A stretch of DNA of 64,000 nt from Shimia isoporae (GTDB lineage Bacteria; Pseudomonadota; Alphaproteobacteria; Rhodobacterales; Rhodobacteraceae), in NCBI RefSeq assembly GCF_004346865.1, contig NZ_SMGR01000001.1:2108001-2172000 (forward strand), written 5' to 3'. A model generated the notes under the pieces. That model searched no databases, was not told the DNA's origin, and was given only the letters and a program-made list of their open reading frames with translations. The translations under genes were made by a program, and so were the position numbers. The number at the start of each line of letters is the position of its first letter. Position 1 is the stretch's first letter. Positions 1-64,000 of this stretch are shown one piece after another.

Positions 1-2
1 TT

Positions 3-83
3 GTTCGGATTTCCATCGGGATCGAAAACAGCGAGGACCTCATCGCAGACCTTGATCGCGCGCTGAAAGCGGCACATCGCTGA
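3..83 (+). CDS. C-terminal end of a PLP-dependent Cys/Met-metabolism enzyme (partial)
   Basis: Only the last 26 codons are in the window; the gene begins to the left. The fragment starts VRISIGIE, then has a DLIADLDRAL helix and ends in TGA at 83. That pattern (V-R-x-S-x-G-x-E, then D-L-I-x-D-L-x-x-A-L) is the usual C-terminus of the Cys/Met metabolism PLP family: O-succinylhomoserine sulfhydrylase, cystathionine gamma-synthase and beta-lyase. The exact enzyme cannot be decided from this fragment; O-succinylhomoserine sulfhydrylase (metZ) is my first guess. A strong hairpin follows directly. Confidence 0.6.
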   Translation, partial: VRISIGIENSEDLIADLDRALKAAHR

Positions 84-105
84 CGCCCGCTTGGAGCAAT
101 GAAAG

Positions 106-135
106 ACGCCCCGGACTGGCTTTCCGGGGCGTTTC
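106..135. terminator. Bidirectional hairpin terminator
   Basis: A perfect 10-bp stem (ACGCCCCGGA at 106-115 paired with 123-132) with a 7-nt loop lies between the plus-strand partial gene ending at 83 and the minus-strand SIMPL gene ending at 141. The downstream T-run is short, so it probably serves both converging genes. Confidence 0.75.
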
Positions 136-140
136 AAGTT

Positions 141-824
141 TTAGCCTTCGATCTCAAAAACCATTGTGACCCTCGCGGTCAGGCTGACTTCGCCCGGCGC
201 GATCGGCACGGCATCCGCCATAGCGGCCCGCATCATTTCCGGTCGCGGCGATCCCTGTCTAACCTCCGAGATGGTTACAACCTGACCCAACTTCACCCCA
301 GCTGCTTCCGCATAAAGTTCCGCTTTGGCACGGGCGTCTCCTATGGCCTCCTTGCGCGCCAGGGACATTGCCAATTGAGGATCCCGCAAGCCAAATGAGA
401 TACCGCCAATGTCGTTTGCTCCGTTCTCGACCAACGTGCCCAACACTTCGCCGACACCCTTAATGTCTCTTAGTTTGATGGTCAGGGAGTTGCTGGCATT
501 GAACCCGAGAAGCAGTGGACGCTCATCTCCATCTCGATTGCGATTGTATACGGGATGAAGGCCAAGGTTGCTGGTCTGGATGTCGCGGGCTTCAATCCCG
601 TCCTTGGTTAGCGCCTCGATCATATTGCCGACGACATCCCCGACGTTTTCCATGGCCATCTGGGCCGATGCCGACCGGTGAGAGACCCCAACAGTGATGA
701 CTGCCTGATCCGGCATTTCTGCTGCTATACCCTCGCCGACAACGGTGATCGTGCGCTCCTGCGCCGCAACAACGCCGGCCGAGACACTGGTCCAAATCAT
801 CATACATATGGCTGCCAATCGCAT
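141..824 (-). CDS. SIMPL (DUF541) domain periplasmic protein
   Basis: A 227-residue protein with an N-terminal signal peptide (hydrophobic stretch to about residue 21, cleavage likely after VVAAQ) followed by a SIMPL/DUF541 domain. Diagnostic parts are the opening ITVVGEG strand, the middle segment around NSLTIKLRDI, and the AKAELYAEAAG helix near residue 165. The family is periplasmic or outer-membrane associated; members have been linked to oxidative stress (E. coli YggE), but no enzymatic activity is established. The start is backed by AGGAG seven bases upstream of ATG 824. It reads away from the 989 gene, with a 164-bp divergent promoter region between them. Confidence 0.88.
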   Translation of the reverse strand: MRLAAICMMIWTSVSAGVVAAQERTITVVGEGIAAEMPDQAVITVGVSHRSASAQMAMENVGDVVGNMIEALTKDGIEARDIQTSNLGLHPVYNRNRDGDERPLLLGFNASNSLTIKLRDIKGVGEVLGTLVENGANDIGGISFGLRDPQLAMSLARKEAIGDARAKAELYAEAAGVKLGQVVTISEVRQGSPRPEMMRAAMADAVPIAPGEVSLTARVTMVFEIEG

Positions 825-988
825 GACACGCTCCTATTTGTTCAACAGTCGGCAACAAGCATGTGATATTGTTGGTCTTTGAGGAACGCTCTTTCGGCTT
901 TTTCTTCCATGTCGGCAAGAACTTGCTATAAATTCTGCAGTTCTGCCGGAGTTGGGATTTCTCGCGGCCCGAATGCTAGGTCTAATAC
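825..988. promoter_or_regulatory. Divergent intergenic region
   Basis: A 164-bp gap between divergent genes must hold both promoters. I see no convincing operator or standard -35/-10 pair. The ribosome site for the plus-strand gene is weak (CTAGGT about 7 bases before ATG 989), while the minus-strand gene has a clear AGGAG. Confidence 0.4.
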
Positions 989-3517
989 ATGTCATCAACA
1001 CTCGCTTTGACACTCTCTTTCGAAGGCATCGGTCTTCTCACACCCGTAGACGGCGGGTGGCATCTGTTGAGAGAAGTTGGATTGGACAGCGAGGATCTGG
1101 CGGCGGACCTGGCGGAGCTTCGCGCCACAGCAGAGGTCAAGGGCGGCGCCGATTTCAGAACGTTGCTGGTTTTGCCCAACGACCAGATTAAATTCCTAAA
1201 CTTGTCACCAGACGCAACGCCCGATGATGTGGTGCAAGTACTGGAACGGGAAACACCTTACACGGCTGATCAACTGGTCTTTGACACCCGCCGAACGGCC
1301 GGTCAGACCCAAGTTGCCGCCGTCGCTCGGGACACGCTGGCAGAAGCGGAAGCCTTCGCGTCCGAACACGCCTTTTCGCCGGCGCAGTTCACAGCAATGC
1401 CAACACCGGCGCAGTTCGACGGAGCGCCCGACTTTGGCCGCGCCGCTGGTGCAGATGGCGTGGAAATCGCCTTTGACGGTCAGGCAATGGTAGTGGTTGG
1501 CAGTGGCCCCTTGCCGGAGCCGTTTCCAGAGAGTGCCGAGCCGGCGCCAGAAGAGGAAACTACACCAACGTCTGATGCGGCGCCAGCCGAGGAAACGGCG
1601 GCCAATGAAACCTCGACGGATCAAGCTGACGCGCCGGTTGAAGACGCTCCGGCCCCCGCCGCAGTTTCGTTCTCAAGCCGCCGCCAGCCGGACGGAGGCA
1701 AAGCACCAGAACTCGGTGGTGTGTCACGCGCCAAATCCGGGCAGAACGGCGAGACTTCTACCAGTCCCACATTGGACGCACCGCTCCGGTTTGATCCGAG
1801 TCGTGTGGTTGCCGGCCTGACGGCCGGCGATGCGACGGACGAGACAACGCCCGCAGAAGAGGAAGACGGCGGCAGCTCTTTTTTCAGCCGCAGGAAAACC
1901 GGAAAGAAAACCGAAGCCAAAAAAGAAAAGGCTGCGAAACCGAAGAAAGCAAAGGCCAAAAGAGCGAAGCCAGAAAAGGTCGCCAAGGTTGCTCCGGTCG
2001 TTTCCGCCCCCGAAACCGAACCTGAACTGCCTGCAGCCGAGGCCAGCGACACGCTGGTTGCCGAACGGCCTGACGAGGTTGTGCCTCAGCGCAACCAGCT
2101 CAAACAGGAGAAAGACCAGGAGAAAGAGCGCCTGACGGTCTTTGGCTCGCGACAAAACGAAGTCCGTGGCAAGCCAAAACACCTTGGCCTGATCCTTACA
2201 ACCATTCTGCTGGCGTTTTTGGCAGCCGTGGCCGTCTGGGCGACCTACTTCCTTGATGATGGGGTTGCCGGGTTGTTTGGCGGTAGCTCCGAAACTGAAA
2301 TCGTTGTGGTGGAGCCAAATGCATCGCAACCTTTAGAAGTTGCTCCGCTTGCCGATCCGGACGAAACCACAGCCACCGTCGCGGAACCGAAAAATCCTGT
2401 TGTGGTTGCCGAGCCGCAACAACCTCAGGCGCCAGCTCTCCCCGATGACTCGGCCGGCGAAAGCGTCGCAGCAGTGGACCCGTCCGAGCTTTCCGCGGAA
2501 CCTTTGGCACCAACGACCTCCGACACCATCACCGACAGCGCCGAAGTGGAAGCGTTGATTGATGGCGAAAGCGAAGGGGCAAACGTTCTGAGCGATGCAG
2601 AAGCGGAAGCTCGATACGCCGTAACCGGTATTTGGCAGAAAGCGCCCAGTGCACCCTTCGTGGCACCCGCGAGCGCGGTCGAAGACCTTAATTTACCGTC
2701 GATTGACACATTAATCGATCCGCTGGACGCGATAGCGCTGCAAAACCCGAATGAGTATTTGTCTGATGCCGCTCCCGATACACAGATAAATCCTCCTCCG
2801 CCCGGAGCCACTTTCGAGTTTGATGATCGAGGCCTAGTCATCGCGAGTGCTGAAGGAACACTCAGCCCGGAAGGCATTCGCGTTTTTACAGGTCGTCCTT
2901 CTGTCTTCCCCGCCAACTTTCCCAAGCGGATCAATGTTGCAGAAGCCTTGGCCGCGGAACAGGAAAACCGCCTCGCACTTGCAAGACCGAGATTGCGGCC
3001 GGATGACCTGATCGAGAAATCCGAGCGCGCAACCCTTGGTGGGCTGACACGCGAAGAACTCGCCCAGAAGCGCCCGAAGTTGCGCCCGGAAAACGTAAAA
3101 ACTGCGGCAGAGGCAGACACCACGCCGACGTCCGAAGCTGTGACCGCGTCGCTGCGTCCGCGAGTTCGCCCGAGCAACATCGCCCAACTGGCGCAGCGCG
3201 CCAACCCCACGGCCACGGAAGAGGTCGCCGCGGCGGTTCCCGCATCTGCGACACTCACGCCAAGCATTCCGACAACAGCATCCGTTGCGCGTCAAGCCAC
3301 CATTCAGAATGCGATAAACCTCAAAAAAATCAATTTGATAGGCGTTTACGGCACCTCCACAAACAGGCGTGCCTTGGTCCGGCTTTCAAGCGGACGCTAC
3401 AAGATGGTACGCGTTGGCGAACGTATTGATGGCGGCAAAGTTGCGGCCATCGGCGACAGCGAATTGCGCTACGTTAAATCAGGCAAAAACATCACGCTAA
3501 AAATGCCGAAGGGCTGA
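989..3517 (+). CDS. Large membrane-anchored protein with GspL/PilM-like N-terminus and PilP-like C-terminus
   Basis: An 842-residue protein of unusual layout. Residues 1-140 resemble the actin-like cytoplasmic domain of GspL/PilM proteins (short strands, LLVLPNDQIKFLNL, then DDVVQVLERETPY). Residues about 180-395 are low-complexity, rich in A, E, P, T, with a lysine-rich patch near 310-330. One transmembrane helix spans about 399-420. A second acidic, proline-rich linker follows, with repeated R-P-x-x-R-P motifs between about 665 and 735. The last 65 residues (LIGVYGT, RRALVRLSSGRYKMVRVGE, then a GGKVAAIGDSELRY segment) match the beta-fold of PilP/GspC proteins. I infer an inner-membrane protein with a large periplasmic part. 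No pilus or type II secretion genes are beside it, so the role is open. Confidence 0.6.
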   Translation: MSSTLALTLSFEGIGLLTPVDGGWHLLREVGLDSEDLAADLAELRATAEVKGGADFRTLLVLPNDQIKFLNLSPDATPDDVVQVLERETPYTADQLVFDTRRTAGQTQVAAVARDTLAEAEAFASEHAFSPAQFTAMPTPAQFDGAPDFGRAAGADGVEIAFDGQAMVVVGSGPLPEPFPESAEPAPEEETTPTSDAAPAEETAANETSTDQADAPVEDAPAPAAVSFSSRRQPDGGKAPELGGVSRAKSGQNGETSTSPTLDAPLRFDPSRVVAGLTAGDATDETTPAEEEDGGSSFFSRRKTGKKTEAKKEKAAKPKKAKAKRAKPEKVAKVAPVVSAPETEPELPAAEASDTLVAERPDEVVPQRNQLKQEKDQEKERLTVFGSRQNEVRGKPKHLGLILTTILLAFLAAVAVWATYFLDDGVAGLFGGSSETEIVVVEPNASQPLEVAPLADPDETTATVAEPKNPVVVAEPQQPQAPALPDDSAGESVAAVDPSELSAEPLAPTTSDTITDSAEVEALIDGESEGANVLSDAEAEARYAVTGIWQKAPSAPFVAPASAVEDLNLPSIDTLIDPLDAIALQNPNEYLSDAAPDTQINPPPPGATFEFDDRGLVIASAEGTLSPEGIRVFTGRPSVFPANFPKRINVAEALAAEQENRLALARPRLRPDDLIEKSERATLGGLTREELAQKRPKLRPENVKTAAEADTTPTSEAVTASLRPRVRPSNIAQLAQRANPTATEEVAAAVPASATLTPSIPTTASVARQATIQNAINLKKINLIGVYGTSTNRRALVRLSSGRYKMVRVGERIDGGKVAAIGDSELRYVKSGKNITLKMPKG

Positions 3518-3556
3518 GTAAGCGCCCCCTTCCCTTCCAACACCCCCTTCGAACAA

Positions 3557-3592
3557 GCAAAAAGCGCCGCCTGCAATTTGCAGACGACGCTT
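3557..3592 (-). terminator. Terminator of the HPPD gene
   Basis: On the minus strand a 15-bp stem (3562-3592, one-base loop apex, two G-U pairs) is followed by a run of five T (3557-3561). It lies 43 bases past the stop of the 4-hydroxyphenylpyruvate dioxygenase gene. The wobble pairs form only in the minus-strand transcript, which fixes the orientation. Confidence 0.85.
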
Positions 3593-3634
3593 CCCCTCGC
3601 TCCGTTGGACCGGAATCTTGTTATTGCTCGCGGC

Positions 3635-4732
3635 TTATTCAGCCGCTTGGATTTCACCGTTGTTTATCTGTTCTTGTTCGATGCTCTCAAACAGCGCCTT
3701 GAAGTTGCCTTCGCCGAAACCGTCATCGCCTTTGCGCTGAATGAACTCGAAAAAGATCGGGCCGATCACTGTTTTGGAGAAAATCTGCAGCAGGATCTTG
3801 GTTTCGCCGCCGTTCAGCACACCCTCTCCGTCGATCAGAATGCCGTGCTTTTTCATACGGTCCAGCGGTTCGTCGTGATCCTTCACCCGTTCCTTGGACT
3901 GATCATAATAGGCCTCATTTGGACCCGGCATGAACTTCAGACCCTTGGCAGCAATCGCATCGGTACTGTCATAGATGTTGTCAGAACCCACAGCGATGTG
4001 CTGAATGCCTTCACCGTTGTATTTTTTCAGGTAGCTGACGATCTGACCGGTTTCGCCACGATCTTCGTTGATCGGAATTCGGATCTTGCCACAAGGCGAG
4101 GTTAGTGCGCGGCTGAACAGTCCGGTGAATTTTCCTTCGATATCGAAAAACCGGATTTCGCGGAAGTTGAACAGGTCTCCGTAGAATTTGAACCACTTGT
4201 CCATGTTGCCCTTGAACACGTTGTGAGTCAGGTGATCGAGGTAAAAGAAACCGTCTCCTTCCGGCTTCGACGTGACAATCCAGTCGAACTCTTCGTTGAA
4301 GGGTGACGTGTCATAATACTGGTCAGTGAAGTAAATCAGAGAGCCGCCGATCCCCTTGATCGCAGGCCAATCCAGAGTTTTGTCATCCGCGTCGTAAGCT
4401 TCCGCCCCTTTCGAAACCGCGTGCTCATAGGCTTTCTGTGCATCCACCACGCGCCAGCCCATCGAGGGTGCGCAAGGGCCATGATCCTCAACAAATCGCG
4501 CAGCAAAGCTGCCTGGTTCGGTGTTCAAAATGTAGGTGATGTCGCCCTGCTGCCAAAGCTCCACTGCCTTGGTCTTGTGGTTGGCCACATGCACGTAGCC
4601 CATGCGTGCAAACAACTCGCGCAATTCCTGAGGTTCCGGATGGGCAAATTCGACAAACTCGAATCCGTCCGTTCCGGCAGGATTGTAATCGGAAATTTCG
4701 GCGCGGGGGGCGTCGTGCGGGAATGGACCCAT
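3635..4732 (-). CDS. hppD: 4-hydroxyphenylpyruvate dioxygenase
   Basis: A 365-residue cytosolic Fe(II) enzyme that converts 4-hydroxyphenylpyruvate to homogentisate in tyrosine breakdown. Two vicinal-oxygen-chelate domains are visible. The three iron ligands of the family fall at H167 (LDHLTH), H245 (GIQHIA) and E329 (FFEFIQRKG). The start chosen is ATG 4732, preceded by GAGGAGA five bases away. The frame stays open upstream to 4867, but ATG 4747 overlaps the ribosome site and the longer form would nearly abut the divergent regulator. Homogentisate-pathway partners are not adjacent. The divergent Lrp-type gene at 4879 is the likely regulator. Confidence 0.95.
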   Translation of the reverse strand: MGPFPHDAPRAEISDYNPAGTDGFEFVEFAHPEPQELRELFARMGYVHVANHKTKAVELWQQGDITYILNTEPGSFAARFVEDHGPCAPSMGWRVVDAQKAYEHAVSKGAEAYDADDKTLDWPAIKGIGGSLIYFTDQYYDTSPFNEEFDWIVTSKPEGDGFFYLDHLTHNVFKGNMDKWFKFYGDLFNFREIRFFDIEGKFTGLFSRALTSPCGKIRIPINEDRGETGQIVSYLKKYNGEGIQHIAVGSDNIYDSTDAIAAKGLKFMPGPNEAYYDQSKERVKDHDEPLDRMKKHGILIDGEGVLNGGETKILLQIFSKTVIGPIFFEFIQRKGDDGFGEGNFKALFESIEQEQINNGEIQAAE

Positions 4733-4878
4733 TGGGCGTCTCCTCATTTTGGTATTTTCGTTCGCTTCGGCAAGAATACGCGCAAGCAGGCGCGGGTTTT
4801 CCGCGAACTGACGTGCAATTGTCGTAATTTCCGCGTATGTTTCACACAAATTAACGAATTTATGCAAAAAGCCCGCAC
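4733..4878. promoter_or_regulatory. hppD / Lrp-family regulator divergent promoter region
   Basis: A 146-bp gap between divergent genes. The 45 bases nearest the regulator are AT-rich (ACAAATTAACGAATTTATGC at about 4850), fitting promoter and Lrp-type binding elements. Exact sites cannot be assigned by eye. The minus-strand hppD frame is open through the whole region. Confidence 0.5.
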
Positions 4879-5334
4879 ATGATTGACGACACCGACTTAC
4901 GCCTCCTCTCGGCGCTTCAGAAAAACGCTCATTTGACCGCGCAAGAGCTGGGCGACTTGCTCAATCTGTCTGCGAGTCAGGCAGGAAGACGGCGCCAGCG
5001 GCTCGAAGCAGAAGGCTATATCGAAAGCTATGTCGCAAAGCTGAATCCCGGCCGTCTTGGTCTTTCCGTCCAGGCCTTTGTGCAGGTGCATCTTGGAACG
5101 CACGGTCCCGAGCAATCGCAAGGTTTTGCCACCTTGATCGACACCCGCCCTGAAATCGTAAGCGCGTGGACATTGACTGGAGACGCGGACTATCTACTGC
5201 GGGCTTACTGTGAAGATTTGAGCGCTTTGAACCGGCTCATCCACGAGGTGCTTCTGCCGCATCCGGCCGTAAGCCGCGTGCAAAGCCAGATTGTTATGGA
5301 TCAACTCAAACGCGACGCGCCGCTGCCGACCTGA
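4879..5334 (+). CDS. Lrp/AsnC family transcriptional regulator
   Basis: A 151-residue regulator: an N-terminal winged helix-turn-helix (residues 1-60; DDTDLRLLSALQKNAHLTAQ and a recognition helix around SASQAGRRRQRLEAEGYI) and a C-terminal RAM/AsnC ligand-binding domain (about 65-140; VQVHL, AWTLTGDADYLLRAYCED). Family members form octamers and sense amino acids. It lies divergently next to hppD, the usual place for the regulator of 4-hydroxyphenylpyruvate dioxygenase in alphaproteobacteria, so control of hppD is a reasonable inference. The antiporter gene starts 17 bp downstream and may be co-transcribed. Confidence 0.9.
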   Translation: MIDDTDLRLLSALQKNAHLTAQELGDLLNLSASQAGRRRQRLEAEGYIESYVAKLNPGRLGLSVQAFVQVHLGTHGPEQSQGFATLIDTRPEIVSAWTLTGDADYLLRAYCEDLSALNRLIHEVLLPHPAVSRVQSQIVMDQLKRDAPLPT

Positions 5335-5350
5335 AACCACTGGGAAAACT

Positions 5351-7234
5351 ATGGAACACGCACTTTACACGGCAAGTATTTTCCTGCTCACGGCGGTGAT
5401 CGCTGTCCCGATTTCTGCCCGGCTCGGTCTCGGTTCCGTTCTGGGATACCTTGCCGCTGGTATCCTGATCGGTCCGGTTCTGGGTTTGGTGGGCACGCAT
5501 GAGGCCGACGAGTTGCTGCACTATGCCGAATTCGGCGTGGTAATGATGCTCTTCCTGATTGGACTGGAACTTGATCCGCGCGCGCTCTGGGCTATGCGCG
5601 ACAAGTTGGTGGGACTGGGTGGATTGCAGATTGGCCTGACAATGGCCGCCGTTTTGGTGATCTGCATTGGCCTTGGGTATTCGCTCAACGTGGCGGTCGC
5701 ATGCGGCATGATCTTCGCGCTTTCTTCAACCGCCATCGTACTGCAAACCCTCTCGGAAAAAGGATTGATGCAAACCAGCGGCGGTCGCAGCGCATTTTCG
5801 GTTCTGCTGACGCAAGACATTGCTGTGATCCCCATGCTGGTGATCCTTCCGCTGTTCGCTGACGCCTCGCTTGCATCTTTCGCTGAAGACGGGTCCATCA
5901 AGATCGCGGGCCACGAACACGGGCACGACAGCCTGTCTCTTGTGGATGGCTTACCCGGTTGGGGCGTCGCTCTGGTCACTTTGGGACTTGTCGCGGCCAT
6001 TGTTTTTGGCGGACGCTATTTGACGCGGCCCGTGTTCCGGTTCATCCATGCAGCACGCCTGCCGGAAATGTACACCGCACTCGCGCTTTTGATCGTAGTC
6101 GGTATCGCTTTCCTGATGTCGCTCGTCGGGCTGTCTGCGGCCCTCGGAACCTTTCTGGCCGGAATGCTTCTTGCGAACTCTGAATTCCGCCACGAACTCG
6201 AAAGCGACATCGCGCCTTTCAAAGGGCTGTTGCTGGGCCTGTTCTTCATTATCGTTGGAGCGCAGATCGACTTCTCCGTTCTGGTGCGGGACCCCGCGCG
6301 TATTCTCTCTATCGTGCTTGGTCTGATCGCGCTCAAAGCCGCAATCCTATTTGTGATCGGTCGCGCCTTTGGCCTGCGCGGCCGGAGCCAGTGGTTATTT
6401 ACGCTTTCCCTCGCGCAAGCTGGTGAATTCGGCTTTGTCCTGATCACAACCGCGACGGCACAAAACGTAATCCCACACTGGATCGGTGAAGAATTGTTGC
6501 TCGTTGTCGCGCTGAGCATGCTGGCAACGCCTCTCCTGTTCATCATTTATGACCAAATTTCAAAGGGTGGCGGAGAACACCATGAAACCAGCCACCAAGC
6601 CCCTGACGAGATCGACGAAAGCGGTCCGGTGATCATTGCAGGGATTGGGCGGTTTGGTCAGATCGTGAACCGGCTGGTGCGCTCGGCAGGTTTCAATACC
6701 GTGGTGCTGGACCACAACATGAAAACGATCGAGACCATGCGGCGGTTCGGTGTCAAAGGTTTCTTCGGAGACCCGACCCGCCCGGAAATGCTGCATGCGG
6801 CCGGACTGGCCAAGGCCCGGGTTCTTGTTGTCGCAATGGACGATCCGGAAGCGGCAATAACCCTCGTGAACTACGCAAGGCGGGAGCGTCCGGACCTTCA
6901 CATCGTGGCGCGTGTTCGCGACCGCACGCAAGTGTTTCGAATGTACAAGGCAGGTGCCGACGACATTGTCCGCGAGATGTTCGACAGCTCGCTGCGCGCA
7001 GGGCGTTACGTTCTAGAGAACATCGGCCTTACCGAATATGAGGCCGCCCAGGCGGAACACACCTTTTTCCACCATGACCGCGACGCGGTGCAGGAATTGG
7101 CTCAGCTCTGGAAAGAAGGCGTATCTTCAGCCAACAATCCCGAATACCTGCAACGGGCCAAGGAACTCGAGGAAGAGCTGGAAACCATGTTGATGAACCA
7201 GCTTGACCCCAATGACGAAGAAAAGCAGGCCTAA
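5351..7234 (+). CDS. KefB/KefC-type cation:proton antiporter (CPA2 family) with RCK domain
   Basis: A 627-residue inner-membrane antiporter. The first about 390 residues form roughly 12 transmembrane segments of the Na+/H+ exchanger fold, including the Kef-type motif FLIGLELDP near residue 78 and LLTQDIAVIPML near 155. From about residue 425 a TrkA-N/RCK nucleotide-binding domain begins (VIIAGIGRFGQIVNRLV, a G-x-G-x-x-G fold), followed by a charged coil. The family performs K+/H+ exchange, in KefB/C gated by glutathione adducts. The start is ATG 5351 because the family begins with the first membrane helix; the ribosome site is weak (TGGGA). No KefF/KefG ancillary subunit is adjacent. Confidence 0.9.
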   Translation: MEHALYTASIFLLTAVIAVPISARLGLGSVLGYLAAGILIGPVLGLVGTHEADELLHYAEFGVVMMLFLIGLELDPRALWAMRDKLVGLGGLQIGLTMAAVLVICIGLGYSLNVAVACGMIFALSSTAIVLQTLSEKGLMQTSGGRSAFSVLLTQDIAVIPMLVILPLFADASLASFAEDGSIKIAGHEHGHDSLSLVDGLPGWGVALVTLGLVAAIVFGGRYLTRPVFRFIHAARLPEMYTALALLIVVGIAFLMSLVGLSAALGTFLAGMLLANSEFRHELESDIAPFKGLLLGLFFIIVGAQIDFSVLVRDPARILSIVLGLIALKAAILFVIGRAFGLRGRSQWLFTLSLAQAGEFGFVLITTATAQNVIPHWIGEELLLVVALSMLATPLLFIIYDQISKGGGEHHETSHQAPDEIDESGPVIIAGIGRFGQIVNRLVRSAGFNTVVLDHNMKTIETMRRFGVKGFFGDPTRPEMLHAAGLAKARVLVVAMDDPEAAITLVNYARRERPDLHIVARVRDRTQVFRMYKAGADDIVREMFDSSLRAGRYVLENIGLTEYEAAQAEHTFFHHDRDAVQELAQLWKEGVSSANNPEYLQRAKELEEELETMLMNQLDPNDEEKQA

Positions 7235-7245
7235 TGGCCTGCTTT
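7222..7245 (+). terminator. Terminator overlapping the antiporter stop codon
   Basis: A perfect 10-bp stem (7222-7231 with 7236-7245) whose 4-base loop contains the TAA stop at 7232-7234. It ends in TTT followed by CAAAA. It lies between two converging genes and could stop transcripts from both. Confidence 0.75.
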
Positions 7246-7274
7246 CAAAAGTCCTAGCCCACAATATTTTGCGG

Positions 7275-8285
7275 TCAGCCGTCTGACACGCCTGCTTCGG
7301 CAAACGTTGCCATGCCAGAGTGACAAGCCACGGCTGATTTCAGGATATTGATCGCGACCGCTGCGCCGGAGCCTTCGCCCAAACGCATCCCCAGGCTCAA
7401 CATCGGCTCTTTGCCCAGCTGTTTCAGAACCGCACCATGTGCGGCTTCCGCGCTGACGTGTCCGGAAACCACGTGATCAAGGGCGCCAGAGAGTTCGCTC
7501 TCCAGTGTGGCGGCAGCGGAGGTGCAAATAAAGCCGTCCATGATTACCGGGATTCTAAGGCTACGCGCGCGGGCTATGGCGCCAGCCATGGCTGCCAGCT
7601 CTCGCCCACCAAGTGTCTGCAGCGCCTTGAGCCCTTTGGGGTTACCGTGTTTTTCAACACCCTCGCGGACAACGCGCTCTTTGATGGCAAGCCCCGCATC
7701 ATCGACACCCGTACCGCGGCCGACCCAGTCTGCCGCTTCTCCACCATAGAGCGCATTGGCAATCGCGGCCGCGCTCGTGGTGTTGCCGATGCCCATTTCG
7801 CCGACGACCAAAAGGTCACTATCCGCACTGACCGCATTCCAGCCGGTCGCCAAAGCGCTCACCACGTCATCCTCGTTCATTGCGGCATCTTGCGTGAAAT
7901 CCGCAGTTGGCCGCTCCAGATCAAGCGCCACGACGTCAAGGGTCGCCCCTGCGGCCTTCGCCAGCTGGTTGATTGCTGCACCGCCATGCTGGAAGTTCAG
8001 CACCATCTGCTCGGTCACCTCGGCTGGAAAAGCCGATACGCCCTGAGCGGTTACACCATGATTGCCGGCAAACACAATCACCTGCGGCGCAGATATTTGC
8101 GGGCGCGGATTTCCGCGCCAGCCTGCATACCAGATCGCAAGGTCTTCGAGCCGGCCAAGCGCGCCCGGCGGTTTGGTCAATTGGCCGTTTCGCGCTTCTG
8201 CTTCACCCTGAGCCTTTTGGTCAGTCCCTGGTGCCCCCGCCAAAACGGCGCGAAACTCTGCCAAAGTTGTGAAATCTGCGGACAT
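7275..8285 (-). CDS. cobT: Nicotinate-nucleotide--dimethylbenzimidazole phosphoribosyltransferase
   Basis: A 336-residue enzyme that makes alpha-ribazole phosphate from NaMN and dimethylbenzimidazole for the cobalamin lower ligand. Family marks: [13 protein letters not shown] near residue 36, [16 protein letters not shown] near 70, [13 protein letters not shown] in the middle, and [12 protein letters not shown] near the C-terminus containing the catalytic glutamate. Start ATG 8285 has AGGAG seven bases upstream; an upstream ATG at 8348 lacks support. It is divergent from the ribazoletransferase gene across 77 bp. This is CobT in Salmonella naming and CobU in Pseudomonas naming; it is not the cobaltochelatase subunit at 63037. 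Confidence 0.95.
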
Positions 8286-8362
8286 AGGCAAGGCTCCTGT
8301 TGAATTCTTGGCTTTGGAGTTGTTTACCTGATTGCCAGCCCCCGACAAGACAGGAAAGAGAC

Positions 8363-9127
8363 ATGGGCGCGTCCGGTTCCGACACGTTACTTATCCATCC
8401 AAACGACCCGGCCACGGCTGTGGCTCTGCTGACGCGACTTCCCGTCAAGGCACGTTTCGAACGAAGTGCGCGGGCGGCCTGGGCGTACCCGCTGGCAGGT
8501 GCGTTGCTCGCAGGGCTGGCGGCGCTCCCGACCTACGGGCTGCTGTTGCTGGGCATCCCCCCCATGATTGCCGCCGTAGTTTTTGTCGCCGCAATGGTGA
8601 TCATGAGCGGCGCGATGCATGAAGATGGTCTGGCGGACACGGCAGACGGACTTTGGGGAGGTTGGGATAAGGCTCGACGTCTCGAAATCATGAAAGACAG
8701 CCGTATCGGCGCCTATGGTGTGATAGCACTATGCCTGTCGCTGACCCTGCGTTGGTTGGCGGTTGCGGTCGTGCTGGACACGTCAGGCGCTTTCTGGTTG
8801 TTGATCGCCGTGGCAATGCTCTCGCGGGCAGCCATGCCACTGGTGATGACTGCCCTACCCCACGCAAGGACTGACGGGCTGTCGCACGCCCAAGGTCGCG
8901 TCCCACGCCGAACAGCGCTAGCAGGTCTTACAATTGCCACGGCAATTGCATTCCTGTTGATAAACTGGCTGTCATTGCCGCTGGCGGCGCTGAGTTTTCT
9001 CTGTGCCGCGCTGTGCGCCGCAACGGCCAATATGAAAATCGGCGGTCAAACAGGCGACATTCTGGGCGCGACGCAACAAGTGAGCGAGATCATTCTCCTG
9101 ATCGCGTTGCTGCCGTTGGTAGGCTGA
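8363..9127 (+). CDS. cobS: Adenosylcobinamide-GDP ribazoletransferase
   Basis: A 254-residue integral membrane enzyme that joins alpha-ribazole (phosphate) to adenosylcobinamide-GDP, the last assembly step of cobalamin. It has about six transmembrane segments and the family metal-binding signature [15 protein letters not shown] near residue 80, then [10 protein letters not shown]. The [10 protein letters not shown] segment near the C-terminus is also typical. Start ATG 8363 is preceded by AGGAAAGAG. Called CobS in Salmonella and CobV in Pseudomonas naming. The matching kinase/guanylyltransferase gene is not in the window. Confidence 0.95.
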
Positions 9128-9129
9128 CG

Positions 9130-9900
9130 CTAAGCGCCTTTGGTTTCAATTTTCACCACCTCGCCGCAATGCTTGCAGTGCACCGCATCAGGGTCGTGCC
9201 GCGTCAGTCCACAAGCGTGACAATCGGCCACAACTTTTTGCGGCATAAAGATTGCCTGCGCCAAGCGAACAAAAAGTGCCACGCCGACGACCATTACAAA
9301 CACAGAGAACAACTTGCCAATCGGCGAAGTCAGAGTGATATCCCCGAAGCCAGTCGTCGTGAGGGTCGCCACAGTAAAATATAGCGCATCAACGTAGGGT
9401 GTATTCGTTTGGGTTTCGTCGATGAAGTAAACCAATGTCGTTGTGGTCGTGATCGTCACAAAAACAAACAGGTTGATACATGCAATGACCGCGTCTTCAT
9501 GCGTACGGAACCAGCGGCTGTCCTGACGCAGATCATATAGAAGATGGTACGAGTGTATCAGCCGAAGCCCCCGCAATACCCGCAGAAACGCCAAACTGTC
9601 GGTTAGCAACGGATCGAGGAACAACGTCCCGATCACGACGATGTCCGCCATTGTGTAGAGCCGGGTCAGCAAAAACCTGGGATTGTCGGCCACCCAAAGA
9701 CGGGCCAGCAGGTCCAGCAGGATGATCACTCCGGTCAGGCGGCTGATAAACACCAGCCACGGCCCGTGATCGAGGTGAACGGTCATGATAAAAAACGCGA
9801 TTGTCGCAAAGTCGAAGACGATCAAAGCGTAGCGGAATTTGACCGCGCCGCGATCATGACCAGTGTAAAGGTGCTCCACCAGCGATTTGAGCTTATCCAT
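9130..9900 (-). CDS. Voltage-gated potassium channel-like protein with C-terminal zinc ribbon
   Basis: A 256-residue six-helix ion channel. S1-S4 occupy residues about 20-120; S4 carries spaced arginines R107, R110 and R113 (FLRVLRGLRLIH). The pore loop contains the K+ selectivity filter TTTGFGD at 181-187 between S5 (about 137-160) and S6 (about 195-218). The C-terminal tail has four cysteines in pairs (C227, C230, C242, C245), a zinc-ribbon-like unit. Start ATG 9900 has GGGAGA upstream; the frame continues upstream to 10017 without a better site. It ends 2 bp from the converging ribazoletransferase gene. Confidence 0.88.
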   Translation of the reverse strand: MDKLKSLVEHLYTGHDRGAVKFRYALIVFDFATIAFFIMTVHLDHGPWLVFISRLTGVIILLDLLARLWVADNPRFLLTRLYTMADIVVIGTLFLDPLLTDSLAFLRVLRGLRLIHSYHLLYDLRQDSRWFRTHEDAVIACINLFVFVTITTTTTLVYFIDETQTNTPYVDALYFTVATLTTTGFGDITLTSPIGKLFSVFVMVVGVALFVRLAQAIFMPQKVVADCHACGLTRHDPDAVHCKHCGEVVKIETKGA

Positions 9901-9977
9901 GCCGCTTCTCCCTGCCCCATCTAAACGTATGGCGCTGAGAAAACGCAACAAAAGCCTGATACTCTCGTCCGGGAAAT

Positions 9978-10007
9978 AAAAAAGACCGCTCCGAAGAGCG
10001 GCCTTTT
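9978..10007 (-). terminator. carD terminator
   Basis: In the minus-strand transcript a 12-bp stem (AAAAGGCCGCTC paired with its complement, one G-U pair) is capped by a UUCG tetraloop and followed by six U. It lies 22 bases beyond the carD stop. Confidence 0.92.
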
Positions 10008-10028
10008 CTATACTCAAAACAGCGTGCC

Positions 10029-10544
10029 TTAAGCGGCGGCGGCACGAGAGACCAGAACGTCGTCAACCTGCTTGGCTGCTGCGACTTCGTCCCCACCGGC
10101 CACGGCGGCAACTTCGCGTGTCAGACGCTCAAGGGCGGCTTCATAAAGCTGACGTTCAGAGTAGCTTTGCTCGCGCTGATCATCCGTGCGATGCAGGTCG
10201 CGCACAACCTCGGCAATCGCGATCAGATCGCCGGAGTTGATCTTCTGCTCGTACTCTTGCGCACGGCGAGACCACATGGCGCGTTTGACTTTGGCCTTGC
10301 CTTTGAGCGTCTTGAGCGCCTGGCTCACGACGTCAGGCGAGCTCAGCCCACGCATGCCAATCTCGGTCGCCTTGTTGGTTGGCACCCGCAGGGTCATCTT
10401 GTCCTTTTCAAAGGAGATCACGAAAAGCTCGAGCTGCATTCCTGCAACTTCCTGCTCTTCGATCGAGATGATCTGGCCAACACCATGCGCCGGATAGACC
10501 ACGTAGTCATTCGGGCTGAATTCGTTCTTCTTGGCTTTGCTCAT
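10029..10544 (-). CDS. carD: CarD family transcriptional regulator
   Basis: A 171-residue protein. The N-terminal CarD/CdnL RNA-polymerase-interaction domain (residues about 8-65; FSPNDYVVYPAHGVGQI, then LFVISFEKDKMTLRVP) binds the RNA polymerase beta subunit in this family. The helical C-terminal part contains the basic segment AKVKRAMWSRRAQEYEQKI near residue 90, linked in the family to stabilising promoter open complexes. Start ATG 10544 is preceded by AAGGAAG. It ends the helicase-S4-fdxA-carD string but has its own 279-bp upstream region, so a separate promoter is likely. Confidence 0.93.
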   Translation of the reverse strand: MSKAKKNEFSPNDYVVYPAHGVGQIISIEEQEVAGMQLELFVISFEKDKMTLRVPTNKATEIGMRGLSSPDVVSQALKTLKGKAKVKRAMWSRRAQEYEQKINSGDLIAIAEVVRDLHRTDDQREQSYSERQLYEAALERLTREVAAVAGGDEVAAAKQVDDVLVSRAAAA

Positions 10545-10823
10545 GCAAATCTTCCTTGGCTGAGCCCCCATGAAACCAGACAAAAACACACGCACGGGAA
10601 ACGGATGCTTCCCGTTCGCTGTGGCTCTGGCGTAAAAAACCACCCTTGGCATATTATGCGCAGGGATGGCTGCAGGCAGTTATCGGTATATGACAGCAAT
10701 ATAACACAAAAACAGGTCCCTTTAAAGCGCTGTGCGCCAAAAGGCCCCATTTATCCCGTTTTCCCAACGACTTGTCGGCAGTTCAATGCCTTTGGGCCGC
10801 CGGGTTGCGGGCGAATCGGTCGC
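10545..10823. promoter_or_regulatory. fdxA-carD intergenic region
   Basis: A 279-bp gap that probably holds the carD promoter. It contains an AT-rich patch (about 10680-10725) in which minus-strand promoter elements could lie. I see no clear operator and no convincing fdxA terminator. Confidence 0.4.
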
Positions 10824-11162
10824 TTAACCGCCTTCGCCCGGCGCTTCGGAGAAGTATTTCTCCATTTTGCCCTGTTCACCATCACGTTCGTCGGCTTCCG
10901 GCAAAGGATCCTTCTTGGTGATGATGACCGGCCAGATCTCAGAGTACTTACGGTTGAACTCGACCCACTTTTCCATATCCGGCTCTGTGTCCGGTCTGAT
11001 TGCATCAGCAGGGCACTCAGGCTCGCAAACGCCACAGTCGATGCATTCATCGGGGTGGATCACCAGAAAGTTCTCGCCTTCATAGAAGCAATCCACCGGA
11101 CATACTTCCACACAGTCGGTGTATTTGCAGGCAACGCAGTTTTCGGTGACGACGTAGGTCAT
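10824..11162 (-). CDS. fdxA: 7Fe ferredoxin FdxA
   Basis: A 112-residue soluble electron carrier with one 3Fe-4S and one 4Fe-4S cluster. The first cysteine set is C9, C12, C17, C21 plus C25 nearby; the second is C40, C43, C46 and C50 in the [11 protein letters not shown] motif. The long C-terminal extension after residue 60 ([15 protein letters not shown]) is characteristic of alphaproteobacterial FdxA. It lies 50 bp downstream of the S4-domain gene in the same direction. Confidence 0.95.
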
Positions 11163-11212
11163 GGGTCAGCTCATCAAAATTCGGATCACGTGACTGACTA
11201 GAACAGCACGCA

Positions 11213-11599
11213 TCAATCTTCAAGCCGCGTCGTGCGCATAAGATCGAGATTACGGCGGTCCCGTTTCGTCGGACGACCTTTTCCGTCAGAGCCCGGCCCA
11301 CGTGGAACAGGGTCCTCTTTCGGGGTCAAATCCTCATATAATGTTTGCGCTTCGGACGCCGGACCGCGCCGTTCGCCCATTGCCAGAACCTTGATCACGC
11401 GAATTTGACGCGCCTGAGGAAAGGTCAGAACATCGCCCTCCGCAACGTTATGACTGGCTTTGGAGATTTTGGTGCCGTTGACGCGCAAATGCCCACCGGT
11501 CACAACTTTGGCCGACAGGCTGCGGGTCTTAAAGAACCGAGCCTGCCAAAGCCATTTGTCCACGCGCATTTTGGTCGGCGTGGCGGACGGGGCGGTCAC
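11213..11599 (-). CDS. RNA-binding S4 domain protein (Hsp15-like)
   Basis: A 128-residue basic protein. The S4 domain (residues about 10-70) opens with MRVDKWLWQARFFKTRSLS and contains VVTGGHLRVNGTKISKASHNV, the signature of the HslR/Hsp15 group. E. coli Hsp15 rescues stalled 50S subunits carrying tRNA. The lysine/arginine-rich tail (GRPTKRDRRNLD) fits RNA contact. It begins four bases after the helicase stop codon, so the two are almost certainly co-transcribed. Confidence 0.9.
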   Translation of the reverse strand: MTAPSATPTKMRVDKWLWQARFFKTRSLSAKVVTGGHLRVNGTKISKASHNVAEGDVLTFPQARQIRVIKVLAMGERRGPASEAQTLYEDLTPKEDPVPRGPGSDGKGRPTKRDRRNLDLMRTTRLED

Positions 11600-11603
11600 G
11601 CCC

Positions 11604-14411
11604 TCAGTCCTTGTTCTTCAACCCCATAAGCGCTGCGGCAAAGGGGTTGTCTGGGTCGATGGCCTTTTCCTTCTTCGGCGGGCGCGCTTCGAATTTCTGT
11701 GCGCCTTTGTCGCGACGCGGTCCGCCTTTGCCTTTGGGTTTGCCACCCTTGCCACGCGGACCGCCGGCAGCGTTGTCTGCGCGTCGATGACCGCCCTGAC
11801 CGCCGCCACGACGGGCGTTCCGGTTGCCGCCCTGTCGGTTGCCGGCCCACGTGAACGTGTAAAACGCTTCCACGTCGGTTTCGGCCGGTTCCGCTGTGCT
11901 TTCAGACACTTCTGCCTCGGCCACAACTTCTTCAGCAGGAGCCTCCTCCGGCGCCGCCTCGGCAGGGGCTGCCTCAGTATCCGACGCATCCGACGCGGAA
12001 TCCGCTTCGTCCATCTTGGTTTCCGGTTCCGCTTTGACCTTTTGGCGCTCGCCTTTTTCAGCCTTGTAGCCAAGGCCCTGCATCAGGTCAGCGAACTGCT
12101 CCAAGGTCATGCCCGTGATCGATAGCATGTCCGCCTTGGCTTCAAAGCCACCCCGGCTGTCCTCGGTGCGCAGCATATCCGCCAGACGCTCCAGCATATC
12201 GATGCGGATCGCCCGCTCGCCCGCCGCGCGATAGCCTGCCATTGCGTGATACCCACGCGGAACCCCTGTGCCAGCGGGTACCGTCACCAAACCCGGAGGC
12301 GGCGCTTCGGGAAAATCCTGCAAACCCTGAGCCAGAGACCAAAGGACCAGACGCAACCGCGTCGGAGCGGGTTTGAGCAGCAAAGGCATAAAGATCGTGA
12401 ATTGGCCAAAACGAATGCCATGCTTACGCAGGGCTCCGCGCGCATCCTGATCAAGCTCTTTGACTTCCGTTGCGACTTCGCCGCGCGGGATGATGCCGAG
12501 ATTTTCGACCATTCTGAAGGCAAAGCCCCGGGCAAGCCCTGACAGTTCTTCATCTTTGCTGAGATTGAGAAGCGGTTCAAACAGGGCCGCGATCTTGCGA
12601 TCCATAAAGTGCTGCAAACGGCGCTCTACCTTTTGCGCCACATCTGCGCCGGCTTCGTCGTCCACGAAAACTTCAACCCCCGGCTTAAGCGGGTCGGCGC
12701 CGGGAACCAGCTTGCCAACGGCATGCTCGCCCCACATCAGGCCGCCTTGTTCGGTAAAATCGATCTCAGTATCAGGTGCGTTATAAAATCTGTCCGCGCG
12801 CAGGTGGAACTGCGGCGCAAGAGCCTGCAGGCTCGCAGCTTTCAGCGTTTTGGCTTCCTGCCCGCTTGCTTCCTTATCCGCAATAAAGCGGAACCCTTCG
12901 AGGCGACCGACAAATTCTCCTTCGACGGTCACTTCACCATTTTCATTTACTTCGGCCAAAAGGGCCTCCTTCTGTTTGAGCCGGCGCAAAAGAACGGACG
13001 TGCGCCGGTCCACAAATCTTTGAGTCAGGCGCTCGTGTAGCGCATCCGACAGGCGATCTTCTACAGCGCGAGTCTCCCCGCGCCAATGGTTTTCGTCACG
13101 TACCCAGCCATTCCGCTGCGCGACATAGGTCCATGTGCGGATAAATGCCAATCGCTTGGACAAGGCATCGATATCGCCGTCTGTTCTGTCGATCCGCTTG
13201 ACCTGCCGCGCCAGCCAGTCGTCTGCAACCGTACCGCTTTCGTGCAAAAAGGCGAAAATTTGCTCGATCAGGCTCGCGTGCTCCGCATGGCTGATCCCGC
13301 GAAAATCCGGGATTCGGCAAACATCCCAAAGCAACTTGACGGATTGTCCGTCGCTCGCCCGTGCCACGACTTCGGCTTCGCGGGACACAAGTTTCAATGC
13401 CCCCAGATCGTCCGCTTCCCGTGCTTTCACCAGCAACTCGTCGTCCGGGTTTTCTTCCAATGACCGGATCAGCGCGTCGATCGATCCGAATTCCAAGCGG
13501 GCGTTTCGCCAATTCAGTTTCTTAACAGGCGTAAACCGATGCTCCATGATCGCATTGGCAACTTCATCGGGCAGGTCACGCGCTTCGCCGGTTACACCAA
13601 AGGTTCCGTGGCTCATGCCGCGCCCTGCCCGACCGGCTATCTGGGCGAGTTCGTTTGGAGCCAGCGGGCGCATTCTGCGACCATCAAACTTGGTAGTAGA
13701 CGCGAAAGCCACGTGGTCGATGTCGAGGTTCAACCCCATTCCAATGGCATCAGTCGCAACGAGATAGTCCACGTCGCCATTTTGATACATGTCGACCTGC
13801 GCATTGCGGGTGCGCGGAGACAGCGCTCCCATGACGACGGCTGCACCGCCTTTCTGGCGGCGGATCAATTCCGCAATTGCGTAAACATTGTCGACTGAAA
13901 AGCCGACAATTGCTGATCTTGGTTGCATGCGGCTGATCTTGCGCGAACCGGAGTAACTCAGTGTGGACATCCGCTCACGACGCATGAATTGAGAGTCAGG
14001 CACCAACGCCGCGATTGTGCTGCGCATGGTGTCGCTTCCCAGAAACAAAGTTTCATGAGTACCGCGCATTCGGAGCAGTCGATCCGTAAACACGTGCCCC
14101 CGTTCCGGATCCGCACACAGCTGGATTTCATCAATTGCGACGAAATCCGCTCCAAGACCTTCTGGCATGGCTTCAACCGTGCAGACCCAATATTGGGTGC
14201 GCGGCGGAACAATCCGTTCCTCGCCTGTTACAAGCGCAACGACAGACGGACCACGCACGGCAACGATGCGATCATAGACCTCCCGCGCCAACAGGCGAAG
14301 AGGCAAGCCGATCACACCAGTGCGATAGCCAAGCATCCGCTCGATCGCGTAATGCGTTTTGCCCGTGTTTGTCGGGCCAAGCACTGCGGTGATTTGCCGG
14401 TGTGCGGCCAT
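11604..14411 (-). CDS. Suv3-like ATP-dependent RNA helicase
   Basis: A 935-residue superfamily 2 helicase. Walker A GPTNTGKT is at residues 12-19, DEIQ (motif II) at 94-97 and QIAGRAGR (motif VI) at 258-264. The order and spacing match the Suv3/mitochondrial degradosome helicase family, whose bacterial relatives occur in alphaproteobacteria. The middle region (about 300-780) is helical and family-specific. The last about 140 residues are an acidic Ala/Glu stretch followed by a Gly/Arg-rich RGG-like tail, probably disordered and RNA binding. It lies upstream of the S4 protein (4 bp) and 24 bp after the TPR gene. Confidence 0.9.
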   Translation of the reverse strand: MAAHRQITAVLGPTNTGKTHYAIERMLGYRTGVIGLPLRLLAREVYDRIVAVRGPSVVALVTGEERIVPPRTQYWVCTVEAMPEGLGADFVAIDEIQLCADPERGHVFTDRLLRMRGTHETLFLGSDTMRSTIAALVPDSQFMRRERMSTLSYSGSRKISRMQPRSAIVGFSVDNVYAIAELIRRQKGGAAVVMGALSPRTRNAQVDMYQNGDVDYLVATDAIGMGLNLDIDHVAFASTTKFDGRRMRPLAPNELAQIAGRAGRGMSHGTFGVTGEARDLPDEVANAIMEHRFTPVKKLNWRNARLEFGSIDALIRSLEENPDDELLVKAREADDLGALKLVSREAEVVARASDGQSVKLLWDVCRIPDFRGISHAEHASLIEQIFAFLHESGTVADDWLARQVKRIDRTDGDIDALSKRLAFIRTWTYVAQRNGWVRDENHWRGETRAVEDRLSDALHERLTQRFVDRRTSVLLRRLKQKEALLAEVNENGEVTVEGEFVGRLEGFRFIADKEASGQEAKTLKAASLQALAPQFHLRADRFYNAPDTEIDFTEQGGLMWGEHAVGKLVPGADPLKPGVEVFVDDEAGADVAQKVERRLQHFMDRKIAALFEPLLNLSKDEELSGLARGFAFRMVENLGIIPRGEVATEVKELDQDARGALRKHGIRFGQFTIFMPLLLKPAPTRLRLVLWSLAQGLQDFPEAPPPGLVTVPAGTGVPRGYHAMAGYRAAGERAIRIDMLERLADMLRTEDSRGGFEAKADMLSITGMTLEQFADLMQGLGYKAEKGERQKVKAEPETKMDEADSASDASDTEAAPAEAAPEEAPAEEVVAEAEVSESTAEPAETDVEAFYTFTWAGNRQGGNRNARRGGGQGGHRRADNAAGGPRGKGGKPKGKGGPRRDKGAQKFEARPPKKEKAIDPDNPFAAALMGLKNKD

Positions 14412-14435
14412 AGTGAATGCCCGTGCCTTCGGTCG

Positions 14436-15041
14436 TCAGAGTTCGCGACCCAGAACCTGTTGCTCGAGTCTTTCTATTGCTTCACTTAGGCCCGCCTGAT
14501 GCGGATGTATAGCCTTGACCTGCAAGTAGGCCTCATATGCGTCTTCAGCGTGCTGCATTTGATCCAGCATTAAGGCCAGACCCATCAGGGCATCAAAGTG
14601 CTGCGGGTTGAGAGCCAGCACATGTTCCAGATCGCCAATTGCGCGCCCATATTCATCCATCTCGAAAAAGGTGCGCGCCCGAAGAGCCCATCCGGCAGCA
14701 AAATCCGGCGCGTGGTCCGTAAGCGCGGTCAAATGATCTATGGCCTGCGCGTACTCGCCGTTCTCAAGCGCAGTTTCACCGCGCTTAAGGAGAAAATCCG
14801 CTGTAGCTGAGCCTGACTTGTTCCATTCACGCCTGATGCGATCGGCAATTGAGCTTGCGGCCCCCTCCTCTGCGTCACGAAGCTGTTGCATCATGCCAGC
14901 AAGATCCTGCGGACCGGGCAATTCGATTTGTGCGGTATCGGGGTTTTCTTCCTGAGCCAGCACCGGAAAGGCACCACAGACACAAGACGTGACGGCAAAT
15001 GCCGCAACGGCACGTTTGAGATGAGAAGTGAAGTTGACCAT
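14436..15041 (-). CDS. Exported TPR-repeat protein
   Basis: A 201-residue protein with a signal peptide (VAAFAVTSCVCGAFPVLAQE, cleavage after about residue 30) and two to three TPR units between about residues 85 and 190 (ADFLLKRGETALENGEYAQA, ALRARTFFEMDEYGRAIGDL, AEDAYEAYLQVKAIHP). Likely periplasmic; the cysteine inside the signal peptide gives no good lipobox. Start ATG 15041 is chosen for the signal peptide; the ribosome site is not obvious, and the frame runs open upstream across the divergent SCP2 gene. TPR units mediate protein contact; the partner is unknown. Confidence 0.75.
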   Translation of the reverse strand: MVNFTSHLKRAVAAFAVTSCVCGAFPVLAQEENPDTAQIELPGPQDLAGMMQQLRDAEEGAASSIADRIRREWNKSGSATADFLLKRGETALENGEYAQAIDHLTALTDHAPDFAAGWALRARTFFEMDEYGRAIGDLEHVLALNPQHFDALMGLALMLDQMQHAEDAYEAYLQVKAIHPHQAGLSEAIERLEQQVLGREL

Positions 15042-15111
15042 AACGTAAACGAGTATACCCTGCGTATCGGCGAATCCCAAGATGCGCACAACAAGTTGAA
15101 GGATCAAACTG

Positions 15112-15402
15112 ATGAGCGACATTATCAATACCGCAGTGGCAGCCCTGACCGAAAAATTGGGCGGCGACGCATTTGACGGCTCCGCGAAATTCGCAATCGA
15201 AGGCGAAGGCGGCATCATCATCGACTCCGATGGCGTGCGCGCGGGCGACGACGAAACCGACGTGACCATGACTGCCGACGTCGAAACCTTCCAAGCGATC
15301 CTTGAAGGCGAACTGAACCCGACTGCTGCTTTCATGGGTGGTAAGCTGTCCATTGACGGCGACATGGGTGCCGCGATGAAACTGGGCTCGATCCTGGGCT
15401 AA
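15112..15402 (+). CDS. SCP2 sterol-binding domain protein
   Basis: A 96-residue single-domain protein of the SCP2 fold. Typical segments are GSAKFAIEGEGGIIIDSDGV and VTMTADVETFQAILEGELNP, ending MGGKLSIDGDMGAAMKL. The fold binds hydrophobic ligands such as acyl chains. It overlaps the next gene by one base (TAATG at 15400), so the hydrolase is translationally coupled, suggesting a shared lipid-related task. Confidence 0.93.
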   Translation: MSDIINTAVAALTEKLGGDAFDGSAKFAIEGEGGIIIDSDGVRAGDDETDVTMTADVETFQAILEGELNPTAAFMGGKLSIDGDMGAAMKLGSILG

Positions 15403-16340
15403 TGGCATTGGATTCCGCACCGTTTCACCATGATGTGGCCGAAGGGCCGGAGGCCCGCGCTTACTGGCTCAAAACATCTGATGACGTGCGGATCAGGGTC
15501 GCACACTGGCCCAAAAACAATAGCCGGGGGACGGTCTTCATGTTCCCCGGTCGCACTGAATACGTTGAAAAATATGGCCGAGCCGCAGGAGAGTTCGCTG
15601 CCCTTGGCTATGAGACACTCGGGATCGACTGGCGCGGACAGGGCCTCGCCGATCGCCTTATCGACAATCCGCGTGCGGGATATGTTGTCGACTTCCCCGA
15701 CTACCAGAAAGACATTGCAGCCTTTTTGGAGGCTGCAGAAGAACTGAACCTGCCCAAACCTTGGTTCCTGGTGGCGCATTCCATGGGCGGCTGCATTGGC
15801 TTGCGGGCTGTGATGGAGAAGTTGCCTGTCAACGGCGTCGTTTTTTCAGGTCCGATGTGGGGAATCATGATGTCCGCCGCGGTCAAGCCGGGTGCGTGGG
15901 CGCTAATGCGCCTTGCCTCGACGTTTGGTTTTGCCGAGAACTTTGCTCCGACAACCGGCGCGGAAACTTACGTGGTTCAGCAAGACTTCGACGAAAACAC
16001 GCTGACAAACGATCGCGACATGTACGAATACATGCGCAAGCAGGTCACCACCTACCCGGGTCTTGCGCTCGGCGGCCCTTCGCTGCACTGGCTGCGCGAG
16101 GCGATTGCCGAATGCAAACTGCTGAACTCCAAACCCAGCCCAGACCTGCCGTGCCTGACCTTTATGGGCGACAACGAAGCCATCGTTACCCAGCGCAACG
16201 TGTATGAACGCATGGGGCGATGGGGAAATGGCCAGCTGGAAATCATTCTGGGCGGACAGCACGAAGTGCTGATGGAAGGCCCTGATGTCCGTGCCAAAGT
16301 TTTTGCCCAGATTGGCGACTTTTTCGACGCCAACCGTTGA
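15402..16340 (+). CDS. Alpha/beta hydrolase (monoacylglycerol lipase / lysophospholipase-like)
   Basis: A 312-residue hydrolase of the serine aminopeptidase S33 / Hydrolase_4 group. The nucleophile elbow AHSMGG puts the catalytic serine at S127; an acid (LTFMGDNEAIV) and a histidine (GGQHEVLME) follow near the C-terminus. The start FMFPGRTEYVEKYGR is typical of bacterial PldB-like lysophospholipases. Its ATG overlaps the SCP2 stop. The stop at 16340 directly abuts the stop of the converging aminotransferase at 16341, with no spacer. Confidence 0.88.
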   Translation: MALDSAPFHHDVAEGPEARAYWLKTSDDVRIRVAHWPKNNSRGTVFMFPGRTEYVEKYGRAAGEFAALGYETLGIDWRGQGLADRLIDNPRAGYVVDFPDYQKDIAAFLEAAEELNLPKPWFLVAHSMGGCIGLRAVMEKLPVNGVVFSGPMWGIMMSAAVKPGAWALMRLASTFGFAENFAPTTGAETYVVQQDFDENTLTNDRDMYEYMRKQVTTYPGLALGGPSLHWLREAIAECKLLNSKPSPDLPCLTFMGDNEAIVTQRNVYERMGRWGNGQLEIILGGQHEVLMEGPDVRAKVFAQIGDFFDANR

Positions 16341-17549
16341 TTACGCCGCTTGATAAACCGCGCCGACCTCGGCGCGGATGATGCGGGCGAGCAACTCACA
16401 GTCCGCCACGGAAAACGTCAGCGGAATTCGCATATCCAGAACACCTTTCAGAATGCGGTCCGTCTTTGGCATGGGCTGGCTGGGCGCATAACGCCAACTA
16501 TCGTAGCGAGACGTAAACGCGACAGGTTCGGCCCCACCAAACCACTTCAACTCGACACCGCGCTCCCCGCAACGGTGCAATACCTCGGCAATGTTTTCCT
16601 CTGTCCAATCGAGCAAAAGAAACTGAATGGAGCTGCCAACGTAGTCCTCACCATCCGGTCGCTCAACGACGTGCAAACCCGGCGTTCCCCGTACTCCGTT
16701 CAGAACTGCATCATGTCGTTCGTTCCATGCCACGACTTGTTGCGGCAGTGCCTGCAGTTGCGGCCGCAAGATCGCCGCCCGAAGATTGTCCATCCGACCG
16801 GACACATTGGGGGTGTGATACTTCACACGTTCAAACACCTCTGACGAAGGCGCAGCCGCATGACGCTCATAAAGCATGTAAGAGCCTGAAAGGATAATCG
16901 CCCGCGCCATGGCCTCTTCGTCGTTGGAGATCAGAAATCCGCCCTCGCCGGAATTTACGTGCTTGTAGGTCTGGGTCGAATAACAGGCCATAACGCCGTG
17001 CCGCCCGGAAGGTACCCCCTTCCAACCGCCGCCCATCGTGTGTGCGCAGTCTTCGATGACTTTGACGTCATTGGCGTCACAAATCGCCATCAGCGCATCC
17101 ATATCGCAGATGTGACCGCGCATATGTGACAACATCAAAACGTCCGCCTGACCAGCCTTTGCTTCAAGATCCTCAAGGTCAATCACGAGGCCCTCTGTCA
17201 CGCCGACAAACACAGGCACGGCCCCGACTGAAGCGATCGCCCCCGGCACAGGCGCCAATGTGAAGGCGTTTGTCAGCACTTTGTCCCCGGGTTCGACGCC
17301 CAAAGCCCGCAGGGCGCAGCCCATCGCATATCCGCCAGAAGCCACAGCCAGACAATAATCCGCCCCTGTCAGAGACGCGAACTCCTGCTCCAGCAGAGCC
17401 GCTTCGCCCAACTCGCCCGGCGCGACGTTGTAGCGGTGCAAGCGACCGGACTGCATGACCTCAACTGCTGCTGAGATCGCGCTTTCCGGAATGGGTTCCT
17501 GTTGAGTGAAATTTCCCGTGAATATCTCGCGGCTCGTGCGTTTGCTCAT
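16341..17549 (-). CDS. DegT/DnrJ/EryC1/StrS-family aminotransferase
   Basis: A 402-residue PLP enzyme. The PLP-binding aspartate is D167 in EDCAHTMGG, and the lysine forming the internal aldimine is K196 in TQTYKHVNSGEGG. Family members usually transaminate keto-sugars on nucleotide carriers, or scyllo-inosose. Here no sugar-nucleotide genes flank it, so the substrate is unknown. Start ATG 17549 has AGAGGG five bases upstream. The upstream in-frame region to 17672 has no ribosome site. Confidence 0.85.
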   Translation of the reverse strand: MSKRTSREIFTGNFTQQEPIPESAISAAVEVMQSGRLHRYNVAPGELGEAALLEQEFASLTGADYCLAVASGGYAMGCALRALGVEPGDKVLTNAFTLAPVPGAIASVGAVPVFVGVTEGLVIDLEDLEAKAGQADVLMLSHMRGHICDMDALMAICDANDVKVIEDCAHTMGGGWKGVPSGRHGVMACYSTQTYKHVNSGEGGFLISNDEEAMARAIILSGSYMLYERHAAAPSSEVFERVKYHTPNVSGRMDNLRAAILRPQLQALPQQVVAWNERHDAVLNGVRGTPGLHVVERPDGEDYVGSSIQFLLLDWTEENIAEVLHRCGERGVELKWFGGAEPVAFTSRYDSWRYAPSQPMPKTDRILKGVLDMRIPLTFSVADCELLARIIRAEVGAVYQAA

Positions 17550-17712
17550 CACGCCCTCTGAATTTGACTCGTACCCAAGCATTACGTCAGAGCCACCCGC
17601 GCTGCAATCGGCTGATCGTTCCTGCGTCAATTGCGACGCAATAGGTCGGGTTCGGCCCTTTTCCTCGCTCAACGCTTGCTAAGCTTTCTCGCACACAAGC
17701 AGGAGGTCAGCC

Positions 17713-19047
17713 ATGAAAGATCCAATTGCCTTTGTGCATGAGATGAGTTGGGACGACTTGTCGGAAGCGGCCCGAAAACAAGTTGAGCTAAACATCCTCG
17801 ATCTGATTGGCGTCGGTGCCGGCGGTATGACCACCCGCCTCTCCGGTATTGTCCGCACACATGCCCACGTCGAATTCGGAGGGAACATTCCGATGCTGTT
17901 TGACGGCCGTACGGCCTCCGCTTCCGGCATGGCCCTCGCGGCGGGTATGACGATTGACGCGCTGGATGGCCATGATGGCTTCAACCCCGCCAAAGGCCAT
18001 ATCGGCGCGCCGCTGTTCCCAGCGGTCCTCGCAGTGGGACACGAAGCCAAAACCTCTGGACGGGCGTTTCTTGAAGCAATTGCAATGGGGTATGAGTTCG
18101 GTGCGCGGGTCTCGGTGGCACAACACGCCACTGTACCCGACTATCACACAAGCGGTAGTTGGGGCGCCGTGACAGCGGCGGCGGCCAGCGCGCGTCTGCT
18201 AGGGTTGGACAGGGATCTTACCCGTCATGCGGTTGGCATTGCGGAATATCACGGACCAAGAAGCCAGATGATGCGCTGCATTGACCACCCCACAATGCTA
18301 AAGGACGGCGCGGGCTGGGGGGCAATGTCGGGCGTTTCGGCTGTAAAGCTTGCCTGTTCAGGCTTCACGGGCGCACCGGCCATCACGGTAGAACAAGCCA
18401 CCGAGCATTGGGACGACCTCGGGGACCGTTGGTATGTGCTTGAACAATACTACAAGCCTTACCCGGTCTGTCGTTGGGCACAGGCACCAATGGAAGCCGC
18501 GATGACCCTACAAGCTACCCACAGCTTTGAAGCAAGCGACATCGAAGCAATAGAAATTGAGACGTTCCACGAAAGCGTTCGGCTGGCGATGCCGCACCCG
18601 ACCAACACGGAAGAAGCGCAGTATTCCACGTCCTTTCCGGTTGCCGTAGCACTTGTGCGCGGAGACCTTACTCCTCAGGACATATCGGATGAGGCAACCG
18701 AAGACGCGGAAATTCAGTCCCTTTCTTCCAAGGTCACAATGCGGGAGCACGACGTTGCCAATGCGGCTTTTCCGGTGCAACGGCTCGCGCGTGTGTGCAT
18801 CCAAACCCGAGACGGCAAAAAATACCAAAGTGACTGGCAGGAGCCGAAATGGGACCACACTGCACCGCCAACCGAGGCCGAGCTACGCGCCAAATTCCAC
18901 GCCTTGGCTGATCCCGTATTGGGGCCGGTTGCAGCAAAAGAAATTGAGGACACCTTGGCGAATCTCGCGGTTCTGCCGCTTTCCAGTCTCTCCGATCAGC
19001 TATTGCGCCCGATCAAGGCATCGACGACCATCGGCAGCGCAGCGTAG
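17713..19047 (+). CDS. MmgE/PrpD family protein
   Basis: A 444-residue protein of the 2-methylcitrate dehydratase (PrpD) / cis-aconitate decarboxylase / MmgE family. Visible family segments are LNILDLIGVGAGG at the start, AAGMTIDALDGHDGF near residue 77 and an HTSGSWGAVTAAAASARLLG stretch near 147. The lack of prpB/prpC neighbours argues against a methylcitrate-cycle role; the substrate remains open. It has a strong ribosome site (AGGAGGT, five bases from ATG 17713). Its last 52 bases overlap the end of the converging phosphatase gene. Confidence 0.85.
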   Translation: MKDPIAFVHEMSWDDLSEAARKQVELNILDLIGVGAGGMTTRLSGIVRTHAHVEFGGNIPMLFDGRTASASGMALAAGMTIDALDGHDGFNPAKGHIGAPLFPAVLAVGHEAKTSGRAFLEAIAMGYEFGARVSVAQHATVPDYHTSGSWGAVTAAAASARLLGLDRDLTRHAVGIAEYHGPRSQMMRCIDHPTMLKDGAGWGAMSGVSAVKLACSGFTGAPAITVEQATEHWDDLGDRWYVLEQYYKPYPVCRWAQAPMEAAMTLQATHSFEASDIEAIEIETFHESVRLAMPHPTNTEEAQYSTSFPVAVALVRGDLTPQDISDEATEDAEIQSLSSKVTMREHDVANAAFPVQRLARVCIQTRDGKKYQSDWQEPKWDHTAPPTEAELRAKFHALADPVLGPVAAKEIEDTLANLAVLPLSSLSDQLLRPIKASTTIGSAA

Positions 19048-19667
19048 TCATCCAACAGGGCTTCAGGCTCCAGCGCGGCCATGTCATCTCCCGAAGGGCC
19101 GAAGGTAACGAGCACCGACGGGACACCAGCGGCCCTTGCCGTATTTCGGTCTGTGTCGCTATCACCGATCAGAATGGTCAGGTCCGGATCGCCGCCAAGG
19201 CGACGGGCGGTTTCCCGCAATGGCTCGGGATCGGGCTTGCGCACCGTCAGCGTATCAGCACCAACAAGCGCACCGAACAGGTCGCGTGCTCCCAAAGTCT
19301 GCATAAGCTGCTCTGCCAGAGCTTCCGGTTTGTTTGTGCAGATGCCCACGCCATATCCTGCAGACCTGAGCGCCTCGACCGCTTCCAACGCTCCCGGGAA
19401 GAAATACGTGAATTCCGCAATGTGTTCGCCATATGCTTCCAACAAAACCGGATAATAGCGATCAACCATGGCTTCCTCGAACCGCCCCAAACGTGTGAGG
19501 CCTTCGGTGAGCATCCGGCGCCCGCCGCGCAGCGCTATGCCTGCATCGTATTCTACATCAAGAACGTCCCCGAAGCCCATGTTCCGGAAACAGAAGTTGG
19601 CAGCAGCAATCAGATCTCCACTGGTGTCTGCCAAGGTACCGTCCAAATCGAAAATCACTGTGCGCAT
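18996..19667 (-). CDS. gph: Phosphoglycolate phosphatase-like HAD hydrolase
   Basis: A 223-residue HAD-superfamily phosphatase. Motif I is FDLDGTLADT with D7 as nucleophile and D9 as acid/base; motif II is ICTNKP; the lysine is in VRKPDPEP; motif IV is IGDSDTDRNTA. The cap insertion after motif I places it in subfamily IA with phosphoglycolate phosphatases, which clear 2-phosphoglycolate. Start ATG 19667 is set by motif I at the extreme N-terminus. It overlaps the tail of the PrpD-family gene by 52 bp on the opposite strand. Confidence 0.9.
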   Translation of the reverse strand: MRTVIFDLDGTLADTSGDLIAAANFCFRNMGFGDVLDVEYDAGIALRGGRRMLTEGLTRLGRFEEAMVDRYYPVLLEAYGEHIAEFTYFFPGALEAVEALRSAGYGVGICTNKPEALAEQLMQTLGARDLFGALVGADTLTVRKPDPEPLRETARRLGGDPDLTILIGDSDTDRNTARAAGVPSVLVTFGPSGDDMAALEPEALLDDYAALPMVVDALIGRNS

Positions 19668-19804
19668 TTGCTGGCTCGCCTTTTTGGTGCGCAATTTTCC
19701 GCGCAACGCTGTTACAGGGCGCAATCAGTTTTGATGGCTATCAGCCTTGCACCCTTTGGGCACTGCGATAAAACGGGCGCAACTTAATTCAAAGAGAAAA
19801 CGTG

Positions 19805-21160
19805 ATGAGCATCGCACTTGTCATCCTGGCCGCAGGCAAAGGCACACGGATGAACTCAGATTTGCCAAAGGTTCTCCACCAAATCGCAAACGCGCCCATG
19901 CTGGTGCATACGATGCAGGCGGGCGCTGCTCTGTCTCCGGAGAAAACAGTTGTTGTCGCCGGCCACGGTTATGACGCGGTGAAAGCAGCTGCACTCGACT
20001 ATGATCCCGAGGCGACCGTTGTCCTGCAAGAAGAACAGAACGGGACTGGCCACGCCACACGTGTTGCTCGAGACGCCTTGGCAGATTTTGACGGTGACGT
20101 GATTGTGCTGTTCGGTGACACGCCATTTGTAACTCCCGAAACACTGGAAAGCATGGCTGTAGCACGCGAAGAAAATGCAGTTGTGGTTCTCGGTTTTGAA
20201 GCCGCGGACCCCGGCAAATATGGCCGCCTTGTCATGAAGGGCGACAGCCTTGAGCGCATAGTAGAATACGCAGACGCGACAGATGAAGAGCGGGACATAA
20301 CATTCTGTAATTCCGGTGTAATGCTCGCCAAGCGGGATGATCTATTCGACCTGATCGACGCTCTGAACTCGGACAATGCCCAAGGTGAGATTTATCTGAC
20401 CGATATTGTCGGCGTGGCCCGCGAACGCGGCATGTCAGTGACCGCCGTTTCCTGCGACGAGGCTGAAACTCTTGGCATCAATTCCCGCGCTCACTTGGCC
20501 CAAGCAGAAGCCGTTTTTCAGGACCGCGCCCGCGCCGAACTGATGGATTTGGGCGTGACGCTACAGCAACCCGAAACCGTGATGCTTTCCTTTGATACAG
20601 TCATCGGTCGAGACACAACGGTTGAGCCGAATGTCTACTTCGGTCCTGGGGTCACAATTGAGTCCGGAACACGTATCCGCGCGTTTTCTCACTTGGAGGG
20701 ATGTCATATCAGTCGTGGGGCCATCATCGGGCCTTACGCGCGTTTGCGCCCCGGCGCGGAACTCGCGGAAAACACCCACGTCGGTAACTTTGTTGAAATT
20801 AAAAACGCCGAAATTGGTGAAGGCACCAAGGTCAATCACCTGAGCTATGTTGGCGATGCGACCGTTGGCAAAGGCACCAATATCGGCGCCGGGACGATCA
20901 CCTGTAACTACGATGGCGTGATGAAGCACCGCACCGAGATCGGCGACAATGCCTTTGTCGGGTCCAATACGATGTTGGTTGCCCCGGTCAAAGTCGGCAA
21001 TCAAGCCATGACCGGTTCGGGTTCGGTCATCACCAAGAACGTGCCGGATGAAGCCCTGGCTTTGGCACGGGCTGATCAGGTAACCAAACCGGGACTATCT
21101 GTAAAATTGTTCGAGATTTTAAAGAAAAAGAAGCAGAAACGCGACCAGGAGAGCCAATAA
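19805..21160 (+). CDS. glmU: Bifunctional UDP-N-acetylglucosamine pyrophosphorylase / glucosamine-1-phosphate acetyltransferase
   Basis: A 451-residue bifunctional enzyme that acetylates GlcN-1-P and then makes UDP-GlcNAc, the precursor for peptidoglycan and lipopolysaccharide. The N-terminal uridyltransferase has LAAGKGTRM near residue 8, with FGDTPF following. The C-terminal half is a left-handed beta-helix of hexapeptide repeats (IGPYARLRPGAELAENTHVG, NIGAGTITCNYDG). A GTG at 19802 is also in frame; ATG 19805 is preferred. The stop overlaps the glmS start as TAATG, giving a glmU-glmS operon. Confidence 0.97.
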   Translation: MSIALVILAAGKGTRMNSDLPKVLHQIANAPMLVHTMQAGAALSPEKTVVVAGHGYDAVKAAALDYDPEATVVLQEEQNGTGHATRVARDALADFDGDVIVLFGDTPFVTPETLESMAVAREENAVVVLGFEAADPGKYGRLVMKGDSLERIVEYADATDEERDITFCNSGVMLAKRDDLFDLIDALNSDNAQGEIYLTDIVGVARERGMSVTAVSCDEAETLGINSRAHLAQAEAVFQDRARAELMDLGVTLQQPETVMLSFDTVIGRDTTVEPNVYFGPGVTIESGTRIRAFSHLEGCHISRGAIIGPYARLRPGAELAENTHVGNFVEIKNAEIGEGTKVNHLSYVGDATVGKGTNIGAGTITCNYDGVMKHRTEIGDNAFVGSNTMLVAPVKVGNQAMTGSGSVITKNVPDEALALARADQVTKPGLSVKLFEILKKKKQKRDQESQ

Positions 21161-22983
21161 TGTGCGGTATTGTAGGTGTTCTTGGAAATCACGAGGCGGC
21201 TCCAATACTTGTGGAAGCGCTGAAACGGCTCGAATATCGTGGCTATGACAGCGCCGGCATCGCGACCGTCAACAGCGGCACACTCGACCGCCGCCGCGCT
21301 GTAGGCAAACTGGTAAACCTGTCCGACCTTCTGGTGCATGAACCTCTTGCCGGCAAATCCGGTATCGGCCACACACGCTGGGCGACCCATGGCGCTCCCA
21401 ACGTCGTCAACGCCCACCCCCATCGCGCCGGCCCCGTAGCCGTTGTCCATAACGGAATCATCGAAAACTTCCGGGAACTTCGTGAGGAGCTGGCCAAGGC
21501 TGGCATCAGTTTTGTGACAGAGACCGACACGGAAACCGTGGCGCTCATGACACAACACTACATGAACGAAGGCCTGTCCGCGGCCGATGCGGCGCTGAAG
21601 ACGCTTTCCCGTCTCGATGGCGCCTTCGCGCTGGCGTTTCTTTTCGAAGGTGAAGACGATCTCATCGTTGCGGCGCGAAAAGGCTCGCCTTTGGCCATCG
21701 GTCACGGTGACGGAGAGATGTTTGTTGGTTCGGACGCCATCGCGCTCTCTCCTTTGACAGACCGCATCACCTACCTTGAGGAAGGTGACAGCGCGGTTCT
21801 GACCCGCACCAGCTTCGAAATTCGCGACGCCAACGGAAATCTGGCCAATCGTGCTGTGAAAAAGATCGAGATCGACCAGACGCGCGTCGACAAAGGTGGT
21901 CACAAACACTTCATGGCAAAGGAAATTGCCGAACAACCGACCGTTCTTGGCGAAGCCATCCGGCACTATCTGACGACAGATGGGACTGACGTTTCGCTGC
22001 CCGGCGAAGAACTGGATTTCACCAAGATCAACCGCCTGACTATGGTTGCCTGCGGCACGGCATACTACGCGTGTCTTACGGCAAAGTACTGGTTTGAACA
22101 GCTCGCTCAAATGCCCGTTGAAGTCGACGTTGCATCGGAGTTTCGCTACCGTGAACCTCCCGTCACCGACGGTACCGTTGCGCTTTTTGTCAGCCAGTCC
22201 GGAGAGACCGCAGATACGCTCGCTGCCCTGCGCTATTGCGACGGCAAGGCAGACAAAATTCTGTCAGTGGTAAACGTGGCAGAAAGCTCGATTGCCCGCG
22301 AAAGCGACATCGCCTTCCCAATTCTGGCCGGTACCGAAATCGGCGTCGCGTCGACCAAGGCTTTCACCTGCCAGCTCACAGTGCTTTTGATGCTCGCCCT
22401 CAAGGCCGCCAAACAACGCGGCACGCTGGAGGACGAGCGCTTTGCAGACCTTCTCAAAAGTCTGAATGCACTTCCCGGATTGGTGAACGTTGCGCTGGAT
22501 GCAGAGCCACAAATGGCAGCCGCCGCCCGCAAACTCGCCGAAGCCCGCGACATTCTCTTCCTCGGGCGCGGCGTGATGTTTCCCCTGGCACTTGAAGGCG
22601 CCCTGAAACTGAAGGAAATCAGCTATATACACGCTGAAGCTTATGCGTCTGGAGAGCTGAAACACGGCCCCATCGCCCTGATCGACAAGCATGTTCCGGT
22701 GGTGGTTCTTGCACCAAAGGACGCGCTTTTTGACAAGACCGTTTCCAACATGCAGGAGGTCATGGCACGCGCCGGCAAGGTTCTTCTGGTGTCAGATCAC
22801 GCAGGTCTTGACGAAGGCGCTGAAGGCACTTGGCAAACCATTCAGATGCCAGCCGTAGATCCGGTTCTCACCCCGATCCTATATGCCGTGCCTGCTCAGT
22901 TGCTGGCATATCATACAGCGATCGCCAAAGGCACAGATGTTGATCAACCACGCAACCTTGCCAAGTCGGTCACCGTAGAATGA
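21160..22983 (+). CDS. glmS: Glutamine--fructose-6-phosphate aminotransferase (isomerizing)
   Basis: A 607-residue enzyme forming glucosamine-6-phosphate from fructose-6-phosphate and glutamine. The N-terminal class II glutaminase begins MCGIVG with catalytic Cys2; the sugar isomerase half has two SIS domains (ACGTAYYACLTAKYW, SQSGETADTLAAL, and LGRGVMFPLALEGALKLKE). The C-terminus ends KSVTVE as in the family. It overlaps glmU by one base and the alkylation-repair gene by four (ATGA). No ribozyme-like leader is possible because the gene is translationally coupled. Confidence 0.97.
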   Translation: MCGIVGVLGNHEAAPILVEALKRLEYRGYDSAGIATVNSGTLDRRRAVGKLVNLSDLLVHEPLAGKSGIGHTRWATHGAPNVVNAHPHRAGPVAVVHNGIIENFRELREELAKAGISFVTETDTETVALMTQHYMNEGLSAADAALKTLSRLDGAFALAFLFEGEDDLIVAARKGSPLAIGHGDGEMFVGSDAIALSPLTDRITYLEEGDSAVLTRTSFEIRDANGNLANRAVKKIEIDQTRVDKGGHKHFMAKEIAEQPTVLGEAIRHYLTTDGTDVSLPGEELDFTKINRLTMVACGTAYYACLTAKYWFEQLAQMPVEVDVASEFRYREPPVTDGTVALFVSQSGETADTLAALRYCDGKADKILSVVNVAESSIARESDIAFPILAGTEIGVASTKAFTCQLTVLLMLALKAAKQRGTLEDERFADLLKSLNALPGLVNVALDAEPQMAAAARKLAEARDILFLGRGVMFPLALEGALKLKEISYIHAEAYASGELKHGPIALIDKHVPVVVLAPKDALFDKTVSNMQEVMARAGKVLLVSDHAGLDEGAEGTWQTIQMPAVDPVLTPILYAVPAQLLAYHTAIAKGTDVDQPRNLAKSVTVE

Positions 22984-23657
22984 GACTTGAGGAAGCACTC
23001 GACGCCCTGCGAAAGCTTGAAGAGCCCGGTCGCGCTGAAGGCATGGCCGCATATCACAAGCAGTCTCGCGAAGTCATCGGTATCCCAAATCCGGCGATCA
23101 ATGACCTGACAAAGGATTGGCGGCGGTCATTGACCGTCGACGAACGCGTTGACCTTGCCCGCGCACTTTGGGCCACCGACATTTTTGAGGCACGGTTGGC
23201 AGCGTCAAAACTGCTTACTCAAGCCCGCATCCGGCCCGATGAAGCAGCGTGGGAACTCATCCAAAGTTGGCTCCCTGATTTTGACAGCTGGGCGATTGCC
23301 GACCACGGATGTATGGCCGGTCAAAAACGACTCGTGGCCACGCCTGCGCGCGTGGACGACGTCGAGGCGTGGACAACATCCGAACATATGTGGACAAGGC
23401 GCGCGGCTCTGGTGATTACTCTGCCTTGGACGAAGCAGAATTTTCCCAAACCACTGGATCTGGAAATCCGGGATCGTGTTTTGGGCTGGGCCGCAAATTA
23501 CGTACCAGACCATGAGTGGTTTATTCAGAAAGCGATAGGATGGTGGCTACGCGACCTGTCCAAGCATGATGCCCCCAGAGTCATCTCTTTTCTGGACAAA
23601 CACGCAGATGGTATGAAACCGTTTGCTGTAAAAGAAGCTCGCAAATATCTGAAGTAG
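22980..23657 (+). CDS. AlkD-like DNA alkylation repair protein
   Basis: A 225-residue all-helical protein of the AlkC/AlkD DNA alkylation repair family, built from HEAT-like repeats. Characteristic parts are YHKQSREVIGIPNPAINDL, ARALWATDIFEARLAASKLL, DFDSWAIADH (aspartate/tryptophan site region) and WLRDLSKHDAPRVISFLDKH. AlkD glycosylases remove positively charged alkylated bases. The start ATGA overlaps the glmS stop, so it is translated from the glm operon message, which is an odd setting for a repair enzyme. Confidence 0.88.
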   Translation: MRLEEALDALRKLEEPGRAEGMAAYHKQSREVIGIPNPAINDLTKDWRRSLTVDERVDLARALWATDIFEARLAASKLLTQARIRPDEAAWELIQSWLPDFDSWAIADHGCMAGQKRLVATPARVDDVEAWTTSEHMWTRRAALVITLPWTKQNFPKPLDLEIRDRVLGWAANYVPDHEWFIQKAIGWWLRDLSKHDAPRVISFLDKHADGMKPFAVKEARKYLK

Positions 23658-23661
23658 CAAA

Positions 23662-24090
23662 TTAATCCGCTGTGACTTCGACCTCGGTCAAGCCTGTCAG
23701 AGGCAGGCTGAGCAACTGCATCGCCTGCAATGACATCCGGCTTCCCGAACCGCTTTCGCCCTCGATCGGGATAAGCGTCACCGCCGCCCACCGACCGTTG
23801 TACCAGACCTTGCCGGGGCGGGTATTGGCCACGAGCGGCGTCTTTAGCCAAGAGCCTGCCTGCGTTGCGTCCCCAAGGGAAACCACAGTCGTTCCAAGCG
23901 AGCCTGGCTGCGCCTCGGGGCGGTCAACGGCCGCCGCTGACTCAAGAGTTTCCTCACTGACTTCCTCAGGCGCCTCGACAACCGGACCCGGCGTAACACC
24001 GGTCTCCTGCTTCGGTTTAAGCATATCAAGCTGGGGCAGATCACACCCAGCAAGCGCCAAGATCGGGAGGAGGAAAAAAGCATTTCTCAT
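23662..24090 (-). CDS. Small putative lipoprotein
   Basis: A 142-residue protein with a lipoprotein signal: a hydrophobic core [12 protein letters not shown] in which LAGC is the lipobox and the cysteine at about residue 16 would be lipidated. A proline/glutamate-rich spacer follows (about 25-65), then a small domain including [13 protein letters not shown] and [19 protein letters not shown] do not recognise a characterised family. It ends 4 bp from the converging repair gene. Start ATG 24090 is set by the signal peptide. Confidence 0.7.
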
Positions 24091-24174
24091 GATCTGGATC
24101 ATGCACAAGACTGTGAAAGACTACAACCTTCGCAGTACTTGCTCTGCCTCCCTTTCAGGACTAGCCTCATCCCC

Positions 24175-25179
24175 ATGACAGCCCCATTGATCGACCCGTT
24201 TCAGCGCGCCATTTCATACCTGCGTGTTTCCGTAACTGACCGCTGCGATTTCCGCTGCGTCTATTGCATGGCTGAAAACATGACGTTTCTGCCAAAGAAA
24301 GAACTCCTGACGCTGGAAGAACTGGACCGTATGTGCTCGGCCTTCGTGCGCATGGGTGTGCAAAAGCTTCGCATTACCGGTGGAGAGCCGCTGGTTCGGC
24401 GGGATATCATGACTTTCTTCCGCTCTATGAAGCGTCATCTGGACAGCGGCGAACTTCGCGAATTGACCCTCACAACAAATGGCAGCCAGCTTGAGCGTTT
24501 CGCAGGGGAACTGGCTGATTGCGGCGTCCGTCGGATCAACGTGTCGATGGACACCATGAACGAACAGAAATTTGCGGACATCACTCGGTGGGGGCGCCTG
24601 CCACAAGTCATGCGTGGTCTGGATGCAGCCCGCGAGGCCGGATTGCGCATCAAAATCAACGCGGTCGCGCTCAAAGGTTTCAACGAAGACGAGTTGATTC
24701 CGATGGCAGAATGGTGCGCGGAACGCGATATGGACATGACGTGGATCGAGGTCATGCCGATGGGCGATCTCGGCAACGAAGATCGTCTGGACCAATATTG
24801 GTCGCTGAAGGATCTGAGAGCGCGTCTGGCTGAACGATATGCATTGACTGACTTGTCAGAAAGCACCGGTGGCCCCGCGCGTTATGTGCGGCTTGAGGAA
24901 ACCGGCCAGAAAATCGGTTTCATTACGCCGCTGACCCACAATTTCTGTGAAAGCTGTAACCGCGTGCGCATCACCTGTACCGGTCAGATTTACACCTGTC
25001 TGGGTCAGGAGGGCATGTCGGACCTGCGTGGGCCGCTGCGCAGCAGCGAGAGCGACATGCCGCTGGAGAACGCCATTCGTGGTGCCATCGCGCTCAAGCC
25101 AAAGGGTCATGATTTCGACTACTCACGGCAGGAAATCTCGGGCCAGATGAGCCGCCACATGAGCCACACCGGTGGTTAA
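24175..25179 (+). CDS. moaA: GTP 3',8-cyclase
   Basis: A 334-residue radical-SAM enzyme for the first step of molybdenum cofactor synthesis. The N-terminal SAM cluster cysteines are C24, C28 and C31 (CDFRCVYC). The C-terminal cluster cysteines are in [11 protein letters not shown] and YTC near residues 258-275. The protein ends in the conserved GG needed for activity. ATG 24175 is chosen; the ribosome-like AGGA is about 14 bases upstream, so initiation may be weak. No other moa/moe gene is nearby. Confidence 0.95.
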
Positions 25180-25200
25180 AGCCGCCTCTTAGCCAAATGC

Positions 25201-25238
25201 AAAACCCCGCACCTTCCGGAGCGGGGTTTTCTTTTTCT
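25201..25238 (+). terminator. moaA terminator
   Basis: A 10-bp stem (AAAACCCCGC at 25201-25210 with 25221-25230) is followed by TTTT-C-TTTTT. It lies 21 bases after the moaA stop. Confidence 0.9.
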
Positions 25239-25254
25239 CTTTTTTGTAAAGGCC

Positions 25255-26421
25255 TTAGGCTGCTGGCATCCGCTTCTCGACAACTTCAGCCCACCAGCTG
25301 CAGCCCGCGGGAATCGCTTCGTCGTTAAAGTTGTACTCGGGGTGGTGCACCATTGCGCCGTCCTCGCCATTGCCAACAAGAATGTAAGCGCCCGGACGCT
25401 CTTCGAGCATGAAGGCAAAATCCTCACCGCCCATTACCAGTGGAGCCTCGTCACACTGACCGGAAATCGACTTGGCCACCTCGGCCGCGAATTCGGTCTG
25501 TGCATCCGTGTTGACCATCACCGGATAACCGCGGTGGTATTTCACATCAACCGTGCCGCCAAAGGTCGTGGCAATGCCGTCGCAAATGCTGTTGATACGG
25601 TCTTCGGCAAGATCGCGCATCTCTTTGGACATGGTGCGCACCGTGCCTTTGATGTGCACGCGCTGAGGGATCACGTTGAACGCTTTGGAACTCGTTTCAA
25701 AGCTGGTCACAGAAACGACCACCTGATCGATAGGGTCTGCGTTCCGGCTTGCGATCGTCTGCAGAGCAAGAACGGCCTGCGCCGCCATGACGGTGGTGTC
25801 CACTGTGTCATGCGGTTTTGCCGCGTGACCGCCTCGGCCTTCGAAATGGATGTCGAACTGGTCGGTTGCGGCAAAGAACGCGCCGGACCGGATCGCAAAG
25901 CTGCCGACGGGACGCCCGGGCCAGTTGTGCATGCCATAGACTTCCTGAATGCCCCAGCGTTCCATCATGCCGTCGTCGCACATTTCCTTGCCGCCACCGC
26001 CGCCTTCTTCGGCTGGCTGGAAGATCACCACGACAGTTCCGTCAAAATTACGGGTCTCGCTCAGATACTTCGCCGCGCCCAACAGCATTGCCGTGTGGCC
26101 ATCGTGGCCACAGGCGTGCATCGCACCGTCGGTCTTGGAAGCATATTCCAACCCCGTCTGCTCATGGATCGGCAACGCGTCCATATCTGCGCGCAGGCCG
26201 ATAACCTTGCCCGAACCGGTCGATTTTCCCTTGATCACGCCCACAACGCCCGTGCGACCGATGCCTGTCACGATCTCGTCACAGCCGAATTCTTTCAGCT
26301 TCTCGGCAACCAATGCAGAGGTTCTGTGAGTTTCAAACAGGATTTCAGGGTTTTCGTGAATGTCCCGTCGCCAGGTGGTGATTTCATCCTGCAACTCGGC
26401 AAATCGGTTCTTCGTCGGCAT
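25255..26421 (-). CDS. M20D-family amidohydrolase (hippurate hydrolase / aminoacylase-like), copy 1
   Basis: A 388-residue zinc hydrolase of the M20D group, which removes N-acyl groups from amino acids. Metal-site motifs are MHACGHDGHTAMLLGAAKYL (Cys and His), AEEGG (Glu pair), YGMHNWPGRPVG (His) and HHPEYNFNDEAIP (His). The dimerisation insert lies between about residues 185 and 295. Start ATG 26421 has AGAGGAA upstream. It is last of three tandem, co-directional paralogues (24 bp and 14 bp apart). The natural substrate is unknown; hippurate is only the family name. Confidence 0.92.
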   Translation of the reverse strand: MPTKNRFAELQDEITTWRRDIHENPEILFETHRTSALVAEKLKEFGCDEIVTGIGRTGVVGVIKGKSTGSGKVIGLRADMDALPIHEQTGLEYASKTDGAMHACGHDGHTAMLLGAAKYLSETRNFDGTVVVIFQPAEEGGGGGKEMCDDGMMERWGIQEVYGMHNWPGRPVGSFAIRSGAFFAATDQFDIHFEGRGGHAAKPHDTVDTTVMAAQAVLALQTIASRNADPIDQVVVSVTSFETSSKAFNVIPQRVHIKGTVRTMSKEMRDLAEDRINSICDGIATTFGGTVDVKYHRGYPVMVNTDAQTEFAAEVAKSISGQCDEAPLVMGGEDFAFMLEERPGAYILVGNGEDGAMVHHPEYNFNDEAIPAGCSWWAEVVEKRMPAA

Positions 26422-26445
26422 GGGGGTTTCCTCTTTTGGTATGGT

Positions 26446-27609
26446 TCAGGCCGCAGGCATGCGGCGTTCGATCACTTCTGACAGGAAGCTGCTCCCATAG
26501 GGAATAGCGTCATCGTTAAAATTGTATTCAGGGTGGTGCAGCGCGGCACTGTCGCCGTTCCCGACCATGATGAAGGCTCCCGGGCGGGCTTGCAACATAT
26601 AGGAAAAGTCTTCTCCACCCATGACCAACGGCGCTTCATTGCAGCTTCCGGCAACGGCTGTGGCAACTTCTTCCGCAAAAATCGCCTGATCCTCGGCATT
26701 GATCGTGGCCGGAGTGATGCGATTGTAGTCTACGGTGGCTGTGCCGCCGAACGTCGCGGCTATGCCACTCGCAACGTCTTTCATTCGCGCTTCGACCATA
26801 TCCTGGGTTTCGGGTGTGAAAGTACGAACAGTTCCCTTCAGCGTGGCCGTATGGGGAATAACATTAAAAACGTCCGACCCCGTCTGGAAGCTGGTTACGG
26901 AAACGACCGCCCGATCCACAGGGTCAACGTTGCGGCTTACAATGGATTGCAGCGCCGAGTGAATGTTGGTTCCGATCACCGTTGGGTCAACGGTTTGTTG
27001 AGGCATCGCCGCATGGCCGCCCCTGCCCTCGATTTCGATGGTGAAAAAATCCACCGCCGCCAGCAAGGGTCCACGACGAATGGAAAATTCGCCGACCGGC
27101 AGGCCGGGATTATTGTGCATCCCATAGACTTCCTTGATGTCCCAGCGGTCCATCATTCCGTCTTCGACCATCGCCAGGGCGCCATTTCCACCTTCTTCTG
27201 CCGGCTGAAAAATAAGCGCCACGGACCCATCAAAATTTCGGGTCTCGCTCAGATACTTGGCAGCCCCTAGAAGCATTGCGGTGTGTCCATCGTGACCACA
27301 GGCGTGCATAGCCCCGTCCGTTTGGCTCGCATATTCAAGACCGGTCTGTTCCTGCATCGGCAGGGCGTCCATATCTGCCCGCAAACCGATGACATTCCCT
27401 TTGGTGTCAGTCTTCCCTTTGATGATACCCACGACACCTGTGCGTCCGATGCCTGTGACGACCTCATCACACCCAAACTCTCTAAGCTTTTCCGCCACCA
27501 GAGCGCTGGTTCGATGCGTTTCATACAGAACCTCCGGATGGGCGTGAATGTCGCGCCGCCATTCGGTGATTTCTCCATGCAATTCCGCAAAACGGTTTTT
27601 GACCGGCAT
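26446..27609 (-). CDS. M20D-family amidohydrolase, copy 2
   Basis: A 387-residue paralogue of its two neighbours, with the same metal motifs (MHACGHDGHTAML, AEEGG, YGMHNNPGLPVG, HHPEYNFND) and the GGEDF segment near residue 325. After the Glu pair it reads NGALAMVEDGMM where copies 1 and 3 have GGGKEMCDDG or GGGREMCRDG, so this loop differs. Start ATG 27609 follows AGGGAGC; the in-frame region upstream to 27675 runs into copy 3. Confidence 0.92.
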   Translation of the reverse strand: MPVKNRFAELHGEITEWRRDIHAHPEVLYETHRTSALVAEKLREFGCDEVVTGIGRTGVVGIIKGKTDTKGNVIGLRADMDALPMQEQTGLEYASQTDGAMHACGHDGHTAMLLGAAKYLSETRNFDGSVALIFQPAEEGGNGALAMVEDGMMDRWDIKEVYGMHNNPGLPVGEFSIRRGPLLAAVDFFTIEIEGRGGHAAMPQQTVDPTVIGTNIHSALQSIVSRNVDPVDRAVVSVTSFQTGSDVFNVIPHTATLKGTVRTFTPETQDMVEARMKDVASGIAATFGGTATVDYNRITPATINAEDQAIFAEEVATAVAGSCNEAPLVMGGEDFSYMLQARPGAFIMVGNGDSAALHHPEYNFNDDAIPYGSSFLSEVIERRMPAA

Positions 27610-27623
27610 TTTGTGCTCCCTGA

Positions 27624-28799
27624 TCAATTTACGGCTGGCATACGGCGTTCGACCAATTCGGCGAACCAGCTGCACCCGACCGGAATGGCTTCGTCGTCAA
27701 ACTGATACTGCGGGTGGTGACACATCGCCGTGTCCCCGTTGCCCAAGAAAATGTAGGCCCCCGGCCGCTCTTCAAGCATGAAGGCGAAATCCTCAGCCGG
27801 CAGGATTGGATCCGTGTTGTCGTCCACTGCCGCATCTCCCACAACGGCCCGTGCGGCCTCCACGGCATATTCCGTTTCAGCTTCGTGGTTGATTGTGACA
27901 GGGTACCCGTCCTCCCAGACCACCTCCGCCGTCGCGCCATAGGCCAGCGCAGTGTGTTCGGCAATGGCACGGATACGCGCTTCGGCCACGGCACGATTGT
28001 CCGTGTCCAAGGTTCGCACGGTTCCTTTTAACTTTACTGTGTGCGCGATCACGTTGGAGGCCACACTATCGGTCTCAAACGTTCCGACGGTCACGACAAC
28101 TCGGTGCACCGGATTCACTGTGCGGGCCACAATCGATTGCAAAGAAACAACGATCTGGCTCGCGACCAGCGTCGTGTCTATCGCCTCATGCGGCGCAGCC
28201 GCGTGCCCACCTTTGCCGGTCACCGTGATTTCGAATTCGTCCGCCGATGCCAACAAGGCGCCGGGGCGGATGGCAAATTCTCCTACGGGTATGCCTGGTG
28301 CATTGTGGAGACCATAGACTTCCTGAATACCCCAACGATCCATCATCCCGTCGCGGCACATTTCGCGCCCGCCACCGCCACCTTCTTCCGCAGGTTGGAA
28401 AATCAGAACGACCGTGCCATCAAAGTTGCGGGTCTCGGAGAGGTACTTGGCGGCGCCGAGCAGAATGGATGTGTGCCCGTCATGCCCGCAGGCGTGCATT
28501 TTTCCGTCTACGACGGACGCATACTCAAGACCTGTCGCTTCATGAATCGGCAAGGCGTCCATGTCGGCCCGCAAACCAATCACGCGGCCTTTGGTATCGG
28601 TCTTGCCTTTGATGACCGCGACCACTCCGGTCTGGCCAATGCCGGGCGTGATCTCATCCACGCCAATTTCCTTTAACCGCTCCTGCACGAATGCCGCCGT
28701 TTCATGCACGTCAAACATCAGTTCCGGATGTTTGTGCAGATGGTGACGCCATCCGGTGATCTCGGAATGCATCTCGGCAAGGCGGTTTCGAATTGGCAT
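27624..28799 (-). CDS. M20D-family amidohydrolase, copy 3 (first in operon)
   Basis: A 391-residue paralogue and the promoter-proximal gene of the tandem set. Metal motifs are kept (MHACGHDGHTSIL, AEEGG, YGLHNAPGIPVG, HHPQYQFDDEAIP). Near residue 325 the strongly conserved GGEDF of the other two copies is replaced by PAEDF, and an insertion of aspartate/asparagine residues precedes it. That region lines the catalytic cleft in the family, so substrate preference probably differs. Start ATG 28799 follows GGGGAG. A TetR-type palindrome lies 35-50 bp upstream. Confidence 0.92.
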   Translation of the reverse strand: MPIRNRLAEMHSEITGWRHHLHKHPELMFDVHETAAFVQERLKEIGVDEITPGIGQTGVVAVIKGKTDTKGRVIGLRADMDALPIHEATGLEYASVVDGKMHACGHDGHTSILLGAAKYLSETRNFDGTVVLIFQPAEEGGGGGREMCRDGMMDRWGIQEVYGLHNAPGIPVGEFAIRPGALLASADEFEITVTGKGGHAAAPHEAIDTTLVASQIVVSLQSIVARTVNPVHRVVVTVGTFETDSVASNVIAHTVKLKGTVRTLDTDNRAVAEARIRAIAEHTALAYGATAEVVWEDGYPVTINHEAETEYAVEAARAVVGDAAVDDNTDPILPAEDFAFMLEERPGAYIFLGNGDTAMCHHPQYQFDDEAIPVGCSWFAELVERRMPAVN

Positions 28800-28833
28800 G
28801 ACAAATCTCCCCATAAGTCGGCGCCCGCTCAGA

Positions 28834-28849
28834 CTGAACGATCATTCAG
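28834..28849. promoter_or_regulatory. TetR-type palindromic operator upstream of amidohydrolase operon
   Basis: The 16-mer CTGAACGATCATTCAG is complementary at 7 of its 8 symmetric pairs (TGAA and TTCA outer arms). It is 35 bp upstream of the first amidohydrolase start. A 14-of-16 identical copy lies at 33456-33471 in the transporter promoter. The form resembles operators of TetR-family repressors; no such gene is in the window. Confidence 0.6.
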
Positions 28850-28930
28850 TTACGTGCAAGGGGGGATTGTTCACAAATTAACGGATGAGCGGACGATGCG
28901 GAGAATTCCGGCAAGCCACAGCTGTGAGGA

Positions 28931-30277
28931 TCAAATAATCGGCCCCAACTTCATCTTGGAGCCATCTGAAAACCGCGACAGCCTGAAGCGATGCAAATCG
29001 TGCCCGACATCTTTTCCGGTGACCAAGTCCGCCATCACACGGCCAAAGGCTGGGCCAATGCCAAATCCATGTCCGCACATACCTGTGCAAATACTCAATC
29101 CAGGCACACTTTCAGCGCGGTCCACGACCGGTACTATATCCGGCATCGTGTCGATCATGCCTGACCAGGCTTGTTTCATCTTTAGATCGCCCAATTGGGG
29201 AAACAGCGCCGAAAATCTGGCCAATGCCTTGGTCAGAGGCGGCATATGGGTCTTGGGGTTTAGCACGCGCATCCGTTCAAAAGGGCTTTCGTCACCCATG
29301 TTCCATTGCCGCTTTGTGCTCCATGCATCCGGATATCCCCACGGCGCGGCTGGCCTGTAGAAAGTGCCGGCCCAGTCTTCCTTCAACTGCGGCACAAATT
29401 TCGGCAGTGCGCGAAAGGCGTCCGGGCCGACAAACAACCGGTGCCAGCCGCCGGGGGCAATTGTAAATCCGCCGTCGGCGCGCCGCCGCCAGGCCAGTCC
29501 TGTCACTGCCGTAGCCGGAACATCCAAAGCGGCCGCGGGTTCGGTCGCCATCACCAGAGCCTGCACAGACAGTTGCGGGATTTTTACACCGTGTCGTCGC
29601 AAGAACAGAGACGACCATGCGCCACCGGCGACCACAACTTCCGCCGCCTTGATACGTCCGCGCTCCGTGGTGACACCCGCCACGCGCCCGGCCTCAAGGT
29701 CCAGTCCGCGCACGGCGCAATTCTCGACGATCACCGCCCCTGCCCGAACAGCCGCACGCGCCAACGCCGGCACCGCGATCCAGGGTTCTGCTTTCAAATC
29801 TGACGGAGTGTACAGCGCCCCCGCAAACCTCTGCGTCGCCCCCGGCAAGGTTTCCGCCGCTTGCGTCGCTGACAGCATCCGGCTGTCGACTCCGGAGGAT
29901 TTGACCTGCGCGAGCCAGTTTTCGTACTCAGCGAGTTCGCGTTCGGTTTCCGCCAGATAGCTTATGCCGACGGTTTCAAGACCAAGATCCTCTCCGACTT
30001 CGGCCGCCAGTTCTTTCCAAAGCCGGTTGGCTTCCATCATGATCGGTAGTTCGGCCACGTCGCGGCCTTGCTGACGGATCCAGCCCCAATTCCGTGAACT
30101 CTGCTCAGCGGCAACCCGTCCCTTCTCAAGGACAACCGGTCGCAAACCTTTTTTTGCAAGAAAAAAGGCGGTCATCACACCGATGATCCCGCCTCCAACA
30201 ATTGCCACATCCGCTTCCTTCGGGAGCGCTCCACCGTGTTCTACCGGCTGCTGCAACCCCAAAGGAAAGGCGCTCAT
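28931..30277 (-). CDS. FAD-dependent oxidoreductase of the D-amino acid oxidase (DAO) family
   Basis: A 448-residue flavoprotein. The FAD-binding Rossmann motif VGGGIIG (about residues 27-33) is followed by RNWGWIRQQGRD, and a C-terminal CGHGFGIGPAFG segment completes the DAO fold. Such enzymes oxidise D-amino acids, glycine derivatives or N-methylated amino acids to keto acids or aldehydes, releasing ammonia or amines. The start overlaps the upstream ArgE-like stop by four bases (ATGA), with GGAG before it. Its position in the transporter operon suggests it oxidises a product of imported compounds. Confidence 0.88.
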   Translation of the reverse strand: MSAFPLGLQQPVEHGGALPKEADVAIVGGGIIGVMTAFFLAKKGLRPVVLEKGRVAAEQSSRNWGWIRQQGRDVAELPIMMEANRLWKELAAEVGEDLGLETVGISYLAETERELAEYENWLAQVKSSGVDSRMLSATQAAETLPGATQRFAGALYTPSDLKAEPWIAVPALARAAVRAGAVIVENCAVRGLDLEAGRVAGVTTERGRIKAAEVVVAGGAWSSLFLRRHGVKIPQLSVQALVMATEPAAALDVPATAVTGLAWRRRADGGFTIAPGGWHRLFVGPDAFRALPKFVPQLKEDWAGTFYRPAAPWGYPDAWSTKRQWNMGDESPFERMRVLNPKTHMPPLTKALARFSALFPQLGDLKMKQAWSGMIDTMPDIVPVVDRAESVPGLSICTGMCGHGFGIGPAFGRVMADLVTGKDVGHDLHRFRLSRFSDGSKMKLGPII

Positions 30278-31440
30278 CCCGCCAGCTCCGCCAGCAAGTC
30301 TCGCATGAATTTTTCGCCCGACTGAAACTGGGCAACAGACAGAAACTCGTCCGGTTGGTGTGCCTGAGCAATGTCTCCGGGTCCACAGATCACAGTAGAA
30401 TACCCACCGTCCTGAAAATGCCCACCTTCGGTACCGTAGCTAACGACTCGCGAAGCGTTGTCCCCCGTCAGCCGGCGCACCAGCGCTTCGGCTTCTCCTG
30501 TCTCTTCCGGCAACAAGCCCGGGACATAGAATTTTTCGCCAAGCTCGATGAAGCTCTCTGGCACAACGGCCTGCATCTCGGCCTCGACTTCGGCTACCTT
30601 TGCCTTGAACCGCGCGATCCATTCGTCGCGGCTTTCATCCGGCACAATCCGGAAATCGAGCCCGAAACGGCAATCCAATGCCGTAATATTATGTGCGGTG
30701 CCGCCTTCAATCATGCCAACGTGAACGGTTGTCCATGGGGGCTCGAATGTTGCTGCAATCTCGCCGGGCGCCTTGGCGCGGTTCTCGGCGTTCATCTCGT
30801 TTGCCCATTCAATGAGCTTCGCGCCATACATGATAGCATTCACGCCGGTATGCATCAGAGAACTGTGCACCTCGAACCCGCGGACATGAACATCAAACCC
30901 CTGCCCGCCTTTGTGGCCTGTCACCGCGCCCATCATCGAAGGTTCGCCAACTATGGTCGCGCGGCCTTTTGGAAGGACTTTGTTCATGCTTTCAATCAAA
31001 GGTGCGGCGCCGGTACAGCCGATCTCTTCGTCATAGCTCAGCGCAATCTGTAGCGGCCGCTTCAGACCGGCGTAGCGGCCTTCAACCATTGCCCAGATTG
31101 CCAACGCGTCGAAGCCCTTCATATCGCAGGTCCCGCGCCCGAAGAGCTTGCCGTCTTTTTCGACAACTTCAAAAGGGTCGGTCGACCAAGGCTGTCCTTC
31201 GACGGGCACAACATCTGTGTGTCCAGACAACACAACGGCACCTTCGACGTTGGGCCCGACATGGGCAAACAGGCCGGCCTTCGCCGGGTCCGTTTCATGC
31301 GGATGGCGATAGCTCTCGATGCCGTGACTTGTGAGATAGCTCTCAACCCAGTCAATCAGAGGCAGATTGGTGTCGCTCGACACAGTCGGAAACGACACCA
31401 GTTTTTCCAGGATCGCGCGTGGGCTGAGGCGCTCAGTCAT
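30274..31440 (-). CDS. ArgE-like acetylornithine deacetylase (M20A family)
   Basis: A 388-residue zinc aminoacylase with M20 marks: LSGHTDVVPVEGQPW (His and Asp ligands), GRGTCDMKGF, SYDEEIGCTG (catalytic Glu pair) and YGTEGGHFQDGG near the C-terminus. The closest named enzyme is acetylornithine deacetylase, which releases acetate from N-acetylornithine. In this setting (ABC transporter upstream, DAO-family gene downstream and three M20D genes beyond) a catabolic deacylase is as likely as an arginine-biosynthesis enzyme. It starts four bases after the ATPase gene. Confidence 0.85.
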   Translation of the reverse strand: MTERLSPRAILEKLVSFPTVSSDTNLPLIDWVESYLTSHGIESYRHPHETDPAKAGLFAHVGPNVEGAVVLSGHTDVVPVEGQPWSTDPFEVVEKDGKLFGRGTCDMKGFDALAIWAMVEGRYAGLKRPLQIALSYDEEIGCTGAAPLIESMNKVLPKGRATIVGEPSMMGAVTGHKGGQGFDVHVRGFEVHSSLMHTGVNAIMYGAKLIEWANEMNAENRAKAPGEIAATFEPPWTTVHVGMIEGGTAHNITALDCRFGLDFRIVPDESRDEWIARFKAKVAEVEAEMQAVVPESFIELGEKFYVPGLLPEETGEAEALVRRLTGDNASRVVSYGTEGGHFQDGGYSTVICGPGDIAQAHQPDEFLSVAQFQSGEKFMRDLLAELAG

Positions 31441-31444
31441 CGGG

Positions 31445-33265
31445 TCAGTACCCGCTGTCTGTGGTCAGCACAAAGTGCTCTGGCCCGACTTCGCGGTACT
31501 CGGACGGCGCCGCTTCGTAGTCGACCGGATGGATCGGGCTCGGGATCGGTTTGAAATTCAGGTCCTTTTCGGACTTTCGCTGACGCGGATCGGCGATCGG
31601 AACAGCTTTCATCAAAGCTTGTGTATAAGGGTGTTGCGGGTTCTCGAACACCGCGCGGCGCGGACCGATTTCAACAATGCGACCGAGATACATCACGCCA
31701 ACATAATGGCTAACACGCTCCACAACGGCCATGTCATGGCTGATGAACACATACGAAATGCCCATCTCTGCCTGCAGTTCCATCATCAGGTTGAGAACCT
31801 GCGCCTGAACCGACACATCAAGCGCGGAAACGGCCTCGTCTGACACGATCAGTTTCGGATTCAACGCCAATGCGCGCGCAATGGCGATACGCTGACGCTG
31901 ACCACCGGACAACTCGTGCGGATAGCGGCGCATGAAGCTGCGCGGAAGTTCAACGCGGTCAAACAGCATCTCGACCCGCTTTTGCAACTCTTCACCCGCG
32001 TGGGTTCCATAATTGCGCATCGGCTCCGACACCTGGTCCATCAACTGCATTTGCGGGTTCAACGACGCAAAGGGATCCTGGAAGATCATCTGCATCTGTT
32101 GCCGGGCCTTGTGCAGTTCTTTCGGGTTCAGGGCCATGATGTCCAGACCATCAAACTCGACATGGCCGGAAGTAGGTTCGACAAGTCGCAGCAAAGACCG
32201 ACCGGCAGTCGACTTACCACAACCGGATTCGCCAACGAGGCTCAAAGTTTGACCTTTGTTGACTGTAAAAGAGATGTCCTCGACTGCGTGCACGTTCGCA
32301 ACCGTGCGCCGCATCAGGCCACCTTTTACCGGGAAGCGCGTGACGAGGTTGGAAACCGTCAGGATCGGCTCGTTTGTTCCGGGGATCGGGTCAGTATTGT
32401 GTGTAGTGTCACCAAACAGCTTCATCGGGCTTGGAACATCCGTGCCCGTCATCTCGCCAAGCTTTGGCACGGCTGCCAACAAAGCCTTGGTATAGTCGTG
32501 CTGCGGATTCTCGAAGATCTCCTCGACGGTACCTTCTTCGACTTTGTTGCCGCGGAACATAACGACGACCCGATCCGCCATCTGCGCCACAACCGCCATG
32601 TCGTGGGTGATAAACATGACCGCGGTGCCCGTTTCGCGTTTCAAGCGGTCCATAAGGGCCAAAATTTCAGCTTGAATGGTCACATCCAAGGCAGTTGTTG
32701 GTTCATCCGCAATTAGAAGACGCGGTTCACAGGCCATTGCCATCGCGATCACGACCCTTTGGCGCATACCGCCGGAGAGCTCGTGAGGGTATTGTTTTAA
32801 ACGGCGTTCCGGTTCCGGAATACGCACCTGACGCAGCAATTCCAGCGCCCGCGCCTCAGCTTCGGACTTTGACAGCTTTTTGTGCAGCCGCAGGCCTTCA
32901 GTTAGTTGTCGGCCAACCGTGAACACCGGATTGAGCGCTGTCATCGGTTCCTGAAAGATCATTCCGATCTCGTTACCGCGAATCGTGCGCATCAAATCCT
33001 GATTGGTTTCGCGCAGGTCTTCCTCGCCGCCTTCCTTGCGATCAAACAGCAATCGACCGCCGGCAATATCGCCTCCGCCGAACTCCACCAGACGCATCAG
33101 AGACAGGCTGGAAACGGATTTTCCGGATCCGGATTCTCCAACGATACAAACGGTTTCGCCCGGATTGACCTTAAAGGACACATCCTCGACGCCCACCACA
33201 GGACCGTCTTTTGTTTGGAACTCAACACGAAGGTTTTCGATCGAGGCGATGGCGTTGTCCAGCAT
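31445..33265 (-). CDS. Peptide ABC transporter, fused double ATP-binding protein
   Basis: A 606-residue fusion of two ABC ATPases equivalent to DppD and DppF (GsiA-like). The first Walker A is GESGSGKS at about residues 43-50 with signature LSGGMRQRV near 163; the second is GESGCGKS near 345 with LSGGQRQRI near 453. Each half ends with the oligopeptide/dipeptide C-terminal region ([16 protein letters not shown]). It powers import by the permeases at 35397 and 36397. Start ATG 33265 is preferred because the first ABC domain begins there. It is divergent from the binding-protein gene. Confidence 0.95.
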
Positions 33266-33579
33266 CCCCACAACTCCCAGTTTTTTGTTTTTTTGTCTTT
33301 GGCGGGACGCTACTGGCAAGAATTGCAAAGGTCAAACACCCCCCAAAACGCCAATTTGTGTACCGCTTTTCGCACCCTAACCCCAAGTTAGTTCCGAAAC
33401 GAGCGCTTGCATTTTCCGGTTTGCTGGTCTGTGATGCGGGCAGTCGAGAGGGGACTTGAACAATCATTCAGCGTTGCACACGAACGATTCGGTGCGCGGT
33501 CTCTTCCTGACAACAAACAAATGGGCGGAAACAATCCGCCTGAATTGCGCGGGCAACCGCGTTCAACATGGAGTGAGAC
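33266..33579. promoter_or_regulatory. Divergent promoter region of the transporter
   Basis: A 314-bp region between the ATPase operon (minus) and the binding protein (plus). It holds the 16-bp palindrome at 33456 and a hairpin in the binding-protein leader (GGCGGA at 33524 paired with TCCGCC at 33535). Both promoters must be here; I cannot assign -35/-10 boxes firmly. Confidence 0.6.
33456..33471. promoter_or_regulatory. TetR-type palindromic operator in transporter promoter
   Basis: TTGAACAATCATTCAG matches the 28834 palindrome at 14 of 16 positions, including the full ATCATTCAG arm. It lies 108 bp upstream of the binding-protein start and about 190 bp upstream of the ATPase start. Confidence 0.6.
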
Positions 33580-35280
33580 ATGAAAGTTAAAACTTTGATG
33601 CTTGGCGCTGCAGCAGCATTCGCACTGGCCCCCGCGGCCATGGCGGAGCGCGGCTCGGACGGCCACGTAAACATCATCTACTGGCAGGCGCCTTCGATCC
33701 TGAACCCGTATCTGTCGGGTGGTACCAAGGACATCGAATCGGCATCGCTGACCATTGAGCCGCTGGCCCGCTACGACGAAACCGGCGCTCTGGTTCCGTT
33801 CCTGGCCCAAGAGATCCCGACTGTCGGCAACGGCGGCGTTTCCGAGGACCTGACCAGCATCACATGGAAGCTGCAGGAAGGCCTCGTTTGGTCTGACGGT
33901 TCCGCTGTAACCTCTGCTGACGTTGTTTTCACCGCGGCATACTGCATGCACCCCGAAGGCGGCTGCGCACAGGCATCGTTCTTTGATGGCGTAGACAGCG
34001 TTGATGCGATTGACGACCTTACCGTCAAAGTAACCTTCTCCGCACCGAAGCCGAACCCGTATGGTCCGTTCGTCGGCGGTCAGTCCCCGATCATCCAGAA
34101 AGCTCAGTTCGAAAACTGCATGGGTGCAAAAGCGCCTGAGTGTACTGCTGAGAACTTCGGCCCGATCGGCACAGGCCCGTTCGTTGTAACCGACTTCCGC
34201 ACCAACGACGTGATCCAGTTCGAAGCAAACCCGAACTACCGTGATCCGGCGAAACCGGCATTCGCAACCGTAACCTTCAAAGGTGGCGGCGACGCAACCG
34301 GCGCGGGCCGCGCGGTTCTGGAAACCGGCGAATTCGACTACGCATGGAACCTCCAGCTGGCACCCGACGTGATCGCCAAGATGGAAGAAGGCGGTAAAGG
34401 CAAAGCCATCGCAGGCTTCGGTCCGCTGGTTGAGCGTCTGGAAATGAACCTGACCAACCCGTCGTCCGATCTTGCGGAAGGCGAGCGTTCCACCGTTGCG
34501 CACCCGCACCCGTTCCTGTCCGACATGAACGTGCGTAAAGCGCTGTCCATGGCGATCGACCGCGAACTGCTGGTTGAGATCGGCTACGGTAAAGCAGGTA
34601 AAGTGACCTGTGACGTGGTTCCGGTTCCGGCCAACTACGCTGCAAACAACGACTACTGCATGACGCAGGACATCGCTGGCGCAAACGCCCTGCTGGACGA
34701 AGCCGGCTGGGTTAAAGGCGGCGACGGCATCCGCGCGAAAGACGGCGTCAAGCTGTCCATCCTGTACCAGACCTCCACGAACGCCGTTCGTCAGGACTTC
34801 CAAGCCCTGATCAAACAGTGGTGGAGCGAAATCGGTGTTGAAACCGAGCTGCGCAACCTGTCCGCATCCGTATTCTTCGGCGGTGACCCGGGTTCCCCCG
34901 ACACCTTCCAGAAGTTCTATGCTGACGTTGAGATGTATGCGAACACCTTCAACGGCACCGACCCTCAGCAGTATCTGGCGGCCTATCGCTGCGGCAACGA
35001 GCCGAAGCCTGACAGCCAGTGGCAGGGTGAGAACATCAACCGCTTCTGCGATCCTGCATATGACGCTCTGATCGACGAGCTGGCCCAGACCGGCGACATC
35101 GAGAAGCGCGGCGAGATCGCGAAGAAGATGAACGACATGCTGACCAAAGACAGCTACACCATTGTGCCGCTGGTGCACCGTGGTCGCGTGTCCGCACACG
35201 CCAACAGCCTGGGTGGTGTCAAACTGAACGTTTGGGACTCCGAGCTGTGGAACGTTGCAGACTGGTATCGCATGAAGTAA
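33580..35280 (+). CDS. Peptide/dipeptide-type ABC transporter substrate-binding protein
   Basis: A 566-residue periplasmic binding protein of family 5 (SBP_bac_5, DppA/OppA type). The signal peptide ends AAMAE at about residue 22. Typical parts are LVPFLAQEIP, WKLQEGLVWSDGSAVTSADV, and DMNVRKALSMAIDRELL. Codons are strongly biased to one C-ending choice (for example GGC, AAC), unlike its neighbours, which suggests very high expression. A UUCG-capped hairpin after the stop probably protects this part of the message. Ligand not deducible. Confidence 0.95.
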   Translation: MKVKTLMLGAAAAFALAPAAMAERGSDGHVNIIYWQAPSILNPYLSGGTKDIESASLTIEPLARYDETGALVPFLAQEIPTVGNGGVSEDLTSITWKLQEGLVWSDGSAVTSADVVFTAAYCMHPEGGCAQASFFDGVDSVDAIDDLTVKVTFSAPKPNPYGPFVGGQSPIIQKAQFENCMGAKAPECTAENFGPIGTGPFVVTDFRTNDVIQFEANPNYRDPAKPAFATVTFKGGGDATGAGRAVLETGEFDYAWNLQLAPDVIAKMEEGGKGKAIAGFGPLVERLEMNLTNPSSDLAEGERSTVAHPHPFLSDMNVRKALSMAIDRELLVEIGYGKAGKVTCDVVPVPANYAANNDYCMTQDIAGANALLDEAGWVKGGDGIRAKDGVKLSILYQTSTNAVRQDFQALIKQWWSEIGVETELRNLSASVFFGGDPGSPDTFQKFYADVEMYANTFNGTDPQQYLAAYRCGNEPKPDSQWQGENINRFCDPAYDALIDELAQTGDIEKRGEIAKKMNDMLTKDSYTIVPLVHRGRVSAHANSLGGVKLNVWDSELWNVADWYRMK

Positions 35281-35290
35281 TGCGACTTGA

Positions 35291-35316
35291 GAGGGCGGGT
35301 CTTCGGACTCGCCCTC
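35291..35316 (+). terminator. Intercistronic UUCG hairpin (attenuator or mRNA stabiliser)
   Basis: An 11-bp stem with one mismatch (35291-35301 with 35306-35316) closed by a TTCG tetraloop begins 11 bases after the binding-protein stop. No T-run follows (ACTTTAT), so transcription can continue into the permeases. Such structures commonly keep binding-protein levels above permease levels. Confidence 0.7.
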
Positions 35317-35396
35317 ACTTTATCGGCCACGTGCAGGCAGGTCGCTGCGCATTGGCTCAACTAAGAAAAACAGACGCATAAAAAAAGGCGCCACTC

Positions 35397-36404
35397 ATGC
35401 TGACCTTCACAATACGGCGGTTGATCCTCGCGATCCCGACGCTCCTCTTTATCTCACTCGTCATCTTCCTGTTGCTAGAACTGGCACCGGGCGACCCGAT
35501 GGCTCAGGTCCCGCTGACCGTGCCACCGGAAGTCAAAGAGAAGATGCGCCAGGCCCTTGGTCTCGGCGAACCGATGCATGTCCGATACTGGAAATGGCTG
35601 GTCCAGTTCTTCTGGGTAGAGCCGCAGGTGATGTTTGATCACTACTTCGGCACCACTTTTTCCGAAGACAAACTCCGCATCATCTCTTGGCAGCATCGCG
35701 GCCCCGTCATGGACGTGGTCGTAGAACGCCTGCCGCAAACCCTGTGGGTTGTTGGCATGTCCTACATCGTAGGCATCCTGATCGCCCTGCCGATCGGCAT
35801 CTATTCTGCCTACAAACAGTATTCGATCTTCGATCAGGCCGGTACATTCATCACCATGATCGGCTACTCCATCCCGCCGTTCTTCACCGGCCCGCTGGTG
35901 ATCGTGATCTTCTCGGTGAATCTGGGGTGGTTCCCGTTCATCTATGACACGACCCACGAGGTGACCGATTGGGACAGCTTTGTCTATCAGCTGCGTCAGA
36001 TGATCATGCCGGTAATGGTACTGGCACTGCAGACCACCGCCCAGATCAGCCGCTACATGCGCGCTTCGATGCTGGACAACCTCAATCAGGACTATGTGCG
36101 CACAGCGCGTGCCAAAGGCCTGAGCGAGAAAGTGGTCGTGCTGGTTCACGTACTGCGCAACTCGATGATCCCGGTTGTGACCGTGATTGCTCTGGGTCTT
36201 CCGGCGATCTTTGGCGGCGCAATCATCACCGAACAAGTGTTCTCGGTGAACGGCATCGGCGGTCAGCTGATCGGCGCCATTCAGGCCAACGACCTGCCAA
36301 CTGTGCAGACACTGACCTTTATGTTCGCCTTCCTGATCGTGTTCTTCAACCTTATCGCAGACGTGCTCTACGGTATTCTTGATCCGAGGATCCGCTATGA
36401 CTGA
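35397..36404 (+). CDS. Dipeptide-type ABC transporter permease (DppB-like)
   Basis: A 335-residue inner-membrane permease with about six helices. The first helix (LILAIPTLLFISLVIFLLLE) and the ELAPGDP motif are typical of DppB/OppB. The EAA loop that contacts the ATPase is DYVRTARAKGLSEKVV near residue 238. An insertion around residues 60-100 (PQVMFDHYFGTTFSEDKLR) is longer than in many DppB proteins. Its last eight bases overlap the next permease gene. Confidence 0.94.
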   Translation: MLTFTIRRLILAIPTLLFISLVIFLLLELAPGDPMAQVPLTVPPEVKEKMRQALGLGEPMHVRYWKWLVQFFWVEPQVMFDHYFGTTFSEDKLRIISWQHRGPVMDVVVERLPQTLWVVGMSYIVGILIALPIGIYSAYKQYSIFDQAGTFITMIGYSIPPFFTGPLVIVIFSVNLGWFPFIYDTTHEVTDWDSFVYQLRQMIMPVMVLALQTTAQISRYMRASMLDNLNQDYVRTARAKGLSEKVVVLVHVLRNSMIPVVTVIALGLPAIFGGAIITEQVFSVNGIGGQLIGAIQANDLPTVQTLTFMFAFLIVFFNLIADVLYGILDPRIRYD

Positions 36405-37308
36405 TATGTCCAACACGGAACCGACCACCCCACCGCACAGCCAATGGTACGACGTGTGGCACCAGTTCAAGGCGCACAAAGGCGCTCTGCTGGGGGGAAT
36501 TGTCTTCATTGTAATCGTGTTCGGGGTCTTCGTTGGCCCGTGGCTCTGGCCGTATGACGCGACATACATCGACATTCGCGCCCGCAACCAAGGCCCAAGC
36601 TGGGCACACCCGTTCGGCACCGACCAACTTGGGCGGGACACGCTAGCGCGTATGATGGCGGGCGGACAGACCTCGATTGCAGTGGGCCTGACAGCCATGC
36701 TGCTGGCACTTGGTCTGGGCAGCTTTGTGGGCATCATGGCCGGCTTCTTCAAGAAGCTTGACGGCCCGTTGATGCGCCTGACTGACCTGTTCCTTGCTCT
36801 GCCAATTCTGCCGCTTCTGCTGGTGATGATGATGCTCTTCCGCGAACCGCTGTCGGCGGCCGTTGGACCAGAGCGAGGTATCTTCATCCTGATCGTGGTC
36901 GCCATCGGCATCACCTCCTGGATGCCCACGGCACGGATCGTGCGCGGCGATGTGTTGGCCATCAAGGAGCGAGAGTTTGTTCTTGCAGCCCGCTCCATCG
37001 GGACGTCCAACCGCCACATGATCACACGCCACATCCTGCCCAACGTTCTGAGCCCTATCATGGTCTCGGCAACGCTTGGGATCGCGAACGCGATCATCAC
37101 AGAGTCGGCCCTGTCGTTCCTCGGCCTTGGCTTCCCACCGGACTTCCCGACTTGGGGCCGCCTGCTGAACGACGCGGTTCAATACCTTCAGGATTATCCG
37201 GAACGCGTGTTCTGGCCCGGTCTCGCAATCTCGCTGACCGTGCTGAGTGTGAACTATCTTGGCGACGGTCTCCGCGACGCACTTGATCCGCGCATCCGCG
37301 GTCGCTGA
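36397..37308 (+). CDS. Dipeptide-type ABC transporter permease (DppC-like)
   Basis: A 303-residue permease with an N-terminal OppC-type segment (about residues 15-40) and five to six helices. The family motif HPFGTDQLGRDTLARMMAGG is near residue 68, and the EAA loop REFVLAARSIGTSNRHMI near 190. Start ATG 36397 is preceded by GAGGAT and overlaps the DppB-like stop. A terminator follows, so this closes the plus-strand transport operon. Confidence 0.94.
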   Translation: MTDMSNTEPTTPPHSQWYDVWHQFKAHKGALLGGIVFIVIVFGVFVGPWLWPYDATYIDIRARNQGPSWAHPFGTDQLGRDTLARMMAGGQTSIAVGLTAMLLALGLGSFVGIMAGFFKKLDGPLMRLTDLFLALPILPLLLVMMMLFREPLSAAVGPERGIFILIVVAIGITSWMPTARIVRGDVLAIKEREFVLAARSIGTSNRHMITRHILPNVLSPIMVSATLGIANAIITESALSFLGLGFPPDFPTWGRLLNDAVQYLQDYPERVFWPGLAISLTVLSVNYLGDGLRDALDPRIRGR

Positions 37309-37328
37309 GGCAGAAGAGATGACATCGA

Positions 37329-37363
37329 AAGGGCCGGAGCGCATCGCTTCGGCCCTTTTTCTT
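37329..37363 (+). terminator. Terminator of the permease operon
   Basis: A stem of nine outer pairs (AAAGGGCCG at 37329-37337 with 37351-37359) plus inner pairs around AGCG/CGCT is followed by TTTTTCTTT. It lies 20 bases after the DppC-like stop. Confidence 0.9.
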
Positions 37364-37388
37364 TGACACTGCGCTGAACGGACCGGAC

Positions 37389-38666
37389 CTAGATACGCGC
37401 CTTGATACGCCGCACCATCCACCACACTGCCAAAACCACCGGCAATGTTATTCCCGCAGTCATCATCCCTTTGGAAATTCCCAACGGGCCAGCAAGCGGG
37501 TACACCAGATACCCTACGAGAGAGACTGCATAGTAGCTGATCGCCACCACGGACAAGCCTTCGACAGTCTCCTGCAATCGAAGGGCCAGATCAGCACGCC
37601 TGTCCATACTTTCCAGCAACGCCTGGTTTTGGGCAGATCGCGCGACCTCGACCTTGGTCCGCAAAAGTTGCCCTGCCCGCCCTGCCCGATCCGCCAGCGA
37701 CATCATTCTGGCTCGCGTCGATGCGACAGTGCGCATTGCGGGGTCATAGCGGCGCGACATGAACTCCCCGAAAGTCTGACGCCCCTCAAAACGCTCCTCG
37801 CGCAAAACGGTAATACGCTGATTGACAATCGCTTCGTAAGCTTCTGTCGCGCCAAACCGAAAGGACGTGTCTGCAATAAGCTTTTCCAGATCGCCCGACA
37901 GGTCCAGTAACCGTTCCAGCGTGCTGTCCGCACCTTCATCATCGCTGCGAAGCTGACCCATCAGCTTACCTGCCTCTGCTTCCAGCGAGCCCAGATCGGC
38001 CGCGATGTTTTTTGCCCGGAAGTACCCCAACATCGACATGGTCTTGTAAGTCTCGATCTCACACAATCGCTGCACAACCCGCCCGATGCGACGGGCGCCC
38101 GTGGTGGCATCCACAAACACGGCCATGCATTGGTGTCCTGCCGTGTTAATGCGAAAATCCGTAGCAACAAGACAGGAGCGGTCAAGCACGTAGCACATCG
38201 CAATGCTTTCTGGCACAAACCAGTCCGAGAGCTCTGCAAGTGCCTTCTCTGGTGCCGGCATGCGGTCGACCCTCAGCAATGCAGAAGTGATGCGCTTGCC
38301 GGGAGCGGCATCCAGCCAATCGTCCGGAAAGACTTCAAAGTCTGCCGGATCAAAAGCGCGGGTACTCAACCGATCAATGAACACTGTGAAGGTCACAAAC
38401 TCCGCATGCATCTCCCACTTCAGCGTATGCTTGCCCAACGCACAGGTGAAATGTGTGGCCCCTGGTTGCGGATGTGCGGCGCCAAAACGGTCCAGAAGGT
38501 TCGTCAAATGCGCCATTTCCGCATCTCGCGCCTGTCCCACTACGTCAGTAGGTGTCCGCAACGCGAGGAACACAGCAGTGCTCGGTGCCGTCAACGTCGG
38601 GAATGGTCGAGCGTGCAACTCATTGGCCAGCTTGTATCGCAGCGGATGATCTTCAATTGGCGGCAT
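37389..38666 (-). CDS. DUF3422 family membrane-anchored protein
   Basis: A 425-residue protein matching DUF3422, a family common in proteobacteria without a known function. It opens HPLRYKLANELHARPFP, which is the family signature. The body is mixed alpha/beta with a long helical, probably coiled segment (about 225-350), and two transmembrane helices close to the C-terminus (about 365-390 and 398-418). Most of it should be cytoplasmic. The start is ATG 38666 with GGAG nine bases upstream; a TTG at 38681 is an alternative. Confidence 0.85.
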   Translation of the reverse strand: MPPIEDHPLRYKLANELHARPFPTLTAPSTAVFLALRTPTDVVGQARDAEMAHLTNLLDRFGAAHPQPGATHFTCALGKHTLKWEMHAEFVTFTVFIDRLSTRAFDPADFEVFPDDWLDAAPGKRITSALLRVDRMPAPEKALAELSDWFVPESIAMCYVLDRSCLVATDFRINTAGHQCMAVFVDATTGARRIGRVVQRLCEIETYKTMSMLGYFRAKNIAADLGSLEAEAGKLMGQLRSDDEGADSTLERLLDLSGDLEKLIADTSFRFGATEAYEAIVNQRITVLREERFEGRQTFGEFMSRRYDPAMRTVASTRARMMSLADRAGRAGQLLRTKVEVARSAQNQALLESMDRRADLALRLQETVEGLSVVAISYYAVSLVGYLVYPLAGPLGISKGMMTAGITLPVVLAVWWMVRRIKARI

Positions 38667-38812
38667 CGCACAGGTCTCCAAGGTTGGGGCACGATAGCGA
38701 CCCTAGGTAAACCTGTAAAGAAATTATGCTTTTCAATAACTTAGCGGGATACCACGGTATACGGTTGGGCTTGTACGGGGGATTCTGTGGCGGAGATTGC
38801 TCCATTCCAAGC

Positions 38813-38842
38813 AAAAAAGGCGCTCCCAACCGGAAGCGCCCT
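38813..38842 (-). terminator. pntAB terminator
   Basis: On the minus strand a GGGCGCT / AGCGCC stem with a TCCGGTTGGG loop is followed by six T (complement of 38813-38818). It is 28 bases past the pntB stop. Confidence 0.88.
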
Positions 38843-38869
38843 CTCGTTTTTCTGCAATCCTTGCGATGA

Positions 38870-40309
38870 TCAGTCGATCATCGTCAGCAGCTTGTCCAGG
38901 CTGGCCTTGGCGTCACCGTAGAACATGCGTGTGTTCTCTTTAAAGAAGAGCGGGTTCTCGATGCCCGAATAACCGGTGCCTTGCCCACGCTTGGACACAA
39001 ACACCTGCTTGGCTTTCCAGCACTCCAGAACCGGCATGCCGGCAATCGGAGAGTTCGGATCTTCCTGCGCCGCTGGGTTCACGATGTCATTGGAGCCGAT
39101 CACGATGGCCACATCCGTTTCCGGGAAGTCATCGTTGATCTCGTCCATTTCCAGCACGATGTCGTATGGCACCTTCGCTTCCGCGAGCAGAACGTTCATG
39201 TGACCTGGAAGACGCCCCGCAACCGGGTGGATTGCAAAACGCACGTTCTTGCCCTTGGCGCGCAGACGACGGGTCAGTTCCGCCACGTTCTGCTGTGCCT
39301 GAGCAACGGCCATGCCGTAGCCCGGGATGATCACAACGCTGTCGGCATCGTCCAGCGCGGCGGCAACGCCATCTGCTTCGATGGCGATCTGCTCGCCTTC
39401 CACTTCCATGGCCGGACCTGTCGAACCGCCAAAGCCGCCCAGGATCACCGAAACGAACGAACGGTTCATCGCCTTACACATGATGTAGCTGAGGATCGCA
39501 CCGGAAGAACCTACAAGCGCCCCCACAACGATCAACAGGTCGTTGCCGAGCGAGAAGCCAATCGCAGCTGCAGCCCAACCGGAGTAGGAGTTCAGCATCG
39601 ACACAACCACCGGCATGTCTGCACCACCGATACCCATGATCAGGTGGTAGCCGATGAACAATGCCGCAATTGTCAGGATCAACAGCGGCAGGATCGCGCC
39701 GGAGTTCAGGTACCAGATCAAGCAGGCCAGCGACAAAGCCGCCGCACCAGCGTTCAGCATGTGGCCGCCAGGCAACTTTTCAGCCGCCGAAGTCACCTTG
39801 CCCGACAGCTTGCCATAGGCAATCACGGACCCAGTGAAGGTCACCGCACCGATCCAGACACCAAGGGACAACTCAACAAACAGAATGTTGATTTCGATGG
39901 CGGATTTCTTGGCGATCAGCTGCCCGAACGAACCAAGCTCTTTCACAGCTTCCATGCCAATAGCATTCGCAGCGGCAGCATTGCCAATCTCGAAATGTGC
40001 GTTGAAACCAACAAACACAGCCGCCAGACCAACCAGCGCGTGCATGCCTGCCACCAGTTCCGGCATCTGGGTCATTTCGACCTTGGACGCCAACTGGTAG
40101 CCAATCGCACCACCTGCAAGGATCAGTGGCACCGAAAGGAACCACAGGCCCGAGCCCGGTCCGATCAGCGTGGCGAAAACCGCCAGCGCCATGCCGACAA
40201 TTCCATACCAAACCGCGCGCTTTGCGCTTTCCTGATTGCTCAGACCACCCAGAGAAAGGATGAAGAGGACAGCGGCAACAACATAGGCCGCAGTAGTGAA
40301 TCCAATCAT
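38870..40309 (-). CDS. pntB: NAD(P) transhydrogenase subunit beta
   Basis: A 479-residue inner-membrane subunit of the proton-translocating transhydrogenase that makes NADPH from NADH. About nine transmembrane helices fill residues 1-270. The C-terminal NADP(H)-binding domain III contains [15 protein letters not shown] and [20 protein letters not shown], then [15 protein letters not shown]. It follows pntA by 13 bp. Confidence 0.96.
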
Positions 40310-40322
40310 GTTTCCCTACTCC

Positions 40323-41894
40323 TTAGGATTTCTGGAACATGGCGAGCATGCGCCGTGTCACGAGGAAGCCGCCGAATATGTTGATCCCGGCCATAAAGAC
40401 CGAGGCCGCGGCAAGCAGGATCACAAGGAACGACCCGGATCCGATTTGCATCAGGGCGCCCAAAATAATGATCGACGAAATCGCGTTGGTCACGGCCATC
40501 AAAGGTGTGTGCAGCGAATGTGCAACGCCCCAGATCACCTGGAAACCTACAAAACATGCCAGCACAAAAACGATGAAGTGCTGCATGAAGCTCGCTGGAG
40601 CCACCAGACCCAGAAGCAGGATCAAGGCACCGCCGCCACCCAGCAACATCACCTGCTGTTTGGTCTGCGCCTTAAAGGCCGCGACTTCGGCCGCGCGCTT
40701 CTCTTCCGGCGTCAGTTCCGGCACAACCTCTTTCGGCTTGGCCGCGATCGCCTGAACTTTCGGCGGCGGCGGCGGGAAGGTGATCTCGCCTTCGAACGTC
40801 ACCGTCGCGCCGCGGATCACGTCGTCTTCCATGTCGTGGTTGACCTGACCGTCTTTTTCCGGCGTCAGATCTGCCATCATGTGGCGGATATTTGTCGCAT
40901 ACAGGCTGGAGGACTGTGCCGCCATCCGACTCGGGAAGTCGGTGTAACCAACGATGGTAACTCCGTTATCGGTCACCACCTTTTCGTCCATCACCGTGCC
41001 TTCGACGTTGCCGCCACGTTCGGCTGCAAGGTCAACGATCACAGAACCCGGCTTCATGCTCTCGACCATATCTTTGGTCCAGAGGATCGGTGCCGCGCGG
41101 TTCGGGATCAGGGCAGTGGTGATCACGATGTCCACTTCCGGTGCCAGCTCGCGGAACTTGGCCAACTGCGCTTCGCGGAATTCGTCGGACTGAACAGAGG
41201 CATAGCCGCCTGAAGAAGCGCCATCCGCCTGTTCTTCCTCGAAGTCGAGATAGACGAACTCTGCACCCATGGACTCAACTTGCTCGGCCACTTCGGGACG
41301 AACGTCAAATGCCAGAGTGATGGCGCCCAGCGACGTCGATGTACCAATCGCGGCCAGACCGGCAACACCGGCACCGACAATCAGAACTTTCGCCGGCGGA
41401 ACCTTACCCGCCGCAGTTACCTGCCCGGTGAAGAAGCGGCCGAAGTTGTTGCCTGCTTCGATAACCGCACGGTAGCCTGCGATGTTCGCCATAGACGACA
41501 GCGCATCCATCTTCTGGGCTCGCGAAATACGCGGAACCATTTCCATGGCAATCACGTTTGCGCCTTTGGCTTTGGCTGCTTCCATGCCTTCTTCGTTGCC
41601 CGCAGGGTTGAAGAAGGAAATCAGCGTCTTGTCGCTGGTCAGGCGTTTGAGCTCGGTCGCGTCCGGCTGGCGCACCTTGGCCACGATGTCGACAGCCTTC
41701 CACAGACCGGCAGCGGTCTTGATGACTTCGACGCCTGCGTCCTCGTAGGCCGCATCCGTGAACCCGGCATTGGCACCAGCACCCGCTTCTATCGCGCACT
41801 CGTAGCCCAGTTTCTGGAGTTGTTTGGCGGAATCCGGTGTCATCGCGACCCGGTTCTCTCCGTCAAACACCTCTTTGGGTGTTCCGATTTTCAC
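40323..41894 (-). CDS. pntA: NAD(P) transhydrogenase subunit alpha
   Basis: A 523-residue subunit holding the NAD(H)-binding domain I (residues 1 to about 385; [19 protein letters not shown] at the start and [15 protein letters not shown] near 167) and a membrane section of about four helices at the C-terminus. The family almost always begins V/M-KIG; here that residue is encoded by GTG 41894, preceded by GGGGGA, so a GTG start is chosen over the longer in-frame ORF. Single-chain form, like E. coli PntA. Confidence 0.95.
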
Positions 41895-42029
41895 CTTTCT
41901 TATCCCCCTTAGGTCCTGGAGTAATAATATTTCACGCAGACAATGCTGCACTTGCAGAAAGTTTTAACGCCACCTGAATTGCTGCACAAGCAAACAGAGC
42001 GCCTCCCGTATTTCTGCGACGCAACGGCA

Positions 42030-42494
42030 TCACACCCACCGTCGCACTTTTTCGCAGTATTTTGCGAAATCCATGCGAAAAGTTCGGCGTAGTCGGTTCT
42101 CTTCCGGAATGACAAATCGTCTTTCCAGAAACCATAAAAACAAGGGTACTAGCGGCAACGACAAAACAGCATCCCAGTATAGGATCAAGCCCGCCAGAAC
42201 CATTACATCGCCCAAATAAATCGGGTTGCGCGTACGGCTGAAAATACCGGATTGTACCAACCGAGCGCTTTCATGATGGGGGTGAAAGGTCGTTTGCTGT
42301 CGCCGCATTTCGTAAATTGCAAGCGCCATGAGCAAGATGCCCCCACCGACCAGCAAGCCGCCAAGCAGGTCTGCCCAGATCGGCCCAAACGACAATCCAA
42401 AAGAAAAACGGTGCGCCTGAACCCATGCAATTGCCACTGCCATAGCAAGCCAGACTGGCGGCAAGTCAAACGGCCGACTCCGAGTCTCGGTCAT
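42030..42494 (-). CDS. Isoprenylcysteine carboxyl methyltransferase-like membrane protein
   Basis: A 154-residue protein with about four transmembrane helices. The motif HPHHESARLVQSGIFSRTRN, continuing NPIYLGD, is the signature of the ICMT/PEMT membrane methyltransferase superfamily (methyltransf_16 / phospholipid methyltransferase). The EENRLRRTF segment near the C-terminus is the conserved SAM-binding glutamate region. The target in bacteria is unknown. The start has AGAGGAG upstream. Confidence 0.85.
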   Translation of the reverse strand: MTETRSRPFDLPPVWLAMAVAIAWVQAHRFSFGLSFGPIWADLLGGLLVGGGILLMALAIYEMRRQQTTFHPHHESARLVQSGIFSRTRNPIYLGDVMVLAGLILYWDAVLSLPLVPLFLWFLERRFVIPEENRLRRTFRMDFAKYCEKVRRWV

Positions 42495-42785
42495 GCACAG
42501 GCTCCTCTACTGGCTTGCGGCGCTTCGTGCACCTGGGTCCGACGCCATGCGTCTCCTTCGGTTTAGCGATGTTTGAAGGCGACGCAACGACCCAAAACGC
42601 TTCGAAAGGCAAAAAGGACAGAAACTCTGCACTTTTTTGTCATTCAGGACTGTGTTCGCGCAATGAACCTGTCACAGAACAGGGTATTTACGACACAAAG
42701 TGACGGAACGGCGTTTGCGCCACATCCGCTTGTCTCTCAGAACAACGCGGCTCATCCTGCCTCCAACTGAACAAGGGAGAAGATC
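42495..42785. other. Intergenic region without a gene
   Basis: A 291-bp gap between the divergent methyltransferase-like and SDR genes. It should hold both promoters. An open frame from a TTG at 42573 has no ribosome site and no recognisable protein pattern. I see no operator or RNA gene. Confidence 0.5.
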
Positions 42786-43538
42786 ATGTCTTTGCAAGGC
42801 AAACACGCATTGGTTACCGGAGGCGGCACCGGTATTGGCCTCGCCATCGCGCAGGCTCTGGCGGCTGATGGAGCACAGGTCACAATCACCGGCCGTCGCC
42901 TGGAGGTTCTGCAAGAAGCAGCGACCGACAACATTCACCCAATGGCAATGGATGTCGCGCAGGAAGAGTCCGTGGTAGATGGTATTGCCGCAGCCGTCGC
43001 GGCCCGAGGTCCGATCCAAATCTGCGTAGCCAATGCCGGCGTCGCCGAAGGCCGTGCACTGCACAAAACCGACATGGCCTTCTGGCGCAACATGATGTCC
43101 ATCAACGTGGACGGCGTGTTTTTGACCATCCGTGAAAGCCTGAAGTCAATGAACCAAACGGATTGGGGTCGCGTGATGGTGATCTCTTCGATCGCCGGCC
43201 TGCGCGGTCTCAAAGGCGGCCCTGCCTATTCCGCGTCCAAACATGCGGTAAACGGCATGATAAAATCGCTGGCGGCGGACTACGCGCGCAAGCCAATCAC
43301 GTTCAACTCGATTTGCCCTGCTTATGTGGAAACGCCGATCATCGACCAAAACATCGAAAGCATCATGGCCCGCACTGGCTGTACCGAGGAAGAAGCGCGC
43401 CACATGATGGTTGGCGTGAATCCGCATGGGCGTCTGATTACTCCTGAAGAAGTTGCCCATGCGGCAATGTACTTGTGCTCAGACATGGCCGACTCCGTAC
43501 GCGGCCAAATGGTGCAAGTTTCCGGTGGCGAAATGTAA
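42786..43538 (+). CDS. Short-chain dehydrogenase/reductase (3-hydroxybutyrate dehydrogenase / FabG-like)
   Basis: A 250-residue classical SDR. The cofactor motif TGGGTGIG is at residues 11-18, NAG at 83-85, and the active site comprises the ISS serine near 135, Y148 and K152 (YSASK). The C-terminal MVQVSGGEM resembles the end of 3-hydroxybutyrate dehydrogenases and FabG paralogues. D61/V57 region (AMDVAQ) also fits. Substrate unassigned. GGGAGAAG precedes ATG. A strong hairpin follows. Confidence 0.88.
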   Translation: MSLQGKHALVTGGGTGIGLAIAQALAADGAQVTITGRRLEVLQEAATDNIHPMAMDVAQEESVVDGIAAAVAARGPIQICVANAGVAEGRALHKTDMAFWRNMMSINVDGVFLTIRESLKSMNQTDWGRVMVISSIAGLRGLKGGPAYSASKHAVNGMIKSLAADYARKPITFNSICPAYVETPIIDQNIESIMARTGCTEEEARHMMVGVNPHGRLITPEEVAHAAMYLCSDMADSVRGQMVQVSGGEM

Positions 43539-43544
43539 GCAAAC

Positions 43545-43564
43545 TGCCGGGCTTTGGCCCGGCA
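43545..43564 (+). terminator. Hairpin after the SDR gene
   Basis: A perfect 8-bp stem (TGCCGGGC at 43545 paired with GCCCGGCA at 43557) with a TTTG loop, 7 bases after the SDR stop. No T-run follows, so it may act as mRNA protection or a weak terminator. Confidence 0.6.
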
Positions 43565-43616
43565 AACGCTCACCGACGCTGTGCAGACGCAATACCGACG
43601 TTTTGCAGACCCCGAT

Positions 43617-44396
43617 TTAGGCAGATCTAAGGACCGACACCGGCCGCTTTCCCTCAGCCCAGGCGTGCACAGCGCGACCGAAGGATTCGAAAAGCGGTCG
43701 GCTTACCGGATCATTTGCAGCGTCCCACTCGGGATGCCACTGTACTGACAGTGTGAAGCCCGGCGCACCGTCGATATAGACCGCCTCTGGTGTGCCGTCC
43801 GGCGCGTAACCATCGATCAACACCCGACTACCAGCGCGCTTTATCCCTTGCCCATGTAGTGTATTGGTCATCACCTCTTGCGCGCCAAACAGGCGGTGGA
43901 AGACACCATTCTCGGAAAACTTCACCATGTGGCGCAGAGCGAATTTCTCTTCCAGCGTTCCGTCCGGTGGCATCCGGTGATTGTCCCGACCGGGAAGGTC
44001 GCGAATTTCGGGGTAGAGACTACCACCCATCGCCACATTAACCTCTTGAAAACCCCGGCAAATTCCAAAAAATGGCTGCCCATTTTCAACGCAAGCTCGC
44101 ACCAGGGGGAGCACAATCGCATCCCGCGCACGATCAAAAGCACCATGCGCTTCGGTGGCCGCTTCTCCATATTCTTCCGGATGTACATTTGGTCGGCCAC
44201 CGGTCAGCAGAAAGCCGTCGCATGTTTCCATCAATTCTTCGATCGAGACGAAACGCGGGTCCGCCGGAATGAGCAGCGGCATACAGTCAGAAACGCTGGC
44301 CACTGCTTCCGAGTTCATCTCCCCACCCGCATGGGCAGGGTATTGGTCATTGATCAGATATTGGTTGCCGATGATACCGACGACTGGGCGCGCCAT
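43617..44396 (-). CDS. Gamma-glutamyl-gamma-aminobutyrate hydrolase family protein (PuuD-like)
   Basis: A 259-residue class I glutamine-amidotransferase-fold hydrolase. The nucleophile is C113 in FFGICRGFQE, and the catalytic His/Glu pair is H221 and E223 in SVQWHPEWD. PuuD cleaves gamma-glutamyl-GABA in putrescine degradation; close relatives act on other gamma-glutamyl compounds. No other puu genes are adjacent. Start ATG 44396 has AAGAGG upstream. Confidence 0.85.
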   Translation of the reverse strand: MARPVVGIIGNQYLINDQYPAHAGGEMNSEAVASVSDCMPLLIPADPRFVSIEELMETCDGFLLTGGRPNVHPEEYGEAATEAHGAFDRARDAIVLPLVRACVENGQPFFGICRGFQEVNVAMGGSLYPEIRDLPGRDNHRMPPDGTLEEKFALRHMVKFSENGVFHRLFGAQEVMTNTLHGQGIKRAGSRVLIDGYAPDGTPEAVYIDGAPGFTLSVQWHPEWDAANDPVSRPLFESFGRAVHAWAEGKRPVSVLRSA

Positions 44397-44470
44397 AAGA
44401 GCCTCTTTGCTTGCTGTGCCGCCCAACATAGGACGGCGAAGCACACAGTAAAACCCCCTGCCCCGCTGCG

Positions 44471-44896
44471 TCAGATTTCGCCGGTCAACCCCGCCGCTTC
44501 GATGCCCGCCATTGCAGCGATTGCATCATTTTCAGACGTGTCTCCGGTTACGCCGACCGCACCAATCACGGCACCTCTTTTATCCCGTACCAAAACACCG
44601 CCAGGCACCGGCACTACTTGGCCGCCATACACACCATTTACAGCGGCCATGAAATAGGCTTGTTGTTCCGCCCGCGCCATTTGCGCGGTACCCGCCATTC
44701 CCAACATCACGCTTCCGTATGCCTTGCCGTGCGCGATCGCAAAACGCCCCGGCGCGGCGCCATCGGAGCGCTCGAACGCAATCACATGCCCTCCGGCATC
44801 CAGTACCGCCACCGAAAGAGGCTTGAGCTCCAGTTCCTTGCCCTTTTCCAGAGCTTTCCGAATTATTGCCCGGGCTTTCCCTTGTGAAATTATCAT
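44471..44896 (-). CDS. GlcG/HbpS family heme-binding-like protein
   Basis: A 141-residue single-domain protein of the DUF336 (GlcG/HbpS/PduO-C) family. Family marks: AVLDAGGHVIAFERSDGA near residue 31, and GGVLVRDKRGAVIGAVGVTGD near 100. GlcG is coded beside glycolate-oxidation and malate synthase genes in E. coli, and here too the gene follows glcB, but a terminator separates them. Function of GlcG is unknown; some relatives bind heme. GGGAGAAAG precedes ATG 44896. Confidence 0.85.
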   Translation of the reverse strand: MIISQGKARAIIRKALEKGKELELKPLSVAVLDAGGHVIAFERSDGAAPGRFAIAHGKAYGSVMLGMAGTAQMARAEQQAYFMAAVNGVYGGQVVPVPGGVLVRDKRGAVIGAVGVTGDTSENDAIAAMAGIEAAGLTGEI

Positions 44897-44912
44897 GTCT
44901 TTCTCCCTAAAC

Positions 44913-44941
44913 AAAAAAGGGCCAGAGCAATGCCCTGACCC
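44913..44941 (-). terminator. glcB terminator
   Basis: On the minus strand a 10-bp stem (44932-44941 with 44919-44928, two G-U pairs) and an ATT loop precede six T. It lies between the glcB stop and the ribosome site of the GlcG-like gene, only 17 bases from that start codon. Confidence 0.88.
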
Positions 44942-44946
44942 TAAGA

Positions 44947-47094
44947 TTAAGCTTGTGCTTTCAGTTCGAGCCGCCGCGCGTGCAGAACCGGTTCCGTATA
45001 CCCGGAGGGTTGAACTCGCCCTTTGAAAACAAGATCGCATGCCGCTTGGAATGCCACTCCTGAGAAATCCGGAGCCATCGGTCGATAGCTTGGGTCGTCT
45101 GCGTTCTGGCGGTCGACGACAGCGGCCATTTTTTGCATTGCCGCCATTACTTGCGGCTCGCTAACAACGCCTTGATGTAGCCAGTTTGCCAAGCCTTGGC
45201 TGGAAATTCGGCAAGTTGCGCGGTCTTCCATCAATCCAACATCGTTGATGTCCGGAACCTTTGAGCATCCCACCCCTTGATCGATCCAGCGAACAACATA
45301 GCCAAGTATGCCTTGTGCGTTGTTTTCAATTTCAGCGGCAATCTCCTCTTCGGAAAGATTCTGTCCCTCCATAACGGGAACAGTCAACAAATCGTCGAGG
45401 GTACCACGCGCACCAGCCGCCTTGATCGCCTCCTGCTGTGCCAGCACATCCACCTCATGGTAGTGCGTTGCATGCAGAGTTGCTGCCGTCGGCGACGGCA
45501 CCCAAGCACAGTTAGCACCAGATTTCGGGTGCCCGATTTTCTGTTCCAACATCGCGCCCATCAAGTCGGGCATAGCCCACATTCCCTTGCCGATCTGTGC
45601 TTTACCTTGCAGGCCGCACGCCAGGCCAATGTCAACGTTGCGGTCTTCGTACGACAGGATCCATGGCGTTGTTTTCATTTCCCCTTTGCGCAGGAATGCC
45701 CCTGCTTCCATCGAGGTGTGAATTTCGTCACCGGTCCGGTCGAGAAAACCTGTGTTGATGAAAGCCACGCGCTCTTTAGCGGCGCGGATGCATTCCTTGA
45801 GGTTGGCCGAGGTGCGGCGTTCCTCATCCATAATTCCCATTTTGACGGTATTTCGCGGCAGGCCGAGAATGTCCTCCACCTTGGCAAATATTGCATCTGA
45901 GAATGCAACTTCTTCGGGTCCGTGCATTTTGGGCTTCACAACATAGACAGAACCGTGCTCCGAATTACCGCCCTGGGCCTGCAAATCGTGCATCGCGATC
46001 ATTACGGTCACCAGCGCATCCATCAGGCCTTCGCCAATCTCGTTTCCGTCGCGATCGAGGACCGCTGGGTTGGTCATCAGATGGCCAACATTGCGAACCA
46101 ACATTAGAGAACGGCACTTAACCAAGAAACCGGCACCATCAGGAGCAGTATAGGTTGCATCTTCATGCAATTTGCGTGTGAACGTCTTGCCGCCCTTTGT
46201 AACCTCTTCAGCAAGATCGCGCTTCATCAACCCTAGCCAGTTGCCGTAGGCCACAACTTTATCTTCAGCATCGACGCAGGCCACGGAGTCCTCGCAGTCC
46301 ATGATGGTGGACATAGCGCTCTCAAGGTTCACGGCGGCAATTCCCGCCGGATCGGTTTGTCCAGGACCCACTTTCGGGTTGATTAGTATTTCAATTTTCA
46401 GGTGGTTGTTTTCCAGCAGGACACCTGTCCAATCATCCTGCTGCATGTGTCCAAGATATTTCCCCGCGTCCGAAAGCGCCACAGACCCCGACTCCGTTTC
46501 GAGCTCCAGAGTGGCGCCCGCCGATATCGACTTTACCTCTGCCCACTTGGCGCCCTTGAGTGGTACCGCTTTATCCAGAAAGGCTTTGGCCCAAGCAATT
46601 ACCCGCGCGCCACGCGCTTCGTCATATCCGCCACCAGTGGGCAAGTCGCCCAAAGCATCCGTGCCATAGAGCGCATCATAGAGATTTCCCCAACGCGCAT
46701 TTGCCGCATTCAGCGCAAACCTTGCGTTGGTAATCGGCACCACAAGTTGCGGGCCGGGAATTGCTGCAATCTCCGGATCGACGTTGGAAGTCTCGACCGA
46801 GAAATCGGGACCTTCGGGAACCAGATAACCGATTTCCTCCAGAAATCCTTTATAGGCGACTGCATCGTGTGGCTTGCCTTTGTGAGCAAGGTGCCAACCG
46901 TCAATTTGCTGTTGGATTTCTTCGCGTTTCGCTAAAAGGGAGCGGTTTTTGGGGCCAAAGTCGTGCGCCAGTTCGCTCAAGCCGTCCCAAAAAGTCTCGG
47001 CGGAGACACCGGTTCCTGGCAAAGCGCGCCCTTCGATGAACTCCACCAGCTCCGCAGCGACCTGCAAACCCTGTTTTTCAATCCGCTTTACCAT
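44947..47094 (-). CDS. glcB: Malate synthase G
   Basis: A 715-residue enzyme condensing glyoxylate and acetyl-CoA to malate. Length and layout match isoform G. Recognisable parts: [20 protein letters not shown]-like segment ([19 protein letters not shown]) near residue 255, [18 protein letters not shown] near 320, and [20 protein letters not shown] near 470, with [20 protein letters not shown] following. It supports growth on glycolate, glyoxylate or C2 units. Its 220-bp upstream region is shared with pepN in divergent orientation. Confidence 0.96.
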
Positions 47095-47314
47095 TGCGCC
47101 TCTCCCTGATTGGTGTCTCTCCTGCCTTTCCCATTAGAACATGAGTTTCCGATAGGCAACAAAACTGGTCTATTTTCTTTACCAAAAGCATTTTCTTGAA
47201 AATCACGAAGGAAAGCCGCTGCTTTCTTGAGCACCCGAACAATACGATGCCTCCCCTTGCGGGTATCCTCCTATAGGATACATCTTGCCCAAACCCATTT
47301 GCACGGAGCGAGTA
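47095..47314. promoter_or_regulatory. glcB-pepN divergent promoter region
   Basis: A 220-bp divergent gap. Near pepN there is an inverted repeat, GTATCCT at 47263-47269 paired with AGGATAC at 47275-47281, which could be an operator or a leader hairpin. Closer to glcB is an AT-rich stretch (about 47165-47205) fitting a promoter. Confidence 0.5.
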
Positions 47315-49900
47315 ATGAAAGACGCAGCCCCACAGACGATCTATCTCAAAGACTATAAACCCTTTGGCTGGATCATCGACGACGTGCACCTGACATTCAG
47401 GTTGCACCCGACTGCCACTCGCGTCATCTCCCGCATCCGTTTCCGCCCTGACTATGACGTGCACGATCGCCCGTTCATGCTTCATGGAGAAGGCCTGAAG
47501 CACATTTCCGCAAAGGTCGATGGGCACGAAGTTGAACTCCACCATGTGAACGGCGGGATCGAGGTTGATGTGCCGCACGCGCCGTTCAACTGGGAAGCCG
47601 AAGTCGAGATCAACCCAGAAGCAAATACTGCTCTGGAAGGTCTCTACATGTCTAATGGGATGTATTGCACACAATGCGAAGCAGAAGGGTTCCGAAAGAT
47701 CACATGGTATCCTGACCGACCGGACGTGATGGCACAATTCACGGTTAGGATCGAAAGCGACGCGGAACACACACCCGTGATGTTGTCAAACGGCAATGGC
47801 CTATACTATGCACAAGACAACACGCAATCGCCCGCGCCCAACATTTCTATTTATCAGGACCCGTGGCCCAAACCCGCCTATCTTTTTGCCCTCGTCGCAG
47901 GCGACCTCGTCGCCCATGAAGACAAGTTCACCACGATGTTCGGACGCGAAGTTGACCTCTCCATCTGGGTCCGCCCTGGTGACGAGCACAAATGCGCATT
48001 CGGCATGGAAGCTCTCAAAAAATCGATGAAATGGGACGAGGATGTCTATGGTCGCGAATACGATCTGGACGAATTCAATATTGTCGCGGTTGATGACTTC
48101 AACATGGGAGCAATGGAGAACAAAGGGCTTAATATCTTCAACAGTTCATGTGTACTGGCCAGCCCCGAGACTTCAACAGATGGCAATTTTGAGCGCATAG
48201 AAGCGATCATTGCACACGAGTATTTCCACAACTGGACCGGCAATCGCATCACGTGCCGAGATTGGTTCCAATTGTGTCTCAAAGAGGGTCTGACTGTTTT
48301 CCGCGATGCCCAGTTCACAGCTGACATGCGGTCAGAACCTGTGAAACGTATCGATGACGTTCTAGCTCTGCGGGCCCGTCAATTCCCTGAGGACCAAGGC
48401 CCTCTTAGTCACCCTGTCCGCCCGGAGAGTTTCCAGGAGATCAATAACTTCTACACGGCAACGGTCTACGAAAAAGGCGCGGAAGTGATTGGCATGCTGA
48501 AAACACTGGTCGGAGATGACGCTTACAAAAAAGCGCTCGACCTCTATTTTGAACGCCATGACGGTCAGGCCTGTACGATTGAAGACTGGATTCAAGTATT
48601 TGAGGACAGCACTGACCGCGACTTGGGCCAGTTCAAACTGTGGTACACACAATCCGGCACGCCCAACGTGACAGTGCGCGAAGAGTACACCGATGACACA
48701 TTTTCCTTGCACTTCAAGCAATCCAGCGAACCAACGCCTGGCCAAAACAAGAAGCTGCCTCAGGTGATACCCGTTGCCGTTGGGCTGCTGAACGACAACG
48801 GCGAAGAAGTGGTTCCCACAAAAATTCTCGAATTAACTGAGCCGGAGCAAAGCTTCTCATTTGAGGGACACGCGACACGCCCGGTGCCGTCGATATTGCG
48901 GGGTTTCTCGGCTCCCGTGGTACTGCATCAAGACATCGACAATTCCCGTCGCGCGTTTTTGCTTGCAAACGACACAGATCCTTTCAACCGCTGGGAAGCC
49001 GGACGGATGCTTGCGCGGGACAGCCTCCTGTCCTCAATACGCGAAGGCAACGCGCCGAACTCGGACTACTTAGTCGGCCTAAGAACACTGCTCGGCGACA
49101 CCAGCCTTGATCCCGCTTACCGAGCTTTGATGATGGGGCAACCGTCACAATCCGAGCTGGCCGGAGTCCTCCATCAGGCTGGTGTCACTCCGGACCCCGC
49201 CGCGATTCATGCCGCCAGTGAAGCCTTACGCTCAGCCAAGGCAGAGGCATTTGCCGACATTCTACCGGAAATCTATGCCGCCAATCAGGTCAGCGGCGCC
49301 TATTCACCGGACGCAGAGCCCGCTGGCAAACGGGCGTTGGCCAACGCGGCTTTGGGGCTCATTACTAAACTGGACGGCGGTGCAACTGCGGCAACACAAT
49401 ATGCCAAAGCGAACAACATGACGCTTCAACTGTCAGCCCTAAGCGCGCTTCTAGACGCCGAGGCCGGCGATGAAGCTCTGCAGGCTTTTTATGATCAGTG
49501 GCGTGACGACCGGTTGGTCATCGACAAGTGGTTCTCACTTCAAGTGATGCATGCCAAGCCCGAGGCCCTTGCCAAGACGACCTCACGACTGACCAACCAT
49601 CTGGACTTCGACTGGAAAAACCCGAACAGGTTCCGATCTGTGATGGGTATGCTTGCGGCGCATCATGCGGGGTTCCATCATGAAAGCGGCGCATCATACG
49701 CACTTCTTGCGGACTGGCTAATCAAACTGGACCCAGTAAATCCGCAAACGACGGCCCGTATGTGCAGTGCCTTCCAGACATGGAAACGCTACGATGAAGA
49801 TCGCCAAAAACTGGCAGGCGCACAGCTGAAGCGCATTGCCGAACAGCCCAATCTGAGCCGCGATACAAGCGAAATGATTTCAAGGATCAGAGGCGTCTGA
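47315..49900 (+). CDS. pepN: Aminopeptidase N
   Basis: An 861-residue M1 zinc metallopeptidase that trims N-terminal residues from peptides in the cytosol. The exopeptidase motif GAMEN is at about residue 264, and the zinc site HEYFHNWTGN (HExxH) at about 300 with a downstream glutamate in LKEGLTVFRD. Length and the C-terminal helical domain fit the E. coli PepN type. Start ATG 47315 has GGAG upstream. The stop overlaps the next start as TGATG. Confidence 0.96.
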   Translation: MKDAAPQTIYLKDYKPFGWIIDDVHLTFRLHPTATRVISRIRFRPDYDVHDRPFMLHGEGLKHISAKVDGHEVELHHVNGGIEVDVPHAPFNWEAEVEINPEANTALEGLYMSNGMYCTQCEAEGFRKITWYPDRPDVMAQFTVRIESDAEHTPVMLSNGNGLYYAQDNTQSPAPNISIYQDPWPKPAYLFALVAGDLVAHEDKFTTMFGREVDLSIWVRPGDEHKCAFGMEALKKSMKWDEDVYGREYDLDEFNIVAVDDFNMGAMENKGLNIFNSSCVLASPETSTDGNFERIEAIIAHEYFHNWTGNRITCRDWFQLCLKEGLTVFRDAQFTADMRSEPVKRIDDVLALRARQFPEDQGPLSHPVRPESFQEINNFYTATVYEKGAEVIGMLKTLVGDDAYKKALDLYFERHDGQACTIEDWIQVFEDSTDRDLGQFKLWYTQSGTPNVTVREEYTDDTFSLHFKQSSEPTPGQNKKLPQVIPVAVGLLNDNGEEVVPTKILELTEPEQSFSFEGHATRPVPSILRGFSAPVVLHQDIDNSRRAFLLANDTDPFNRWEAGRMLARDSLLSSIREGNAPNSDYLVGLRTLLGDTSLDPAYRALMMGQPSQSELAGVLHQAGVTPDPAAIHAASEALRSAKAEAFADILPEIYAANQVSGAYSPDAEPAGKRALANAALGLITKLDGGATAATQYAKANNMTLQLSALSALLDAEAGDEALQAFYDQWRDDRLVIDKWFSLQVMHAKPEALAKTTSRLTNHLDFDWKNPNRFRSVMGMLAAHHAGFHHESGASYALLADWLIKLDPVNPQTTARMCSAFQTWKRYDEDRQKLAGAQLKRIAEQPNLSRDTSEMISRIRGV

Positions 49901-50328
49901 TGCCCGATCCGCTTACGTTTACTCACTATGGCCGAAACGGGCGTACGATTGTCTCGCTCGCCATTGCTGTTGCAGTTCTGACCGGACTCAAAGCGATAGG
50001 GACCATGACGTGGATACTTGCGGTGCTGGGAATTTTCGCCGTTCCAGCACTCATCGACGTGATGTTCAATCCAGTGTCCACCTTTTCGCTGGCCGATGGC
50101 GTGTTGCGGTGGAAAAGTGCAACGCAAGAGGCGGAAATGCGCACCGATCAAATTCGATCTGCCAGATTTGATACGCGTCTCGATATTTCCGTCCGGGCGA
50201 CGCTCAATATGGTTGATGGATCCAAAGTGCGGATTCCAAACGATGTTTTGCCCTCACCCGACCGCCTGCAGGCTACACTGGAAGCGTATGACATTCCTGT
50301 CGAGCGACATCATTTCCGCGTTCTTTAA
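49900..50328 (+). CDS. Small membrane protein of unknown function
   Basis: A 142-residue protein. Residues about 17-58 form two closely spaced transmembrane helices, followed by a beta-rich soluble part (FSLADGVLRWKSATQEAEMR, VRATLNMVDGSKVRIP) that resembles small PH-like domains of bacterial membrane proteins. I do not recognise a named family. It overlaps the pepN stop by one base, so it is translated from the same message. Confidence 0.75.
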   Translation: MPDPLTFTHYGRNGRTIVSLAIAVAVLTGLKAIGTMTWILAVLGIFAVPALIDVMFNPVSTFSLADGVLRWKSATQEAEMRTDQIRSARFDTRLDISVRATLNMVDGSKVRIPNDVLPSPDRLQATLEAYDIPVERHHFRVL

Positions 50329-50442
50329 CCTAAGGTAAATCAGGCGCTCTGATGGCGCCCGCGACCGCATGATTTCAACTTGGTGCCCAACTTTGGCCCA
50401 AGTGGGACTGCATCTTGTGATCAATAACAGGAGCAGACCTCG

Positions 50443-51747
50443 ATGAAATTCTTTTCGTTGGACAGGACGAATACGTCTTCAGCGGCCGAGCCGACTTTGA
50501 AGAAATTGTCGCAGACTTTCTATGGTGGCGACGCAGAAGCCGAGTCCGACGGGTCGCAGGACGGCAACAACACCGTTAAGGATCTGTTGCACCGGCTACA
50601 AATTCCGGTGAATTCCGACACTCCCGACCAAAAAGAAAGTGATGAGACGCGCGACCGCGGGCTGTTTCTAGCGCGCCAAGAACGTTGGGAAGACCTCGAA
50701 GATCAGATCCGCACCTACGATCAGAACCGCACAACGACATCCGCAGGCACGCCGTTAGCCGAATTGATGTTGTTTGGAGCGCGCTCTGATGTGGTTCGTG
50801 CTGCCGAACATGCACTGCTGCACGGCCATCCAGCCAAAGGTGCGGACTTCTTTGCAGGTATCGAGGCGCTCGAGTACATGCTTGAGGACTACCCGGACAG
50901 CTATCCTCTGGCGCTGATCGTTGCTCATATGCATATCGACATCGGGTGGGCTTGGCGCGGCGCCGCTGCGAAAGAAGACGTACGCGAACTCAATCGGGAA
51001 GCCTTCCATGCTCATTTTGAGCGTGCGGAAGCCATCCTAAACCGGTTTTGTCCAACGACACATCATTCCCCGGCGCTATCGGCCGCACGCTGTGCGCTTT
51101 TACCGGGTCAAGCCGACCCGGCAGAAAAGCTTTGCAAAGAATTCGAGGCTCTGATCGCTCTGGATCCAACCAACCCGCGCCATATGCGTGCCTTGGGCAA
51201 CTATCTTCTGCCGCGTTGGTATGGCGACTTTGACCAGCTTGATCTGCAGGCGCGCCGGATCGCGGCCCGCACTTATGATCTTTGGGGCGCAGGCGCTTAT
51301 GCTTGGGTTTGGTTTGACGCTTTGCTGGTTGATCCTCGCGGATTGGAAATGGTCGAGGTCGAGTATTTCCTTGATGGCGTTGATGACGCTTTGACGCGCT
51401 GTGGCGACCAACACTCTGCAAACTTGATGGCCGCCCATCTTTTCCGCAGCTGGCAATGCGCCCGAGAGCAGTACAACGAAAATGGATTCCGACAGGACTT
51501 GCCGCCGGCGCTGCGCGAGGGGTTCGATATGGTTGTTCACGAGCACTTGCGCGAAATCCACCCTTTGATTTGGGGACACGCCGAAATCGGGTTTGAGAAC
51601 ACATCGCGTATTATTTCGCGTGAACGGTTGGCCGCGAAAGGCAAGGAAATCGCGCTTCAGGCTGTTGCAATGCCATTCCTGACCGGCCTGCAGAACGGGC
51701 AGACGGTCTATTTCACCCCCGAAGGCATCACTCAAATCAATCCATGA
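50443..51747 (+). CDS. Uncharacterised helical-repeat protein
   Basis: A 434-residue soluble protein without signal peptide or membrane segments. It is mostly helical with TPR-like spacing (FLARQERWEDLEDQIRTYDQ, LCKEFEALIALDPTNPRHMR, MRALGNYLLPRWYGDF). The N-terminal 60 residues are polar and low in order. The PRWYGDFDQLDLQARRIAAR segment resembles parts of bacterial DUF4034-like proteins, but I cannot assign a family firmly. AGGAG precedes the start. No clear functional link with neighbours. Confidence 0.7.
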   Translation: MKFFSLDRTNTSSAAEPTLKKLSQTFYGGDAEAESDGSQDGNNTVKDLLHRLQIPVNSDTPDQKESDETRDRGLFLARQERWEDLEDQIRTYDQNRTTTSAGTPLAELMLFGARSDVVRAAEHALLHGHPAKGADFFAGIEALEYMLEDYPDSYPLALIVAHMHIDIGWAWRGAAAKEDVRELNREAFHAHFERAEAILNRFCPTTHHSPALSAARCALLPGQADPAEKLCKEFEALIALDPTNPRHMRALGNYLLPRWYGDFDQLDLQARRIAARTYDLWGAGAYAWVWFDALLVDPRGLEMVEVEYFLDGVDDALTRCGDQHSANLMAAHLFRSWQCAREQYNENGFRQDLPPALREGFDMVVHEHLREIHPLIWGHAEIGFENTSRIISRERLAAKGKEIALQAVAMPFLTGLQNGQTVYFTPEGITQINP

Positions 51748-51769
51748 AGGGCGGGAAACCACCTGCCCT
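51748..51769 (+). terminator. Weak hairpin after the helical-repeat gene
   Basis: An 8-bp stem with one mismatch (51748-51755 with 51762-51769) right after the stop, followed by CTTGCT rather than a T-run. Possibly a weak terminator. Confidence 0.4.
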
Positions 51770-51832
51770 CTTGCTCCTGAACCTTGGCTGGCCTAGAACG
51801 CAGTCCAGCCATAGATTCAAGGAGCCTGAGCA

Positions 51833-53344
51833 ATGCTCGACCTGACATATGAGACCCCAAAGCCCAAAGTGATTGCGGGCGCCAAACATGACTGGGAACT
51901 GGTCATTGGTATGGAGGTTCACGCACAGGTTTCTTCTAATGCGAAACTGTTTTCCGGGGCATCGACGAAATTCGGCAACGAACCTAATTCCAACGTGGCC
52001 TTTGTTGACTCCGCAATGCCGGGAATGCTGCCTGTAATCAATGAGTTCTGCGTTGAGCAGGCGGTACGGACAGGCCTCGGTCTGAATGCTGAAATTCACC
52101 TGAAGTCGGCGTTTGACCGGAAAAACTATTTTTATCCGGATCTGCCTCAAGGCTATCAGATCAGCCAACTTTACGAGCCGATCGTTGGCGAGGGCGAAAT
52201 CCTCGTGGACATGGAACCCGGTGTCGCGCGTTTGGTTCGCGTTGAGCGGATCCACCTGGAACAGGACGCGGGGAAGTCGGTGCACGACATGGACCCGAAC
52301 CTGTCGTTTGTCGATCTCAACCGGACCGGTGTGGCGCTGATGGAAATCGTATCCCGCCCTGACATTCGTGGCCCGGAAGAAGCAGCGGCTTATGTAAACA
52401 AGCTGCGCCAGATCCTTCGCTATCTAGGCACATGTGACGGCAACATGCAGAACGGCAACCTGCGCGCGGACGTGAACGTATCTATCTGTCGCCCGGGCGC
52501 GTACGAAAAATACATGGAAACGCAAGATTTCTCGCATCTTGGTACGCGCTGCGAAATCAAGAACATGAACTCCATGCGATTTATCCAAATGGCGATCATG
52601 GTCGAGGCGGAGCGCCAGATCAAAATCGTCGAGGCAGGCGGAGAAGTGGACCAGGAAACCCGTCTCTATGATCCGGATCGCAACGAAACCCGCTCGATGC
52701 GTTCCAAAGAAGAGGCGCACGACTACCGCTATTTCCCGGATCCCGACCTTCTTCCTCTGGAGATCGAACAGGGTTGGGTTGACGATATTGCCGCTAACCT
52801 GCCGGAGCTTCCGGACCAGAAAAAGAATCGTTTTATCAGCGACTTCGGCCTGTCTGAATATGACGCGTCGGTACTAACCGCCGAAAAAGAGAATGCTGAC
52901 TTTTTCGAGGCTGTCGCAGACGGCCGAAATGGCAAACTGGCGGCAAACTGGGTGATCAACGAACTGTTTGGTCGTCTGAAAAAGGATGAGCACGCCATAA
53001 CCGCAAGCCCGATCTCGCCCGCACAGTTGGGCGGCATTCTTGACCTGATTGCGAGCGATGCCATCTCTGGCAAAATCGCCAAAGACCTGTTCGAGATCGT
53101 CTACACCGAAGGTGGTGATCCCGCCAAGATCGTTGAAGAGCGCGGCATGAAACAGGTTACCGACACCGGTGCCATCGAAGCGGCTCTGGACGAAATCATC
53201 GCTGCAAACCCCGCGCAGGTTGAAAAGGCTCAGGTGAACCCGAAGCTGGCAGGCTGGTTTGTCGGACAGGTGATGAAGGCGACGGGTGGGAAGGCCAACC
53301 CGAAGGCAGTAAACGAGCTGGTTGCAAAGAAGCTGAACGGCTAG
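51833..53344 (+). CDS. gatB: Aspartyl/glutamyl-tRNA amidotransferase subunit B
   Basis: A 503-residue subunit of GatCAB, which converts misacylated Glu-tRNA(Gln) and Asp-tRNA(Asn) to the correct amides. The start [13 protein letters not shown], the [17 protein letters not shown] segment and [12 protein letters not shown] are diagnostic; the C-terminal YqeY-like tail (about 360-503) binds tRNA. Organisms with GatCAB often lack GlnRS or AsnRS. gatA and gatC are not in the window. AAGGAG precedes ATG 51833. Confidence 0.97.
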
Positions 53345-53352
53345 TTTTTCAG

Positions 53353-53391
53353 GTCTGCAAAACGTCGGTAAAACGTCTGCAAAGCGTCGGT
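53353..53391 (+). repeat. Two-copy direct repeat after gatB
   Basis: GTCTGCAAAACGTCGGT (53353-53369) and GTCTGCAAAGCGTCGGT (53375-53391) match at 16 of 17 positions with a 22-bp period. The second copy supplies the left arm of the gatB terminator. Confidence 0.75.
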
Positions 53392-53417
53392 GTCGGAAAC
53401 AGCACCGGCGCTTTGTT
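53381..53417 (+). terminator. gatB terminator
   Basis: A 12-bp stem (AAAGCGTCGGTG at 53381-53392 with 53403-53414, one G-U pair) and a 10-base loop, followed by TTTGTT. It overlaps the second unit of a short direct repeat. Confidence 0.7.
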
Positions 53418-53514
53418 AATTGCGAGGAAGGCGTCGTCGCGTCGCATCCTTAAATGCCGGTTGCTCCGTTCCCGCACACGCAGGCATAACCCTTTCAACT
53501 AGGAGGAGACCGAC

Positions 53515-53997
53515 ATGACATTTGACGCGCCGTTCACATCCAGCTGGATGGAAGTCGAGGAGCAATGGCTTGATTTCAACGGCCACTTGAACATGGCGTT
53601 CTACAACGTGCTCTTTGACCGCGGGGTTGATCAAATCTGGACCGAACTCGGGTTTGGCCCTGAATACAGAGAACGCACGGGCAACACGACTTTCTCGGCA
53701 GAATTCCATCTTTGTTACCTGAGAGAACTGCATTTGGGAGACAAGGTGCGCGCGACTTTCCACCTTTTGGACTACGACGAGAAGCGACTGCATTTTTATC
53801 AGGAGCTTTGGCACGAAGACGGATGGCTTTCTGCCACCGGAGAAGGGATCGGGTTGCACATTGACCAAAGCGGTCCTCGCGTTGCCCCGATGCCTGACGA
53901 AATCTTTGCCAACGTGGCGGCCTTGCACCAAGCACATTCAATTCTGCCGACACCTGAGCGGGTCGGACGTGTCATGGGTGTACCGAAAAAGGCTTGA
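53515..53997 (+). CDS. Hotdog-fold acyl-CoA thioesterase family protein
   Basis: A 160-residue protein of the 4-hydroxybenzoyl-CoA thioesterase (YbgC/FadM-like) hotdog superfamily. The helix-leading motif WLDFNGHLNMAFYNVLFDRG near residue 20 is where family catalytic residues lie (D and N/H positions), followed by RELHLGDKVRATFHLLDYD. Several relatives hydrolyse carnitine- or betaine-derived acyl-CoA esters, but no such genes flank it. A perfect AGGAGGAGA ribosome site precedes ATG 53515. Confidence 0.85.
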   Translation: MTFDAPFTSSWMEVEEQWLDFNGHLNMAFYNVLFDRGVDQIWTELGFGPEYRERTGNTTFSAEFHLCYLRELHLGDKVRATFHLLDYDEKRLHFYQELWHEDGWLSATGEGIGLHIDQSGPRVAPMPDEIFANVAALHQAHSILPTPERVGRVMGVPKKA

Positions 53998-54069
53998 GGC
54001 GCAGCCGAGCGAAAGGGTAAACACGACGGGTGCGCATATTCTGCCGCGTCGGTGAAAGCGATTGATACA

Positions 54070-54546
54070 ATGATCTACGAATACAAAGTGGTCCCTGCCC
54101 CCACAAAAGGCCAGAAAGCACGCGGCGTGAAGGGCGCGGAAGGCAAGTTTGCCAACGCGTTGGAAGCCAAAATGAACGAACTCGCTGCGGATGGCTGGGA
54201 GTTCATTCGGACAGAAACACTGCCGAGCGAAGAGCGCAGCGGTCTGACCTCCACAGCCACTAAATACCGGAGCGTTATGGTGTTCCGTCGTCCTCGCGCT
54301 GACGATCCGAGCGCCTTCCAACCCAAGGAACTGGAACATCCGAAGGCAGCGGAACTTCCGGCACCCTCGGCTGCGACGTCGACTTCGGCAAAGCAGGACG
54401 AACCGCCGCTGAAGTCCGACGAAGAGGTGACGCCGGATCGCGCCGTCGACTCCCTGACCCAAGAAACCGCAAACGAAGACGGTGCGGATGTCACCGACAT
54501 TTCCGAAGCGCTCAAGAAGCGCGCGGAAACGACGGACCAAAGCTGA
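54070..54546 (+). CDS. DUF4177 domain protein with disordered tail
   Basis: A 158-residue protein. The first about 75 residues match the DUF4177 pattern (MIYEYKVVPAP, then MNELAADGWEFIRTETLP and YRSVMVFRR). The rest is acidic, Ser/Pro/Ala-rich and probably disordered. ATG 54070 is chosen because the domain begins at that methionine; a GTG at 54052 is also in frame and neither has a strong ribosome site. Function unknown. Confidence 0.75.
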   Translation: MIYEYKVVPAPTKGQKARGVKGAEGKFANALEAKMNELAADGWEFIRTETLPSEERSGLTSTATKYRSVMVFRRPRADDPSAFQPKELEHPKAAELPAPSAATSTSAKQDEPPLKSDEEVTPDRAVDSLTQETANEDGADVTDISEALKKRAETTDQS

Positions 54547-54713
54547 TTTTCTAGCCCCGCAGCCACTTCGGCGAGGCTCCGCTTATCAACTATGGCAAGC
54601 TGTAAAGGACCCAAGATGAATTTCTTGTGTCATACAAAATTTATTGCGTTCTGCCCCTTCAATCTTCCGCCGGTTACGCTAAAATCTCTGCTCCGAGTCG
54701 AGAAGGTGTTTAA

Positions 54714-55337
54714 ATGACCAAGCCAGATCCCTTTGGTTTCGATATGTCGGTGAAATCGGCAAAGAAGAAAAATCCGCGCGGTCGCCGTGGCATGTCCGGT
54801 GCGTCCGAGACATCAACACGCGTTTGCGAACACGAGGGATGTGATGAACCCGGGAAATACCGAGCGCCACGCGCGCCGGATGTACTCGACGAATTCAAAT
54901 GGTTCTGCAAGGAACACGTGCGTGAATACAACCTCAAATGGAGCTTCTTCGACGGCAAGACCGAAGCCGAGTTGAACGCGCAAAACTCTGCAGACAAGGT
55001 TTGGGAACGCGAAACCAAAAAGTTCACCGATCCCGAAGCTCGCGCCTGGGCGCGTCTCGGCATCGAAGACCCGCATCAGGTATTGGGTGGAAACGCAACG
55101 CAGAACCCTGGCAAAAACGGCGGTGCTGCCAAGCGCCTGCCGCCCACCGAGCGCCGCGCGATAGAAATTCTCGAGGCCAAGGACAGCTGGACCAAAGCCG
55201 AAGTCCGCAAGGCTTACAAAAAGCTCATCAAGGTTCTGCACCCTGATATGAACGGCGGTGACCGCAGTCAGGAAGAACAGTTGCAGGAAGTTGTTTGGGC
55301 TTGGGATCAGATCAAGGACAGCCGCAACTTTAAGTAA
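54714..55337 (+). CDS. J-domain protein with N-terminal zinc-binding-like module
   Basis: A 207-residue protein. A C-terminal J domain (about residues 148-207) has the essential HPD tripeptide at 176-178 within KAYKKLIKVLHPDMNGGDRS, so it should stimulate an Hsp70 (DnaK) ATPase. Upstream, C38, C43, C65 and H68 (VCEHEGCDEPG, then WFCKEH) form a possible zinc site. The N-terminal 30 residues are basic. J domains at the C-terminus are unlike DnaJ itself, suggesting a specialised co-chaperone. Confidence 0.88.
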   Translation: MTKPDPFGFDMSVKSAKKKNPRGRRGMSGASETSTRVCEHEGCDEPGKYRAPRAPDVLDEFKWFCKEHVREYNLKWSFFDGKTEAELNAQNSADKVWERETKKFTDPEARAWARLGIEDPHQVLGGNATQNPGKNGGAAKRLPPTERRAIEILEAKDSWTKAEVRKAYKKLIKVLHPDMNGGDRSQEEQLQEVVWAWDQIKDSRNFK

Positions 55338-55415
55338 GGCTGACTTTGTGCCAGCGCTTGCCATGCCTCGCTGAGTGTGCCTTTTCTCTAGCAGACAATC
55401 GGCGGGACCAGCGGG

Positions 55416-56966
55416 ATGGAACGCATTACAAAATTCTTCATGAAACACCCTTCTTGGGTGCTTGCTTTGGTGTGTCTCGCGCTCTTGGGACTTCCACTCG
55501 CGCTTTGGCAGGACATGGACGAATTGAGCCATCGCGCCATGGAACGACAAAGCCGCAGCATGAACGCGGTTCTGTCGGCCGTGCGTGGGTATTATTCAGA
55601 GAATGTGGTCGATCGTATCCTGCACCATGACGGCGAAACGCAGGTTGTCCACAACTATAGAAACGAGCCGGGCGCCGTTCCGATCCCGGCGACCCTGTCA
55701 CTTGAACTCGGTGCGGAGCTTGCCGCCGCCAACGCCGCTGTCACCTATCGGTTTGTGTCGGACTACCCGTTCAAAAACCGAGAACAGCATGAGCTGACGT
55801 CCTTTGAAGCAAATGCGCTGGAGAGGTTCCGCGCCAATCCCGGCATGGGCGAGATTATGCATGAGGAAGGCGGGACATTTCTGGATCACTCGGTCACAAT
55901 GGCCACCCCCATCCGCATGACCGAAGCCTGCGTCGAATGTCACAACACGCACCCCGAAAGCACCAAGATAGACTGGGACGAAGGTGACGTACGCGGCGTG
56001 CAGATCGTAACTGTCCATCAGCCCATTGCCCAAAACCTCTGGGCGTTCCGCTGGATGCTGACGTATCTGGTCGTTGCCGGTGGTGGCGGGTTGCTGTTCG
56101 CCCTGTTGCAGTTCCGGACCGCCCGAAGGTTTGCCACGATTAACGACGAGCTGGCCGCCAACAATACCTTTTTGGCGGATGTTTCCGCGAAGCTTTCCAA
56201 GTATCTGGAGCCTCAGGTTTACAAATCGATCTTCGCAGGCGAGCGCGATGTGGCGATCTCTACAGAGCGCAAGAAACTCACGGTGTTCTTTTCGGACATC
56301 AAGGATTTCACTGCCACGACAGAGCGTATGCAGCCTGAAGAACTGACGAAGTTGTTGAACGAGTACTTCACCGAAATGAGCCGGATCGCCGAGGAGCACG
56401 GCGCAACGATCGACAAGTTCATCGGAGACGCGATCGTGGCCTTTTTCGGTGATCCAAGCACCAAGGGGCCAGCCGAAGATGCGCGGGCCTGTGTGCGCAT
56501 GGCGCTGGCGATGCAGGACCGGCTGGAAGAACTGGAAGCGGTCTGGCGCAACAACGGGCTGGAGCACCCGTTCCGCGCCCGTATGGGGTTGAACACTGGT
56601 TACTGTAACGTCGGTAACTTCGGATCCGACATGCGGATGGACTACACGATCATCGGCGCCGAAGCCAATCTGGCAGCGCGCCTTGAGAGCATCGCGGAAC
56701 CGGGCGGCATCGTGATGAGCTATGAAACCTACGCACATGCCCGCGACCTGATTCAAGCGGAGCCGCTGGAGCCACAGCGCTTCAAGGGAATTTCCAGAGA
56801 AATCACCCCCTACAGGGTCATCCGAAAACCCAGGAACAAGCAATCGATCCAGTCTCACAAAGGCGGAGACATGCTTGTTGTCGACCTACAAGGCATCGAT
56901 GATGGGACAAGAGACGCCGTTACACGGGCCGTTGAGCAGGCCCTTGGTCAGAAAAAGCAAAAATAG
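55416..56966 (+). CDS. Membrane adenylate cyclase with periplasmic heme-c-like (DUF3365) sensor
   Basis: A 516-residue sensor cyclase. A transmembrane helix (about 12-32) is followed by a periplasmic DUF3365/Tll0287-like domain (about 35-205) holding the c-type heme motif CVECH with C172, C175 and H176. A second helix (about 211-232) leads to a class III cyclase domain (about 285-470). Metal aspartates are D294 (FFSDIKDFT) and D338 (FIGDAIVAFFGD); K334 and D409 (MDYTIIG) are the lysine/aspartate pair that selects ATP. I infer cAMP production controlled by heme redox or gas binding. The tail (470-516) is polar. Confidence 0.88.
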   Translation: MERITKFFMKHPSWVLALVCLALLGLPLALWQDMDELSHRAMERQSRSMNAVLSAVRGYYSENVVDRILHHDGETQVVHNYRNEPGAVPIPATLSLELGAELAAANAAVTYRFVSDYPFKNREQHELTSFEANALERFRANPGMGEIMHEEGGTFLDHSVTMATPIRMTEACVECHNTHPESTKIDWDEGDVRGVQIVTVHQPIAQNLWAFRWMLTYLVVAGGGGLLFALLQFRTARRFATINDELAANNTFLADVSAKLSKYLEPQVYKSIFAGERDVAISTERKKLTVFFSDIKDFTATTERMQPEELTKLLNEYFTEMSRIAEEHGATIDKFIGDAIVAFFGDPSTKGPAEDARACVRMALAMQDRLEELEAVWRNNGLEHPFRARMGLNTGYCNVGNFGSDMRMDYTIIGAEANLAARLESIAEPGGIVMSYETYAHARDLIQAEPLEPQRFKGISREITPYRVIRKPRNKQSIQSHKGGDMLVVDLQGIDDGTRDAVTRAVEQALGQKKQK

Positions 56967-57096
56967 GAAGTGTTTTTGGGCGTGTCCTGCCCCGAGCGGG
57001 CAATCCATTGCTCACTCCTGGTGGCACAACTGCGTACATGCGAAAACCTCTATCGAACATCTTGAAAAGCGCACAATTTTACGGTGAAGTACCTGC

Positions 57097-58110
57097 ATGA
57101 AAGAGCAGAAGTATCTTCACCTCGCCGCAATAACCCGTGACTTCGTCGAGTATATGATTTCGGTCGGATACACCGAAAAACAGCTCATGGGCGGAACGGG
57201 TATCACGCTTGAGGAAGTTTCCGTACCGGAAGCGATGGCTCCGATGGGTGCGAGCGCTGAAATCTTCAACCGCGCCGCCGCGTTGAGTGGCGACGATCTT
57301 GTTCACTTCAAATGGGCACAGGAACGTCGACTGAAACGACTCGGCGTGATCGGATACCTTGGCCGCAGTTCTCCGACCGTCCGGGACATGTTGGATAACC
57401 TCAACCGATACCAGCGCACGATAACCGAAGCGGTGATCGTCGATATGAGCCAGCTGGAAAGCGACGGCATTTATCGTTGGAACATGAACCTGCCAAGGTC
57501 GGTGGATGCAGGCTTTATTGTCGAGGCGCAATTGGTGCAACTGGTGGCCGGTCTTCGGCACCTTCTGCCCCGCGAACTGACACCGTCACGCATCTCGTTT
57601 GCCCACCACCGCGCCAAGAACAAAGAAGCCTTCACCCAGTACTTTCAGTGTCCCGTCGCTTTCGATCAACCGTCTAACGAATTGGTGTTCTCAAAACCGG
57701 ACCTTGATCTCCCGCTGTCAACCGCCGACAGCGCGCTCTATCAGATTTTACGCCAGCACTGCGACATGGTGCTTGAACGCACACCAACGTCTCGCTCCGA
57801 TATTCGAGTGCAGGTCGAAGGCAAGATCGTCGATCTTCTGTCTACGGGTCAGGCCAACATCGAAGTCGTATCGCGCGACCTGGGCATGAGCAGCCGCACC
57901 CTCGCCCGCCGCCTTGGCGAAGCCGGCACGACCTATCAAAAAGTTCTGTCCAACCTGCGCCGCGCGCTTGCTGAGCGCTACCTGAAGGACGGAGCCATGA
58001 GTCAGACGGAAATCGCCTTTCTGCTTGGCTATTCCGACGTGAGCAGTTTTGCGTCTGCTTTCAAACGCTGGACAGGTCACTCGCCAGGAGACGAGCGGCG
58101 TATGATCTGA
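57097..58110 (+). CDS. AraC family transcriptional regulator
   Basis: A 337-residue regulator. Residues about 20-225 form the arabinose-operon-regulator-type ligand domain (PF12625 pattern, as in OruR/ArgR-like AraC proteins). The C-terminal AraC double helix-turn-helix (about 240-335) includes ANIEVVSRDLGMSSRTLARR and TEIAFLLGYSDVSSFASAFKRWTG. It lies 130 bp after the cyclase gene in the same direction, and a strong terminator closes it. Target genes are not evident. Confidence 0.92.
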   Translation: MKEQKYLHLAAITRDFVEYMISVGYTEKQLMGGTGITLEEVSVPEAMAPMGASAEIFNRAAALSGDDLVHFKWAQERRLKRLGVIGYLGRSSPTVRDMLDNLNRYQRTITEAVIVDMSQLESDGIYRWNMNLPRSVDAGFIVEAQLVQLVAGLRHLLPRELTPSRISFAHHRAKNKEAFTQYFQCPVAFDQPSNELVFSKPDLDLPLSTADSALYQILRQHCDMVLERTPTSRSDIRVQVEGKIVDLLSTGQANIEVVSRDLGMSSRTLARRLGEAGTTYQKVLSNLRRALAERYLKDGAMSQTEIAFLLGYSDVSSFASAFKRWTGHSPGDERRMI

Positions 58111-58116
58111 CACCTG

Positions 58117-58138
58117 GGGCGCTTCGGCGCCCTTTTTT
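58117..58138 (+). terminator. Terminator of the AraC-type gene
   Basis: A perfect 6-bp stem GGGCGC/GCGCCC around a TTCG loop (58117-58132) followed by six T, six bases after the stop. Confidence 0.95.
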
Positions 58139-58288
58139 GTCATGTTCTCCAAAAAAGCTGTCCGATCCAAAAAAGGACAAAATCGTTAACGCGATTACAT
58201 GCGGAATGTCGGAGGGCATTCTGAACAGAGGTTCATCCGACCATGAGGAACGGCGCGGTTTTTGCGCCACTTGTTCGGAGGAAACGCC

Positions 58289-58465
58289 ATGAAATTTAAG
58301 GCTTTGCTGTCCACACTGGGGTCCGCATTTGGTGGACTTTTCCAACGAAATTCAGCCTCGCTGGATCCGTCTCACCGTGACGTTGTGTTCACGCGTGCAC
58401 ACCAGGATGTTTACCTTGCTGCCACAACCGGCCACGTCGCCCACCTCGGACACGGAGGTTACTAA
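58289..58465 (+). CDS. 58-residue small protein coupled to a response regulator
   Basis: The gene codes 58 residues beginning MKFKALLSTLGSAFGGLFQR and ending GHVAHLGHGGY. An excellent ribosome site (GGAGGAA, five bases before ATG 58289) and a TAATG overlap with the next start make translation very likely. The first half could form an amphipathic helix; the tail is rich in histidine and glycine. It matches no family I know. Placement suggests a partner or leader peptide for the response regulator. Confidence 0.65.
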   Translation: MKFKALLSTLGSAFGGLFQRNSASLDPSHRDVVFTRAHQDVYLAATTGHVAHLGHGGY

Positions 58466-59175
58466 TGGGCCAAATCATACTGATTGACGGAGACCGGCCC
58501 AGCCTGAACGCCCTTGTCCGGTTGCTGGAAAGTGACGGGCATCGCGTACGCGGGTTTCTGGATGCAGAAACCGCAATGCGTGACTTGTCTGATCCGTTGA
58601 ACACGCTGCTTATTACCAACACCCGCCTACCCGGGCTTGACGGCATGGATTTGCTGCGCCGCCTGCGCTCCAACAGCGACCTACCTGTCATGTTGTTGAG
58701 CGATGCCCGTTCGGACACGGAAGAAGCGGTTGGCTTGCACATGGGCGCTGATGATTATGTCCGCAAACCCTATGCCACCCGGGTGATGCTTGAACGTGTT
58801 CGGGCTCTGCTGCGTCGTGGACGTACAACAGCGCAAGGACCAAATGCTGCTGCCCGCCTGCTCCGGGGGCCACTTATGATGGACCGCGAGAGTTACGAAA
58901 CACGCTGGAACGGCCAGACTCTTAGCCTGACCGCCACCGAGTTCAACGTGCTCTGGACCCTGGCCGATCGCCCAGGAGCGGTTCTTGACCGCGCACAAAT
59001 TCTGGAAGCGGCCTACGGTACAGATCTCGGGGTGACCGACCGAAGCATCGACAGCCAGATCAAACGACTGCGGATGAAACTGCGCAAACTCGACCCCGAG
59101 TTCGAGAGTATCGAAACGCTATATGGTTTGGGGTATCGCTACTCCCTGCCGGGTAGTAACCGCGTCGCGGCTTAA
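58465..59175 (+). CDS. ChvI-like response regulator with degenerate receiver domain
   Basis: A 236-residue OmpR/PhoB-type regulator whose receiver (1-115) resembles rhizobial ChvI (MDLLRRLRSNSDLPVMLLSD, MGADDYVRKPYATRVMLERV). The phospho-acceptor aspartate is replaced by N52 (LLITNTRLPGLDG), and the acidic pocket is LIDGD instead of a double-acid pair. S79 and K101 remain. The winged-helix DNA-binding half (about 135-228; TATEFNVLWTLADRPG, DRSIDSQIKRLRMKLRKL, YGLGYRYSL) is intact. I infer phosphorylation-independent activity. Translation is coupled to the 58-aa ORF; no histidine kinase is adjacent. Confidence 0.9.
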   Translation: MGQIILIDGDRPSLNALVRLLESDGHRVRGFLDAETAMRDLSDPLNTLLITNTRLPGLDGMDLLRRLRSNSDLPVMLLSDARSDTEEAVGLHMGADDYVRKPYATRVMLERVRALLRRGRTTAQGPNAAARLLRGPLMMDRESYETRWNGQTLSLTATEFNVLWTLADRPGAVLDRAQILEAAYGTDLGVTDRSIDSQIKRLRMKLRKLDPEFESIETLYGLGYRYSLPGSNRVAA

Positions 59176-59630
59176 GCTTCCTTGAAAACAAGCGACACGC
59201 CATTCAGGCAGTGTCGCTTGCCTGTTGGCTTTGGACCATCATTGAAAATGTGCCCCAAATGGCTGCCACAGCGCCGGCAGTGACATTCCGTGCGCACTCT
59301 GAGCAACTTCCGGTCGTCCTTGGTGCCAATCGCATTTGGCAGCGATTTATAAAAACTCGGCCAACCGGTGCCGCTGTCATATTTGTGTTTGGAACTATAG
59401 AGTTTCAGGTCACACCCGCGACAATGGTAGATGCCCTTTTCGTAGTTCTTGTCCAACGGCGAGGACCCTGCCCGCTCTGTGCCTTCCTTGCGCATTACCT
59501 TGAATTGCAACGGCGTCAGCATGGCTTTCCACTCTGCGTCGGTACGCGTGACTTCAAAGGTCGCCGCCAGAACGGATTTTGGGAGAGTTGCAAGCGCGGT
59601 TAGTCCAAGCAGGAAATGTCTACGGTTCAT
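59172..59630 (-). CDS. msrB: Exported peptide-methionine (R)-S-oxide reductase
   Basis: A 152-residue MsrB. The signal MNRRHFLLGLTALATL has the twin-arginine pattern, so it should be exported folded to the periplasm. Zinc-binding cysteines are C70, C73, C118 and C121; the catalytic residue is C141 in RHCLNGVSL; GTGWPSF is at 87-93. It repairs methionine R-sulfoxides in oxidised proteins. AAAGGAG lies just before ATG 59630. Its stop shares TTAA with the stop of the converging response regulator. Confidence 0.94.
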   Translation of the reverse strand: MNRRHFLLGLTALATLPKSVLAATFEVTRTDAEWKAMLTPLQFKVMRKEGTERAGSSPLDKNYEKGIYHCRGCDLKLYSSKHKYDSGTGWPSFYKSLPNAIGTKDDRKLLRVRTECHCRRCGSHLGHIFNDGPKPTGKRHCLNGVSLVFKEA

Positions 59631-59751
59631 TACAGGCTCCTTTTGGGAAACCATGGCGCGACATTTATGCAATCTCAAATCAAAGAGCCGCACGCCCGCG
59701 TGAGAATTACTGCAGTTCTCTTGCGGACGTGCGGCCCGAATATGTAGCTGA

Positions 59752-60816
59752 TTACTGAGCCACGAGCCGGAGCTTGGTCAGGTCAGGTCCAATGATGACA
59801 TCGCCGTCGTAACCGCTGGCGCGCACCGCTTCGATGTAATCTTCAGCCGTCAGGCCACCCTTTTTGACAGGATAGGGCCCTTGCTTTGGTGCACCGAGCG
59901 GCGGGATGTGATGGGTGAGCATCAAGTGCTTGACCCCTGCCCGCTTGGACAACCCGCCCAGATCGGTTGCCGTTGACTGCCGGTAATAGATCGGCGGCGG
60001 AAAGCCTGACTCGCCATCCGGCCCCATGATTGGGTGGATGACCGAATGGACAACCACGTCTGCTCCGTTTGACAACGCTTCGACCTGTGCTGACGTCGAA
60101 GTTTCGCGCGGTGGCGCTGGCGTGTCATTGCCGGCATCTCCGCCTATTACGACGCTACCGGCAGGTGTATCGACCCGGTACGAGGCGTGACCTGCCACGT
60201 GGCGGGACTTGATCGCGGACACCTGAACGTCTCCGGACTCCCAAACGATCTGAGCATCGTCTTTTCCTGCAAAGGTCATCGTGTTGATCAAATCAGAAGG
60301 CCCGCCGGCCAGACGCTTGGGATTTTCCGACAGGCGCTGAGCCATTTCGCCTGATGCGATCAATGCCGCTCCGAGGTTTTGCCCGTACTCACGACAACTC
60401 ATCGTATGGCCCTGGGGTGCAGTGATGTCTTCGGAACAAACCATATCAATCTTTGGTCCTGCCGAATTGAAGTGCCAACGAAGCTGCATCATATCCATGA
60501 GGCCTTCGCTGTGATCTGAGTGAATGTGCGTGAAAAACACAGCGTTCAATTTGCCGACTGGCACACCGATCTTGGACAACTGCTGAGTTGTGCCTCGCCC
60601 TGCATCAAATTGAAGCAAGACGTCTGAACAGCCGTTCTCCTCGCTGCCGTATTTCACCAAAGTGCCTGCGCCAGCCTGTCCCTGAAAGACCGGCGGTCCT
60701 CCCTGGACACCTGTCAGCACGATCTCAAGGCATGAAGCTGCAGACCCCATGCTTGCGACCCCTGAAAACCCAAGTCCACAGAGCATTCCGATAGCAATTT
60801 TCTTGAATTGTTTCAT
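59752..60816 (-). CDS. Exported metallo-beta-lactamase-fold hydrolase (RNase Z-like group)
   Basis: A 354-residue protein with a signal peptide (hydrophobic to about residue 27, MGSAASC near the cleavage point). The MBL zinc motif HIHSDH is at residues 97-102. Further ligands lie in SRHVAGH and VVIGGDAGND, and a LTHHIPP segment is near the C-terminus. The layout follows RNase Z/arylsulfatase-type MBL enzymes, but the export signal argues against tRNA processing. Substrate unknown; aryl sulfates or phosphodiesters are possible. GGGAGGA precedes ATG 60816. Confidence 0.85.
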   Translation of the reverse strand: MKQFKKIAIGMLCGLGFSGVASMGSAASCLEIVLTGVQGGPPVFQGQAGAGTLVKYGSEENGCSDVLLQFDAGRGTTQQLSKIGVPVGKLNAVFFTHIHSDHSEGLMDMMQLRWHFNSAGPKIDMVCSEDITAPQGHTMSCREYGQNLGAALIASGEMAQRLSENPKRLAGGPSDLINTMTFAGKDDAQIVWESGDVQVSAIKSRHVAGHASYRVDTPAGSVVIGGDAGNDTPAPPRETSTSAQVEALSNGADVVVHSVIHPIMGPDGESGFPPPIYYRQSTATDLGGLSKRAGVKHLMLTHHIPPLGAPKQGPYPVKKGGLTAEDYIEAVRASGYDGDVIIGPDLTKLRLVAQ

Positions 60817-61065
60817 CTTGTCCTCCCATACAGTTATTTTTATCGATTTTTTCTCAAATATCAATTTTTATCGACTGAATGTTAACTTACGGCGATATAC
60901 CCACTTTGCGTCACACCCAGACACAGGGGCTTTCACGGAATTTCTGCGACCAAAAAACCCCGCGTTCCTTTGCGCGGTTTCCCTTGCGGTCATCCCGCGT
61001 TTGTTGCACCAATGCCCAGTGGATTTCGGCCCGCCATTTCGCGGGCCTGTAGAAGGACGACGCAA
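60817..61065. other. Intergenic region with a 5' leader hairpin before cobS
   Basis: A 249-bp divergent gap. A perfect hairpin GCCCGC (61029-61034) / GCGGGC (61041-61046) lies about 20 bases before the cobaltochelatase gene, in its leader. On the minus strand, 60952-60980 forms a terminator-like bulged stem followed by six T. No riboswitch pattern is recognisable. Confidence 0.5.
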
Positions 61066-62052
61066 ATGGCCGACGGTATGCTTGAAGCAAACGCAAAACC
61101 CACCGAAGACATCGACGTACGCGAGGTCTTTGGCATCGACAGCAATATGAAGATCAAGGGCTTTGCAGAGCGCAGCGAGCGCGTGCCGGAAATTGATCCG
61201 ACATATAAGTTCGATCCTGAGACCACGATGGCGATTCTGGCCGGCTTTGGCTACAACCGCCGTGTGATGATCCAGGGCTACCACGGCACCGGTAAATCCA
61301 CCCACATCGAGCAGGTTGCCGCGCGGTTGAACTGGCCAACGGTGCGCGTAAACCTCGACAGCCACATCAGCCGGATCGACCTGATTGGTAAAGACGCCAT
61401 CAAACTGCGCGACGGCAAACAAGTCACCGAATTCCACGAAGGCATATTGCCATGGGCGCTGCGCAACCCGACCGCGATCGTCTTTGATGAATACGATGCT
61501 GGCCGTGCAGATGTAATGTTCGTTATCCAGCGGGTTCTGGAACATGACGGCAAGCTGACGCTTCTGGACCAGAACGAAGTGATCACACCCAACCCTTACT
61601 TCCGCCTCTTCGCGACAGCCAACACCGTTGGTCTGGGGGACACGACCGGTCTGTATCACGGAACCCAGCAGATCAACCAAGCGCAAATGGACCGCTGGTC
61701 GCTGGTGTCTACGCTGAACTACCTCAGCCACGACGCGGAAAGCGCCATCGTCCTGTCCAAGGCGCCGCATTACAACACAGCCGAAGGTCGCAAGACCGTC
61801 GCCCAGATGGTGACAGTTGCGGACCTGACCCGCACCGCGTTTATGAACGGCGACCTATCGACCGTGATGAGCCCGCGGACCGTGATCAACTGGGCCGCCA
61901 ACGCAGAGATTTTCCGCGATGTTGGCTACGCCTTCCGCCTCAGCTTCCTCAACAAATGTGACGAACTGGAGCGCCAGACAGTGGCCGAGTTCTACCAACG
62001 TTGTTTTGACGAAGAACTGCCTGAGAGCGCTGCAAACGCTGCGCTAGGCTAA
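61066..62052 (+). CDS. cobS: Cobaltochelatase subunit CobS
   Basis: A 328-residue AAA+ ATPase subunit of the aerobic CobNST complex, which inserts cobalt into hydrogenobyrinate a,c-diamide. Walker A is GYHGTGKST near residue 70, Walker [11 protein letters not shown] near 142, and the sensor segment is [12 protein letters not shown] near 183. Start ATG 61066 follows AGAAGGA. Cobalamin synthesis is therefore of the aerobic type. Its partner CobT is encoded 985 bp downstream. Distinct from the ribazoletransferase at 8363 despite the shared symbol. Confidence 0.96.
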
Positions 62053-62075
62053 TCACAGGTCTCCTGAAAGATTTG

Positions 62076-62105
62076 AGCCGCTCCGGTTTCGGAGCGGCTT
62101 TTTTT
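62076..62105 (+). terminator. cobS terminator
   Basis: A perfect 9-bp stem (AGCCGCTCC at 62076-62084 with 62091-62099), six-base loop GGTTTC, and a T-run. It lies 23 bases after the stop. Confidence 0.95.
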
Positions 62106-62382
62106 GTTGCGCAATCGTATGTTCAGCTCCCGACCCCAACTGCGCGCTTGATGGTGCGGCCATGGTTTGTCCTGTGATCGATGCGCGGCATGTGCACGTG
62201 GACTTTCTTGCGAAACTGGCCCTCAGGCCAGGCCCGCTGGGTTCTCGAGGCTGGCGATCTCTTGAACAATTTGCCCCACCACCTGCGCCAGAGCACGCAA
62301 TGGCGATATATTTTAGATATGTTTTTGCTATCTTTTGTATATACAGTATTGACCAGCGCAAAAAGCGTCATAAAGTTGTTAC
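62106..62382. other. AT-rich intergenic region between cobS and the small exported protein
   Basis: About 277 bp. The right half (about 62308-62375) is unusually AT-rich for this genome and probably a promoter. The minus-strand left half has short protein-like stretches in different frames that end in stops, which could be a decayed gene. No intact gene seen. Confidence 0.45.
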
Positions 62383-62784
62383 ATGACAAGAGCAGCCCTC
62401 CCGAATATCTGCGGCGCGGCCCTGCTTTGTGCAACTGGCGCCGCAGTCGCCCTTCCCGTTTGGCCACATGAACAGGCCGAGGTCTTCGCAACCTGCTCGG
62501 GACGCATGTCCGCACTGACCACCCATCAGCGCGCGACCCGCAGCCCAGAGGCCGAAACCAACGCCGAACTGGTGGACACGTTTGATTTGATGCTGGAAGC
62601 GATCTTGCCCGACGCTGTCCCTGACGATGGACCAAAGCTGTCTACACAGTGGCGCGCCCGCGGGTGGTCCCAGATTGCAAGCCTGCTGGCTGATGCCGCC
62701 TACAGCTTTGATGACCGACGCGCAGAACGGGCGACGCAAATGATCGAAACACACATCAAGAGCTGCCGGGACTTGGTCCTGTAG
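62383..62784 (+). CDS. Small exported protein of unknown function
   Basis: A 133-residue protein with a signal peptide (CGAALLCATGAAVALP; cleavage near residue 24). The mature part is helical and holds two cysteines, C38 and C128, likely to form a disulfide in the periplasm. It lies between cobaltochelatase genes cobS and cobT in the same direction. Function is unknown and I know no family match. The ribosome site is weak, so confidence in the start is moderate. Confidence 0.65.
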   Translation: MTRAALPNICGAALLCATGAAVALPVWPHEQAEVFATCSGRMSALTTHQRATRSPEAETNAELVDTFDLMLEAILPDAVPDDGPKLSTQWRARGWSQIASLLADAAYSFDDRRAERATQMIETHIKSCRDLVL

Positions 62785-63036
62785 GGCTTCACCTCTGCGT
62801 GAGCCTGTTATTTGTGGCAGTTGCGCCTTTGGCTGACTTGTCCGACGCTCTCCTCACGGGCAATGAAGGTCATGTGTTTTCCCCAGTATGAGTGCATCGC
62901 CCGAGGCGGGGATGGAGCGTTCGCGGCTCTCCCCGCCCCTCGCTTTCCAACGTCGGGCAAAATCTGTCGTGATACTGCTATGACGCAGCGGATTCACGCC
63001 TTGCACAGGGGACGCATCCCGTGATTTACAAATCCC
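62785..63036. other. Intergenic region before cobT
   Basis: A 252-bp gap. It contains a long imperfect hairpin from 62903 to 62941 (GAGGCGGGG arm against CCCCGCCCCTC) without a T-run. It may be a leader structure or a weak terminator. No gene is seen. Confidence 0.4.
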
Positions 63037-64000
63037 ATGAGCACCAAGTCCGACAACCCCGCTGATCCGTTCAAAAAGGCGCTGGCCGAAGCCACCAAAG
63101 TGATGGCGGATGACCCCGAACTGTCGATCACCTACACGGTGGATCCATCGGGTGTCTCGGGCGACTCCATGCGCCTGCCTCAAGTGACCCGTCGCATGAG
63201 CCGTGACGAAGTTTTGCTGGCCCGTGGAACGGCAGATGCACTTGCGATGCAACGCAAGTACCACGACATCAACACCCACATGCGCTATGCGCCCGGTCAG
63301 GGCATTGCACGTGATCTGTACGAAGCCATGGAAACCGCTCGATGCGAAGCCATGGGCGCTCGCGACATGCCCGGTACCGCATCCAACATCGATGTGAAGA
63401 TCAGCCATGAAGCCAATGGGCGCGGCTATGGCGAGATGACATCAACTGAGGAAGCGCCTCTGGCTGTTGCAGCCGGGTACCTCATCCGTCATCTGGCGAC
63501 AGGACGGGATCTTCCCCGCTCTGCCGCAAACGTCATGAACCTGTGGCGCGGCTATATCGAGCAGAGCGCCGGAGAGCATCTCGAAGACATCCAGGAATTG
63601 CTGAGTGACCAGCAAAGTTTTGCGAAATTCGCCCGCCAGATCATCGAGGATCTCGGTTATGGCGATCAGCTTGGCGACGACCCTGACGAAATTGACGATC
63701 AGGAAGACGACGCAGAAGAACAGGCCGAGGAACAGGAAGATCCCGATAGCCAGGGTCAGGACGATTCTGAAGAAGAAGACGCCGAAGCCAGCCCCGAGCA
63801 GGCGCAGGAAGAACAGCAGGACATGTCCGAAGCCCAGGTCACGATGGATGACATGGCCGAAGACGAGATGTCGGACGAAGCGGAAATGCCAGACGGCGAA
63901 GCGCCTCTTGATCCGCCGCCGCCGCCCCCTGTGTCTGACGCCGACCCAGACTACTTGGTTTATGACGGCGAACACGACGAGGAAATCGCTGCTGAGGAAC
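63037..64000 (+). CDS. cobT: Cobaltochelatase subunit CobT (partial, runs off the window)
   Basis: The first 321 codons of CobT, the second AAA-complex subunit of aerobic cobaltochelatase. It begins MSTKSDNPADPFKKAL and includes AMETARCEAMGARDMPG and GYLIRHLATGRDLP, typical of CobT N-termini. From about residue 218 a long acidic Glu/Asp linker leads toward the VWA domain expected beyond the window. The ribosome site is unclear. The frame is open to the last base, so no truncation is implied. Confidence 0.92.
   Translation, partial: MSTKSDNPADPFKKALAEATKVMADDPELSITYTVDPSGVSGDSMRLPQVTRRMSRDEVLLARGTADALAMQRKYHDINTHMRYAPGQGIARDLYEAMETARCEAMGARDMPGTASNIDVKISHEANGRGYGEMTSTEEAPLAVAAGYLIRHLATGRDLPRSAANVMNLWRGYIEQSAGEHLEDIQELLSDQQSFAKFARQIIEDLGYGDQLGDDPDEIDDQEDDAEEQAEEQEDPDSQGQDDSEEEDAEASPEQAQEEQQDMSEAQVTMDDMAEDEMSDEAEMPDGEAPLDPPPPPPVSDADPDYLVYDGEHDEEIAAEE

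Follow-up and report, generated by a model that had tools for sequence, protein, structure and literature searches.

Two palindromes beside M20D hydrolase and peptide transporter genes of Shimia isoporae are putative operators of one TetR-family regulator

Comparison of sequences within and beyond the genus indicates that two palindromes in a 64,000-nucleotide stretch of the Shimia isoporae genome (the window), one before three M20D hydrolase genes and one between the divergent genes of a peptide ABC transporter, are probably operators of a single TetR repressor encoded at C2:387584-388138. Both sites are real and not a product of chance. A preliminary description of the window had proposed TetR-type operators and one regulator common to uptake and hydrolysis; sequence evidence supports this, and the candidate gene lies outside the window, as claimed, on another contig. 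As a description of the regulon, uptake and hydrolysis proved too narrow, since the operator set spans about 16 promoters.

The two palindromes and the genes around them

The two 16-bp sites lie at 28834-28849 (operator 1, CTGAACGATCATTCAG) and 33456-33471 (operator 2, TTGAACAATCATTCAG), neither being assigned to a strand, and a check of the letters confirms that 14 of the 16 positions are identical. Both had been described as palindromes; by manual count operator 1 is a near-perfect palindrome, with complementary bases in 7 of its 8 pairs, and operator 2, with 5 of 8, an imperfect one. Operator 1 is just upstream of three tandem minus-strand M20D genes, as first reported, and is separated by 19 or 34 bp from the possible ATGs, at 28814 and 28799, of M20D hydrolase 1 (27624-28814, or from 28799), which scores over cut-off for Peptidase_M20 and M20_dimer. 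Hydrolase 2 (26446-27609, start placed by eye at MPVKNRF) and hydrolase 3 (25255-26421) match hydrolase 1 by tblastn at 58 and 63%. Also on the minus strand are a FAD-dependent oxidoreductase identified by profile match (DAO, 28931-30277), an M20 peptidase of ArgE/DapE type by eye (30274-31440; Peptidase_M20, M20_dimer) and a fused peptide ABC transporter ATPase (31445-33265) with two ABC_tran stretches and oligo_HPY, its start placed by eye at MLDNAIAS. Operator 2 falls, as described, within the 314-bp gap between this ATPase gene and the divergent plus-strand gene of a peptide-type binding protein (33580-35280; SBP_bac_5), and the same strand carries ABC permease 1 (35397-36404; BPD_transp_1 and its N-terminal model) and ABC permease 2 (36379-37308; BPD_transp_1, OppC_N).

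The TetR gene and its conservation in the genus

The genome contains 22 TetR genes, and one of them answers the preliminary description's call for a TetR gene preceded by the motif: an orphan on the plus strand of C2 (387584-388138, 185 aa), beside tamB, whose ATG lies 29 bp downstream of TGAACAGGTGTTCA. The protein scores 49.9 bits with TetR_N (PF00440; cut-off 24) and 25.7 bits with TetR_C_24, just below the cut-off of 26.4. The centre of its own site reads AGGT, unlike most targets, and the site scores 13.8 bits against 20.9-25.3 bits for the ten sites of this genome (G000) from which the scoring matrix was built.

This matrix was used to search 25 genomes of the genus. The M20D promoter has a match of at least 13.5 bits in 14 of the 25, and nothing above 8 bits in the other 11. 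The set of 14 was written down before the orthologue search, and TetR orthologues were found in exactly those 14 genomes and in none of the 11 others at E <= 1e-15. Every one of the 14 orthologues has a palindrome starting 42-58 bp upstream of its ATG, which is TGAAC-N4-GTTCA in 11, carries TGAAT in G010 and has TGAGC in one half in G011 and G033. The gene is beside tamB and tamA in G000 and in 12 loci that belong with Shimia, and it was not seen in the tamB neighbourhood of the other 11 genomes, G002 being uninformative because its contig ends about 600 bp after tamB. A fully supported branch separates the 14 genomes from the rest in a tree built on the binding-protein gene; given that they form one clade, the co-occurrence of operator and TetR represents one evolutionary event and counts once, and the TetR gene's own operator carries more weight. 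On this comparison the C2:387584 TetR is the likely regulator of the operator set.

Conservation upstream of the orthologous genes, named at the outset as a check, is present in the relatives, and it is weaker for the transporter half of the proposed link than for the hydrolase half (10 of 14 genomes and two positions, against 14 of 14). Of the 14 genomes with the TetR and the M20D operator, 10 have a match of at least 17.4 bits in the transporter promoter, and the best score among the 11 operator-less genomes is 10.2 bits (G013). In G000, G014 and G017 the site follows the conserved core promoter, in G006, G009, G010, G016, G018, G035 and G036 it immediately precedes a CTTGCA block, and comparison of promoters shows it to be missing from G003, G007, G011 and G033 despite the presence of the TetR. 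The core promoter of the transporter is recognisable in the 11 operator-less genomes, in which 23-30 bp (ten genomes) or 86 bp (G015) separate the M20D gene from the FAD oxidoreductase gene before it; the corresponding gap in G000 is 116 or 131 bp. In G018, G003 and G011 the M20D gene adjoins what by eye is a DctB-type sensor kinase-like gene, and the operator is kept.

It is possible that the two sites belong to a different TetR with similar half-sites, and three genes come into question: L034 (C6:92399), L029 (C1:2104513, 3.4 kb outside the window and, by eye, beside a flavin monooxygenase) and L027 (C3:146310). Half-sites do occur upstream of L034 (AAGAACGTACGTTCAG) and L029 (TTGAACATCTGTACAA); furthermore, the L034-type TetR of G032 has TGAACATGTGTTCA, and the L029-type genes of G005 and G032 have TGAACAGTCGTTCA and TGAACACTCGTTCA, respectively. 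Such an assignment is unlikely, however, for two reasons: first, G032 with both types and G005 with the L029 type have these TetRs, yet have no M20D or transporter operator. Second, L027, which drew attention through its first codons, ATGAACGATCAATCC, is found in 24 of the 25 genomes and its orthologues do not keep the site, and it was dropped as regulator on these grounds. The presence of L029 and L034 with similar half-sites in the same genome does make cross-talk with the C2 TetR possible. It is less likely still that a regulator of another family (e.g. MarR, GntR or Lrp/AsnC) binds the sites and that the C2 TetR gene is merely one of its targets. The survey of regulators covered the TetR family, and a gene that by eye is AsnC/Lrp-like lies just upstream of an EamA target in G000 and in G010 (L184); against this, the TetR gene's own promoter has the motif in all 14 genomes, and a related palindrome is found before distant relatives of this TetR at six of nine loci.

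The operator set across the genome

Within the window alone the evidence for a motif is modest: a search allowing up to 3 mismatches gives 6 matches where 1.86 are expected, and 3 of 100 shuffles are equally good; the first pattern proposed, with its hyphen taken as one base, has no match. The genome-wide scan that had been advised gives a clear excess over control rather than random scatter. TGAACRATCATTCA occurs exactly at 5 places in the genome, operators 1 and 2 among them; allowing up to 2 mismatches yields 17+18 matches, and 1+6 when the control is the reversed pattern (both strands, many places being counted twice), and TGAAYRRTCRTTCA gives 5+6 matches against 0+0 in G000. As the TetR gene's own site shows the half-sites to be the shared part, the genome was searched for TGAAY-N4-RTTCA, which is found at 26 places, their outer bases being fixed by the pattern itself, compared with 6 for the reversed pattern. 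That two functionless palindromes resemble each other by chance, as the window's shuffles taken alone might allow, is extremely improbable given this excess, the conservation in relatives and the link to a regulator.

The surroundings of all 26 places were inspected. The relative G014 has 19 places, of which 17 have a counterpart among the 26; C5:154458 and C18:80672 were outside the inspection. All 17 inspected places sit at a gene start, and each counterpart gene in G000 has an operator. In 16 of the 17 pairs (TetR excepted) the G000 protein was aligned to the G014 locus, with 79-97% identity, and the operator in those G014 loci lies between 157 bp upstream of the match start and 15 bp within the match. 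Many of these targets also have sites in further relatives. Over the 25 genomes of the genus, the pattern is more frequent with the TetR (mean 18.3) than without it (11.1; Mann-Whitney P = 0.0001), and counts of the control pattern do not differ (3.8 and 4.2; P = 0.62). TetR-less genomes still hold 8-17 places and the ranges touch, G012 (17) and G001 (15) being without the TetR and G011 and G035 (15 each) with it; four of the 17 places in G012 are one repeated TGAACCCGGGTTCA. A purine bias at the site centre (29 of 32 in the regulon, 10 of 20 in the comparison) and a higher identity of outer than of central bases were not used as evidence, given that some sites were found by a pattern that fixes the centre. 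Beyond the genus, TGAACGATCATTCA is present in 8 of 293 family genomes with no common theme in its surroundings, and these occurrences are taken as near chance; at L179 it lies before an amidase gene and at L175 inside a gene.

Of the places in G000, 16 are assigned to one putative regulon, namely the 17 shared with G014 minus that of an SDR gene which seems to be the target of another TetR. The target genes, named from profile models, are the M20D triad and the peptide transporter of the window, a second peptide-type binding protein, a fourth M20D gene beside mazG, peptidase T, an M24 peptidase (PepQ-like, below cut-offs), a gamma-glutamyltransferase (just below cut-off), two Bcr/CflA exporters, two EamA transporters, AzlC, an acyl-CoA dehydrogenase, a reductive dehalogenase fusion of 1070 aa, ctaA and the TetR gene itself. 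In several targets the operator spans the start codon, where ATGAACGATCATTCA encodes MNDHS. The site in the SDR promoter (C1:1265124) had initially been taken as a target but was excluded, because the TetR-less genomes G031 and G012 keep TGAACATGTGTTCA there and the same letters precede the L034-type TetR of G032. Nine further places with no counterpart in G014 were dropped (C1:42323, 111970, 486503, 658414, 1836993, 2166222 and 2310984, C2:3112 and C4:172601). Several of the ten dropped places fall inside genes; C1:658414 coincides with the start of an EamA gene and is still a possible target. A site at C3:101412, before an amino-acid-type binding protein, was omitted with one half-site base changed.

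Proposed mechanism, origin and related systems

In an alignment of the 14 M20D promoters the clearest blocks are a CTTG and the operator together with CAGTCT, and these blocks indicate that operator 1 occupies the spacer (17 bp long in G000) between a probable -35 element (TTGCAC, 28854-28859, minus strand, marked by the conserved CTTG) and a probable -10 element (CAGTCT, 28831-28836, minus strand, conserved but a poor match to TATAAT). Given that a scan with the sigma-70 consensus finds no promoter at operator 1, the -35 element is one that we infer. Operator 2 is 20 bp downstream of the probable -10 element (TGTGAT, 33430-33435) of the binding-protein promoter, whose probable -35 element is TTGCAT (33407-33412), both on the plus strand; here the consensus scan names a different site, 33507-33535. 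The 14 TetR genomes conserve a CTTGCA-type block here, as do the 11 TetR-less genomes in a somewhat altered form. The promoter of the TetR gene has a conserved CTTG-N-TA block; the operator comes after it, in a position where it would overlie the transcription start. Both placements, at the M20D and the TetR gene, would be consistent with simple repression.

It is suggested that a TetR dimer binds TGAAY-N4-RTTCA and would thereby block RNA polymerase, between -35 and -10 at the M20D promoter, around the transcription start at its own gene and across the start codon at several others. A small molecule signalling peptide or amino acid supply (an amino acid, a dipeptide or an acyl-CoA) would release the protein, and release would jointly induce peptide uptake, export, the hydrolysis of peptides and N-acyl amino acids, and some of the breakdown of amino acids. 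Bcr and EamA proteins can act as exporters of dipeptides or amino acids, and AzlC as one of branched-chain amino acids; read with this background, the target list suggests that the signal reports on the supply of peptides or amino acids.

Relatives of the TetR were sought by short peptide patterns, a search that reaches close relatives only. Named matches above 63% identity are from Shimia or Rhodobacteraceae. The closest outside Shimia, nine loci in all, are from Paracoccus alkanivorans (60%) and from Microvirga, Rhizobium, Devosia and two Rhizobiaceae assemblies (44-48%), and six of the nine have an 18-bp TGAATGAA(C/G)GTTCATTCA in the TetR promoter. At L242, L244, L246, L248 and L249 the TetR gene is arranged divergently to the gene of a calcineurin-like phosphoesterase and to a sugar-type ABC cassette, the cassette genes being named by profile models run on L242. 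The TetRs of Paracoccus, Microvirga and Rhizobium thus resemble that of Shimia in 44-60% identity over most of the length and in a palindrome of TGAAT/TGAA half-sites in their own promoter, but differ in that the palindrome has 18 bp and the neighbours are phosphoesterase and ABC genes, whereas the Shimia TetR is an orphan beside tamB. This suggests that the Shimia TetR may have come from outside and acquired new targets. A tentative extension, for which the case is rather less than even, is that one clade gained in one step a TetR of the cassette-local type and about 16 dispersed operators, such that a local regulator became a master switch for peptides and amino acids, the M20D triad, which is promoterless behind the transporter operon in sister genomes, gained a promoter bearing an operator, and the dehalogenase fusion entered the regulon. 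The TetR-bearing clade and its TetR-less relatives provide a before-and-after pair, in which the genes are the same and the core transporter promoter is largely shared but the TetR and its operators are present or lacking, and the origin of a dispersed regulon is thereby directly testable.

Dispersed TetR regulons are a known kind, and the putative one of Shimia is undescribed as far as a search of the open-access literature shows, in which (most subscription journals being outside it) no description of the regulon or of four operator 14-mers was found. PsrA, FadP and RutR of Proteobacteria are described as similar in that one TetR acts at many scattered promoters of catabolic targets with lineage-specific gain, but different in controlling fatty acid or pyrimidine breakdown (PMC5343134), and the Shimia TetR has low scores, far under cut-off, with the PsrA and RutR models. 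LiuQ, also of the TetR family and with amino acid breakdown targets (branched-chain amino acid utilisation), is set apart by its description as unique to Betaproteobacteria among the lineages studied there (PMC5343134). BetI of Alphaproteobacteria shares the family, the half-sites of a short palindrome and autoregulation of a catabolic set relevant to its clade, but the BetI1 box given, ATTGACG-CGTCAAT, differs from the Shimia operator (PMC12442346), and with the BetI model TIGR03384 the Shimia TetR scores 30.1 against a cut-off of 201.3. The analysis names a specific, testable candidate for the control of peptide use in a genus of marine bacteria, and the target list suggests roles for the exporters and the dehalogenase fusion. 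A Roseobacter debrominase is described as acting on 2,6-dibromophenol (PMC13101508). Membership of the fusion in the regulon, if true, would tie dehalogenation to marine protein breakdown, for example of halogenated tyrosines.

Operator-like motif copies at further genes

A gene of S. isoporae encoding a reductive dehalogenase fusion of 1070 aa (L048:6102-9314, corresponding to C1, about 1093600-1096800), which scores over the cut-off for TIGR02486 and whose fusion partner is a reductase with a 2Fe-2S domain, has an exact operator match 71 bp upstream. The fusion is likewise accompanied by the operator in G014, a relative that has the TetR, and in two other genomes (G007 and G017). Upstream of ctaA, a motif copy lies approximately 60 bp before the start in both S. 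isoporae and G014 (L307 and L314); one would not expect a regulon for peptides to include ctaA.

Within the window, a third motif copy, CTGAACAGAGGTTCAT (58221-58236; 12.2 bits), is located between two plus-strand genes, and no counterpart of it was found among the motif places of G014. A genome without the peptide-regulon TetR, G031, carries TTGAATAGTCATTCAA at C18:926645 (L323:3146), 22 bp from an ORF judged by eye to be of the peptide-type binding-protein class.

TetR genes with near-identical half-sites

In genomes lacking the peptide-regulon TetR, TGAACATGTGTTCA is common to an L034-type TetR and an SDR gene (loci compared: L306, at G000:C1:1265124, L320, L321 and L322). This suggests that another TetR has a regulon of its own, whose half-sites are almost the same. 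A further TetR is divergent from a flavin monooxygenase, named by eye (L029, at G000:C1:2104513, L106 and L326). For this type, TTGAAC-N4-GTTCAA is present in G005 and G032; the S. isoporae site, 3.4 kb from the window, has a decayed right half.

Motif copies near TetR genes outside Shimia

In G025, a genome from another family, a short contig (L119:1147-1840) holds a TetR gene and three motif copies, two of which are separated by 25 bp. The recognition region of this TetR has a Y-N-H stretch in common with the peptide-regulon TetR. Upstream of the TetR relatives in L245, L246 and L249 stands TGAATGAACGTTCATTCA, in which the Shimia form of the 14-mer occurs twice, the two copies overlapping with an offset of 4 bp; this arrangement perhaps accommodates two dimers or offers two registers.
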